Part shown: piece after piece, positions 1-42,897 of the stretch | Position numbering within the stretch: position 1 is the first letter of the stretch | Layout of the letters: each line of letters begins with the position of its first letter | Assembly: GCA_030523555.1 (NCBI GenBank) | Contig: JAUNIH010000007.1 | Span: 1-42,897, forward strand | Length of the DNA stretch: 42,897 bases | Origin: Erysipelotrichaceae bacterium | Lineage (GTDB): Bacteria > Bacillota_I > Bacilli_A > Erysipelotrichales > Erysipelotrichaceae | Reading direction: 5' to 3' | Position numbers and translations under genes: made by a program | Notes under the pieces: generated by a model | What the model was told of the DNA's origin: nothing | What the model saw: the letters and a program-made list of their open reading frames with translations, nothing else | The model's database searches: none

Positions 1-9
1 TTCAGACTA

Positions 10-37
10 ATTTCCGTTTATTATCGAAAACGGAAAT
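10..37. repeat. Perfect 10-bp inverted repeat near the window edge
   Basis: Positions 10-19 and 28-37 are perfectly complementary around an 8-nt loop. No T-run follows on either strand, so it does not look like an intrinsic terminator. It lies about 40 bp upstream of the promoter of the first gene and could be an operator or the end of an upstream unit outside the window. The function is unknown. Confidence 0.4.
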
Positions 38-78
38 CCAAATGGAAATTCACATATTTGTAAAGGCATACATATTTA

Positions 79-108
79 TTGAAAATTTTTTCATATTTGT
101 TATACAAT
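79..108 (+). promoter_or_regulatory. Promoter of the ytxG-ytxH-ccpA-tyrS run
   Basis: A -35-like TTGAAA at 79-84 and a -10-like TACAAT at 103-108 are separated by 18 nt. The first gene starts at 131 after an AAGAGG ribosome-binding site. The following genes are tightly packed with no terminator seen before 5450, so this may serve the whole run. Confidence 0.55.
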
Positions 109-130
109 AAATGTGAAAAGAGGTATTGAT

Positions 131-544
131 ATGGATGCTTTTTTAATTAGTCTTAGTGATTTATGTAATCAGATAATGCCAATCCTAGGGGCAGCTGTGC
201 TTATTGTCCTGATTGTTTTACTGGCTAAACTTATAAAAATGGTAGAAAGTGCCGATAATACGCTTAATCGAACACATGTGACAATTGATCTTGTCGATAA
301 ATCGATTGAAAAAGCTCAGGCACCTTTGGATACAGTTGTAAAACTATCAGGTACTGTTGATAAGGCTCATGATGCGACTGTCGATGCCGTAAACAAAACT
401 AAAGAGTTTGTTACAAACAATTCTGAAGAAATCAAAGACTTTGTGATTAGAAATGCGGAAAATATCAAAGATAAAGTTGTATCTTTTGTAAGTCCTGAAG
501 AAGAGACTAAAGAACCTAGTCCTGAAGACATCATAGGGAGATAA
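131..544 (+). CDS. ytxG: YtxG-like DUF948 membrane protein
   Basis: The 137-residue product has one N-terminal membrane segment (about residues 15-37, rich in Ile, Val and Leu) followed by a long hydrophilic helical region ending in an acidic tail. This is the pattern of DUF948/YtxG proteins, small membrane-anchored proteins of unclear function linked to general stress in Bacillus. I chose ATG 131 rather than the in-frame GTG 113, because AAGAGG lies 8 nt before 131 and 113 has no ribosome-binding site. The gene is followed after 2 nt by a YtxH-like gene and then a CcpA-type regulator, the same neighbour order as in Bacillus subtilis, which supports the family call more than the sequence alone does. 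Confidence 0.72.
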   Translation: MDAFLISLSDLCNQIMPILGAAVLIVLIVLLAKLIKMVESADNTLNRTHVTIDLVDKSIEKAQAPLDTVVKLSGTVDKAHDATVDAVNKTKEFVTNNSEEIKDFVIRNAENIKDKVVSFVSPEEETKEPSPEDIIGR

Positions 545-546
545 AC

Positions 547-1092
547 ATGAATAATGACATCGAAAATTCTGTAAGACTGGTAGTAGAAGATCTCAAAAAG
601 AAGATTGATGATATGGAAGAGGCTGCAAATTCTGCCAATTCCAATCAGGCAGTCGAAATAAAAGACAAGGCAGTAGAAGTACTTAAAAGAGTATCCGGAA
701 AGTTTGTTGATACGGCTAGAGATGTAAGAAATTCCAAAGAGTTCAATGACGGCATGGAATTTGTATTGAACAAGTCTAAAGAACTGTATGAAACAACCAT
801 GAAGAAGATCGAAGAGGTTTCTGAAAAAGCAGAAGTTAAAGAAACCTTCAGCAATATCACAGAATCTATCGATAACGCTGTAAATGAAATAAAGAATACA
901 CCGGTAGTAGAAGAAGCCGGTAAAAATATCAGTTCACTGTTTGAAGAAGTAAAAAAGAATGTAGAAGAAATTCAAAACAGTGAAGAAGTTAAACAGAAAA
1001 TAGATAACGCCAAGAAAGTTACTGTTGAAGTTGCAGAAAAAGGTCTGGATATCCTGAAAGAATGGCTGTCACCTGAAGGAGAAAACAAATGA
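547..1092 (+). CDS. ytxH: YtxH-like helical protein
   Basis: The product is a 181-residue, highly charged, almost wholly helical protein rich in Lys, Glu, Val and Asn with heptad-like spacing and no cysteine. It resembles the extended helical part of YtxH-type proteins, but lacks the glycine-rich membrane segment usual at their N terminus, so it is probably soluble or peripheral. GGGAG lies upstream of ATG 547. The stop overlaps the start of the next gene by 4 nt (ATGA), implying translational coupling with the CcpA-like regulator. The YtxH name rests mainly on position between the ytxG-like gene and ccpA; a generic coiled-coil protein is the alternative. Confidence 0.55.
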   Translation: MNNDIENSVRLVVEDLKKKIDDMEEAANSANSNQAVEIKDKAVEVLKRVSGKFVDTARDVRNSKEFNDGMEFVLNKSKELYETTMKKIEEVSEKAEVKETFSNITESIDNAVNEIKNTPVVEEAGKNISSLFEEVKKNVEEIQNSEEVKQKIDNAKKVTVEVAEKGLDILKEWLSPEGENK

Positions 1093-2078
1093 AGAAAGTC
1101 ACCATATATGAAGTAGCGAGAGAATCAAATGTATCTTTAGCTACCGTATCAAGAGTAATCAATGGTTCAACAGCCGTTAAGGAAGACACCAGAAAAAGAG
1201 TTGAAGCTGCGGTAAAGAAACTGGGATATCGTCCTAATGCGATAGCTCAGGGTCTGGCTCTTTCGCGCACGACAACTATCGGCCTGATTATTCCGGCAAC
1301 TTCCATATCTTTCTCTGGAAAAATGATTAATGGTCTATGTGATGTAGCCAAGATCTATGATTATTCCGTATATCTTCATACGATCACTGAAGGTGTTACC
1401 GATATCAAGGAAATCGTCGACGAAGTAATCAAGTCACGTGTTGACGGTGTTATTATCTATGCGGATAAACCTTTAGATGACAGTATTGGTCTACTGAATG
1501 AATATAATATTCCTATTGTTGTAATAGGAGATAAGATATCATCTGATTCAATCTGTTCAGTCTATGTAGACTATGAAAATGCGATTAAAGAATTATGTGA
1601 AACATATCTGGAAAAAGGTATTGAAGATATCGCGATCCTTGAAGATCACCGTAACGCTTTAGTTTCAGCCTCATTCCGTAAGGGTGCTGTAAAAGCCTTT
1701 GAAGAAGCAGGTAAGGAATATAAGGGCTATATCTCTGTACCGATTGATAACCGTTCAACGTTCAAATTCCTGAAGTCTTATTTCAAGACTCATAAACATC
1801 AGGTATTTATCGCCAATAGAGATTCTCAGGCTCTGGCGGCTTTAAATTCAGCAAACGGACAGAATATTGCGGTTCCTGAAGATATGGAACTTGTATGTAT
1901 GAATGAAAGTAAGTATACTTCTTCTATAAGACCGGAAATCAGTTCATTTTCGGTTCCAACCTATGATCTTGGTGCCGTATCAATGAGACTGATGACCAAG
2001 ATGCTGAAAGAAGAAGAAGTAGAAGAGAAAGAAAAGTGTCTGGAGATTCTATACTCACCAAAAGACACAACGAGGTAA
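1089..2078 (+). CDS. ccpA: LacI-family regulator, CcpA-type
   Basis: The 329-residue protein starts with a LacI helix-turn-helix (residues 4-25, with SLATVSRVING) and a hinge region ending near residue 58, then a periplasmic-binding-protein-like effector domain to the C terminus. Length and order fit CcpA, the carbon catabolite regulator that binds cre operators with phosphorylated HPr. The neighbourhood ytxG-ytxH-ccpA-tyrS matches Bacillus, which favours CcpA over a local sugar repressor; ptsI, glucokinase and galK in this window are plausible members of the same sugar network. I saw no convincing cre site here. A different LacI-family repressor remains possible. Confidence 0.75.
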   Translation: MKKVTIYEVARESNVSLATVSRVINGSTAVKEDTRKRVEAAVKKLGYRPNAIAQGLALSRTTTIGLIIPATSISFSGKMINGLCDVAKIYDYSVYLHTITEGVTDIKEIVDEVIKSRVDGVIIYADKPLDDSIGLLNEYNIPIVVIGDKISSDSICSVYVDYENAIKELCETYLEKGIEDIAILEDHRNALVSASFRKGAVKAFEEAGKEYKGYISVPIDNRSTFKFLKSYFKTHKHQVFIANRDSQALAALNSANGQNIAVPEDMELVCMNESKYTSSIRPEISSFSVPTYDLGAVSMRLMTKMLKEEEVEEKEKCLEILYSPKDTTR

Positions 2079-2085
2079 TAAGAAA

Positions 2086-3309
2086 ATGGGTATTTATGAA
2101 GAATTGCAGTGGAGAGGTCTGATCAAGGATGAATCTTCTCCTGAACTTAAAGATTTACTGAACAAAGGGGGAATGACATTCTATATCGGTACGGATCCAA
2201 CTGGCGATTCGCTTCATATCGGTCATTTTTCATCATTTCTGATCAGTAAGAGACTTAAAGACGCAGGACACAATCCTGTTCTTTTGGTTGGTGGGGGAAC
2301 AGGTCTTATCGGTGACCCTAAACCTGATGCTGAAAGACCAATGATTACGGTTGAAGAAGTAAATCATAATTTTGAATGTCTTAAAAATCAGGCCGAAAAG
2401 ATCTTCGGTTTTGAAGTTGTCAACAACTATGACTGGCTTAAAAACTTCAGCTATATTGAATGGTTAAGAGATGTCGGCAAATATTTCAATGTCGGCTATA
2501 TGCTGAATAAAGATATCGTCAGAAGAAGACTCGATGAAGGTATTACCTACACCGAATTCTCCTATATGACCATGCAGGCATATGACTTTATGTATCTCTA
2601 CCAGAATAAGGGTGTTACTTTACAGGTAGCCGGTCAGGACCAGTGGGGCAATATCACTGCCGGTATTGAACTTACCAGAAAGAAACTGGGTAAGGAAGTA
2701 TACGGTTTTACGATGCCTTTATTAACCAAGTCTGACGGTTCAAAGTTCGGTAAGACTAACGGTAAGGCTATCTGGCTTGATATAAACAAGACTTCAGCCT
2801 ATGAAATGTATCAGTTTTTTATCAACTCTGAAGACAGTAAGGTTATCGACTATCTTAAATTCCTGACTTTCCTTTCAAAAGAAGAAATTGAAGCACTGGA
2901 AAAATCCAATAATGAACATCCAGAACTCAGAGAAGCTCATAAGGCCTTAGCCAGGGAAGTAATTACCTTCTTACATGGCGAAAAGGCTTATGAATCAGCT
3001 GTCAAGATTGCGGATACTTTCTTTAAGGGAAATATCAGAGACCTTTCAATTGATGAACTTAAACAGGGTACTGCAGATTTAGAAAGAGTAAAGATTGAAG
3101 ATGGTGCACCATTAATCAATACACTAGTTACAATCGGTGCCTGCAAGTCCAACAGAGAGGCAAGAGATCTCATTAAAGGTTCTTCCATCTCTGTAAACGG
3201 TGAAAAGATTACCGATATGTCTTATGTCATGAATAAGGCTGATGCGTTCAATTCTGAATTCTCAATTATCAAAAAGGGTAAGAAATTCTATTTCGCAGTT
3301 GAATTCTAA
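2086..3309 (+). CDS. tyrS: Tyrosyl-tRNA synthetase
   Basis: The 407-residue product charges tRNA-Tyr with tyrosine in the cytoplasm. Class I signatures are present: HIGH at residues 44-47 and KFGKT, the TyrRS form of KMSKS, at 220-224. An S4 RNA-binding domain occupies roughly the last 65 residues. The length is slightly below the 420 or so usual for bacterial TyrRS. The gene starts 7 nt after ccpA. No T-box leader precedes it, unlike many Bacillota tyrS genes, so it appears to be expressed with the upstream genes. Confidence 0.96.
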   Translation: MGIYEELQWRGLIKDESSPELKDLLNKGGMTFYIGTDPTGDSLHIGHFSSFLISKRLKDAGHNPVLLVGGGTGLIGDPKPDAERPMITVEEVNHNFECLKNQAEKIFGFEVVNNYDWLKNFSYIEWLRDVGKYFNVGYMLNKDIVRRRLDEGITYTEFSYMTMQAYDFMYLYQNKGVTLQVAGQDQWGNITAGIELTRKKLGKEVYGFTMPLLTKSDGSKFGKTNGKAIWLDINKTSAYEMYQFFINSEDSKVIDYLKFLTFLSKEEIEALEKSNNEHPELREAHKALAREVITFLHGEKAYESAVKIADTFFKGNIRDLSIDELKQGTADLERVKIEDGAPLINTLVTIGACKSNREARDLIKGSSISVNGEKITDMSYVMNKADAFNSEFSIIKKGKKFYFAVEF

Positions 3310-3310
3310 G

Positions 3311-3802
3311 ATGAAGAAAATTATCTGTATTTTATTACTGTTATGTATCATCAGTGGCTGTACGAGTAATTCTTCGAGTGCTGTTGATTCTGATCAGAAA
3401 TATGCATCATACATCGAGATCCTGAAAAATCAGAATGTCTTTTCAGCAGGTTCTGAGTATTTTGATGTGAGCTGCGAACTCTCTTCCATACAGGGTGGAT
3501 ACCGTTACTTCATAACAATAGACAATCCCAAGATATCCATGTATGATATCCTGACTATCGCGATTGAAGACGGGGTAGACTACAGCGCGACGATGGCTGC
3601 CTGTTCAGGAATATTTGATTCCAAGTACAACATGGTACCCAATCAGGCTAAAGTTGATGATGGCTATGTCAAAGGTATTGTCATATCTGGAACCAGTAAA
3701 AAGGACTCAACAGTAATCAAACTCTATGTTGAATACAAGAATGCCGATGGATCTCGAACATTCTCTGATTTTATCGAAATACCGGTTGAGGTAAACGCAT
3801 AA
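3311..3802 (+). CDS. Putative secreted lipoprotein, function unknown
   Basis: The 163-residue protein begins with Met-Lys-Lys and a hydrophobic stretch ending in a lipobox (ISGC, Cys about residue 17), followed by a Ser/Thr-rich linker, typical of a lipoprotein anchored outside the membrane. The mature part looks beta-rich and has two further cysteines. I recognise no family. ATG 3311 is chosen because it gives the signal peptide at the exact N terminus; an upstream in-frame start would lie inside tyrS. It is 1 nt after tyrS and 1 nt before the flippase gene, so it is probably co-transcribed with both. Confidence 0.75.
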   Translation: MKKIICILLLLCIISGCTSNSSSAVDSDQKYASYIEILKNQNVFSAGSEYFDVSCELSSIQGGYRYFITIDNPKISMYDILTIAIEDGVDYSATMAACSGIFDSKYNMVPNQAKVDDGYVKGIVISGTSKKDSTVIKLYVEYKNADGSRTFSDFIEIPVEVNA

Positions 3803-3803
3803 A

Positions 3804-5450
3804 ATGAATAAAGAGAAAATGAAACAGTCTTTATTAATTGGAGCTTTAACAAGCTCCTTTGGTATTTTTATCTCCAAACTGCTGGGGCTGTTTTATTATT
3901 CTCCATTGTCTTCGATGGCAGGTGAAGCCAATATGGCATTCTATTCCATTGCCTATACCTATTATGATTTACTCTTACAGGTATCACAGGCTGGTATACC
4001 TTTTGCGATTGCCACCCTTGTTGCCCGCTATATGATGAAGGAAGACTATAAATCGGTAATGCTGATAAAGAAGATGGGCACATCCATCATCATGGGACTT
4101 AGTTTTGTGGTCGCTGCCATCTTTATCTTTGTATCAGAACCGCTTGCCAGACAGTCTCTTGGTGTATCGGCACCTTTAGAAGATATAGAAAACCTCAAAC
4201 TCTTATTTATGATTCTGGCAGTAGCTGTAATACTTGTACCTTTACTAAGCAGTTTAAGAGGCTATGTTCAGGGTTTAAAGAGAATGGATATCTATGCCTC
4301 ATCTCAGGTTCTTGAACAGTTTGCGAGAGTCTTTACGATTCTATTTGTCGGATATCTTGCGGTAGTAATACTCAAGATGAAAAGTATCTACGCTATCTTT
4401 ATTGCCATAGCGGCAGCTTCTGTTGGAGCGATTGTAGCGTATGTCTATACCATTCATTTTTCCAAAGATGATGAAAAACACGTCATAGAACTCGCACCAA
4501 AACAGGAAGGTGATCCTGAACTTACCGTTAAACAGGTAATTATTGAAATAATAACCTTAGGCATACCTTATGTCATAATATCTTTCTTAGGTACGGCAGG
4601 ACCTTTGGTCAACACAACATACTTCATGGACTATATGACAAGAGTCAACGGTCCTGAGGTTTATGAAAGCGCCAAACTGGCGGCAGGTATCCTGCAGGCC
4701 AATATCGCCAAGATCTCCAGTATTCCTTCGGTACTTGCCCTGGGTTTTGGTTCAGGTATGGTTCCTTATCTTGCGGAAACTCTGGAAGCCCAGGATTATG
4801 ATAAATTAAGTAAACAGATAAGTCAGATTCTTGATACAAGTTTCTATATTCTCATTCCGATGATTTTTATCTTTCTGTTTTTTGCCCGAGATATCTATTT
4901 TATCATGTATGGAAACTCCAATCTTGATCTGGGTACATCTTTGTTTACCGTATCCAATATTCAGATATTATTAGGTACTGTAGCTCCTATCTTTTCTTCA
5001 ATCATGATGTCTCTCAAGTTAAGAAAAGAAGCTATCTTTACCCTTATCGTAAGTTTTATTCTCAAGTTTCTGAGTTTCTTTCCAATGGTCAGATTCTTTG
5101 GTGCCTATGGAATGATATATTCTTCAGGAGTATATTACGCCTTCCAGATAGGTATGTATTTCTGGATACTCAAGAGTAGATTTGACATAAAAATAGGCAG
5201 AACCATCAAAAGAACAATCAGAATTACAATCTGTTCTCTTATTATGGTTTTACCTGCCTTACTCTTACATTATCTGATCGGCTGTTCCTATACGAGCCGC
5301 GTTGCGGATATTCTATTGATGATACCTTTAGGAGTAGTGATGGTCATAGTATACTATCTTACAACATCCTATCTCAAGCTTCCGCAGCTTATCTTCAATA
5401 TCAGTGATGTGTCTATAAGCGGTCTTATCAACCGTTTTGTGAAGAAATAA
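3804..5450 (+). CDS. murJ: MurJ/YtgP-type polysaccharide flippase
   Basis: The 548-residue polytopic membrane protein has about 14 hydrophobic segments and charged loops, the size and layout of the MATE-like MviN/SpoVB family. The closest functional match by length and lack of sporulation context is YtgP/MurJ, which flips lipid II across the membrane for peptidoglycan synthesis. A polysaccharide (Wzx-like) exporter is the alternative, but no capsule genes are nearby. ATG 3804 directly follows the lipoprotein stop. The 3' end overlaps the convergent ispH gene by 23 bp, with no terminator between them. Confidence 0.75.
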   Translation: MNKEKMKQSLLIGALTSSFGIFISKLLGLFYYSPLSSMAGEANMAFYSIAYTYYDLLLQVSQAGIPFAIATLVARYMMKEDYKSVMLIKKMGTSIIMGLSFVVAAIFIFVSEPLARQSLGVSAPLEDIENLKLLFMILAVAVILVPLLSSLRGYVQGLKRMDIYASSQVLEQFARVFTILFVGYLAVVILKMKSIYAIFIAIAAASVGAIVAYVYTIHFSKDDEKHVIELAPKQEGDPELTVKQVIIEIITLGIPYVIISFLGTAGPLVNTTYFMDYMTRVNGPEVYESAKLAAGILQANIAKISSIPSVLALGFGSGMVPYLAETLEAQDYDKLSKQISQILDTSFYILIPMIFIFLFFARDIYFIMYGNSNLDLGTSLFTVSNIQILLGTVAPIFSSIMMSLKLRKEAIFTLIVSFILKFLSFFPMVRFFGAYGMIYSSGVYYAFQIGMYFWILKSRFDIKIGRTIKRTIRITICSLIMVLPALLLHYLIGCSYTSRVADILLMIPLGVVMVIVYYLTTSYLKLPQLIFNISDVSISGLINRFVKK

Positions 5451-6294
5451 AAGATATTACCTCATCAATGAGTTTAGGTGGTGTTGAAGCTCCGGCTGTA
5501 ACACATACCTTATTAATATCTTTTAAATCATCTGTATTTATGTCTTTATAGTTCTGTATCAGCAGAACTTTTTTAATACCTTTGAGTCTTCCGATTTCCG
5601 CCAGTTTATTGGTGTTGTTCGATCTAGGATCACCTACAACATATAAAAGATCACAGTCTTCAAGATTGTATACCGCCATCTGTCTTGATGAAGTGGCGTT
5701 ACATATCTCTTTTTCAACGATTAAAGAAGGATATTTATTCTTTGCGTATTCAATCAGATCAGAAAGTTCAAGATAAGACATGGTTGTCTGATTGGTCATA
5801 GCGATCTTATCGTTGTTAATATTAAGATCATCAATATCGTTTTTATTTGTGATCAGATGTATGTTTTCATCTATGGATAAGACAGCTTCAGCTTCCGGAT
5901 GATTCTTTTTACCGAAATAGAGGACATCATATCCATCCTTAAGATAGTTTCTGATTATATCCTGAGTCTTTAAGACATCTACGCAGCTGGCATCGACATA
6001 TTTTAAACCTTTATCGATTACTTTCTGTTTGATCTTCTTTGATATTCCGTGTGCCGTAAAAATAACGACACCATCATTTATCGTATCGACAAGTTCTTCT
6101 TTAGAGGTATTGGTATCATCAAGGGTGATGATGCCCAGTTCACTCAGTTCTTTTGATACATATTCATTGTGTACCAGCATCCCCAACACATATATCTTTT
6201 CATCGGGATAGTCTTTACGGGCTTTTTCTGCCAAACTGATAGCGCTGATGACACCTTTGCAGTAACCACTTGGCACAAGTTTTCTGATTTCCAT
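5428..6294 (-). CDS. ispH: 4-hydroxy-3-methylbut-2-enyl diphosphate reductase
   Basis: The 288-residue enzyme catalyses the last step of the MEP isoprenoid pathway, giving IPP and DMAPP for undecaprenyl-phosphate and quinones. The three Fe-S cysteines are at residues 12, 104 and 198. His42, His82, His132 and Glu134 (HPE) and the NQTT element near 168-171 sit where IspH has its substrate ligands. The C-terminal TAGASTP block is also typical. The gene is divergent from the cshB-like helicase gene, as ispH (yqfP) and cshB (yqfR) are neighbours in Bacillus. Its -10 TATAAT ends 6 nt before the ATG, suggesting a leaderless transcript. Confidence 0.93.
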   Translation of the reverse strand: MEIRKLVPSGYCKGVISAISLAEKARKDYPDEKIYVLGMLVHNEYVSKELSELGIITLDDTNTSKEELVDTINDGVVIFTAHGISKKIKQKVIDKGLKYVDASCVDVLKTQDIIRNYLKDGYDVLYFGKKNHPEAEAVLSIDENIHLITNKNDIDDLNINNDKIAMTNQTTMSYLELSDLIEYAKNKYPSLIVEKEICNATSSRQMAVYNLEDCDLLYVVGDPRSNNTNKLAEIGRLKGIKKVLLIQNYKDINTDDLKDINKVCVTAGASTPPKLIDEVISFISSQNG

Positions 6295-6328
6295 GGTTTA
6301 ATTATACAATATGCTAAAATAGATACGT
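6295..6328. promoter_or_regulatory. Compact divergent promoter ispH / cshB
   Basis: Only 34 bp separate the two start codons. On the minus strand a TATAAT (6306-6301) stands 6 nt before the ispH ATG. On the plus strand TAAAAT (6315-6320) stands 8 nt before the helicase ATG. Neither gene has room for, or shows, a Shine-Dalgarno sequence. The -35 regions must lie inside the opposing gene starts and are weak by eye. Confidence 0.6.
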
Positions 6329-7669
6329 ATGAAGGCAGATTTAAAAGATACTACATTAAAATTTATTGAACTGAACAGATTCCAGGAACTCACAAAAGTC
6401 CAGGAAGAAGTTTTAAAATACACATCAAAAGGTAAAGATGTCATCGCCTTATCAAAGACCGGTACCGGTAAGACTCATGCCTATCTTATTCCGGTAATGG
6501 AGATGATCAATCCACAGTCCGACAAGACTCAGGTAGTCATATCCTTACCTACAAGAGAACTGGCATATCAGGTTTTCCAGAACAGTAAGCTGATGAAGGA
6601 AGTATTCCCTGATTTAAGAATACAGCTCTTATCAGGCGGTACAGATAAGAGTAAATCCATAAAGAAGATGGACAAGGCTCCACACATCGTCATCGGTACA
6701 CCGGGAAGAATAAAGGATCTTTTTGTATCCAACAGTTTGAGAGTTGACTTTGTACAGATGTTTATCATCGATGAAGCGGATATGACGCTGGAGTTTGGCT
6801 TCTTAGAGGATATCGACGTCGTCTTTTCCCATATGGTCAAAAATCCGGAACTCTTATGTTTCTCCGCAACTTTCCCGGAAGCTCTGAACTCTTTTGTGAA
6901 GAAGTATTTCTCCAACCCTAAAATCATCAGAGTAGAAGACAAAAAACGTGACCCTAAAATCTCTCATGTCTTAGTCAACTGTAAACATAAATCATATATT
7001 GAAACAATGTATGACATATTACCTGGATTTAATCCTTATGTATGTCTGATTTTTGCCAACTCCAAAGATGAGGCTGATGAAGCATACGCCTATCTGAATG
7101 AAAGAAATATAAAGGCACTTTTAATTCATGGTGGACTTGAGGCAAGAGATCGACAGAAGGCCATCAAAGATCTGCAGTCCAAGAAGTATACCTACGTCAT
7201 CGCTTCCGATGTTGCCTCAAGAGGTATTGATATCGATGGTATAAGCCATGTCATTTCTATGGGTTTACCGCAGCAACTGCAGTTTTATATGCACCGTGCC
7301 GGAAGAACCGGAAGAAATGAAAAGGACGGTATCTGTTATCTTCTCTATAAGGAAACAGACATTCCAGATATCAGGAATCTGAACAAGAAGGGTATTAACT
7401 TTACTGCCAAAGAGTATAAGAAAGGTGTATGGAAAGAAGCCAATAATCCGACAAAGAAAAAAGAGATCAAGGTAGATCTTAATGAAAAAGAAATAGTCAA
7501 ACAGCTGCACCGTAAAAAAGAAAAGGTTAAGCCTAACTATAAAAAGAAAAAGAATCAGGAGATTGAAAAGATCAAACGCAAAAAGCGCAGAGAATTTATT
7601 CAGTCCAAGATAAAAGAAGAACGTAAAGAACGCTATAAAAAGAAACAGAGAGAAAAGAGCGATGATTAA
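6329..7669 (+). CDS. cshB: DEAD-box RNA helicase, CshB-like
   Basis: The 446-residue ATP-dependent RNA helicase carries the Q-motif region, Walker A TGTGKT (44-49), DEAD (148-151), SAT and the HRAGRTGR motif near residue 325. After the two RecA domains comes a very basic Lys/Arg tail of about 80 residues that probably binds RNA. Position next to ispH matches Bacillus cshB, a helicase linked to cold shock and RNA remodelling. It lacks a Shine-Dalgarno and starts 8 nt after a -10 element, so the message may be leaderless. The 3' end overlaps rimO by 8 nt. Confidence 0.88.
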   Translation: MKADLKDTTLKFIELNRFQELTKVQEEVLKYTSKGKDVIALSKTGTGKTHAYLIPVMEMINPQSDKTQVVISLPTRELAYQVFQNSKLMKEVFPDLRIQLLSGGTDKSKSIKKMDKAPHIVIGTPGRIKDLFVSNSLRVDFVQMFIIDEADMTLEFGFLEDIDVVFSHMVKNPELLCFSATFPEALNSFVKKYFSNPKIIRVEDKKRDPKISHVLVNCKHKSYIETMYDILPGFNPYVCLIFANSKDEADEAYAYLNERNIKALLIHGGLEARDRQKAIKDLQSKKYTYVIASDVASRGIDIDGISHVISMGLPQQLQFYMHRAGRTGRNEKDGICYLLYKETDIPDIRNLNKKGINFTAKEYKKGVWKEANNPTKKKEIKVDLNEKEIVKQLHRKKEKVKPNYKKKKNQEIEKIKRKKRREFIQSKIKEERKERYKKKQREKSDD

Positions 7670-8972
7670 GGTAGGTTTTGTATCATTAGGCTGTGCCAAG
7701 AATCTTGTGGACAGCGAATATATCATCGGACTCTTTGATGATCCTTTCTTTTACTATGAAAGTGATCTGAAACAGTGTGATGCGATTATCATCAATACCT
7801 GCGGTTTTATTCTTTCAGCCAAGGAAGAAGCGATTGATACGATTCTTGAAATCGCCGAATACAAGAACCATAATCTTAAAAAACTGATAGTAACAGGCTG
7901 TTTTGTACAGCGTTATTTTGATGACTGTAAAGAAGGTTTTCCAGAGGTTGATCTGTTTGTAAAGATTGAAGATTATCCTAAGATGGGGGAAATGCTGTCG
8001 GATTTGTTTGATCATCAGTTTATTCATAACTATGGTGAACACCGTAAGCTTTCCAATAAAAGCTATACAGCTTATCTCAAGATATCTGATGGCTGTGACA
8101 ACCGCTGTGCCTACTGTTCTATTCCTTTAATCAGAGGAAACTGTAAGTCATATCCGATGGAAAAGATTGTTGAAGATGCAAGGATGTGCCTTGAGCAGGG
8201 CGTAAAAGAGCTCAATATTGTCGCTCAGGATACTACATATTACGGATATGATCTTTATGGAAAGTTTATGCTGGCGGAGCTTATCAGAAAACTTGATGAA
8301 CTTGATTTCAGATGGATCAGAATACTTTATATGTATCCTGATGAAATAAGTGAAGATGTACTTGTAGCGATGAAAGATTCGAAACATTTTATCCCTTATT
8401 TTGATATTCCGGTTCAGTATGGAAACAATAAGATTCTTAAACTGATGAATAGAAGAGGGACGGTAGAACTTATAAAGGAAAAGATAGATCTCATCAGAAA
8501 ATATTTTGCTGATGCCTATATCCGTACCACGATGATTGTCGGTTTTCCTCATGAGACAGAAGAAACATTTACAGATACCTTAAGGTTCACTGAAGATATC
8601 GGTTTTGATTCTCTTGGTGCCTTTACCTATTCACTGGAAGATGATACAAAGGCGGCGGAGATGGATGAACAGATTGAAGAAGAAATCAAAGTAGAACGTC
8701 TAGACAGACTGATGAAACTTCAGCAGGATATCGTTGAAAAAAAGAATATTGAAAGAGTCGGTAGAACATATCTTACATTGATTGAAAGATATGAATCACT
8801 CTTTGACAGATATATCGGCAGAACCTATATGTCAGCACCTGATGGTGTAGATGGTGTAGTCTATATAAAATCAGATGATGAACTTGAAATCGGGGAATTT
8901 TATCAGGTAGAGATTACGGGATACAAATCCTATGATCTGCTTGGTACAATAATAAAAAAAGAGGAACTATAA
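7662..8972 (+). CDS. rimO: Ribosomal protein S12 methylthiotransferase RimO
   Basis: The 436-residue radical-SAM enzyme adds a methylthio group to an aspartate of ribosomal protein S12. The N-terminal UPF0004 domain has its cluster cysteines at 11, 47 and 80. The radical-SAM CxxxCxxC is at 145, 149 and 152. A TRAM domain fills the last 65 or so residues. The N terminus (SLGCAKNLVD) is characteristic of RimO rather than MiaB, and miaB is separately present at 32050. It overlaps the helicase gene by 8 nt and is followed after 2 nt by the glucokinase gene. Confidence 0.94.
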   Translation: MIKVGFVSLGCAKNLVDSEYIIGLFDDPFFYYESDLKQCDAIIINTCGFILSAKEEAIDTILEIAEYKNHNLKKLIVTGCFVQRYFDDCKEGFPEVDLFVKIEDYPKMGEMLSDLFDHQFIHNYGEHRKLSNKSYTAYLKISDGCDNRCAYCSIPLIRGNCKSYPMEKIVEDARMCLEQGVKELNIVAQDTTYYGYDLYGKFMLAELIRKLDELDFRWIRILYMYPDEISEDVLVAMKDSKHFIPYFDIPVQYGNNKILKLMNRRGTVELIKEKIDLIRKYFADAYIRTTMIVGFPHETEETFTDTLRFTEDIGFDSLGAFTYSLEDDTKAAEMDEQIEEEIKVERLDRLMKLQQDIVEKKNIERVGRTYLTLIERYESLFDRYIGRTYMSAPDGVDGVVYIKSDDELEIGEFYQVEITGYKSYDLLGTIIKKEEL

Positions 8973-8974
8973 TT

Positions 8975-9877
8975 ATGAATTACTACATCGGTATTGATCT
9001 GGGCGGTACAAACGTCCGTGTTGCCAAAGTTGATGAAGAGGGCAACATTGTTCAGGATGTCATTGCGGATTCAAAAGGCTTACAGGGCCCTGATGCCATC
9101 AGCGACAATATGATTGAACTGCTTAAACAGTTTGATCTGAGTGAAGTAAAATCCATCGGTCTTGCAATACCTGGACCTGTAGACGGTGAAAGAAACGTCA
9201 TCACACAGGCTACCAATATTCCAGGATGCGAAGACTATCCATTCGGTGAAAAGATGGAGAAAGCTACTGGGGTTCCGGTATTCCTTGATAATGATGCAAA
9301 TGCGGCAGGTCTGGCGGAAGCTTTACTGGGTGCCGGAAAAGGCTATAAAAGTGTCTATTATCTGACCCATTCAACCGGTATCGGTGGTGGTTATGTAGTA
9401 GATGGAAAAATCATTTCCGGACATAAGGGCTACGCTGGTGAAGTAGCCAACGTTATCGTTGATCCTGAGGCCAAACAGTATGAGTGCTATAAACATCTAA
9501 ACCGTGGAGGTGTAGAAACTATCGCTTCCGGAAGGGCTATCGGATTAATCGGCAATGAAGTATTCGGTGAAAGTGTCACTACCGGTAAACAGGTATTTGA
9601 ACTGGCAGAAAAGGGTGATGAAAAAGCTATTGCCATTATTGATAAGGCATCCAAAGATATCGCTGTATGTCTTTCAGCTATCAGTGCGATTGTCGCACCT
9701 GACTGTTTTGTCATTGGTGGTGGTGTATCTCATTCCCATCTTATCTATTTTGACCGTATCAGAAACTACTTTAAGGAACTCGCTCATCCAGGTATGAGAG
9801 AAGTTCCTATTCTTCATGCGAAGCTTTCTGAACCTGGAGTACTGGGTGCAGCGATGATCGGTAAGTCACATCTGTAA
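8975..9877 (+). CDS. glcK: ROK-family sugar kinase, probable glucokinase
   Basis: The 300-residue protein has the ROK/ASKHA phosphate-binding DLGGTN (8-13) and the catalytic DND (105-107), followed by the GIGGGYVVDG segment. It most likely phosphorylates glucose to glucose-6-phosphate in the cytoplasm. The usual ROK zinc site (His plus a CxCGxxGC cluster) is absent: the matching stretch, residues 152-182, has a single Cys at 171 and Asn in place of the His. Substrate specificity is therefore less certain, and another hexose or an N-acetylhexosamine is possible. The gene lies 4 nt before galK, suggesting joint expression. Confidence 0.82.
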   Translation: MNYYIGIDLGGTNVRVAKVDEEGNIVQDVIADSKGLQGPDAISDNMIELLKQFDLSEVKSIGLAIPGPVDGERNVITQATNIPGCEDYPFGEKMEKATGVPVFLDNDANAAGLAEALLGAGKGYKSVYYLTHSTGIGGGYVVDGKIISGHKGYAGEVANVIVDPEAKQYECYKHLNRGGVETIASGRAIGLIGNEVFGESVTTGKQVFELAEKGDEKAIAIIDKASKDIAVCLSAISAIVAPDCFVIGGGVSHSHLIYFDRIRNYFKELAHPGMREVPILHAKLSEPGVLGAAMIGKSHL

Positions 9878-9881
9878 GATT

Positions 9882-11159
9882 ATGAAATATACTGATTTAA
9901 AAGAATATATCATTTCAGGTAAGATTGATAATAAACTTAAACAGATTATCTGTGATGATGATGTAAGTGAAGAAAGAAAAAGATATATAAAACCTCTGGA
10001 TGAAGCGTATGCGATGTATGGTGATGGTGATTATCATTTTGTGTCTTCTCCTGGACGTTCAGAGATAGGGGGAAACCATACTGATCATCAGCACGGCAAT
10101 GTCGTATGTGCCGGTTTAAGTATCGATAATATCTGCGTTGTCAAAAAGAATGATGATAATACCGTTCATTTTAAGGATGCGGATTTTGTGATTGCGCCTG
10201 TTGATCTTAATGATCTTGAGATCCATGAGGAACAGTTCAACAGCTCTGAATCATTAATCAGAGGTATAGCCGCATCAATGTCTAAACGTGGATATGATAT
10301 CGGTGGTTTTGACTGCCTGTGCAATTCGCGCGTTCTTGTAGGTTCAGGTATTTCATCTTCAGCGTGCTTTGAAATGATGATCGCCGAAGTCTTCAACAGT
10401 CTCTATAATAATGACCGTATGAATCCAATCGAAAGAGCTATCATCGGTCAGTATGCGGAAAATGTCTATTTTGGCAAACCGAGCGGTTTGATGGATCAGA
10501 TGGCTATATCTGTCGGTGGTTTTGTCACGATTGATTTTAAAAATCCCGATGATCCCGTAATTGAAAATTTCAGTTTCTCGTTTGCCGATCATGGCTATGA
10601 GATGGTTATTGTCAATACCAAGGGTGATCACGCCGATCTTTCATATGAATATGCAGGCATTCCTAACGAAATAAAGAAAGTTGCGGATGTTTTGGGTGTT
10701 GAATATCTTGCGGATACAAGTAAAGAAAAATTCCTGGATAATTTTATGGAAATCAGAAAGAAAGTAAATGATGACAGGGCGATGCTGAGATCACTTCATT
10801 TCTTCAACGAAAATGAAAGAGCGATAAGACAGAAGGAAGCTATCCGTAACAACGATATTGATGAACTTCTGAAACTGATGAATGAATCAGCCAAATCATC
10901 ATATGAATATCTGCAGAATGTCTATCCATCATCACGTCCATTCTCGCAATCACTGGCTGTAGGTCTAGCCCTGGCTGATGATTATCTAGAAAGAGATGGT
11001 GTAGCCAGAGTTCATGGTGGCGGCTTTGAAGGAACTATCCAGTGTATTGTGCCTGAGGATAAAATGGCAGGATTTGAAAAACTGATGTGTTCGGTATTTG
11101 GTGATGACTGTCTTTTGAAGGTCAGAGTAAGATCGTTTGGAACAGCTTTTATTATCTGA
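9882..11159 (+). CDS. galK: Galactokinase
   Basis: The 425-residue GHMP kinase phosphorylates galactose at C1 in the Leloir pathway. Signatures are the galactose-binding GRSEIGGNHTDHQHG (58-72), the ATP-binding GSGISSSACFE (154-164), the GLMDQM segment with the catalytic Asp near 205, and a C-terminal GGGFEG motif. Its length is at the upper end for bacterial GalK. The usual partners galT and galE are not adjacent, so the pathway must be completed elsewhere. A strong terminator follows immediately. I saw no ribosome-binding site in the 4-nt gap after the glucokinase gene, so coupling is likely. Confidence 0.93.
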   Translation: MKYTDLKEYIISGKIDNKLKQIICDDDVSEERKRYIKPLDEAYAMYGDGDYHFVSSPGRSEIGGNHTDHQHGNVVCAGLSIDNICVVKKNDDNTVHFKDADFVIAPVDLNDLEIHEEQFNSSESLIRGIAASMSKRGYDIGGFDCLCNSRVLVGSGISSSACFEMMIAEVFNSLYNNDRMNPIERAIIGQYAENVYFGKPSGLMDQMAISVGGFVTIDFKNPDDPVIENFSFSFADHGYEMVIVNTKGDHADLSYEYAGIPNEIKKVADVLGVEYLADTSKEKFLDNFMEIRKKVNDDRAMLRSLHFFNENERAIRQKEAIRNNDIDELLKLMNESAKSSYEYLQNVYPSSRPFSQSLAVGLALADDYLERDGVARVHGGGFEGTIQCIVPEDKMAGFEKLMCSVFGDDCLLKVRVRSFGTAFII

Positions 11160-11162
11160 TAT

Positions 11163-11184
11163 AACCCTGCAATGCAGGGTTTTT
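11163..11184 (+). terminator. Intrinsic terminator after galK
   Basis: An 8-bp GC-rich stem (11163-11170 with 11174-11181) with a 3-nt loop runs into a T-tract. It ends the helicase-rimO-glucokinase-galK run. Confidence 0.9.
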
Positions 11185-11224
11185 ATATGCGAAATGAATT
11201 ATATGATGCGGAATAAATATGTAA

Positions 11225-11230
11225 TATAAT
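11225..11230 (+). promoter_or_regulatory. -10 element for the DUF2779 gene
   Basis: A consensus TATAAT lies 17 nt before ATG 11248 and directly after the galK terminator. The -35 is not clear. The predicted leader of about 11 nt contains a weak TAGGAA ribosome-binding site. Confidence 0.45.
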
Positions 11231-11247
11231 GAATTAGGAATATCAGT

Positions 11248-12687
11248 ATGTACCATATCAGTGATATAAAAAAGTATCTCAAGTGTGACCGTTTATATTA
11301 TTTTGAAAAAGACAGTCAGTCTGTATATAAACCGTACATGCGGATGGATGAAAATATTATTGAATTATTGTCGAAGTATTTTCATTTTTCTGATGTCTAT
11401 GTCGGTGAAAGAAATGACAGGACTGAAAGATTTCTGGAAGCGATTGACAGATATGAATACTTTATTCATGCGCGGTTTGAAGATCATGAATTAAGAATCA
11501 ATATTCCTTTCATGCATAAGGTGGAAGGAGGTTTTGATCTCTGCTACATCTATTATGGTACACAGATGAGAGATCTGGATCTTGTGACATATCGCATATG
11601 TTTAAGAATGCTGAAGAAGTTTGGTCTTAATGTAAAACAGATATATGTCATCTATCTCAATGAGAATTATGTAAGATATGGAGATATCGATATCGATGAA
11701 CTCTTTATATGTACAAACAGATTTCATGACAAAGACATAATCACCTATGTCAGAGAAGATACTTTCAGATATGAACATTATGTAGATGAAATAAACAGTT
11801 ATGAACTGAAAGCTCCTAGAAAGACCAGACACTGCAAGATGTTTGGCATATGTGATTACTATGATGAGTGTTATCCCAATGAAGAGGAACTTGAAGCTGA
11901 CAGTATACTTACTCTTGTATCTTCACAGAACAAAAACAGGATGTTCAATGAAGGAATAAAACTGTTAAAGGATGCCAAACCTGAACTTCTTGAAGGAAAC
12001 CAGCTGCAGTATGCCCAGATTATGGCGAGCAGAAACGGTGGGTTATATATAGAAAAATACGCTCTGGCTTTATGGCTTAAAAATCTTAAGACCAAACCTA
12101 TCAGTTTTATCGATTTTGAGTGGGACAGATTCCTGATACCGCCATATAACGGTATGAAACCGATGGATGTTGTATGTTTTGAATATGCACTGTATTATAT
12201 CGATCGATACGGACGCATGAGACATACGACATTTGTAGGAACAGGAGACTGCCGAAGAGCCTTTGTTGAATCAATGATTAAAGAGCTTCCTAAAAGGGGA
12301 CCTATTCTGGCGTACAACGCTGATGGTGCCGAATGTCTGAGATTAAAGGAACTGGCGAATATCTTTCCGGAATATAGGGAAGAACTGGAATCTATCATAA
12401 AGCGTTTTGTAGATATGGCTGTACCGTTTATCAAGGGGCTTATCTATGATGTCCGTATGGAAGGCAATTTTACCTTAAAGAAACTGGTGGATATCTGTTC
12501 GGATTATTCATATTCTGATCTGGATATATATGATGGTATGGAAGCTGTCTTTAACTGGAGAGAAATAGGTGACGGTACAAGTGAAAAGAGTAAGAAGATT
12601 ATAAATAATCTTAAAGAATACTGTTCACTGGATGCCTATGGCTTATATCTTGTGTATAAATGGCTTTTATCAAAACTTGAATCCTGA
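11248..12687 (+). CDS. DUF2779 protein: Cas4/AddB-like plus DEDD nuclease-like domains
   Basis: The 479-residue protein resembles the DUF2779 family. The N-terminal half has a Cys at 13 and a C-x5-C-x5-C group at 196, 202 and 208, an arrangement like the Fe-S cluster of Cas4 and AddB PD-(D/E)XK nucleases. The C-terminal half opens with DFE at 289-291, and near its end has Tyr458-x3-Asp462, consistent with an exonuclease of the DEDDy type. I therefore infer a nucleic-acid processing enzyme of unknown substrate. The Fe-S cluster and both activities are predictions. It is followed after 2 nt by the S30AE-like gene and has its own -10 element. Confidence 0.72.
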   Translation: MYHISDIKKYLKCDRLYYFEKDSQSVYKPYMRMDENIIELLSKYFHFSDVYVGERNDRTERFLEAIDRYEYFIHARFEDHELRINIPFMHKVEGGFDLCYIYYGTQMRDLDLVTYRICLRMLKKFGLNVKQIYVIYLNENYVRYGDIDIDELFICTNRFHDKDIITYVREDTFRYEHYVDEINSYELKAPRKTRHCKMFGICDYYDECYPNEEELEADSILTLVSSQNKNRMFNEGIKLLKDAKPELLEGNQLQYAQIMASRNGGLYIEKYALALWLKNLKTKPISFIDFEWDRFLIPPYNGMKPMDVVCFEYALYYIDRYGRMRHTTFVGTGDCRRAFVESMIKELPKRGPILAYNADGAECLRLKELANIFPEYREELESIIKRFVDMAVPFIKGLIYDVRMEGNFTLKKLVDICSDYSYSDLDIYDGMEAVFNWREIGDGTSEKSKKIINNLKEYCSLDAYGLYLVYKWLLSKLES

Positions 12688-12689
12688 AT

Positions 12690-12962
12690 ATGAAATACAT
12701 AATAAACGGTCTAAAAAGATCATTAAGCAAGGAAGAAGAAAAGAAGATTGAAAGTATTCTTGATAGACTAAGCAGTTTTATCAATGATAGAAACTGTACA
12801 GTCGATATAGGTGTCAAACCTTGTAAAAACTCTCTAAAAACGGAAATTTCTCTTGTAACAGATGGTGAATCATACCATTATGAAACAGTTCATGATATCT
12901 TTTTATCAGGACTGGAAATATCCGTGAGAAAGCTTGAAGATAAAATCCGAAAGCGTATATAA
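12690..12962 (+). CDS. Short S30AE-domain protein (hibernation factor-like)
   Basis: The 90-residue protein fits the N-terminal S30AE domain of HPF/RaiA: an opening beta strand, a helix (about 14-31), further strands, and a C-terminal amphipathic helix ending in a KLEDKIRKR-type basic tail, which contacts 16S rRNA in family members. It has no C-terminal dimerisation domain, whereas most Bacillota encode a long HPF of about 180 residues that forms 100S ribosome dimers. It may be a short RaiA-like factor or a diverged paralogue. It sits 2 nt after the DUF2779 gene and is probably co-transcribed. Confidence 0.6.
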   Translation: MKYIINGLKRSLSKEEEKKIESILDRLSSFINDRNCTVDIGVKPCKNSLKTEISLVTDGESYHYETVHDIFLSGLEISVRKLEDKIRKRI

Positions 12963-13093
12963 AAAAGTCGTAAGATATCCTGATACAGGAAATGTGCTGA
13001 AGAACTTATAAATGATGGAACTTAATCGGAACAGCTAATGTATACAAGGATCCCATATTGCAGTGTATAAAGAAATGATGGAGGTAAAATACA

Positions 13094-13432
13094 TTGGAAC
13101 AGAAAATCAAAGTAAAGAAAAAGAGTGCCAGACAGGTGGTAAAGGATGTCCAGATGCTGCTGACAAGCTACAAGTATGCATCAAGGGTCTTACTGGAAGA
13201 TGATACGCATATCATCAACAGACCAAGGAAGGAAGTATCCAGGTCTGTATATATTGCCAGACACATCGAAAATGTCATTGAATCACTTAATGACAGAGAC
13301 CGTTTTATTCTCAGAAATGAGTTTGTCTTAGGCAAGAGTGGAAAGTGGTATATAGGTTATTATTCGGATTCAACATATTACCGTAACAGAATAAAAGCTT
13401 ATCGTGCATTCCTCTTAGAATTGGAAAAATAA
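13094..13432 (+). CDS. Small HTH-like protein (sigma region 4 / ArpU-like), TTG start
   Basis: The product is 112 residues, basic at the N terminus and helical. The C-terminal half contains LNDRDRFILRNEF, then a STYYRNRIKAYRAF element, resembling the recognition helix and tail of sigma-70 region 4 or ArpU-type phage regulators. It may also correspond to a small conserved family known in Mycoplasma (MG284/MPN403-like), which I cannot verify. TTG 13094 is supported by a strong GGAGGT 8 nt upstream; no in-frame ATG precedes it. It lies 35 nt before ptsI. DNA binding is an inference. Confidence 0.6.
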   Translation: MEQKIKVKKKSARQVVKDVQMLLTSYKYASRVLLEDDTHIINRPRKEVSRSVYIARHIENVIESLNDRDRFILRNEFVLGKSGKWYIGYYSDSTYYRNRIKAYRAFLLELEK

Positions 13433-13461
13433 TGTTGTAAAATATAAATATATATAAGGAG
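13421..13461 (+). promoter_or_regulatory. Possible ptsI promoter and ribosome-binding site
   Basis: TTGGAA (13421-13426) and TATAAA (13443-13448) are 16 nt apart, and AAGGAG (13456-13461) stands 6 nt before the ptsI ATG. The predicted leader is very short, so the exact -10 is uncertain. Confidence 0.4.
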
Positions 13462-13467
13462 AAATTT

Positions 13468-15168
13468 ATGTTAAAAGGAATAGCAACATCCAGTGGTATC
13501 GCGTTAGGTAAAATCTACAAGCTTGAACAGCCTGTCTTTACTGTAAGTGAAGCCAAAGGCGTACCTGCAGAAGAAGCAGCGCGCTTTGAATCGGCTTTAG
13601 CCAAGACAATCAGTGATATTGAAGCTATCAAAGAAAGAGCTTCGGCAAATCTCGCACCTGAAGAACTTGCCGTATTTGATGCACATCTGATGATGGTTCA
13701 GGACCCTGAATATCAGGATCAGATCAAGGCCATGATCGATGAAGGTTCAACTGCTGATTATGCGACAAAGACTGTATCCGATATGATGGTTACAATGTTT
13801 GAAAGTATGGATAATGAATACTTCAAAGAAAGAGCCGCTGATATCAAGGATGTATCCTTCAGATTATTATGTAATATTCTGGGACTCAATATTCCTGATC
13901 TGACTGCCATAGATGAAGAAGTTGTCATCGTAGCTGAAGAAATGACACCATCTGATACAGCTCAGATGAACAAGAAATATGCGACAGGTTTCGTTACCGA
14001 AATCGGTGGTAAGACATCTCATGCCGCTATTATGGCTGTATCACTCGGTATTCCTGCAGTTGTAGGATGTACAGGTGTTATGTCTTCCTGCAAACACGGA
14101 GACTATATTATTCTTGATGCGAAAAACGGTGATGTCTTCATCAATCCTGCTGAAGATGTAATCGCTGAATATAAAGCCAAGAGAGAAGCTTTCCTGAAAG
14201 AAAAAGAAGAACTGAAAGTTCTGATGAATAAACCATCTGTTACACTTGACGGTCATCAGGTAGAACTGGTATCCAATATCGGTAATCCAAAAGATATGGA
14301 TAACGTTATCGCCAACGGTGCTGAAGGTGTAGGTCTGTTCCGTTCGGAATTCCTGTACATGGATGCGACTGATGACTTCCCAAGTGAAGAAGTTCAGTTT
14401 GAAGCATACAAGACAGTTCTTGAAAGAGCTGAAGGCAAGAGAATTGTTGTAAGAACCCTCGATATCGGTGGTGATAAGACTCTTCCTTACTTCAAGTTTG
14501 ATCCGGAAATGAATCCGTTCCTGGGTTATCGTGCTATCCGTCTTTGTTTAGACAGACCGGAAATCTTCAGAACTCAGGTTCGCGCACTCTTAAGAGCTTC
14601 CGTTTATGGAAAACTCGCAATCATGTTCCCAATGATCGCTACAATTGATGAATTTGTAAAGGCAAAACAGTTTGTCCTGGACAATAAGGAAGAACTGAAG
14701 AAAGAAGGCGTAGCTGTAAGTGATTCAATCGAAATCGGTATGATGGTAGAAATTCCTGCATCCGCTGTACTCGCTGATGAATTTGCCAAGTACGCAGACT
14801 TCTTCTCAATCGGTACTAACGACCTGATTCAGTACTCAATGGCAGCAGACAGAATGTCTGAAAAGGTATCATACCTCTATCAGCCATTAAACCCAGCTAT
14901 CTTAAGACTGGTTAAGATGACAATCGATGGTGCACATTCACAGGGCAAATGGTGTGGTATGTGTGGCGAAATGGGTGGCGACCCAATGGCTGCACCTATC
15001 CTGCTTGGTCTTGGACTTGATGAATTCTCCATGTCTTCACCAAGAATTCTTCCAACCCGTAAGATTATCACTTCTTTAAACAAGAAGGATATGGAAGAAC
15101 TGGCTGCCAAGGCTTTAAAGTGTCACACTGAAGCAGAAGTTATTGAACTGGTTAAATCTGTTCTGTAA
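13468..15168 (+). CDS. ptsI: PTS enzyme I (PEP-protein phosphotransferase)
   Basis: The 566-residue enzyme takes phosphate from PEP and passes it to HPr, feeding all PTS sugar transporters. The N-terminal HPr-binding/phosphohistidine domain contains GGKTSHAAIM with the active-site His at 185. The C-terminal PEP-binding barrel includes GLFRSEFLYM, the RTLDIGGDK segment and the conserved GMCGEMGGDP with its Cys near residue 498. The length is normal for the family. ptsH, usually just upstream, is absent here; the preceding gene is an unrelated HTH-like protein. A terminator follows at 15191. Confidence 0.97.
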   Translation: MLKGIATSSGIALGKIYKLEQPVFTVSEAKGVPAEEAARFESALAKTISDIEAIKERASANLAPEELAVFDAHLMMVQDPEYQDQIKAMIDEGSTADYATKTVSDMMVTMFESMDNEYFKERAADIKDVSFRLLCNILGLNIPDLTAIDEEVVIVAEEMTPSDTAQMNKKYATGFVTEIGGKTSHAAIMAVSLGIPAVVGCTGVMSSCKHGDYIILDAKNGDVFINPAEDVIAEYKAKREAFLKEKEELKVLMNKPSVTLDGHQVELVSNIGNPKDMDNVIANGAEGVGLFRSEFLYMDATDDFPSEEVQFEAYKTVLERAEGKRIVVRTLDIGGDKTLPYFKFDPEMNPFLGYRAIRLCLDRPEIFRTQVRALLRASVYGKLAIMFPMIATIDEFVKAKQFVLDNKEELKKEGVAVSDSIEIGMMVEIPASAVLADEFAKYADFFSIGTNDLIQYSMAADRMSEKVSYLYQPLNPAILRLVKMTIDGAHSQGKWCGMCGEMGGDPMAAPILLGLGLDEFSMSSPRILPTRKIITSLNKKDMEELAAKALKCHTEAEVIELVKSVL

Positions 15169-15190
15169 TTTTATCTTTAAATATCAAATC

Positions 15191-15219
15191 AGGATGTGAA
15201 AATCTCACATCCTTTTTAT
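15191..15219 (+). terminator. Terminator after ptsI
   Basis: A 9-bp perfect stem (15191-15199 with 15205-15213) with a 5-nt loop is followed by TTTTTATT. Confidence 0.92.
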
Positions 15220-15254
15220 TTGCAGAAAAGTGATAATTTTTTACATTTTTTATA

Positions 15255-15284
15255 TTGTAAAAAAAATCACAAGTTGACTATAAT
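15255..15284 (+). promoter_or_regulatory. Alcohol dehydrogenase promoter with Rex-like operator
   Basis: TATAAT at 15279-15284 is preceded at 18 nt by TTGTAA (15255-15260). The same -35 begins an 18-bp element, 15255-15272, that matches 12 of the 14 defined positions of the Rex consensus TTGTGAA-N4-TTCACAA. Rex represses fermentation genes, including alcohol dehydrogenases, when NADH is low, so a site overlapping the -35 of this gene is functionally sensible. Confidence 0.55.
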
Positions 15285-15328
15285 ATATTTAGGATAGATT
15301 GACATACTATCATTAAGGAGGATTATAT

Positions 15329-16546
15329 ATGTCACGTTTTACATTACCTAGAGATTTATATCATGGTAAAGGTTCGCTTGAAGCTTAAAAGACTTTCACT
15401 GGCAAAAAAGCCATGATCTGTGTTGGTGGTGGCTCTATGAAGAGATTCGGTTTCCTGGATAAGGCTAAAGCTTATCTTGAAGAGGCCGGAATGGAAGTTC
15501 AGATTTTTGACGGTATTGAATCAGACCCATCTGTAGAAACAGTTATGCGTGGTGCTGATGCGATGCTGGCATTTGAACCAGACTGGATCGTAGCTATCGG
15601 TGGCGGTTCACCAATCGATGCGGCTAAAGCCATGTGGATTAAATATGAATATCCTGAAACAACTTTTGAAGATATGTGCAAGGTATTCGGTTTACCTAAA
15701 TTAAGAACAAAGGCTAAATTCTGTGCTGTTTCTTCTACTTCAGGTACAGCTACCGAAGTTACAGCTTTCTCTATCATCACTGATTATCAGAAGGGTATCA
15801 AATTCCCGATTGCTGACTTTGAAATTACACCAGATGTTGCGATCGTTGACCCAGCATTAGCTGAAACAATGCCTCAGAAACTGGTTGCTCATACAGGTAT
15901 GGATGCTCTTACTCATGCAGTAGAAGCATACGTATCTACTGCCAACTGCAACTATACTGACCCTCTGGCAATCCACGCTATGGAAATGATCCAGAAGTCA
16001 CTGGTTGATTCATATAATGGTGATATGGACGCAAGAGATGCAATGCATGATGCACAGTGCTTAGCTGGTATGGCATTCTCTAATGCATTACTCGGTATCG
16101 TTCACTCAATGGCTCACAAGACTGGTGCTGTATTCGCTGATTACGGTGCTCATATCATCCACGGTGCTGCAAACGCAATGTATCTTCCTAAGGTTATTGC
16201 CTACAACGCTAAAGATGAAACTGCCAAGAAGAGATATGGCGTTATCGCTGACTACTTACATTTAGCTGGCACTAACGATGATGAAAAGGTTGCTTCATTA
16301 ATCAAGTTCTGCAGAGATCTGAATGAAGCTCTGAATATTCCTCACTGCATTAAGAACTACGGCGCTGATTCTTATCCAACAGAACAGGGCTTCGTTCCAG
16401 AAGAAGTATTCTTAGAGAGACTTCCTATGATTGCTGAACTGGCAATCGGCGATGCATGTACAGGTTCCAACCCACGTATTCCTACTCAGGAAGAAATGGA
16501 AAAACTTCTGAAATGCTGCTACTACGATACAGAAGTAGATTTCTAA
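15329..16546 (+). pseudogene. Iron-type alcohol dehydrogenase gene interrupted by TAA at codon 20
   Basis: The reading frame from ATG 15329, behind a strong AAGGAGG, encodes the start of a group III iron-dependent alcohol dehydrogenase, but codon 20 (15386-15388) is TAA. From memory of the family this position is usually Leu in an LEAL-type context, so one T-to-A change from TTA would explain it. The frame then continues intact for 385 codons with GGGSPIDAAKAM (NAD binding), GMDALTHAVEAY and HSMAHKTG metal-ligand motifs and a normal C terminus. The first later ATG (15413, codon 29) has no ribosome-binding site and would remove the first beta strand. A recent nonsense mutation or a sequencing error is most likely. 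Confidence 0.85.
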
Positions 16547-16570
16547 TCGTATAAACAAAACTTTAAGTCT

Positions 16571-16594
16571 AAGCGGTCCATAGAACCGCTTTTA
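16571..16594 (+). terminator. Terminator after the alcohol dehydrogenase gene
   Basis: A 7-bp GC-rich stem (16571-16577 with 16585-16591) with a 7-nt loop is followed by a short T-run. Confidence 0.8.
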
Positions 16595-16606
16595 CTTTGT
16601 TATGAC

Positions 16607-16636
16607 TTGTCAGTATTATTGATAGAGTTATATAAT
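16607..16636 (+). promoter_or_regulatory. yebC promoter
   Basis: TTGTCA (16607-16612) and TATAAT (16631-16636) are separated by 18 nt. The leader of about 30 nt contains a GAGGT ribosome-binding site before ATG 16676. Confidence 0.65.
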
Positions 16637-16675
16637 AAAACAGTTAAAAATATAAAGTATTAGTGAGGTAAAAAA

Positions 16676-17401
16676 ATGGGAAGAGCGCATGAAGTACGAG
16701 CTGCGGCTATGGCTAAAACAGCCGCTATGAAATCAAAGGTTTATTCTAGATACGGCAAGGAAATATATATTGCTGCAAAATCAGGCGTTCCTGATCCAGA
16801 TATGAACCTTACTTTAAGGGCTAAAATCAAGGAAGCAAAGGCCAACCAGGTTCCTGCTGACGTTATCAAAAGAGCTATTGAAAAGGCTAAAGGCGGATCA
16901 AGTGAATCTTATGATTCATTAAGATATGAAGGTTTCGGTCCAGGTGCTGCAACGGTTATCGTTGACTGTCTTACAGACAACTCCAACAGAACTATCGCTG
17001 CCATGAACCAGTGTTTCAACAAGGCACACTGCAAACTTGGCGTTAAGGGTTCTGTATCATTCAACTACGACAACCTCGGTGTTATCTCATTCAATTATGA
17101 AGATGAAGATAAAATGCTGGATACACTGATTGAAGCTGATGTAGATGTTAATGATCTTGAAGTTGAAGAAGGTGTTATGACAGTATACGTTGCTCCAGCT
17201 GATTTACATAAGGCTCAGGAAGCAATCGATGCCCTGATTCCAAATGTTGAATATTCTGTATGTGCCATCAAGATGCTGCCACAGGAATACACAACAATTA
17301 CTGATGAACATGATAAGGAATTATGGAACAGACTTCTTACTTTACTTGATGAAGTAGATGATGTTCAGGAAGTTTATCATAACGTTATTGATGCTGAATA
17401 A
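16676..17401 (+). CDS. yebC: YebC/TACO1-family protein
   Basis: The 241-residue protein begins with the family's MGR start and continues with KVYSRYGKEIYIAAK and VIKRAIEKAKGG, then the GFGPGAATVIVDCLTDN block near residue 85 and an acidic C-terminal domain. Members were first described as transcriptional regulators; more recent work ties some of them to translation of proline-rich stretches. The length is typical. The gene is monocistronic between its own promoter and a bidirectional terminator shared with tmcAL. Confidence 0.92.
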   Translation: MGRAHEVRAAAMAKTAAMKSKVYSRYGKEIYIAAKSGVPDPDMNLTLRAKIKEAKANQVPADVIKRAIEKAKGGSSESYDSLRYEGFGPGAATVIVDCLTDNSNRTIAAMNQCFNKAHCKLGVKGSVSFNYDNLGVISFNYEDEDKMLDTLIEADVDVNDLEVEEGVMTVYVAPADLHKAQEAIDALIPNVEYSVCAIKMLPQEYTTITDEHDKELWNRLLTLLDEVDDVQEVYHNVIDAE

Positions 17402-17403
17402 TT

Positions 17404-17427
17404 AAAAATCCCTCACGGGATTTTTTA
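17404..17427. terminator. Bidirectional terminator between yebC and tmcAL
   Basis: A 9-bp stem (17404-17412 with 17417-17425) with a TCAC loop has T-runs on both strands, so it can end both convergent genes. The tmcAL stop codon lies at 17425-17427, at the foot of the stem. Confidence 0.88.
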
Positions 17428-18516
17428 TTTTATGATAGGACCTTTAAGTTCTTTCTTCATATATTCCTTCTGATTCTTCATCAGGGATGAATAGACAAGA
17501 CTGCTCTTATATTCAATATCCTTATACGCTTCAGGAATATTCTTGAACTGGGTAACAAATTTTGTATCAGAATCTTTTAATGATTTAAGAAGATTTCGTC
17601 CTTTTTCATTAAAACCGAGAACTCTTACATAGTCACATTCTGGAAGATTTTTTACATCTTCCTTTTTTATCTGATTTATCATATGCATCAGTATTCTCTG
17701 AATTCTTGAACGGGTATATCTTCTTGATACACTCTTATCCAGAAATTCATCATAGGTATCATACTTTATCGCATTCTCTTTTAACATTCCTTCAATACCT
17801 TCATCCATCATAAAGATATCCGAGAGATCTTTTCTTGAAGAAGCAAACAGAATATTACGGATATATGGATACAGCATCTCATTAAACAGTGGTTCTTCTA
17901 TGGTGATTGGTGTAGCCTTTGAGATATCTTTGTTTTCTTTTACAGCTTTGCGGATTGCCGTAGCGGAAGAGATAATATCGAGGTTTTCATCGTGATAGTC
18001 ATTGGTTCTTTGAATTGATACCGGTTTTATATCTGTATCTTTAATGGCTTTAAGATATGTAACAGCCAGGATATCATTCGGGTATAAGCAGCTGCTTAAT
18101 AGACCATATGCCTTAGGATATGAATTGCCGTCATGCATAAGCTCTTTTAGTCTGGTGACATCTACTTCAAGTTCGGCATATTTTTTAAGTTCATCGATAT
18201 TGTTTGTTTCTGAACCAAAGACAATCGTATCAACTAAACACTTATTCAGGATGTCTATCGCATTCTTACCAAAGACATAGGCATTCTGAAGGGTAAAGAT
18301 ATACGGAAGTTCCAAGACAAGATCGACACCGTTATTTAACGCGGCTTCGGTTTTCTGAAACTTATCGATGATAGAGATATCTCCACGCTGATTGTAGTTA
18401 CCTGAACATACCGCTACCAAAACATCAGGATCAGTAAGCTCTCTTGCCTTGTCGATATGATATTTATGTCCGTTGTGGAAGGGGTTATATTCGACAACTA
18501 TACCTGTTACTTTCAT
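17425..18516 (-). CDS. tmcAL: tRNA(Met) cytidine acetate ligase TmcAL
   Basis: The 363-residue nucleotidyltransferase-like enzyme (YlbM) forms N4-acetylcytidine at the wobble base of elongator tRNA-Met using acetate and ATP. The N terminus has the GIVVEYNPFHNGH signature (4-16) containing the HxGH nucleotide-binding motif; a CSGNYNQRGD segment and the SATAIR element follow. It is somewhat shorter than the Bacillus protein, mainly at the C terminus. It is divergent from yceD, and its -10 TATAAT (18528-18523) ends 6 nt before the ATG, so the message appears to be leaderless. Confidence 0.9.
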   Translation of the reverse strand: MKVTGIVVEYNPFHNGHKYHIDKARELTDPDVLVAVCSGNYNQRGDISIIDKFQKTEAALNNGVDLVLELPYIFTLQNAYVFGKNAIDILNKCLVDTIVFGSETNNIDELKKYAELEVDVTRLKELMHDGNSYPKAYGLLSSCLYPNDILAVTYLKAIKDTDIKPVSIQRTNDYHDENLDIISSATAIRKAVKENKDISKATPITIEEPLFNEMLYPYIRNILFASSRKDLSDIFMMDEGIEGMLKENAIKYDTYDEFLDKSVSRRYTRSRIQRILMHMINQIKKEDVKNLPECDYVRVLGFNEKGRNLLKSLKDSDTKFVTQFKNIPEAYKDIEYKSSLVYSSLMKNQKEYMKKELKGPIIK

Positions 18517-18538
18517 AAATAAATTATATAATACATGT
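18517..18538. promoter_or_regulatory. Palindromic divergent promoter tmcAL / yceD
   Basis: The 22-bp gap holds a perfect 10-bp palindrome, ATTATATAAT (18523-18532). It supplies TATAAT on both strands (18527-18532 plus, 18528-18523 minus), and each copy ends exactly 6 nt before an ATG. There is no room for a leader or a Shine-Dalgarno sequence on either side, so both messages should begin at or next to the start codon. Confidence 0.65.
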
Positions 18539-19033
18539 ATGAAGATAACACTGAGAGACCTGATGTCAATGTCAGATGAAAAAATCTATCCCGTAGATGA
18601 AAAGGATATCGTTATTGAAGACAATATCTTTATAAGAGGAATAAAAGATATAAAAGGGGATATCAGTTTCTATTATGATTCAATGGATGAACTTAGAATC
18701 AACTATCAGCTTTCCGGTACTATGATCTGTCCGTGTGCAGTGAGTATGGAAGATGTTGAAGTAGAATATGATATTTCGGAAGATGAAAAGGTCGTTCAGG
18801 AAATAAAGGAAGATGGTTTCTATTTCAAAGAGACGATGGAAGTAAGAGACCTGGCAGCTATGATAGTTATACCTGAAGCTCCGATTATGGTTGTCAAAAA
18901 TAAAAAAATAGAGTATTCTAGAGGGGATGGTTGGTCTTTTGTCAGTGAAAAAGACTATGAATTATCCAAAAAAGATGAAATAGATCCCAGACTGGCAAAA
19001 CTCATGGAATACAAGGTTGAGGAGGATGATTAA
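18539..19033 (+). CDS. yceD: YceD/DUF177 family protein
   Basis: The 164-residue acidic protein of the DUF177 (YceD/YlbN) family has a CPC pair near residue 63, where the family has conserved cysteines. It is almost always found directly upstream of rpmF, as here (3 nt gap), and is associated with ribosome or 23S rRNA biogenesis. ATG 18539 is used because it lies 6 nt after the -10; upstream in-frame starts would lie within or beyond the promoter. The start has no Shine-Dalgarno, in contrast with GGAGG before rpmF. Confidence 0.85.
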   Translation: MKITLRDLMSMSDEKIYPVDEKDIVIEDNIFIRGIKDIKGDISFYYDSMDELRINYQLSGTMICPCAVSMEDVEVEYDISEDEKVVQEIKEDGFYFKETMEVRDLAAMIVIPEAPIMVVKNKKIEYSRGDGWSFVSEKDYELSKKDEIDPRLAKLMEYKVEEDD

Positions 19034-19036
19034 AAA

Positions 19037-19183
19037 ATGGCAGTTCAGCAGAGAAGAAATTCTAAGACACGTAAAGCAAAAAGAAGAACTCATTATAAAT
19101 TGATTGCACCTACTATGGTTAAGTGTACATGTGGCGAATTCAAATTAGCTCATCATGTTTGCCCTAACTGTGGTGCTAAATAA
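19037..19183 (+). CDS. rpmF: 50S ribosomal protein L32
   Basis: The 48-residue protein starts [17 protein letters not shown] and has a C-terminal zinc ribbon with Cys at 30, 32, 42 and 45. Sequence, size and place after yceD identify L32 of the large ribosomal subunit. A GGAGG ribosome-binding site overlaps the end of yceD. The Cys-containing form is retained, rather than the zinc-free paralogue some bacteria use under zinc limitation. Confidence 0.97.
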
Positions 19184-19207
19184 TAGGATTTACTTATTGA
19201 TTTACTG

Positions 19208-19237
19208 ATACGGCATGAAAATGCCGTATTTTTTTTA
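19208..19237 (+). terminator. First terminator after rpmF
   Basis: A 9-bp stem (19208-19216 with 19221-19229) with a GAAA tetraloop is followed by at least eight T residues. Confidence 0.95.
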
Positions 19238-19249
19238 CATTTTTTCATT

Positions 19250-19274
19250 AGAAGGATAAAACCTTCTTTTTTTT
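19250..19274 (+). terminator. Second, tandem terminator after rpmF
   Basis: A 6-bp stem (19250-19255 with 19262-19267) with a 6-nt loop is followed by a T-run. Together with the hairpin at 19208 it isolates the mraZ operon from upstream transcription. Confidence 0.75.
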
Positions 19275-19282
19275 ATCTTCTT

Positions 19283-19360
19283 TTTACTTAAAAATGTTTA
19301 CATTTATGCTTAAAAAAGTGATAATGGTGGTAGGAAGTGGAATAAAGTGGAGGAAAGTGG
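19283..19360 (+). promoter_or_regulatory. mraZ promoter and MraZ operator repeats
   Basis: TTTACT (19283-19288) and TATGCT (19305-19310) form a plausible promoter. Immediately downstream GTGG occurs at 19327, 19337, 19347 and 19357, an exact 10-bp period, preceded by a degenerate copy (AAAGTG, 19315-19320). The last two copies read AAAGTGG, matching the AAAGTG-type repeats bound by MraZ in Mollicutes. The ribosome-binding site GGAGG (19349-19353) is embedded in the array. Confidence 0.82.
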
Positions 19361-19363
19361 TAG

Positions 19364-19801
19364 ATGTTTATCGGTGAATATCAGCACAATCTGGATGCCA
19401 AGGGAAGAATTATCGTTCCTTCCAGGTTTCGTGATGAACTCAATACCAGCTTTATTCTTACCCGTGGACTTGATGGATGTCTTACCATTTACTCTTTGAG
19501 TCAGTGGGATAAGATGTTTGAAGAAATCAATAAGCTTCCTACAACCAAAAAGGCAGCCAGACAGTATGTAAGAATGCTGACAAGTACAGCTACTGAATGT
19601 GTTCTGGACAATCAGGGAAGAATACAGATTCCATCATTCCTGTCCAAGCCGGTTAATATCGCAAAGGAATGTGTAATCATTGGAGCCAACGATCACATTG
19701 AAATCTGGGATAAGGCAACCTGGGAAAACTACTATCTTGAAGCTTCTGAAAACTTTGAAGATGTCGCTGAAAATCTGAGTGAACTTATAAACAATGACTA
19801 G
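19364..19801 (+). CDS. mraZ: MraZ transcriptional regulator
   Basis: The 145-residue protein has two tandem AbrB-like/MraZ repeats, each with a DxxGRIxxP core (residues about 11-20 and 83-92). MraZ forms a ring that binds short repeats upstream of its own gene and regulates the division and cell-wall cluster. The operator array next to the start codon supports autoregulation. It overlaps rsmH by 8 nt, and the whole run to relA may be under its control. Confidence 0.95.
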   Translation: MFIGEYQHNLDAKGRIIVPSRFRDELNTSFILTRGLDGCLTIYSLSQWDKMFEEINKLPTTKKAARQYVRMLTSTATECVLDNQGRIQIPSFLSKPVNIAKECVIIGANDHIEIWDKATWENYYLEASENFEDVAENLSELINND

Positions 19802-20705
19802 ACATGTATCTGTAATGCCAGAAAGATGTATTGAACTTCTGGATATTAAGGAAGATGGCATCTATGTTGATGGAACACTGGGAAGAGGCGGACATTCAAA
19901 AAGGATTCTGGAAAAACTTAAAAACGGAAAACTCTACTGTTTCGATCTTGATGAAGAGGCGATAGCTGAATCTAAAGAGATCCTTAAAGATTATGACAAT
20001 GTGGTATTCATCCACGACAACTTCAGGAATATGAACAGATATGTTGAAGAAGTTGATGGGATACTGCTCGATCTCGGGGTATCTTCTCCGCAGTTTGATG
20101 AAGCTGATAGAGGCTTCTCATACAGATATGATGGACCTCTGGATATGCGTATGAACAAGGATGATGAGTTCTCGGCATACGATGTCGTAAATAAATACGA
20201 CGAAGAAAAACTGGCTAAGGTTCTTTGGGATTACGGAGAAGAAAAATTCTCAAGAAGAATAGTTGGCGAAATTGTAAAAAACCGTCCGATAAACACAACA
20301 CTGGAACTGGTAGATGTCATTAAAAAGGCATTACCTGCCAAGGTCTTAAGTAAAAAAGGACATCCGGCAAAACAGACATTTCAGGCGATACGCATTGAAG
20401 TGAACAGTGAACTTGATTCATTAAAAGCCTTCTTAGAAAGCTTTGATGGAATATTAAAAGAAGATGGAAGAGTGGTTATCATCACATTCCATTCATTAGA
20501 AGATCGACTTGTCAAACAGTACTTTAAAAAACTGAGTACGGTTCATGATGATCTGAGGATTGCCAAAAGACCGGAAGAAGTTGAAAAGCCGAAATACTCT
20601 CTGCTGAATCATGGGGATAAGGCAGATGAAGATGAAATAGAAATCAACCATCGCTCGAAGAGCGCAATTGTAAGGGGGATCAGAAAAAATGGCAAAGATA
20701 GTTAA
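19794..20705 (+). CDS. rsmH: 16S rRNA m4C1402 methyltransferase
   Basis: The 303-residue SAM-dependent enzyme methylates N4 of C1402 in the ribosomal P site. Residues about 22-36 carry DGTLGRGGHS, the SAM-binding motif, and LLDLGVSSPQFD and the QTFQAIRIEVN and ITFHSLEDR blocks follow in family order. The length is normal (about 310). It overlaps mraZ at its start and the ftsL-like gene by 17 nt at its end, consistent with tightly coupled expression. Confidence 0.96.
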   Translation: MTRHVSVMPERCIELLDIKEDGIYVDGTLGRGGHSKRILEKLKNGKLYCFDLDEEAIAESKEILKDYDNVVFIHDNFRNMNRYVEEVDGILLDLGVSSPQFDEADRGFSYRYDGPLDMRMNKDDEFSAYDVVNKYDEEKLAKVLWDYGEEKFSRRIVGEIVKNRPINTTLELVDVIKKALPAKVLSKKGHPAKQTFQAIRIEVNSELDSLKAFLESFDGILKEDGRVVIITFHSLEDRLVKQYFKKLSTVHDDLRIAKRPEEVEKPKYSLLNHGDKADEDEIEINHRSKSAIVRGIRKNGKDS

Positions 20706-20988
20706 GAAAAAAAGAAGAAGATTAAGTTTCAATGGTTTTGCGATTGTTTTATTCGTCTTTTCTCTGACGGCATTTCTGATTTCCAATCTGCTGATCAATA
20801 CCATCAATACAAATCTGACTATCAAGATTCAGAAACTTACTGATGAACTCAATACCTTAAAGAGCGATAATCAGAATCTGAGTTTTGAAATCCAGTCTCT
20901 TGAAAACAAGGAACGTGTTTATGTGATTGCTCAGGCAGCCAACATGAACCAGACACAGGAAAATATCGTTTCTGTAACAGGTGAATAG
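20689..20988 (+). CDS. ftsL: FtsL-like cell-division protein
   Basis: This 99-residue bitopic protein has a basic cytoplasmic N terminus, a single membrane helix (about residues 16-36) and an extracytoplasmic coiled coil (about 40-75). That layout, plus its place between rsmH and a PBP gene, identifies an FtsL-type division protein, which works with DivIC/FtsB to activate septal wall synthesis. Sequence conservation in this family is low, so the call rests on topology and synteny. Confidence 0.78.
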   Translation: MAKIVKKKRRRLSFNGFAIVLFVFSLTAFLISNLLINTINTNLTIKIQKLTDELNTLKSDNQNLSFEIQSLENKERVYVIAQAANMNQTQENIVSVTGE

Positions 20989-20989
20989 G

Positions 20990-23212
20990 ATGAAACGAAG
21001 TAACGATAAACTTCGTTTTCTTTATATAATCTTTCTGACGGTTTGCGCCGTCATTATTGTTAATGTCGGGGTAACGACATTAATGAAGATTCATTTAAGA
21101 TCAATGACATCTTTAGACGATTATGTCAATTCGGTTTCAAATGTAGATGAAACCATTTTTGCGTCCAGAGGTATGATACTTGATACCAATGGACAGGTAC
21201 TGGCTCAGGATGTTCAGACATATGATATTATCTGTTATCTCGATAAAGACAGACTGTCAAGCGGCAATACGCCGGCATATGTCGATAATCCTTCTTTTGC
21301 GGCAAACGCTTTAGCGCCAATACTGGGTATGGATGCGAGCGATATATATACTATTCTTACTTCAAATGACGGTTTATATCAGGTAGAACTGGGAGCGTAT
21401 GGAAGAAATCTTTCTGAAGAACAGAAAAACGAGATTGAAGCCATCGATGGTTTACATGGTATTGATTTCCGTATTTCCTATACTCGATACTATCCGTATA
21501 ACGGCGATATTTCTCCACAGTTAGTAGGATTTGCGAAATCCGATGATACTGGCAAACTCGTAGGGCAGTTGGGTATTGAAGCCTATCTTAATGATGAATT
21601 ATCCGGAACTGATGGAACTCATTCCTATCAGCAGGATAAACACGGATATGTCTTACCGGGCATGTATGAAGAGACAGTTGATGCGGTTAATGGTTATGAT
21701 GTCTATCTGACACTTGATGTATCAATTCAGGAAGCTTTAAATACCTGTTTACAGACAACCATGGACTATAAAGGGGCTTCAAGAGCCTGGGGTGCAGTAG
21801 TAGAAGTAAAAACCGGTAAGATTCTGGCCTGGGGTCAGATTCCTTCATATAATCCAAACAATATTACATCTGAAGATACACAGGTCAATTTCGGTTCACA
21901 GCTGGCATATGAACCTGGTTCGGTTATGAAGTCTATCATCTATTCAGCCGCTATGGATCTCGGTGTCTATGATGGTGATACCGAATTCAATTCCGGTCCT
22001 TTCTGTTATGACGCCGATGCCAAAAGAACCTATTCTTCTAACGCTTTAGGCTGTATCTATAACGTATCCTTACTCGACTGGGGTAATATACCTCTTGACT
22101 ATGGACTCATCTACTCAAGTAACGTTGCGACCGCTACCTTACTGTCGCAATACGTAGGACAGGAAAACTACAAGAAATATCTGGAAGAATATCATCTTTA
22201 TCAGTGTGTCAATACTGATGGTATTGATGAAATACCGGGTTATACCAACTATGGATTATCTCCTGTCGACAGTATTACCGCAACCTATGGTCAGGGTTCA
22301 TCGACGACGATGCTACAGCTTTTACAGGCCTATACTGCCATATTCGGTAATGGAGAAATGCTGAAACCATATCTCATTGATAAGATTGTCGATCCTAATA
22401 CCGGATCTATCGTCTATCAGGGAAGAAAGACAGTTGTATCAAATCCTATATCATCAACTACCGCCAAAAGAATGCAGGATCTTTTAAGAAGAGTTGTTGC
22501 GGAACCTGATGGAACCTGTCGTCACTACGCCGCAAAAACTGTTCAGGTTATGGGTAAGACCGGTACCGGTGAAATTCCTGAAGACGGCGGATACTCACTT
22601 AATCAGAATATCATTTCATGTATGCTGGGATTCCCTTATGAAGATCCTCAGTATATTGTTTATTATGCCTATGTATCTGCAGAAAACCTTTACTACAATT
22701 ACGACATCAAACCGGTTCCTGATCTGATTGACAGAATAGCTTTACTGGAAGGTCTCGCAATTGAAGAAGGCAGCGTGGAGACATATACCTATATGGATAC
22801 CTATGAAATGCCAAGTCTTTTATCTTCAACATATGATGAGGCTTTAAATACCATGTCTGATATGAATGTTCAGATTATCAGGGTAGGTGATGGAAACAAT
22901 GTCACAGGACAGTATCCGGAAGCCGGAAGTACTATTCATACCGATGAAAAAATCTTTATTCAGACAGACAGTGTAAATATTGAAGTACCTGATTTCAGCG
23001 GATGGACAAGAAAAGAAATTGTAAGCTACTGGAGCATTTCGCATATTCCGATTACTATCGATGGCTATGGCGTAGCCTATGAACAGTCTATCTCACCTAA
23101 AACGGTATATGATGGATCGACTGAACTGATTGTAAAACTCAAGGATATTCAGAGTGTTGCAGAAGAAGAACCTGCTGATGATAGTTCAGCTGATACTACG
23201 TCAGCCGAATAA
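20990..23212 (+). CDS. PASTA-domain penicillin-binding protein (FtsI/PBP2x-type)
   Basis: The 740-residue class B PBP is a transpeptidase that cross-links septal peptidoglycan outside the membrane. It has an N-terminal anchor, a dimerisation domain, and transpeptidase motifs S311-V-M-K314, S376-S-N378 and K523-T-G-T. Two PASTA-like repeats follow (about 610-715), ending in an acidic low-complexity tail. I prefer ATG 20990 over the in-frame GTG 20981 because AGGTG lies 7 nt before the ATG and the GTG overlaps that site. Synteny with ftsL and mraY marks it as the division PBP. Confidence 0.92.
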   Translation: MKRSNDKLRFLYIIFLTVCAVIIVNVGVTTLMKIHLRSMTSLDDYVNSVSNVDETIFASRGMILDTNGQVLAQDVQTYDIICYLDKDRLSSGNTPAYVDNPSFAANALAPILGMDASDIYTILTSNDGLYQVELGAYGRNLSEEQKNEIEAIDGLHGIDFRISYTRYYPYNGDISPQLVGFAKSDDTGKLVGQLGIEAYLNDELSGTDGTHSYQQDKHGYVLPGMYEETVDAVNGYDVYLTLDVSIQEALNTCLQTTMDYKGASRAWGAVVEVKTGKILAWGQIPSYNPNNITSEDTQVNFGSQLAYEPGSVMKSIIYSAAMDLGVYDGDTEFNSGPFCYDADAKRTYSSNALGCIYNVSLLDWGNIPLDYGLIYSSNVATATLLSQYVGQENYKKYLEEYHLYQCVNTDGIDEIPGYTNYGLSPVDSITATYGQGSSTTMLQLLQAYTAIFGNGEMLKPYLIDKIVDPNTGSIVYQGRKTVVSNPISSTTAKRMQDLLRRVVAEPDGTCRHYAAKTVQVMGKTGTGEIPEDGGYSLNQNIISCMLGFPYEDPQYIVYYAYVSAENLYYNYDIKPVPDLIDRIALLEGLAIEEGSVETYTYMDTYEMPSLLSSTYDEALNTMSDMNVQIIRVGDGNNVTGQYPEAGSTIHTDEKIFIQTDSVNIEVPDFSGWTRKEIVSYWSISHIPITIDGYGVAYEQSISPKTVYDGSTELIVKLKDIQSVAEEEPADDSSADTTSAE

Positions 23213-23239
23213 AATAATTCACACAAAATAATTAAAGAG

Positions 23240-23245
23240 TATAAT
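23240..23245 (+). promoter_or_regulatory. Possible internal -10 before mraY
   Basis: A consensus TATAAT ends 9 nt before the mraY ATG in the 42-nt gap after the PBP gene. It may start an almost leaderless transcript, although an AGGA stretch after it could also serve as a ribosome-binding site on the operon message. Confidence 0.4.
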
Positions 23246-23254
23246 AGGAAAAGT

Positions 23255-24229
23255 ATGAATACTATCGTTTATGTCATCGGTTTCATATTGAACGTAGCGG
23301 TAATGCTGTATGTGATGCCGAAATTTATAAAAAAACTCAAGTCCCTGAATATCAATCAGGTTACTTCTGAATACGCTCTGGAAGACTTCAAACAGAAAGA
23401 AAAGACACCTATTATGGGAGGTCTTCTATTTGTGGTTATTCCGATTATTACTTTTATTCTTATTGATATAAATGCCTTATCTGACAGAAAACTTCTGTTT
23501 GTGATGTTTTCCTATGTGCTTTACTGTCTTGTAGGTTTTTTAGATGATTATACAATCGTTGTAAAACACAATAATGAAGGTCTTTCTCAGAAATCCAGAC
23601 TTATTATGGAACTTGTTTTTGCGGCTGGTTTATTTTTTGTATTCCAGGATATCATTCCGCAGTGTGTGACTATTCCATTTACCACTATCGGTGTGCAGCT
23701 TCCATGGTTTGTCTTTGTGCCTTTCATGGTTCTGCTGTATATGGCAGAAGCCAATGCGGTCAACTTTACTGATGGTATGGATGGTTTATGTGCCGGTGTA
23801 TCCTTTATCGCTTTAATACCGATGCTGGTGTTTACATTAATCGCTAAAGAATATCATGTATCATTATTTATCTGCTGTATTTTAGGTGGTCTTACAGGCT
23901 ATCTGAAATTCAATTTCCATCCTGCGAAGATCTTTATGGGAGACAGCGGGTCAGTAGCTTTGGGCGCTTTATTCGCAGCTCTGGGACTGATGATGGATAA
24001 GACAATTGCCTTATTCTTTATCGGTGGAACATTCGTCGTAGAAATGTTCTGTGTAGTATTGCAGCAGCTTTCCGTACGTTTATTCCATAAGCGTGTCTTC
24101 TCTTATACGCCGATTCATTATGCCTATGTCATTAAAGGATATAAAGAAAAGAATATCGTTATCGGTTTCTATCTGTTTACTCTTGTACTGGCACTGATCG
24201 GTTTATTCATCGGACTTAATACTCTATGA
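23255..24229 (+). CDS. mraY: Phospho-N-acetylmuramoyl-pentapeptide transferase
   Basis: The 324-residue polytopic membrane enzyme makes lipid I from UDP-MurNAc-pentapeptide and undecaprenyl phosphate. It has about ten membrane segments, the FLDDYTIV motif with the catalytic Asp pair near residues 95-96, NFTDGMDGLCAG near residue 170, MGDSGSVALGA near residue 227 and a His-rich loop with HYAYV near 290. The stop overlaps the next start as ATGA. Here mraY is followed by recJ rather than by murD and the rest of the usual division cluster. Confidence 0.95.
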   Translation: MNTIVYVIGFILNVAVMLYVMPKFIKKLKSLNINQVTSEYALEDFKQKEKTPIMGGLLFVVIPIITFILIDINALSDRKLLFVMFSYVLYCLVGFLDDYTIVVKHNNEGLSQKSRLIMELVFAAGLFFVFQDIIPQCVTIPFTTIGVQLPWFVFVPFMVLLYMAEANAVNFTDGMDGLCAGVSFIALIPMLVFTLIAKEYHVSLFICCILGGLTGYLKFNFHPAKIFMGDSGSVALGALFAALGLMMDKTIALFFIGGTFVVEMFCVVLQQLSVRLFHKRVFSYTPIHYAYVIKGYKEKNIVIGFYLFTLVLALIGLFIGLNTL

Positions 24230-25746
24230 AATACCTTTTGAACAAAAAAGAAGGTTCATATGCTCAAAGGGTATGTGATTTGAATAATATAGATATCAGT
24301 GATCTTGATGTCTCTGATTTCAGTATCGATAAGGATATTGAAGTACTTAATGATTTTATCCGGAAACTTTTATCTTTAAGGGATAAAAGATTTTTTATTG
24401 TAGGGGATTATGACTGTGACGGCATATGTGCGACAGCCATTATGAAGAAGCTCTTTGATGATCTTAATATAAGTTCAAACTATTATATTCCATCAAGAAT
24501 AAAAGAAGGATACGGCATCAATAATAATATCGTAGATATCGCTCATGAACATGGTTTTGATATCATTGTGACAGTCGATAATGGGGTGGTGGCTAATGAA
24601 CAGCTTGATTATGCCACATCTTTAGGACTTCAGACTTTTGTCATAGATCATCATGAATATCAGAATGAACCTGAATGTACAGCTTTTATTCACCCGAATC
24701 TCTTTGATGAAAAATATTCTGATATGTGTGCAGCCGGATTATGTGCCTTAATATCCGTCAGTATCAGAGATGATGATACCAGTATCATACTGGGAGGCAT
24801 GGCCACGATGGCGGATATGGTAAGTGTCTTAAACTACAACAGATATCTTTTAAAAGAGATGTTGAGACTTTTGAAGAAAGGTGATTATCAGCCTGTAAAA
24901 TATCTTCTGGGGAGAAATGAATTGTCATATCAGTCTTTGCAGTTTAATGTCATTCCCAAGATCAATGCGGTATCCAGACTCGACGATATTATGAATGTCA
25001 ATTACGTCGTAAGGTATCTTTTATGTAAGGATGAAAGCATCACAAACTATTATTCAAAGATAGAAACCATCAATGATAAAAGAAAAGAACTGACACAGTA
25101 TCAGTGCAGACTTGCAGAAAAACTTATTAATGATGAAGATACGGTATGTTTTATATATTCTGAAGAATTTAATGAAGGCCTGTGCGGACTTATAGCCAAC
25201 AGGCTGATGTATGAAGTAAGTAAACCGGTAATTGTCTTAAGCAGTAAATATGGTTTACTTAAAGGTTCAGGAAGAAGCCCGGTGGGATTTAATATCTATG
25301 ATTATCTTCAAGATATAAAAGATATGTTTATCACACTGGGAGGTCACGCCAATGCGGTGGGATTATCTCTTTCATTGGATAAGGTAAATGATGTTCTGGA
25401 ATATATCAGAAATCATCCGGTAGAAGTTACAGAACAGACTAAGGATGTCCTGATATTTGATCAGGATGAAATAGATATGGATTTATATGATCAGTATGAA
25501 GAACTATCACCTTATGGCAGCGGTTTTAATGAACCTTTATTTGCGATTGAAAATCCGTTTATTGACAAGAAACTTACTGTAGCAGGAAAATATCCGAAAT
25601 ACATACTGGGTAAAAATATCAGTGCCATATCTTTTAAAAGCGGTAATATAAACAGGTCTTTCAGTACGATGATATTCAGAATTCAGAAGGATAGTTATCA
25701 TAAAGACGGGATATCTTTGTTAATTGAAGATTTAATACAGTTTTAA
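24226..25746 (+). CDS. recJ: RecJ-like single-strand DNA exonuclease (DHH family)
   Basis: The 506-residue protein has the DHH-phosphoesterase motifs: VGDYDCDGICAT (about 64-75), a VTVDNG segment, and DHHEY near residue 146. A DHHA1 domain with GGHANAVGLSLS follows near residue 373, then an OB-like C-terminal segment. RecJ degrades single-stranded DNA 5' to 3' in repair and recombination. It is shorter than typical Bacillota RecJ (560-780 residues), with a reduced C-terminal region. Location before apt and relA is the classic recJ-apt-relA order. The start overlaps mraY with no ribosome-binding site. Confidence 0.88.
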   Translation: MKYLLNKKEGSYAQRVCDLNNIDISDLDVSDFSIDKDIEVLNDFIRKLLSLRDKRFFIVGDYDCDGICATAIMKKLFDDLNISSNYYIPSRIKEGYGINNNIVDIAHEHGFDIIVTVDNGVVANEQLDYATSLGLQTFVIDHHEYQNEPECTAFIHPNLFDEKYSDMCAAGLCALISVSIRDDDTSIILGGMATMADMVSVLNYNRYLLKEMLRLLKKGDYQPVKYLLGRNELSYQSLQFNVIPKINAVSRLDDIMNVNYVVRYLLCKDESITNYYSKIETINDKRKELTQYQCRLAEKLINDEDTVCFIYSEEFNEGLCGLIANRLMYEVSKPVIVLSSKYGLLKGSGRSPVGFNIYDYLQDIKDMFITLGGHANAVGLSLSLDKVNDVLEYIRNHPVEVTEQTKDVLIFDQDEIDMDLYDQYEELSPYGSGFNEPLFAIENPFIDKKLTVAGKYPKYILGKNISAISFKSGNINRSFSTMIFRIQKDSYHKDGISLLIEDLIQF

Positions 25747-25778
25747 TATAATTTAGATTGTATTTGAGGTAAGAAAAG
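25747..25778 (+). promoter_or_regulatory. Possible apt promoter and ribosome-binding site
   Basis: TATAAT at 25747-25752 lies directly after the recJ stop and 26 nt before the apt ATG. GAGGT lies between them at a suitable distance. No clear -35 is seen. Confidence 0.45.
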
Positions 25779-26291
25779 ATGAACTTGAAAGACTACATTG
25801 CAGACATTCCTGATTTTCCAAGTAAAGGTATTTTATTCAGAGATATAACACCATTGCTGGCTGATAAAGATGCGTATAAATATGCGATTGATCAGCTTAA
25901 AGAATATGTGAAAGACAAGGGTGCGGAACTTGTTGCAGGACCTGAATCAAGAGGTTTTATTGTAGGCTGTCCTTTATCATACGCTTTGAATGTGGGCTTT
26001 GTACCGGTAAGAAAACCGGGTAAACTGCCTAGAGAGACTATATCATGCGAATATGCACTGGAATATGGAACAAACGAAATATTCATGCATGCAGATGCTA
26101 TAAAAAAAGGTCAGAAAGTTATTGTCGTTGATGACCTATTGGCTACCGGTGGTACTGCCAAGGCTGCGTGTCAGCTGGTTGAAAGACTGGGTGGAGAAGT
26201 AGTCGGAGTCGCTTTTCTGATTGAACTGGAAGGATTAAACGGAAGAGAAGCACTGAAGGATTATGATGTCTTCTCGTTAATGAAATATTAA
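25779..26291 (+). CDS. apt: Adenine phosphoribosyltransferase
   Basis: The 170-residue purine-salvage enzyme converts adenine and PRPP to AMP. It opens with the typical [22 protein letters not shown]-type N terminus, and the PRPP-binding loop [12 protein letters not shown] lies near residues 116-127. Length is normal. It stands between recJ and relA, 4 nt before the latter, tying nucleotide salvage to the (p)ppGpp enzyme as in many Bacillota. Confidence 0.97.
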
Positions 26292-26295
26292 CCTA

Positions 26296-28467
26296 ATGAA
26301 AAACAAGACTTATACCAGGGAAGAACTGTTTGCGGAAATCGCTACTTATATAACGAATGAAGATTCGGTTGCGCTGATTGAGAAGGCATACAGTTACGCT
26401 GAAGAAAAACATAAAGATCAGAAACGTTCATCAGGTGAACCATATTTCGTTCACCTTTTTTCGGTAGCGTATGAACTGGCTAAGCTTAAGGCTGATCCTA
26501 ATACGATTGCCGCAGGATTACTTCATGATGTCATTGAAGACTGCGGGGTTACAAAGGAAGAATTTATTGAAGAATTCGGACAGGAAATATATGAGATTGT
26601 TGAGGCGGTAACCAAGATTTCCAATCTGAAATTTACGGATCAGAAAGAGTATCAGGCTGCCAATCACCGTAAGATACTGATTGCGATGGCCAAGGATGTG
26701 CGTGTTATCATGGTCAAGCTGGCGGATAGATTGCACAATATGCGCACTTTACAGTATGTACCCGCAGAAAAACAGAAGCGTATCGCCAAAGAGACCCTGG
26801 AAGTATATGCGCCTATCGCTCATAGACTCGGTATTGCGGAAATAAAGAATGAACTTGAAGATCTCAGTTTCTATTATCTTGATAATGAAAAGTATCATGA
26901 GATAGCCAAACTGGTTGAATCAAAGAAAGCGGAAAGAGACAAACAGATTGAACTCATGATGGAAGATATTTCCATTGTGCTTGAGATGCATAATATTCCT
27001 TTCCGTATTTTTGGACGTTCCAAACATCTTTATTCCATCCATAAGAAGATGGTCACCAAAAACAAACGTTTTGATGAAATACTTGATTTACTGGCTATCA
27101 GAATAGTTACGGAAACAGAGACCAACTGTTATGAAATTTTAGGTTATATCCATGCGGTATATAGACCTATACCAGGCAGATTAAAAGACTATATCGCTAT
27201 GCCTAAGATGAACCTTTATCAGTCTTTACATACAACGATTGTAGGACCTGATGGCAGAATCTATGAGGTTCAGATACGTACGGAAGATATGGACCGTATT
27301 GCGGAAAAAGGTATTGCGGCTCACTGGTCATACAAGGAAGGCAAGACCCGTTCCCAGAAACAGCTGATGTCCGAATTACAGTGGCTCAAGGCTTTAGAAG
27401 ACAACACAGAATCTGATGCCAAAGAGTTTATGAGTGATATCACTCATGATATTTTCAATGCGAATATCTACTGTCTTACCCCTAGAGGAAGAGTCATTGA
27501 TTTAGTCAGTGGTTCTACGCCTTTAGACTTTGCCTACCGTATTCATACAGAAGTTGGTAATCAGACAGTGGGGGCTCTTGTAAACGGGGTTCTCGTGCCT
27601 TTAAATACGCCTTTAAAGACCGGCGATGTTGTAGAACTTCGTACCAATAAGAACTCTACACCATCCGAAGACTGGCTCAAGATTGTCAAAACCAACCATG
27701 CCCGCAACAAGATCAAAGCTTACTTTGTAAAGAAGGAAATGGAATCCAAGGAAGAAGCCATGAAACTCGGCGAACAGCTTCTCAAGGATGAAATAAAGAA
27801 ACATGATCTGGATGTTGATGAATATTACGATACAAAGAAGCTCGACAATATCGCTTCCCAGTATCAGATGTCATCAGCGAATGATATCCTTTACGCTATC
27901 GGCTGCAAGTCCATGAATCCGTTCTCTGTCGTTGAAAAACTGGCGAAGATGGGTAAGAGGGAACTCGATCTTGATACATTGCAGAAACTGACAAAGAAGA
28001 ACTCTGAAAGAAATAAAACAATATCCAAAACAGGTGTAATGGTAAACGGTGTAGGTTCAATGAAGATCTTACTGGCACCATGCTGTTCACCGGTATATGG
28101 CGATGATATTATCGGTTTTGTATCAAAGGGTGCAGGTATCAAGGTACATCGTAAAGACTGTCCTAATATGGCCAGAGAAAAAAGAGTTATCGATGTGGAA
28201 TGGGATCCGGTAAAACCTGATTTCAAATATCCTACAACTATCAAGGTATATTCCAAAGACCGTTCATATCTGCTGACTGATATGGTTACAATGATAGCCC
28301 AGTACAAGGCTTCAATTACCGCTGTAAATATCTCTGTAAACCAGGAAGATCTTACAGCTTCAGCTACATTAACCATTACCGTTACCGATAATGAACATCT
28401 TGAAACGATAATGACCAACTTAAGAAAGGTCAACAGCGTTATTTCGGTTGAAAGAGCGGTTAAATAG
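26296..28467 (+). CDS. relA: Bifunctional (p)ppGpp synthetase/hydrolase (Rel)
   Basis: The 723-residue Rel protein makes and degrades the alarmone (p)ppGpp. The N-terminal HD hydrolase domain keeps its metal ligands (His53, His77-Asp78 in the LLHDVIED motif), so hydrolysis should be active. The synthetase domain follows with RLKDYIAMPKMNLYQSLHTT, then TGS, a helical/zinc-finger region with paired Cys (LAPCCSPV) and a C-terminal ACT domain. Domain order and length are those of full-length Rel. It ends the mraZ-to-relA run; the T-box leader starts right after. Confidence 0.96.
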   Translation: MKNKTYTREELFAEIATYITNEDSVALIEKAYSYAEEKHKDQKRSSGEPYFVHLFSVAYELAKLKADPNTIAAGLLHDVIEDCGVTKEEFIEEFGQEIYEIVEAVTKISNLKFTDQKEYQAANHRKILIAMAKDVRVIMVKLADRLHNMRTLQYVPAEKQKRIAKETLEVYAPIAHRLGIAEIKNELEDLSFYYLDNEKYHEIAKLVESKKAERDKQIELMMEDISIVLEMHNIPFRIFGRSKHLYSIHKKMVTKNKRFDEILDLLAIRIVTETETNCYEILGYIHAVYRPIPGRLKDYIAMPKMNLYQSLHTTIVGPDGRIYEVQIRTEDMDRIAEKGIAAHWSYKEGKTRSQKQLMSELQWLKALEDNTESDAKEFMSDITHDIFNANIYCLTPRGRVIDLVSGSTPLDFAYRIHTEVGNQTVGALVNGVLVPLNTPLKTGDVVELRTNKNSTPSEDWLKIVKTNHARNKIKAYFVKKEMESKEEAMKLGEQLLKDEIKKHDLDVDEYYDTKKLDNIASQYQMSSANDILYAIGCKSMNPFSVVEKLAKMGKRELDLDTLQKLTKKNSERNKTISKTGVMVNGVGSMKILLAPCCSPVYGDDIIGFVSKGAGIKVHRKDCPNMAREKRVIDVEWDPVKPDFKYPTTIKVYSKDRSYLLTDMVTMIAQYKASITAVNISVNQEDLTASATLTITVTDNEHLETIMTNLRKVNSVISVERAVK

Positions 28468-28476
28468 TAGTAATAT
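28448..28476 (+). promoter_or_regulatory. hisS-aspS promoter
   Basis: TTGAAA (28448-28453), within the end of relA, and TAATAT (28471-28476) are 17 nt apart. They would start a leader of about 205 nt that contains the T-box. Confidence 0.55.
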
Positions 28477-28485
28477 TTATTCGTA

Positions 28486-28673
28486 TAAAGGGAAAAGAAT
28501 CTGAAAATCTTGTAGCGAGAAGCAGACGGTGAAAGGCTTCAAAAAATCAGAGGGACACTTCCTAGTTTATCCATTGAAAAGATGGATCGTATCGCTGCGT
28601 TAAAGCTTGAGTGCACAGAAATGTGAACTAAGGTGGTACCGCGTATTATAACGTCCTTAGAGGACGTTTTTAT
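28486..28673 (+). ncRNA. T-box riboswitch for hisS-aspS
   Basis: The conserved T-box sequence AAGGTGGTACCGCG is at 28630-28643. The antiterminator stem pairs 28628-28633 with 28655-28660, and the terminator pairs 28651-28657 with 28661-28667 before a T-run; they share 28655-28657 and so exclude each other. In stem I I fold 28489-28493 with 28559-28563 and 28500-28504 with 28547-28551, leaving a specifier loop GGGACAC (28552-28558). This contains GAC (Asp, followed by A) and an overlapping CAC (His). Confidence 0.93.
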
Positions 28674-28677
28674 TTTT
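28651..28677 (+). terminator. Regulated terminator of the T-box
   Basis: A 7-bp stem with a 3-nt loop is followed by TTTTTATTTTT. It should form when charged tRNA fails to stabilise the antiterminator. Confidence 0.9.
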
Positions 28678-28689
28678 CAAGGAGGAAAT

Positions 28690-29961
28690 ATGGCTTATCA
28701 GACAGTAAAAGGTACATATGATCTTTTGCCGGAAAAGATGCTAAGATTCAATGAACTGTCAGCTTTGTTCAGACAGTTTCTTGATCTGTACGGCTACAGT
28801 GAAATAAAAACTCCGGTATTTGAATATACCGGTGTCTTCAAAAAGGAAAATGATACTTCCGACATGGTAACAAAGGAAATGTATTCTTTTTCCATGAATG
28901 ACAAAGACAGTTTTACTTTAAGACCTGAAGGAACAGCGGGGGTTATCAGAAGTTTTGTGGAACACAAGATGTATGGCAATGCTGAACTTCCAGTAAAACT
29001 GGCATATATCGAAGAGATGTTCAGGCATGAACGTCCTCAGAAGGGCAGACAGAGACAGTTTACCCAGATGGGTATTGAATGCATCGGTGACAAGAATCCG
29101 TTAATCGATGCGGAAGTAATAGCCTTGGGTTATTTCTTTGTTAAAACTCTCGGTTTGAGTTCTATCAAAGTATGTATCAATACTTTAGGTGATAATGAAT
29201 CAAGACTGCAGTATAAAAAAGATCTGACTGATTACTTTACGCCATATAAGGATCAGCTGTGTTTTGACTGTCAGAACAGACTGGAAAAGAATCCTTTGAG
29301 AATTCTTGACTGCAAGGTCGATCATGAATCAGATATCATTAAAAACGCACCTAAGATGAAACTGACAGAAAGCGCCAGCGCCTACTTTGAACAGGTTAAA
29401 AACTATCTTGATGTATTAGAAATACCTTATATCGTTGATGATAGACTGGTAAGAGGTCTTGATTATTATACAGATACAGTTTTTGAAGTAATATCGACTC
29501 ACGAAGAATCAGGTTCGCAGTCAACTATCTTCGGTGGGGGAAGATATGATAACCTCGTAAAGGAAATGGGCGGTCCGGATATTTCAGGTATCGGCTTTGC
29601 GATAGGTGTTGAAAGGCTGTGTATCCTGGCCGAAGCTGAAGGAGTATTCGAAGAATATAAACCACAAATTGACTGTTATGTCATCAATCTCTTTGAAAGA
29701 GCTGAATATGCCTTAAGAGTTTCAGAAATATTAAGAAACAATGGTCTTACATGTGAAATGGATTACTATGGAAGATCATTAAAGGCCCAGTTTAAATCTT
29801 CCGAAAGAAAAAATGCAAGGTTTGTGCTGATTATCGGAGAAGATGAAATCAAAGAAAATACTGTTACCTTAAAGGATACCCTGACAAGAGCTCAGGAATC
29901 CGTTAAACTTGAAGAACTTACTGATCGCATTGATCAGCTGCTGGAGGACTATTATGAATAG
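28690..29961 (+). CDS. hisS: Histidyl-tRNA synthetase
   Basis: The 423-residue class II synthetase has motif 2 FRHERPQKGRQRQFTQ (111-126) and the HisRS-specific GLDYYTDTVFE segment near residue 260, with an anticodon-binding domain at the C terminus. ATG 28690 follows GGAGG at 28681; an upstream in-frame start at 28633 would lie within the T-box and is rejected. It overlaps aspS by 8 nt, so both synthetases are made from the T-box-controlled message. Confidence 0.96.
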   Translation: MAYQTVKGTYDLLPEKMLRFNELSALFRQFLDLYGYSEIKTPVFEYTGVFKKENDTSDMVTKEMYSFSMNDKDSFTLRPEGTAGVIRSFVEHKMYGNAELPVKLAYIEEMFRHERPQKGRQRQFTQMGIECIGDKNPLIDAEVIALGYFFVKTLGLSSIKVCINTLGDNESRLQYKKDLTDYFTPYKDQLCFDCQNRLEKNPLRILDCKVDHESDIIKNAPKMKLTESASAYFEQVKNYLDVLEIPYIVDDRLVRGLDYYTDTVFEVISTHEESGSQSTIFGGGRYDNLVKEMGGPDISGIGFAIGVERLCILAEAEGVFEEYKPQIDCYVINLFERAEYALRVSEILRNNGLTCEMDYYGRSLKAQFKSSERKNARFVLIIGEDEIKENTVTLKDTLTRAQESVKLEELTDRIDQLLEDYYE

Positions 29962-31693
29962 AGATCATACTTGTGGAGAATTAAGAAAAACTGATGCCGG
30001 TAAAACGGTTAAACTGTGTGGATGGGTTGCCAAAAGAAGAAACCTTGGATCAATTGTCTTTATTGATCTAAGAGACCGATACGGTATTACCCAGATCACT
30101 TTTGATGAGGAACATTCAGATCTTGTTAAGGATGTAAGAAATGAATATGTCATTGAAGTAGATGGTACAGTTCAGGAAAAAGGAACACCTAACCCAAAAC
30201 TATTAACAGGTGAAATAGAAGTTCTGGCATCTGACTGTAAGATATTATCTTCAGCCAAGACTACGCCAATGATTATCGCCGATGAAACAGATGCCTTAGA
30301 AGAATTAAGACTTAAATACAGATATCTTGATATCAGAAGAAATCCGATCAAAGAAAAACTTATCTTAAGAGACAAGATCACAACTATCGTAAGAAATACC
30401 TTACACGCCGATGATTTTGTAGAAGTAGAAACACCTATCATGGGTAAATCAACACCTGAAGGCGCAAGAGACTATCTTGTACCATCACGTTTATACAAAG
30501 GAAAATTCTATGCGCTTCCTCAGTCTCCTCAGCTTTATAAACAGCTATTGATGATTGGTGGTATGGACAGATACTTCCAGATTGCCAGATGTTTCCGTGA
30601 TGAAGATTTAAGAGCTGACCGTCAGCCTGAATTCACCCAGATTGATATTGAAATGTCCTTTGCGCAAGAGGAAGATATCTTTGCGGAAGTAGAAAAGGTC
30701 ATGAGAAATATCTTTAAAGAGATTAAAGGTATTGATCTTCCGGATTTCCCTAGAATTCCATATGTAGAAGCCATGAATAAGTACGGTTCTGATAAACCGG
30801 ATATCCGTTTTAAAAATGAAATGGTAAATGTTACAGATGTCTTTAGAAGCAGTGAATTCGCCGTATTCAGAAATACAATTGAAAACGGTGGAATCATTAA
30901 GGCTTTAGTGTTCAAGAATGCTTCAGCTAAACTGTCGAGAAAAGCTTTTGATGGTCTGCAGGAATTCGTGAAGATCTATAAGGCTAAAGCTTTAGCGTAT
31001 CTCAAATACGATAATGATGCCTATTCCGGTTCTGTAAACAATGCCTTAAGTTTAGAGGAAAAAGACGCATTAAGAGATTATCTGAAGATGGAAAACGGTG
31101 ATGTCGTAATGATGATTGCCGATAAGAAAAATATTGCGGAAGTGGCTTTAGGTGCTGTCAGAAAGAAGATGGGTGAAGAACTCGGTCTTATTGATAAAGA
31201 AGCGTTTAATTTCTGCTGGATTACCGAATTCCCGATGTATGAATATTCAGAAGAAGAAGACCGTTATGTATCAGCACACCATCCGTTTACTGCACCTAAG
31301 GATGAAGATGTCGATAAGTTATTGACGGATAAGGCAAACTGTTATTCAAGAGCCTATGACCTGGTATTAAACGGTTATGAATTATTATCCGGTTCTGTAC
31401 GTATTCATAATTCAGAAATGCAGGCTAAAGTCTTTGAAGCACTTGAGCTGACTCCTGAACAGGCTAAAGACAAGTTCGGATACTTCCTTGAAGCCTTTGA
31501 TTATGGTACACCACCACACTGTGGTGTAGGTATCGGTTTAGAAAGACTTACCATGATCTTATGTGGCACCGATAATATCAAGGATGTTGTAGCTTTCCCT
31601 AAAACCGCTACCGCAAGCTGTCTTATGTCAGAGGCACCAAATACGGTTGACACCGATCAGCTTGATTGTCTGCACATTCAGATTAAGGAATAG
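29954..31693 (+). CDS. aspS: Aspartyl-tRNA synthetase
   Basis: The 579-residue bacterial-type AspRS has an N-terminal OB anticodon-binding domain (CGWVAKRRNLGSIVFIDLRDR), class II motif 2 FRDEDLRADRQPEFTQ, the GAD insertion domain, and motif 3 GIGLERL near the C terminus. Length is normal (about 590). ATG 29954 is preceded by GGAGG at the end of hisS. Whether it is discriminating or also charges tRNA-Asn cannot be told here. No clear terminator follows before the ferredoxin promoter. Confidence 0.96.
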   Translation: MNRDHTCGELRKTDAGKTVKLCGWVAKRRNLGSIVFIDLRDRYGITQITFDEEHSDLVKDVRNEYVIEVDGTVQEKGTPNPKLLTGEIEVLASDCKILSSAKTTPMIIADETDALEELRLKYRYLDIRRNPIKEKLILRDKITTIVRNTLHADDFVEVETPIMGKSTPEGARDYLVPSRLYKGKFYALPQSPQLYKQLLMIGGMDRYFQIARCFRDEDLRADRQPEFTQIDIEMSFAQEEDIFAEVEKVMRNIFKEIKGIDLPDFPRIPYVEAMNKYGSDKPDIRFKNEMVNVTDVFRSSEFAVFRNTIENGGIIKALVFKNASAKLSRKAFDGLQEFVKIYKAKALAYLKYDNDAYSGSVNNALSLEEKDALRDYLKMENGDVVMMIADKKNIAEVALGAVRKKMGEELGLIDKEAFNFCWITEFPMYEYSEEEDRYVSAHHPFTAPKDEDVDKLLTDKANCYSRAYDLVLNGYELLSGSVRIHNSEMQAKVFEALELTPEQAKDKFGYFLEAFDYGTPPHCGVGIGLERLTMILCGTDNIKDVVAFPKTATASCLMSEAPNTVDTDQLDCLHIQIKE

Positions 31694-31710
31694 TATTGTA
31701 ATATTCAATA

Positions 31711-31725
31711 TATGTTATAATAATT
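31711..31725 (+). promoter_or_regulatory. Ferredoxin promoter with extended -10
   Basis: TGTTATAAT (31713-31721) is a perfect extended -10. A 15-nt stretch, 31711-31725, is repeated exactly upstream of miaB. An AGGAGGT ribosome-binding site precedes ATG 31748. Confidence 0.6.
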
Positions 31726-31747
31726 TTAATTTAGGAGGTAAGAAAAT

Positions 31748-31921
31748 ATGCCAGTAACTGTAAATAAGGATGTATGTGTTGGTTGTGGAGCATGCACAGG
31801 TGTTTGCCCAACCGGTTCACTGAATCTTGGTGATGATGGTTTATGCGCATGCAACGAAGACACTTGTGTTGATTGCGGTGCATGTGTTGCTACTTGCCCA
31901 GTAGAAGCTATCAGCCAGTAA
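31748..31921 (+). CDS. 2[4Fe-4S] ferredoxin
   Basis: The 57-residue bacterial ferredoxin has two CxxCxxCxxxCP motifs (Cys 10, 13, 16, 20 and 40, 43, 46, 50), each with Pro after the last Cys, as in clostridial electron carriers that serve pyruvate:ferredoxin oxidoreductase and hydrogenase. Two extra cysteines at 33 and 35 form a CxC between the motifs, which is unusual. It is a single-gene unit with its own promoter, a strong AGGAGG and a terminator, suggesting high expression. Confidence 0.95.
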   Translation: MPVTVNKDVCVGCGACTGVCPTGSLNLGDDGLCACNEDTCVDCGACVATCPVEAISQ

Positions 31922-31930
31922 TTTTTTAGA

Positions 31931-31985
31931 AAAAAGGGATTATTCTTCGATAATCATAATAAGGGAGGATATATCCCTTTTTTTA
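31931..31985 (+). terminator. Terminator after the ferredoxin gene
   Basis: A short hairpin (31961-31966 with 31974-31979) ends in a long T-run. An alternative long-range stem pairs 31931-31940 with 31973-31982, and a separate hairpin pairs 38-43 with 50-55 of the same hundred. Any of these can present the same T-tract. Confidence 0.8.
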
Positions 31986-31998
31986 TGCAGGTGAAGGC

Positions 31999-32013
31999 TA
32001 TGTTATAATAATT
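31999..32013 (+). promoter_or_regulatory. miaB promoter with extended -10
   Basis: TGTTATAAT at 32001-32009 is identical in a 15-nt context to the ferredoxin element. A leader of about 35 nt leads to AGGAA, 9 nt before ATG 32050. Confidence 0.55.
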
Positions 32014-32049
32014 ACGTTTAATATTTAAAATATTTAGGAATAATTGAAG

Positions 32050-33480
32050 ATGAAGAAAGATTATAAACTGCCTGATTTAAGTTCAGCCAGAAGAAGAAAT
32101 AAAGAAAAATCTGAACGTGTTGAGTTCAGCATTGAAGATAAATATCTTAATCTTGGTGAGGGTAAGAAATATCATATTATTACCCACGGCTGTCAGGCCA
32201 ACCAGAGAGATTCGGAAACCATGGCAGGTATCATGGAAGCTTTAGGCTATACAGTATCTGAAAGTACAGATAAGGCTGATGTCATAATCATCAATACCTG
32301 TGCCATCAGACAGGGAGCTGAAGAAAAGGTATATGGAGAAATAGGTGCCTTAAAGCGTCAGAAGATGAAAAATCCTGACCTTGTTATAGCCGTAGGTGGC
32401 TGTATGACGCAGGAAGAAAATACCGTTAAGAATCTTATTGAAAAATACCGTCAGGTTGATATAGTATTCGGTACACATAATATTACTTCCTTACCTGAAC
32501 TTTTATATGGTGTATATGAAAGTAAATCGAGAAAGATTGAAGTTTTCTCCAAGATGGGAGAAGTTATTGAAAATGTACCGGTAAGCCGTTTTGGTAAACA
32601 CAAGGCGTGGGTCAATATCATGTATGGATGTGATAAGTTCTGTACATACTGTATCGTTCCTTATACAAGAGGTAAGGAGAGATCAAGAAGATATGAAGAT
32701 GTCCTGTTTGAAGTAGAAGAACTGAAGAATCAGGGTTATAAGGAAATATGCCTGCTGGGGCAGAATGTCAATGCCTACGGTAAAGATATCTATGATGACT
32801 ATGATTTCGGTAAACTCTTAAATGATGTGGCTAAGATCGGTATTCCTAGAGTGCGTTTTATGACATCTCATCCATGGGATTTCAACGATGGTATGATTGA
32901 AGCCATAAAAAATAATTCTAACATCATGCCTTATATCCATCTTCCTTTACAGTCAGGCAATACAGATGTCTTAAAGAAGATGAATCGAAGATATACATCG
33001 GAAAAGTATATGGAACTTTTCGATAAACTCAAAAAAGAACTTCCTGGCTTTGCGTTTACAACCGATATTATTGTCGGTTTTCCAACCGAAAGCGATGAGG
33101 CTTTTGAAGATACCTTGAAGATGGTTGATCACTGTCAGTATGATAATGCCTTTACCTTTATCTTTTCGCCAAGAGAGGGTACTCCGGCAGCTTCAATGGA
33201 AGATCATACTCCTAAAGAGGTCAAGGAAGAAAGACTGCAGCGTCTTAATGAAAAGGTGGCTTATTATGCCAATCTGAACAATCAGAAGTTCAAGGATGCG
33301 ACAGTGGAAGTATTGGTGGATGGCATATCCAAGAAAAAGGATAATGTTTATTCGGGATATACGAAAGAAAACAAACTTGTCAATTTTACCGGAGACAATA
33401 TTGAAGTAGGTGAATTTGTGATGGTAAAAATAACGGAAGTCATGTCATTCTCTTTGAATGGTGTGGCGATTGAAAAATAA
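32050..33480 (+). CDS. miaB: tRNA methylthiotransferase MiaB
   Basis: The 476-residue radical-SAM enzyme makes the ms2i6A37 modification of tRNAs reading UNN codons. The N-terminal domain carries its three cluster cysteines in THGCQAN, INTCAIR and GGCMTQE. CxxxCxxC is in CDKFCTYCIVP, and a TRAM domain is at the C terminus. The N-terminal extension before the first Cys motif (about 45 residues) is typical of MiaB in Bacillota. ATG 32050 is preferred over the in-frame TTG 32044 because its distance from AGGAA is better. Confidence 0.94.
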   Translation: MKKDYKLPDLSSARRRNKEKSERVEFSIEDKYLNLGEGKKYHIITHGCQANQRDSETMAGIMEALGYTVSESTDKADVIIINTCAIRQGAEEKVYGEIGALKRQKMKNPDLVIAVGGCMTQEENTVKNLIEKYRQVDIVFGTHNITSLPELLYGVYESKSRKIEVFSKMGEVIENVPVSRFGKHKAWVNIMYGCDKFCTYCIVPYTRGKERSRRYEDVLFEVEELKNQGYKEICLLGQNVNAYGKDIYDDYDFGKLLNDVAKIGIPRVRFMTSHPWDFNDGMIEAIKNNSNIMPYIHLPLQSGNTDVLKKMNRRYTSEKYMELFDKLKKELPGFAFTTDIIVGFPTESDEAFEDTLKMVDHCQYDNAFTFIFSPREGTPAASMEDHTPKEVKEERLQRLNEKVAYYANLNNQKFKDATVEVLVDGISKKKDNVYSGYTKENKLVNFTGDNIEVGEFVMVKITEVMSFSLNGVAIEK

Positions 33481-33527
33481 TCAGTTCAAACTTATAATTT
33501 TAATAGATTTTGGAGGAAAAACAATCA

Positions 33528-35195
33528 GTGCAGAAGATACGTATTATGGCACTTGGTGGTCTTGACGAAGATGGCAAGAACATGTACCTGGTGGAAATTG
33601 ATGGCGATATTTTTGTGGTGGATGCAGGTTTGAAATACCCTAGTGAAAATGAACAGCTGGGTATTGAATATATCATACCTGACTTTTCGTATCTGATTGA
33701 AAATGAAAAACGTGTCAAAGGTATCTTTATTTCTCATGGGCATGATGATGTCATGGGAGCTGTTTCATATCTAGTAAGTCAGATCAATTGTGATATCTAT
33801 GCCACAGCCTTTACGGCAAAACTGATAGAAGAAGATCTTGCGGCTCATAAAATAAAGAATAAGAAAATTAATATCGTTAAAAGAAAAGACACGATCAGAA
33901 TCGGAAACAATACAATCCATACCTTCCCGGTTATGCAGTCAATTGCGGATGGGGTAGGCTTTGCGTTTGAAACAGAGAGTGGAATGATCGTCTATACATC
34001 AGAATTCCTCTTTGACTACGATTTTCTTAATGAAGCTTTCTCCATGGATATCAACGCTTTCTCAGAAATGGGCAAGAACAGGGTTCTTTGTCTCATGAAT
34101 GAATCAAGAGGTTCTACAAGAGAGGGCTATACATCACCAAAACACAGAATTACTGATCAGATAGAACATTATTTTGAACTGTCTGATAAACGAATAATTA
34201 TCACATTATACAAACAGAATCTCTTCCGTATTATGGAAGTTCTTGAACTTGCCGGTAAATATGGAAAGAAAGTCTATTTTGAAGATGAAAACCATCTTAA
34301 ACTGCTTAACAGTATTGATGAACTCGGATACTATAAACTACCTAAAGAAGTGATTATTCCACAGAAAGCTTTCAATAATGATATGAAGGATGTGGTAGTC
34401 ATCATTTCCGGTTCCGGAAACAAGGTCTTCAAACTCATGAACAATATCGTTCTTGGTGAAAATGAAAAGATCAATCTGTTTGCGGATGATATCGTAATTA
34501 TCGCTTCACCGGTTGTTCCAGGTACAGAAAAAGATGCGACGACAATGGAAAATGACCTTTATAAAGCGGGTATTTCTATCATTAAGTTAAAGGCTAAAGA
34601 AGTATTATCAATGCACGCATCAAAGGAAGATCTCAAGATGATGCTGTATCTTACTAGACCTAAGTATTATCTTCCTATAAAGGGTGAATATTCAGATCTT
34701 GTGAATAATGCCGATCTTGCGGTAGAGATGGGATATACCCCAGATAAGATTATTCTTCTTGATAACGGACAGTTTGCTCAGTTTGAAAACGGAAGATTAT
34801 CTTCAACCAGCAGTTTTATTGAACTTGAAGACAAGGCAATTGACGCCTCAGATAAGAACGACGTATCTGGTATGGTCTTAAAAGACCGTGAAACATTATC
34901 GACAGATGGAGCTATCGTCTGTGGTATCGTACTTGATTTTAGTACCAAGAGAGTAATCGGTGGTCCAGACATCCAGTCGCGTGGTGTTATCTATCTTAAG
35001 GATGCCGATCATATTCTTAATGAAATAGGAAATATCCTTGTAAGTACAATCGCCGAAAATGCGCAAAGCGGTTCTTTTGATAATATGCATGTCCGTATGG
35101 AGGCAAGAGACCGTATACAGCGCTTTGTCTTAAAAGAAACCGGCAAGAAACCAATGATTCTTCCGGCTATTGTCGAAATAAATTCAGGAGATTAA
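33528..35195 (+). CDS. RNase J-family protein with degenerate active site (RNase J2-like)
   Basis: The 555-residue protein has the RNase J fold order (beta-lactamase, beta-CASP and C-terminal domains, with LGGLDEDGKN at the start and SRGVIYLKDA near the end), but its metal site is eroded. HxHxDH reads HGHDDV (70-75), so the last His is Val. The next His (TxHS) is Gln, the GDF Asp is Glu, the ASGHG segment is shortened without its GH, and the HGEY His is Lys. This resembles the weakly active J2 partner of RNase J1. GTG 33528 follows GGAGG by 11 nt; TTG 33510 overlaps that site. Confidence 0.85.
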   Translation: MQKIRIMALGGLDEDGKNMYLVEIDGDIFVVDAGLKYPSENEQLGIEYIIPDFSYLIENEKRVKGIFISHGHDDVMGAVSYLVSQINCDIYATAFTAKLIEEDLAAHKIKNKKINIVKRKDTIRIGNNTIHTFPVMQSIADGVGFAFETESGMIVYTSEFLFDYDFLNEAFSMDINAFSEMGKNRVLCLMNESRGSTREGYTSPKHRITDQIEHYFELSDKRIIITLYKQNLFRIMEVLELAGKYGKKVYFEDENHLKLLNSIDELGYYKLPKEVIIPQKAFNNDMKDVVVIISGSGNKVFKLMNNIVLGENEKINLFADDIVIIASPVVPGTEKDATTMENDLYKAGISIIKLKAKEVLSMHASKEDLKMMLYLTRPKYYLPIKGEYSDLVNNADLAVEMGYTPDKIILLDNGQFAQFENGRLSSTSSFIELEDKAIDASDKNDVSGMVLKDRETLSTDGAIVCGIVLDFSTKRVIGGPDIQSRGVIYLKDADHILNEIGNILVSTIAENAQSGSFDNMHVRMEARDRIQRFVLKETGKKPMILPAIVEINSGD

Positions 35196-37640
35196 ATGCC
35201 CAGAAAAGCCAGCACTACAAAAACCAGAAAAACTTCAAAGAAGGTAGAAGAAAAGAAACCCGAAATAAAGTGGGGATGGATAATAACGGTCATCAGCAGT
35301 TTTGTACTGCTTCTTTTTGGTGTTACAAAAATGGGTATCATGGGTTCCTTCTTCAATAATGTCCTGACTTATCTTTTTGGAAGTGCATATGCCGTACTTC
35401 TTCTTACTTTATTTGTGTGTGGATCTTATATTCTTTTCTCTAAAGACAAAAAGATTCCCTATAAGACAGGATTTGGGCTTGCCGCTCTTTGTCTTTTATC
35501 ATTTGTGTTATGTTCATATATCGCCTCTGATTTTGGCAGTTTTAAAGAATATCAGCAGTTTGCGAAGGACTATTTAAGTATTTCAAAATTATGGACTACC
35601 GAATCTCTTTCATTAACTGGCGGTATTATCGGTGGTGCCGTATACGCTGCTGTATGTTCAATGTTCACCAGAACCGGTGTAATGGTTTTGATTATCGCTC
35701 TGATAATTTGCGCAATGTTGTTACTGGTACCTATGAGTTTCTATCAGGATCTTTTCTCTTCGACAAAGGAAAAGACCAGTGAAATGATGGAAGAACACAA
35801 AAAGAGAAAAGAAGAAGCGCGTATTGCCTTTGAAAAAGAGGAAGAAGAAAGAAGACTTCGTCTGGCTGCTGAGATGAACGCCATTCATTCCGTGGATATG
35901 AGTGATAAAACAGAAGAAGCTGAAGAAGTAACTGATTTCAGTGATGTTGAAGAAACAGTTATAGAAGAATCCGTTACAAAAACAGTAAAAATTGAAAGAG
36001 ATTATAATCCTGAAGATATCCTGTCCAATTCTCCGACATGGATCAATCTTAAGGACAGTGAAATATATGGAGAAGGTTCTTATACAGAACCGGTAAATGA
36101 AACAAAGCCGGATATCCTGGTGGAAGTTCCAATCGAAGACAAACCTGATAAACCAAAAGTATTAAAACGCAAGACCAATTCCAATTACCGTCTTCCTAAA
36201 CCGGTTGAAGAATTCCTGGAACCTAATACATCCAAGGCCTCAAGTGTAAACAAGACATCTGCCGAAATGAAAGGGCTGAAGCTTATTGAAATACTGAGGA
36301 GTTTTGAAATTGAAGCAGAACTTCTCAATACATATATCGGACCTTCAGTTACCAAGTTTGAAATCAAACCTAAAGGTAATGTCCGTATAAACCGTATTAT
36401 TTCCATTTCTGACAACATAAAAATGGAACTGGCTGCCCGTGATATAAGAATTGAAGCACCGATTCCGGGAAGAAGTGCCGTAGGTATTGAAATACCTAAC
36501 GTTGAACCTATTCCGGTTAAAATGATAGATCTCATGAAGAAAGTTCCTCAGGACAAGAAGGATACTCCTTTAATGTTTGCCTTAGGTAAAGATCTCATGG
36601 GTGAATCAGTCTACTGCAATCTTGCCAGAATGCCGCATTTACTGATTGCCGGTGCTACTGGTTCAGGTAAATCCGTATGTATCAATACGATTATTACTTC
36701 ACTATTATTCAGAACCAATCCGAATGATGTAAGACTGGTACTGGTTGACCCTAAGAAGGTTGAATTTACACCATATAAAGATATCCCACATTTACTGTGG
36801 CCGATTATTGATGATTCGACGATGGCATCAAATATGCTTAAAAAAATCGTCGTCATCATGGAAGAAAGATATGATCTTTTTGCGACCTGCGGTGTAAGAA
36901 ATATCGATACATACAACAGTATGGTTATTGATAATAATCAGAATCCTGAAAATGAACCAATGGAAAAACTACCATATATTGTGGTTATTATCGATGAACT
37001 TGCGGATCTTATGGCTGTTGCCAAGAAAGATGTTGAATTATCTATTCAGCGTATTACCCAGCTTGCCAGAGCTTCCGGTATCCATCTTATTGTCGCAACA
37101 CAGCGTCCATCAACTGATGTTATTACCGGTCTTATCAAGTCCAATATACCTTCACGTATTTCCTTTGCGGTTGCGTCTTCAATTGATTCAAGAACGATTC
37201 TTGATACCATCGGTGCTGAAAGACTTCTCGGTAATGGTGATATGTTATATTATCCTCAGGGTGAAAACTCACCTAGAAGATTACAGGGAGTATACGTTAC
37301 AGACAGTGAAATAAGAAAGATCACAACATATGTCAAATCTCAGGCTAAACCTGAATATGAAGATTCATATTTTGAATTCCTTACCAACATGAACGGTACG
37401 ACTGTCATGAGTAATGATGGTCCTGCCGGAGCTGATTCTCAGGATTCCTTATATGATGAAGTGGTTGAATTTGTAAGAGATCAGCAGAGAGCTTCTACAT
37501 CCTTACTGCAGAGAAGATTCGGTATCGGTTATAACCGTGCCGCCAGACTCATAGATACTCTTGAAGACCGCGGTATTATCGGACCGGCAAATGGTTCAAA
37601 ACCTAGAGAAGTATACATTAAGGAAGAAGATGAACAGTAA
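35196..37640 (+). CDS. ftsK: DNA translocase FtsK/SpoIIIE
   Basis: The 814-residue membrane-anchored motor pumps DNA through the closing septum. The N terminus has about four membrane segments within the first 190 residues, then an acidic linker, the alpha/beta motor with Walker A GATGSGKS (486-493) and Walker B VVIIDELADL near 603, and a C-terminal winged-helix gamma domain (about 745-805) for orientation sequences. It starts immediately after the RNase J gene and overlaps the ymfF-like gene by 11 nt. In a non-sporulating relative it would serve division. Confidence 0.95.
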   Translation: MPRKASTTKTRKTSKKVEEKKPEIKWGWIITVISSFVLLLFGVTKMGIMGSFFNNVLTYLFGSAYAVLLLTLFVCGSYILFSKDKKIPYKTGFGLAALCLLSFVLCSYIASDFGSFKEYQQFAKDYLSISKLWTTESLSLTGGIIGGAVYAAVCSMFTRTGVMVLIIALIICAMLLLVPMSFYQDLFSSTKEKTSEMMEEHKKRKEEARIAFEKEEEERRLRLAAEMNAIHSVDMSDKTEEAEEVTDFSDVEETVIEESVTKTVKIERDYNPEDILSNSPTWINLKDSEIYGEGSYTEPVNETKPDILVEVPIEDKPDKPKVLKRKTNSNYRLPKPVEEFLEPNTSKASSVNKTSAEMKGLKLIEILRSFEIEAELLNTYIGPSVTKFEIKPKGNVRINRIISISDNIKMELAARDIRIEAPIPGRSAVGIEIPNVEPIPVKMIDLMKKVPQDKKDTPLMFALGKDLMGESVYCNLARMPHLLIAGATGSGKSVCINTIITSLLFRTNPNDVRLVLVDPKKVEFTPYKDIPHLLWPIIDDSTMASNMLKKIVVIMEERYDLFATCGVRNIDTYNSMVIDNNQNPENEPMEKLPYIVVIIDELADLMAVAKKDVELSIQRITQLARASGIHLIVATQRPSTDVITGLIKSNIPSRISFAVASSIDSRTILDTIGAERLLGNGDMLYYPQGENSPRRLQGVYVTDSEIRKITTYVKSQAKPEYEDSYFEFLTNMNGTTVMSNDGPAGADSQDSLYDEVVEFVRDQQRASTSLLQRRFGIGYNRAARLIDTLEDRGIIGPANGSKPREVYIKEEDEQ

Positions 37641-38850
37641 CGTTACCTTTATCAAAACCCGCAAATACAAGGACGTTAATCTGTATCTGCGTTTTTCCTG
37701 GCGTACCACACCTGAACTAAGAGCGAGAGCTTTCCTTTTATCCAAGATGATGGGGGAAGCTACCACCATACATAAAACCAAAGAATCAATGCAGAGAGTC
37801 AAAGATATGCTGTATGGCATATCTATTGATACTGCCTGCAAGACCAGATGCGATGTGTCTTCCTATGACATCCATTATTCTTTTATCAATCCTCGTTTCG
37901 TTAATGAACCTATTGAAAACTACTGCAGTTTTATTGAAGAAACATTAAATAATACATTAATAAGTTCCAAAACCCTGAAGGAAGCCAAAAGATCTATCAT
38001 CTCTACTTTAAAAAGAGAAAATGACAAACCGAGTTTTTATGCCAAACAGAAAGTGACGGAAATCGCTTCAGAAGAATATCCGACTATGGAAAATCAGCGT
38101 CTTACCGGAAGGATTCTGAAGGATGTTGAAAATACCAGTCTTAAGGATGTCAGAGATTTCTATCGCTTTCTTTTTAATGAATGCCGTTTACATGTATATC
38201 TGACAGGTGATGTCGATAATGATACTGTTGAAATACTGACTTCATATCCTTTCGGTAATGATAATGAAGTAAAAATAAGACTTCCGGAAAAAGTATATAA
38301 AAATAAAGGGGAAATAGTTGAAAAGAAGAAACAGCCGCAGTCTATCTATGCGAAACTTTTCCAGTCTCCTTTTGATAAAAAGAGCGAAGATTTCTATGCC
38401 TTTAAACTGGGAAACTATTTTTTGGGTATGGCTCCGTGTTCCTTACTGTTTGAAGAGGTAAGAGAAAAGAGATCTCTGTGTTATTCAATAGCGGCTATTG
38501 ATTATTCATATTATGGAATGGTTAAGGTTGTCACAAGTATCGATGCGGATAAGAAGGATATTGTTTCTGAACAGATTGATGAACAGATAAGAAGATTAGT
38601 CGATAAGGATTATGATTTAAGGAAACTGGAAATGGCGAAGGCTTTATTTCTGAATATGCTTGATTCTTTAAGTGATGATGGTGATGGATATATTGATTTC
38701 CTTTATGAAAATCTTATATCTGATTTTGATCCTGATATCGAAGCCTACAAGAAGAAAATCATAGCTGTTACAGCTGATGATATCAGCAGGATATTTAAGG
38801 AATACAGACCTTATTTTTCCTATATGATGGAAGGTGTTTTAAATGGATAA
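37630..38850 (+). CDS. ymfF: M16-family peptidase-like protein, inactive type (YmfF-like)
   Basis: The 406-residue protein has the M16 two-lobe layout, with a C-terminal half containing LFEEVREKRSLCYSI, the second-half signature. The first half lacks the zinc motif HxxEH, so it should not be catalytic by itself. Order ftsK-ymfF-ymfH is as in Bacillus, where the pair is thought to form a heterodimeric processing protease. ATG 37630 is used because of AAGGAAG just upstream. It overlaps ymfH by 8 nt. Confidence 0.85.
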   Translation: MNSNVTFIKTRKYKDVNLYLRFSWRTTPELRARAFLLSKMMGEATTIHKTKESMQRVKDMLYGISIDTACKTRCDVSSYDIHYSFINPRFVNEPIENYCSFIEETLNNTLISSKTLKEAKRSIISTLKRENDKPSFYAKQKVTEIASEEYPTMENQRLTGRILKDVENTSLKDVRDFYRFLFNECRLHVYLTGDVDNDTVEILTSYPFGNDNEVKIRLPEKVYKNKGEIVEKKKQPQSIYAKLFQSPFDKKSEDFYAFKLGNYFLGMAPCSLLFEEVREKRSLCYSIAAIDYSYYGMVKVVTSIDADKKDIVSEQIDEQIRRLVDKDYDLRKLEMAKALFLNMLDSLSDDGDGYIDFLYENLISDFDPDIEAYKKKIIAVTADDISRIFKEYRPYFSYMMEGVLNG

Positions 38851-40120
38851 GATTTATCAGGAATACTATGATGAAACATATTATACAGAAACACTGGATA
38901 ACGGTCTGAAGGTTACGGTTATTCATAAGCCTGAGTTTAATTCGACTGTGTGCGCTTTTGGTACACCGTATGGAGCGCTTAATATCAATCAGAAATACAA
39001 CGGTAAGGTTTATCATTTCCATCCTGGTATTGCGCATTTTCTGGAACATAAGCTCTTTGAAGCACATGGCGATGACATCATGAACGCCTTTTCTTCAATG
39101 GGCGCCAGCGTCAATGCGTTCACATCATATAGAGAAACAGTCTATTATTTCTCCAAGACGGGTAAGGATATAAAAAAACCTCTTAATCTATTACTGGATT
39201 TTGTGCAGGATCTCAATATCTCTGAAGAATCAGTAGAAAAAGAGAAGGGTATTATCTTTCAGGAAATATCCATGTATGGACAGATGCCTGATTCAAGACT
39301 TTTAAATGAGACTTATGCCAGCATCTATCATAAGTATCCTTATAAATATGATATCGGCGGAGACAAGGAAAGTATCTACGCCATTACCAAAGAAGAACTG
39401 GAAGAGTGTTACCGTATAAACTATCATCCAAGCAATATGCTGCTGGTGGTAAGTACGCCGGAAGATCCAAAAAAGATTATTAAAATTGTAAGAGAAAACC
39501 AGGCTAAAAAGGATTTCCGTTCAAGAAGAATACCTAAGACCTGTAATGATGAAGAACCTGATGAGGTTGTACATAAGACACATCGTTTCCATATGAACGT
39601 CAATACTGACAGACATCTTCTGATCTATAAGTTCAGACCGGATTTCAAGAGTGTGAACGAGGCGTTCACAAAGGAATGGTGTATCAGGATTCTTATGGAA
39701 GCACACTTTTCCTCACTCAATCCGCAGTATCAGAAATGGCTGGATGACAAAATCATCAATGACTATTTCGGATATGAGGTAGAGTTTGATACAGATTGTG
39801 CGAATCTGATGTTCTATATCGAAAATGATGATCCTAAAATACTGAAGAAACTGGTAAGGGATACCCTTAAAAAAGACTTGCTGACTCAGGAACTGCTTGA
39901 TCAGATCAAAAGAAGATATATCGGTACATCCTTCCAGGTATTCAATGATATAGAATCATTCAATAACGGTTATATCCGTGATTCGCTTTCCGGTCTTGAT
40001 TTCTTTGAGGCTCTGAAAGCTCTTCAGAACATAAGTCTTGATGATATCAGAAAAACTTATTCTGAACTTGATTTTACACATTACAGTTACATATCTTTAC
40101 TGAAAAACAGTAAAAACTGA
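38843..40120 (+). CDS. ymfH: M16-family zinc peptidase (YmfH-like)
   Basis: The 425-residue protein has the inverted zinc motif HFLEH (His65, Glu68, His69) and the distal Glu ligand at about 141 in FQEISM, as in active M16 subunits. It probably pairs with the preceding inactive homologue. The substrate is unknown; related M16 proteases handle peptides or signal fragments. No signal peptide is seen, so it is cytoplasmic. The next gene follows after a 70-nt gap. Confidence 0.88.
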   Translation: MDKIYQEYYDETYYTETLDNGLKVTVIHKPEFNSTVCAFGTPYGALNINQKYNGKVYHFHPGIAHFLEHKLFEAHGDDIMNAFSSMGASVNAFTSYRETVYYFSKTGKDIKKPLNLLLDFVQDLNISEESVEKEKGIIFQEISMYGQMPDSRLLNETYASIYHKYPYKYDIGGDKESIYAITKEELEECYRINYHPSNMLLVVSTPEDPKKIIKIVRENQAKKDFRSRRIPKTCNDEEPDEVVHKTHRFHMNVNTDRHLLIYKFRPDFKSVNEAFTKEWCIRILMEAHFSSLNPQYQKWLDDKIINDYFGYEVEFDTDCANLMFYIENDDPKILKKLVRDTLKKDLLTQELLDQIKRRYIGTSFQVFNDIESFNNGYIRDSLSGLDFFEALKALQNISLDDIRKTYSELDFTHYSYISLLKNSKN

Positions 40121-40190
40121 TAATAAGCTGACAATTACTTCTTTCTGAATGGATGTTACATTTGTAATGCAGACAGCGGAAAGGAGGAAA

Positions 40191-40484
40191 ATGAATCATT
40201 TCTATCTGATTGGTAAACTGGCTGAAGAACCTGAAAAGTCGGTTACGACCAGTGGTACGAAGATGATCAAATTCAGAGTTACTGCCTATGGTTCCAATAA
40301 GGAATCTGATAATATGGGCGGGATCAATGAACTTGTAGGCTTCAATGGTATCGCTGAAGAAGAATATGAAACAGGAACCATCATGTGTTTTGCCGGAAGA
40401 ATCGGCACCAATAACTATACCAAGGATGGAGTTACATATTACCGTAATAATCTGATTGTCAACAGCATCGCAACCTTAGGATAA
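40191..40484 (+). CDS. Minimal SSB-like OB-fold protein
   Basis: The 97-residue protein has the SSB opening pattern (MNHFYLIGKLAEEPE), then SGTKMIKFRVTAYG and a GTIMCFAGRIGTNNY strand, giving one OB fold. It lacks the Gly-rich linker and the acidic C-terminal tip that recruit partner proteins in housekeeping SSB. It is thus a short paralogue, perhaps PriB-like or a specialised ssDNA binder. ATG 40191 follows AAGGAGG; an in-frame ATG at 40149 is upstream but lacks this site. A terminator follows. Confidence 0.75.
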   Translation: MNHFYLIGKLAEEPEKSVTTSGTKMIKFRVTAYGSNKESDNMGGINELVGFNGIAEEEYETGTIMCFAGRIGTNNYTKDGVTYYRNNLIVNSIATLG

Positions 40485-40489
40485 GGTAT

Positions 40490-40514
40490 AACCCTGACTT
40501 GTTCAGGGTTTTTA
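40490..40514 (+). terminator. Terminator after the SSB-like gene
   Basis: An 8-bp stem (40490-40497 with 40503-40510) with a 5-nt loop is followed by a T-run. It overlaps the predicted ffh promoter. Confidence 0.88.
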
Positions 40515-40523
40515 TATTATAAT
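40494..40523 (+). promoter_or_regulatory. ffh promoter overlapping the upstream terminator
   Basis: TATAAT at 40518-40523 ends 6 nt before the ffh ATG. CTGACT at 40494-40499, inside the terminator stem, is 18 nt upstream and could be the -35. No Shine-Dalgarno exists, so the transcript is probably leaderless. Confidence 0.55.
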
Positions 40524-40529
40524 AGTTAT

Positions 40530-41846
40530 ATGTTTGACAGTTTACAGGATAAATTAACAAAAACTCTAAGAAATGTTCAGGGCAAAGGCAAGCTTTCTGA
40601 AAGAAACATGGAGGAGACATTAAAGGAGATCCGTGTCGCTTTACTGGAAAGTGATGTCAACTATAAGGTTGTCAAGGATTTTCTGGAAAAGGTTCGTCAG
40701 GAATCCATTGGCCAGGACGTTTTAAATGCCGTAGAACCAGGGCAGCTGCTGGTTAAGATTGTTCATGATGAAATTGTTTCTCTGTTAGGAGATGAAGATA
40801 CATCTTTAGTATTTAACGAGAGCGGTTTAAGCAACATCATGATTGTCGGTTTACAGGGTACAGGTAAAACTACCCAGGCCGCCAAGATTGCCAATCTCTT
40901 AAAGAAAAAAGGAAAGAAAGTACTGCTGATAGCTGCCGATACCATCAGACCTGCCGCTATAGAACAGCTTAAGACCTTAGGAAAACAGATTGATGTTGAA
41001 GTATATTCTGAAGGTACTGACGTAAAAGTTATAGATCAGGTTAAACGTGGTGTTGAATACGCAAAGAAGAACGGTTTCGATGTAACATTAATCGATACCG
41101 CCGGACGTTTACAGATTGATGAAGTCCTGATGGATGAATTAAGACAGATCAAGGCGGCAGTAAATCCTACGGAAATACTGCTGACTGTAGATGCTTTAAC
41201 CGGTCAGGATATTGTCAATGTAGCTTCTACATTCAATGAACTCTTAGATGTTACAGGTCTTATTGTCACCAAGTTTGATGGTGATTCAAAAGGCGGTTCG
41301 GTTCTTTCGGTAAAGGCTGTTACTTCTGTTCCTATCAAGTTTACCGGTGTCGGTGAAAAGATAGGGGATATTGAACAGTTCCATCCGGACAGACTTGCTC
41401 AGAGAATTCTGGGTATGGGTGATGTCGTAAGCTTTGTTGAAAAAGCTCAGGAAGAGATGGACATGAAGAAGGCTGAAGAAGTTGCTGACCGTCTGATGTC
41501 CGGCAAGTTCACAATGGATGATCTTCTTACATCCATAGAACAGTCTTCAAAGATGGGCCCTATATCATCAATCATGTCGATGATGCCGGGAATGTCAGAA
41601 ATGGCAGGCAAAATTGATGATCAGAAAGCTGACAAAGATATCAAACGTGTAAAAGCCATCATTCAGTCGATGACACCTGAAGAAAGGGAAGATCCTTCCA
41701 TCATGAGAAGTTCTCATAAAAGAAGAATTGCCAAAGGCTCAGGCACAAGTGTTGATGAAGTCAACAAACTCTGCAACCAGTACGATAAGATGAAGAAGAT
41801 GTTTAAATCCTTATCTGGTATGAGAGGAATGTTTGGAATGAGATAA
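40530..41846 (+). CDS. ffh: Signal recognition particle GTPase Ffh
   Basis: The 438-residue SRP54 protein, with the 4.5S/scRNA, brings nascent membrane proteins to FtsY. It has the N domain (1-95), the G domain with GLQGTGKTT (107-115), DTAGRLQ and TKFDGD motifs, and a Met-rich M domain from about 300, which includes the conserved RKRIAxGSG-type RNA-binding block as HKRRIAKGSG. Length is normal. The ylxM gene that commonly precedes ffh in Bacillota is absent here. ATG 40530 is 6 nt after a -10 with no ribosome-binding site. Confidence 0.96.
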   Translation: MFDSLQDKLTKTLRNVQGKGKLSERNMEETLKEIRVALLESDVNYKVVKDFLEKVRQESIGQDVLNAVEPGQLLVKIVHDEIVSLLGDEDTSLVFNESGLSNIMIVGLQGTGKTTQAAKIANLLKKKGKKVLLIAADTIRPAAIEQLKTLGKQIDVEVYSEGTDVKVIDQVKRGVEYAKKNGFDVTLIDTAGRLQIDEVLMDELRQIKAAVNPTEILLTVDALTGQDIVNVASTFNELLDVTGLIVTKFDGDSKGGSVLSVKAVTSVPIKFTGVGEKIGDIEQFHPDRLAQRILGMGDVVSFVEKAQEEMDMKKAEEVADRLMSGKFTMDDLLTSIEQSSKMGPISSIMSMMPGMSEMAGKIDDQKADKDIKRVKAIIQSMTPEEREDPSIMRSSHKRRIAKGSGTSVDEVNKLCNQYDKMKKMFKSLSGMRGMFGMR

Positions 41847-41873
41847 AATAATCCGGACTTATTTTCAGATATT

Positions 41874-41902
41874 AAGGCGTAAATCAGGATTACGCCTTTT
41901 TT
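41874..41902 (+). terminator. Terminator after ffh
   Basis: A perfect 9-bp stem (41874-41882 with 41890-41898) with a 7-nt loop is followed by TTTTATTT. Confidence 0.93.
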
Positions 41903-41929
41903 ATTTCTGTAATTTCATATGGTAAAATT

Positions 41930-41950
41930 AAAGATAAAGATAATATCTTT
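41930..41950 (+). repeat. AT-rich inverted repeat before the secreted-protein gene
   Basis: A 7-bp stem pairs 41930-41936 with 41944-41950 around a 7-nt loop, just after a TAAAAT (41923-41928) that could be a -10. It could be an operator or a message 5' hairpin; the function is unknown. Confidence 0.35.
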
Positions 41951-41992
41951 GCTGAATATTTCATTCATCAATAGAAAGGAGAGTTTATAATT

Positions 41993-42346
41993 ATGATAAA
42001 AATGTTGCTTATTATAATTTCCGGTATATTGTGTATGTCACTATTCTCATCAAAAGTCAGCGCCGATATAGAACCTAGAGGGCCTGTTTATTCAAATATG
42101 AGAATTGTTAATTTTTGCGGTTATGAAGGAAGCATATTTGATTATATTACCGTGTCTTTTATGACTAATGCGCCACTTGATGGTAGTAAAACAAGATTAA
42201 TTGGGCAGTATATTGTTGACACTGGTCAAATTTATATGTACTACTATGAAGATATAAATGGCGTTGGCTATGTCCCTTTTCAAGAGGGATATTATAGTGG
42301 AACTTGGGGAACTAAGTCAGGCGCATGCGATGCTATAAACGGATAA
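41993..42346 (+). CDS. Small secreted protein of unknown function
   Basis: The 117-residue product begins with a hydrophobic signal peptide and a plausible VSA signal-peptidase site near residue 24. The mature part of about 93 residues is rich in Tyr, Gly and Ser, has one Cys near each end (NFCGY and GACDA) that could form a disulphide, and has little net charge. I do not recognise the family. AAAGGAGAG stands upstream of ATG 41993. It overlaps the next gene by 22 nt, so the two are probably made together. A bacteriocin-like, toxin-like or surface role is possible but unsupported. Confidence 0.68.
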   Translation: MIKMLLIIISGILCMSLFSSKVSADIEPRGPVYSNMRIVNFCGYEGSIFDYITVSFMTNAPLDGSKTRLIGQYIVDTGQIYMYYYEDINGVGYVPFQEGYYSGTWGTKSGACDAING

Positions 42347-42825
42347 TCTGTTTATTAATTACAGGATTGATTGCTTCTGGTGTTTTTCTTTTTATATACT
42401 TCAGGAATCCTCGCTTAGAGTTTAAAGACCTTTCATTAGAATTTCCCAAGGGGTTTGAGCCGAAACTGGTTTCTGTTGCGGATGATGAAAAAAGCGCCTA
42501 TTTCTATGAGCCAAATACAGATACCAATATTACGGTTACTATAGAAGAAACTAGATATTCTATAGAGAATATAGCGGAAGAAGTGTTTGATAAGATGACT
42601 GAAAAAAAAGAAGGTGCATATTGGCTTCCTATCTCAGTTACAACTACATATGATGGTAATTGTATATATGGGAGAAAAGTAAAAAAACCAGATGAGTATT
42701 ATGAAATAATCGCCTTATACCGTATGAACAGATATGATTTATATACTGTTACTTTCATCAGCCCTCCGGATACTGATGATATCCTTTTAGGGAAAATTAT
42801 ATCTAAACTAATGAAACAGTACTGA
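42325..42825 (+). CDS. Membrane-anchored protein of unknown function
   Basis: The 166-residue protein has a basic N terminus (MRCYKR), one membrane helix (about 7-26), then an extracytoplasmic domain of about 140 residues with alternating beta strands and a helix (about 80-95), rich in Glu, Tyr and Thr. I recognise no family. The start lies inside the preceding secreted-protein gene and has no ribosome-binding site, so translation is probably coupled. This arrangement suits a secreted protein and its membrane partner, but that is only inference from position. Confidence 0.66.
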   Translation: MRCYKRIICLLITGLIASGVFLFIYFRNPRLEFKDLSLEFPKGFEPKLVSVADDEKSAYFYEPNTDTNITVTIEETRYSIENIAEEVFDKMTEKKEGAYWLPISVTTTYDGNCIYGRKVKKPDEYYEIIALYRMNRYDLYTVTFISPPDTDDILLGKIISKLMKQY

Positions 42826-42854
42826 TAATTACTGGTTGTATTTATAGGCTATTT

Positions 42855-42885
42855 TCAACTTAATAGTTGATAACGTTGTTTGACA
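42855..42885. other. Edge region: small inverted repeat and possible -35
   Basis: A 6-bp inverted repeat (42855-42860 with 42865-42870) is followed by a consensus TTGACA (42880-42885), whose -10 would fall beyond the window. It may be the start of the next promoter. Confidence 0.25.
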
Positions 42886-42897
42886 ATATATTCAGCT

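Follow-up and report, generated by a model that had tools for sequence, protein, structure and literature searches.

A palindromic -10 element as putative shared promoter of the divergent genes tmcAL and yceD-rpmF in Erysipelotrichaceae

The genes around the start of tmcAL were examined in a window of 42,897 nucleotides, the whole stretch of DNA that was analysed. The reverse strand encodes tmcAL, a HIGH nucleotidyltransferase of 363 amino acids (17425–18516; Pfam HIGH_NTase1, E 1e-103). The divergent unit on the forward strand begins with a yceD-like gene of 164 amino acids (18539–19033), whose match to Pfam YceD (E 3e-4) falls below the curated cut-off and which has orthologues in 29 of 30 loci of the genus. 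This is followed on the forward strand by a reading frame of 48 amino acids (19037–19183), missed by an ORF list with a 50 amino acid minimum; its translation carries a C-x-C...C-x-x-C pattern and we take it to be rpmF, the gene for ribosomal protein L32. A terminator-like hairpin read from the sequence, CGGCATGAAAATGCCG followed by a run of T (19211–19236, forward strand), ends the yceD-rpmF unit. Repeats of the GTGG type lie directly before mraZ at 19327–19362 and resemble the MraZ-binding repeats of division clusters. The start codons of tmcAL and yceD are well placed, since the alignments with their orthologues begin at the same residues.

The intergenic gap between the two divergent units is 22 bp long (18517–18538) and reads AAATAA-ATTATATAAT-ACATGT. 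Its centre is a 10 bp palindrome (18523–18532) that gives a consensus TATAAT on each strand, at 18527–18532 for yceD-rpmF on the forward strand and at 18523–18528 for tmcAL on the reverse strand, the two hexamers overlapping by 2 bp. Each hexamer is separated by 6 nt from an ATG, that of yceD at 18539 and that of tmcAL at 18516, so that the gap sequence confirms the layout given in the preliminary description; the A residues of the two start codons are 23 bp apart. The 6 nt discriminators (ACATGT at 18533–18538 towards yceD; 18517–18522, AAATAA on the forward strand, towards tmcAL) are constant in length across species. The description of the gap as mirror-perfect holds for the 10 bp core, but not for these flanks, whose sole common features are an A following each -10 and a T preceding each start codon, a tendency seen among 24 orthologous gaps (T in 19 of 24 for yceD and 20 of 24 for tmcAL). 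A further ATG, at 18535, lies in another frame. No Shine-Dalgarno sequence was found in the 22 bp gap for either gene, and comparison of the tmcAL/yceD gaps across species gave no convincing conserved -35 hexamer on either side. The nearest candidates are CTGTTA for yceD, located within tmcAL (18504–18509, forward strand), which is unconvincing across species, and GTGTTA for tmcAL, located within yceD (18546–18551, reverse strand), which is not conserved in the relatives; each matches 3 of 6 positions with a 17 bp spacer.

This arrangement is very probably a shared -10 promoter that works in both directions, with a start spacing of 23 bp and two leaderless transcripts, at which the symmetric -10 would be the sole strong element for polymerase carrying the housekeeping sigma factor. 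RNA polymerase would engage ATTATATAAT in either orientation, melting the same A/T-rich bases, and on each strand transcription would begin at the seventh nucleotide past the final T of the -10. The predicted starts are A18539 for yceD-rpmF and the A paired with T18516 for tmcAL; because the start nucleotide would be the first base of the start codon on both sides, both mRNAs are predicted to be leaderless. We infer transcription itself, its exact start sites, leaderless translation and the mutual exclusion of polymerases from the sequence, its fixed spacing and conservation, the recurrence at other gene pairs and the genome-wide peak of TATAAT-N6-start sites. The poor -35 elements on both sides and the weak family match of yceD were counted against the promoter reading.

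Single genes in the genome from which the window was taken have the same spacing, which speaks for leaderless starts. A -10 about 6–7 nt before the start codon, the position used to recognise leaderless genes, is present on both sides of the gap, and the pattern TATAAT-N6-ATG occurs 105 times in the genome, compared to 22 for the control. In sampled stretches, ORFs of at least 70 amino acids show a strong preference, over other distances, for a start 6 nt after a TATAAT, with 14 such starts in 243 kb of this genome and 12 in 200 kb of genome G015. A pyrimidine before the start nucleotide is expected of a transcription start, as a preference of the initiator, and at 23 of 26 TATAAT-N6-start sites the base directly before the start codon is T or C. 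Genes that are leaderless in one direction keep TATAAT-N6-ATG, usually without the ATTA half, and the palindrome is therefore read as two overlapping -10 elements. Other genera of the order also have an excess of TATAAT-N6-start sites, so that leaderless starts extend to more of the order than the shared -10 form does.

The tmcAL/yceD locus was read in 30 species of the genus, a group of uncultured Erysipelotrichaceae from the ruminant gut. The form CAT/CAC-N6-ATTATATAAT-N6-ATG/GTG, with start codons 23 bp apart (6-10-6), was present at 24 of the 30 loci, a count that is not made of independent cases as the species are all related. The 10 bp are invariant among these 24 species by definition of the class, and the informative figure is the 24 of 30 that fall into it. 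At 6-10-6 loci the identity of TmcAL to the window protein is 57–72% and the N6 flanks vary. Beyond the 24, the 6-10-6 form is also present in L204 (genome G016), and a 6/7 version in G020. Both deep branches of the genus contain the form and about six changes of state are placed on the tree, which makes an ancestral origin followed by losses the most likely course; a -10 that fired in both directions may first have given a divergent start, onto which the start codon of the neighbouring gene later came, and selection would have held the geometry since the common ancestor of the genus. Among the exceptions, the -10 elements have moved apart in L014, L020 and L030, L013 has a slight shift, and the neighbourhood is lost in L023 and L024. 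Most of these loci keep a -10 located 6 nt from the tmcAL start, the N6 spacing being retained by separated -10 elements in L020, L023, L024 and L030.

In the nearest outside genera with the same gene order the two starts are 64–75 bp apart, and in the sister family the distance exceeds 100 bp whenever tmcAL and yceD are divergent, and tmcAL is often preceded by a Shine-Dalgarno sequence of the GAGGTGA type. The motif used left the tmcAL gap unreadable in a few members of the family. Orthologues with separate promoters and leaders, named at the outset as evidence that would speak against the arrangement, were encountered in the sister family but not within the genus, where separated -10 elements mostly still lie about 6 nt from a start. 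Two further features of the gaps were observed. The G+C fraction of the discriminator, taken over the window gap and 24 orthologous gaps, is higher towards yceD-rpmF (0.42) than towards tmcAL (0.19). GTG replaces ATG as the start codon of yceD at 7 and of tmcAL at 10 of the 24 loci, a switch that would change the initiating nucleotide.

The genome-wide count of palindromic -10 elements between divergent starts, proposed as a check in the preliminary description, was made from pattern searches and sampled stretches: the exact 6-10-6 pattern was found at 54 sites in 30 of 36 genomes of the genus, compared to 0 for the reversed-pattern control. The arrangement at tmcAL/yceD is not due to chance. 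One occurrence falls in the window's own genome, and about 226 other genomes of the order gave 2 matches. The 54 sites comprise 25 at tmcAL/yceD, 1 at a partial tmcAL copy and 28 elsewhere; 19 of the latter were read directly (17 complete pairs, 1 cut by a contig end and 1 one-sided) and the rest were assigned by near-identical sequence. Eight further gene pairs are represented, namely ung/folC, HD/TraB, murE/PfkB, GH25/GNAT, GH25/SNase, ispD/msrA, M19 dipeptidase/small protein and truB/PP-loop, giving nine different pairs within the genus. When unequal spacing was allowed, 6/6 was the commonest combination (22 of the 75 sites listed), followed by 6/7 (11), the latter owing in part to ung/folC with its ATGATG start. 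A relaxed -10 pattern gained mostly noise. The partial copy is a second tmcAL start in G030 (G030:C54:11957-11984), which carries its own symmetric promoter.

Two intact TATAAT hexamers can overlap in two ways. An overlap of two bases gives ATTATATAAT and starts 23 bp apart, and an overlap of four gives the 8 bp palindrome ATTATAAT and starts 21 bp apart. The 21 bp pattern occurs 20 times, compared to 4 for the control; of the 17 matches that were read, about 8–10 separate two ORFs, and several (L207, L214, L218–L222) are not gene pairs. The 21 bp class is only partly real. It includes the second shared promoter of the window's own genome, CAT-N6-ATTATAAT-N6-ATG between ung and folC (G000:C95:11010-11035; L206:1011-1036). 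The ung/folC pair has the 21 bp form in this genome and in G032, the 23 bp form in others and the 6/7 form in others again, and truB/PP-loop has the 21 bp form in G018 and the 23 bp form in G019. Pairs with two separate consensus -10 elements, each 6 nt from an ATG, were also found in the 36 genomes (34, compared to 0 for the control). The two elements are 0–7 bp apart in only 1 of these 34 pairs (binomial 0.0005, or about 0.003 with repeated loci merged), and for this reason the overlapping form looks like a class of its own rather than the end of a continuum, albeit from small counts in which loci repeat among relatives. An 18 bp shared form (TATNATA) was also considered and set aside: it is weaker (16 sites, compared to 3 for the control), and at two of its sites (G018:C18 and G025:C13) the match is merely part of ATTATATAAT.

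A stricter pattern, TTTCAT-N6-ATTATATAAT-N6-ATGAA, was searched over 84,980 species genomes and returned 27 stretches, of which 21 lie between two ORFs: 8 in Erysipelotrichaceae, 9 in Gastranaerophilales, 3 in Elusimicrobia and 1 in Saccharibacteria. The Gastranaerophilales sites (L032, L036, L037, L038, L052, L053, L055, L056 and L058) always separate the same pair of divergent, similar genes of about 331 amino acids, judged by eye from their cysteine motifs to be radical-SAM-like. In Elusimicrobia the layout lies between a histidine-phosphatase-like gene and a gene of 992 amino acids (L033 and L054), or between two other genes (L051). The 6-10-6 layout arose more than once. The compact promoter type looks real, since it is kept across most species of the genus, reused at about eight other gene pairs and present in unrelated phyla. 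The original proposal of a shared symmetric -10 with two leaderless starts accordingly finds strong comparative support in its conservation, its recurrence, the genome-wide TATAAT-N6-ATG peak and the pyrimidine before the start codon.

Bidirectional promoters with a pseudo-symmetric -10 that polymerase uses in two orientations have been described in Escherichia coli (Warman et al., 2021, cited in PMC10268837; 2023, PMC10268837; 2026, PMC12825309), where the common distances between starts are 18, 10 and 23 bp (PMC12825309). The tmcAL/yceD promoter resembles these in its overlapping -10 elements on opposite strands and in its predicted start distance, which at 23 bp lies within 7–25 bp and among the common values. 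It differs in that the -10 matches the full consensus on both strands, both predicted starts fall on start codons and the arrangement is conserved at orthologous pairs. Leaderless mRNAs are mentioned in neither the 2023 nor the 2026 paper, and no published account of leaderless divergent pairs was found among the papers searched. For leaderless 'TA-led' bacterial genes, Zheng et al. (2011, PMC3160421) give a -10 box placed some 12 bp before the start codon and no Shine-Dalgarno sequence; tmcAL and yceD share both. In Firmicutes the available part of that paper reports such genes for Lactobacillales and Mycoplasma, two clades that do not include Erysipelotrichaceae. The paper treats them gene by gene, the word 'divergent' being absent, while tmcAL and yceD form a divergent pair. 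With 22 bp separating the two start codons, the gap is putatively close to the smallest possible promoter for two genes.

Bidirectional promoters are abundant in bacteria, and the point at issue is whether selection maintains their symmetry or the -10 sequence produces it by accident. The genus provides a natural series in which the same gene pairs have shared 23 bp, shared 21 bp or separated -10 elements, with no leaders or strong -35 elements to confuse the comparison, and this makes the question directly testable. The layout may be a mere compact end-point of genome shrinkage in a lineage prone to leaderless starts, devoid of regulatory meaning, the overlap being the shortest way to keep two consensus boxes. 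We give this explanation slightly better than even chances: many genera of the order have leaderless starts, the genomes are small (1–3.4 Mb), the gene pairs are functionally mixed and other phyla provide convergent cases, but equally small genomes in other genera of the family almost lack the layout, and the near absence of -10 elements separated by 0–7 bp is unlike a continuum of shrinkage.

A second explanation is that the shared -10 is kept because mutual exclusion of polymerases couples tmcAL to yceD-rpmF, as a built-in balance or by lowering noise. The conserved and recurrent geometry, the alternation of ung/folC between 23 bp, 21 bp and 6/7 forms that retain overlapping -10 elements, and the near absence of closely spaced pairs are consistent with this, as are the competition and lower noise that accompany a strong direction in E. 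coli bidirectional promoters (Warman et al., 2026, PMC12825309). At five such promoters, however, basal activity was too low for polymerase competition (same study), the eight other gene pairs have no obvious common function and the shared form was lost several times within the genus. Coupling by exclusion, and with it the built-in balance of the preliminary description, is considered doubtful. It is likewise rather improbable that overlapping symmetric -10 elements with leaderless starts form a maintained class with two geometries (ATTATATAAT, 23 bp; ATTATAAT, 21 bp), between which conserved orthologous pairs shift without losing the overlap, that arose separately in each of Erysipelotrichaceae, Gastranaerophilales and Elusimicrobia and was selected for polymerase exclusion.

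Transcription of one or both genes from further upstream, inside the other gene, with an incidental palindrome in an A/T-rich gap, is very unlikely given the 54 matches against 0 in the control, the 10 bp unchanged in 24 species and a 22 bp gap that offers no Shine-Dalgarno sequence to a led mRNA. The reading of the palindrome as an operator for a dimeric regulator, to which its perfection and conservation would be suited, was rejected as most improbable, as the half-site is an exact TATAAT placed where a -10 is required, genes lacking a divergent partner keep TATAAT-N6-ATG and usually not the ATTA half, and one and the same gene pair can have the different centre distance of ATTATAAT, a change that a dimeric operator would scarcely tolerate.
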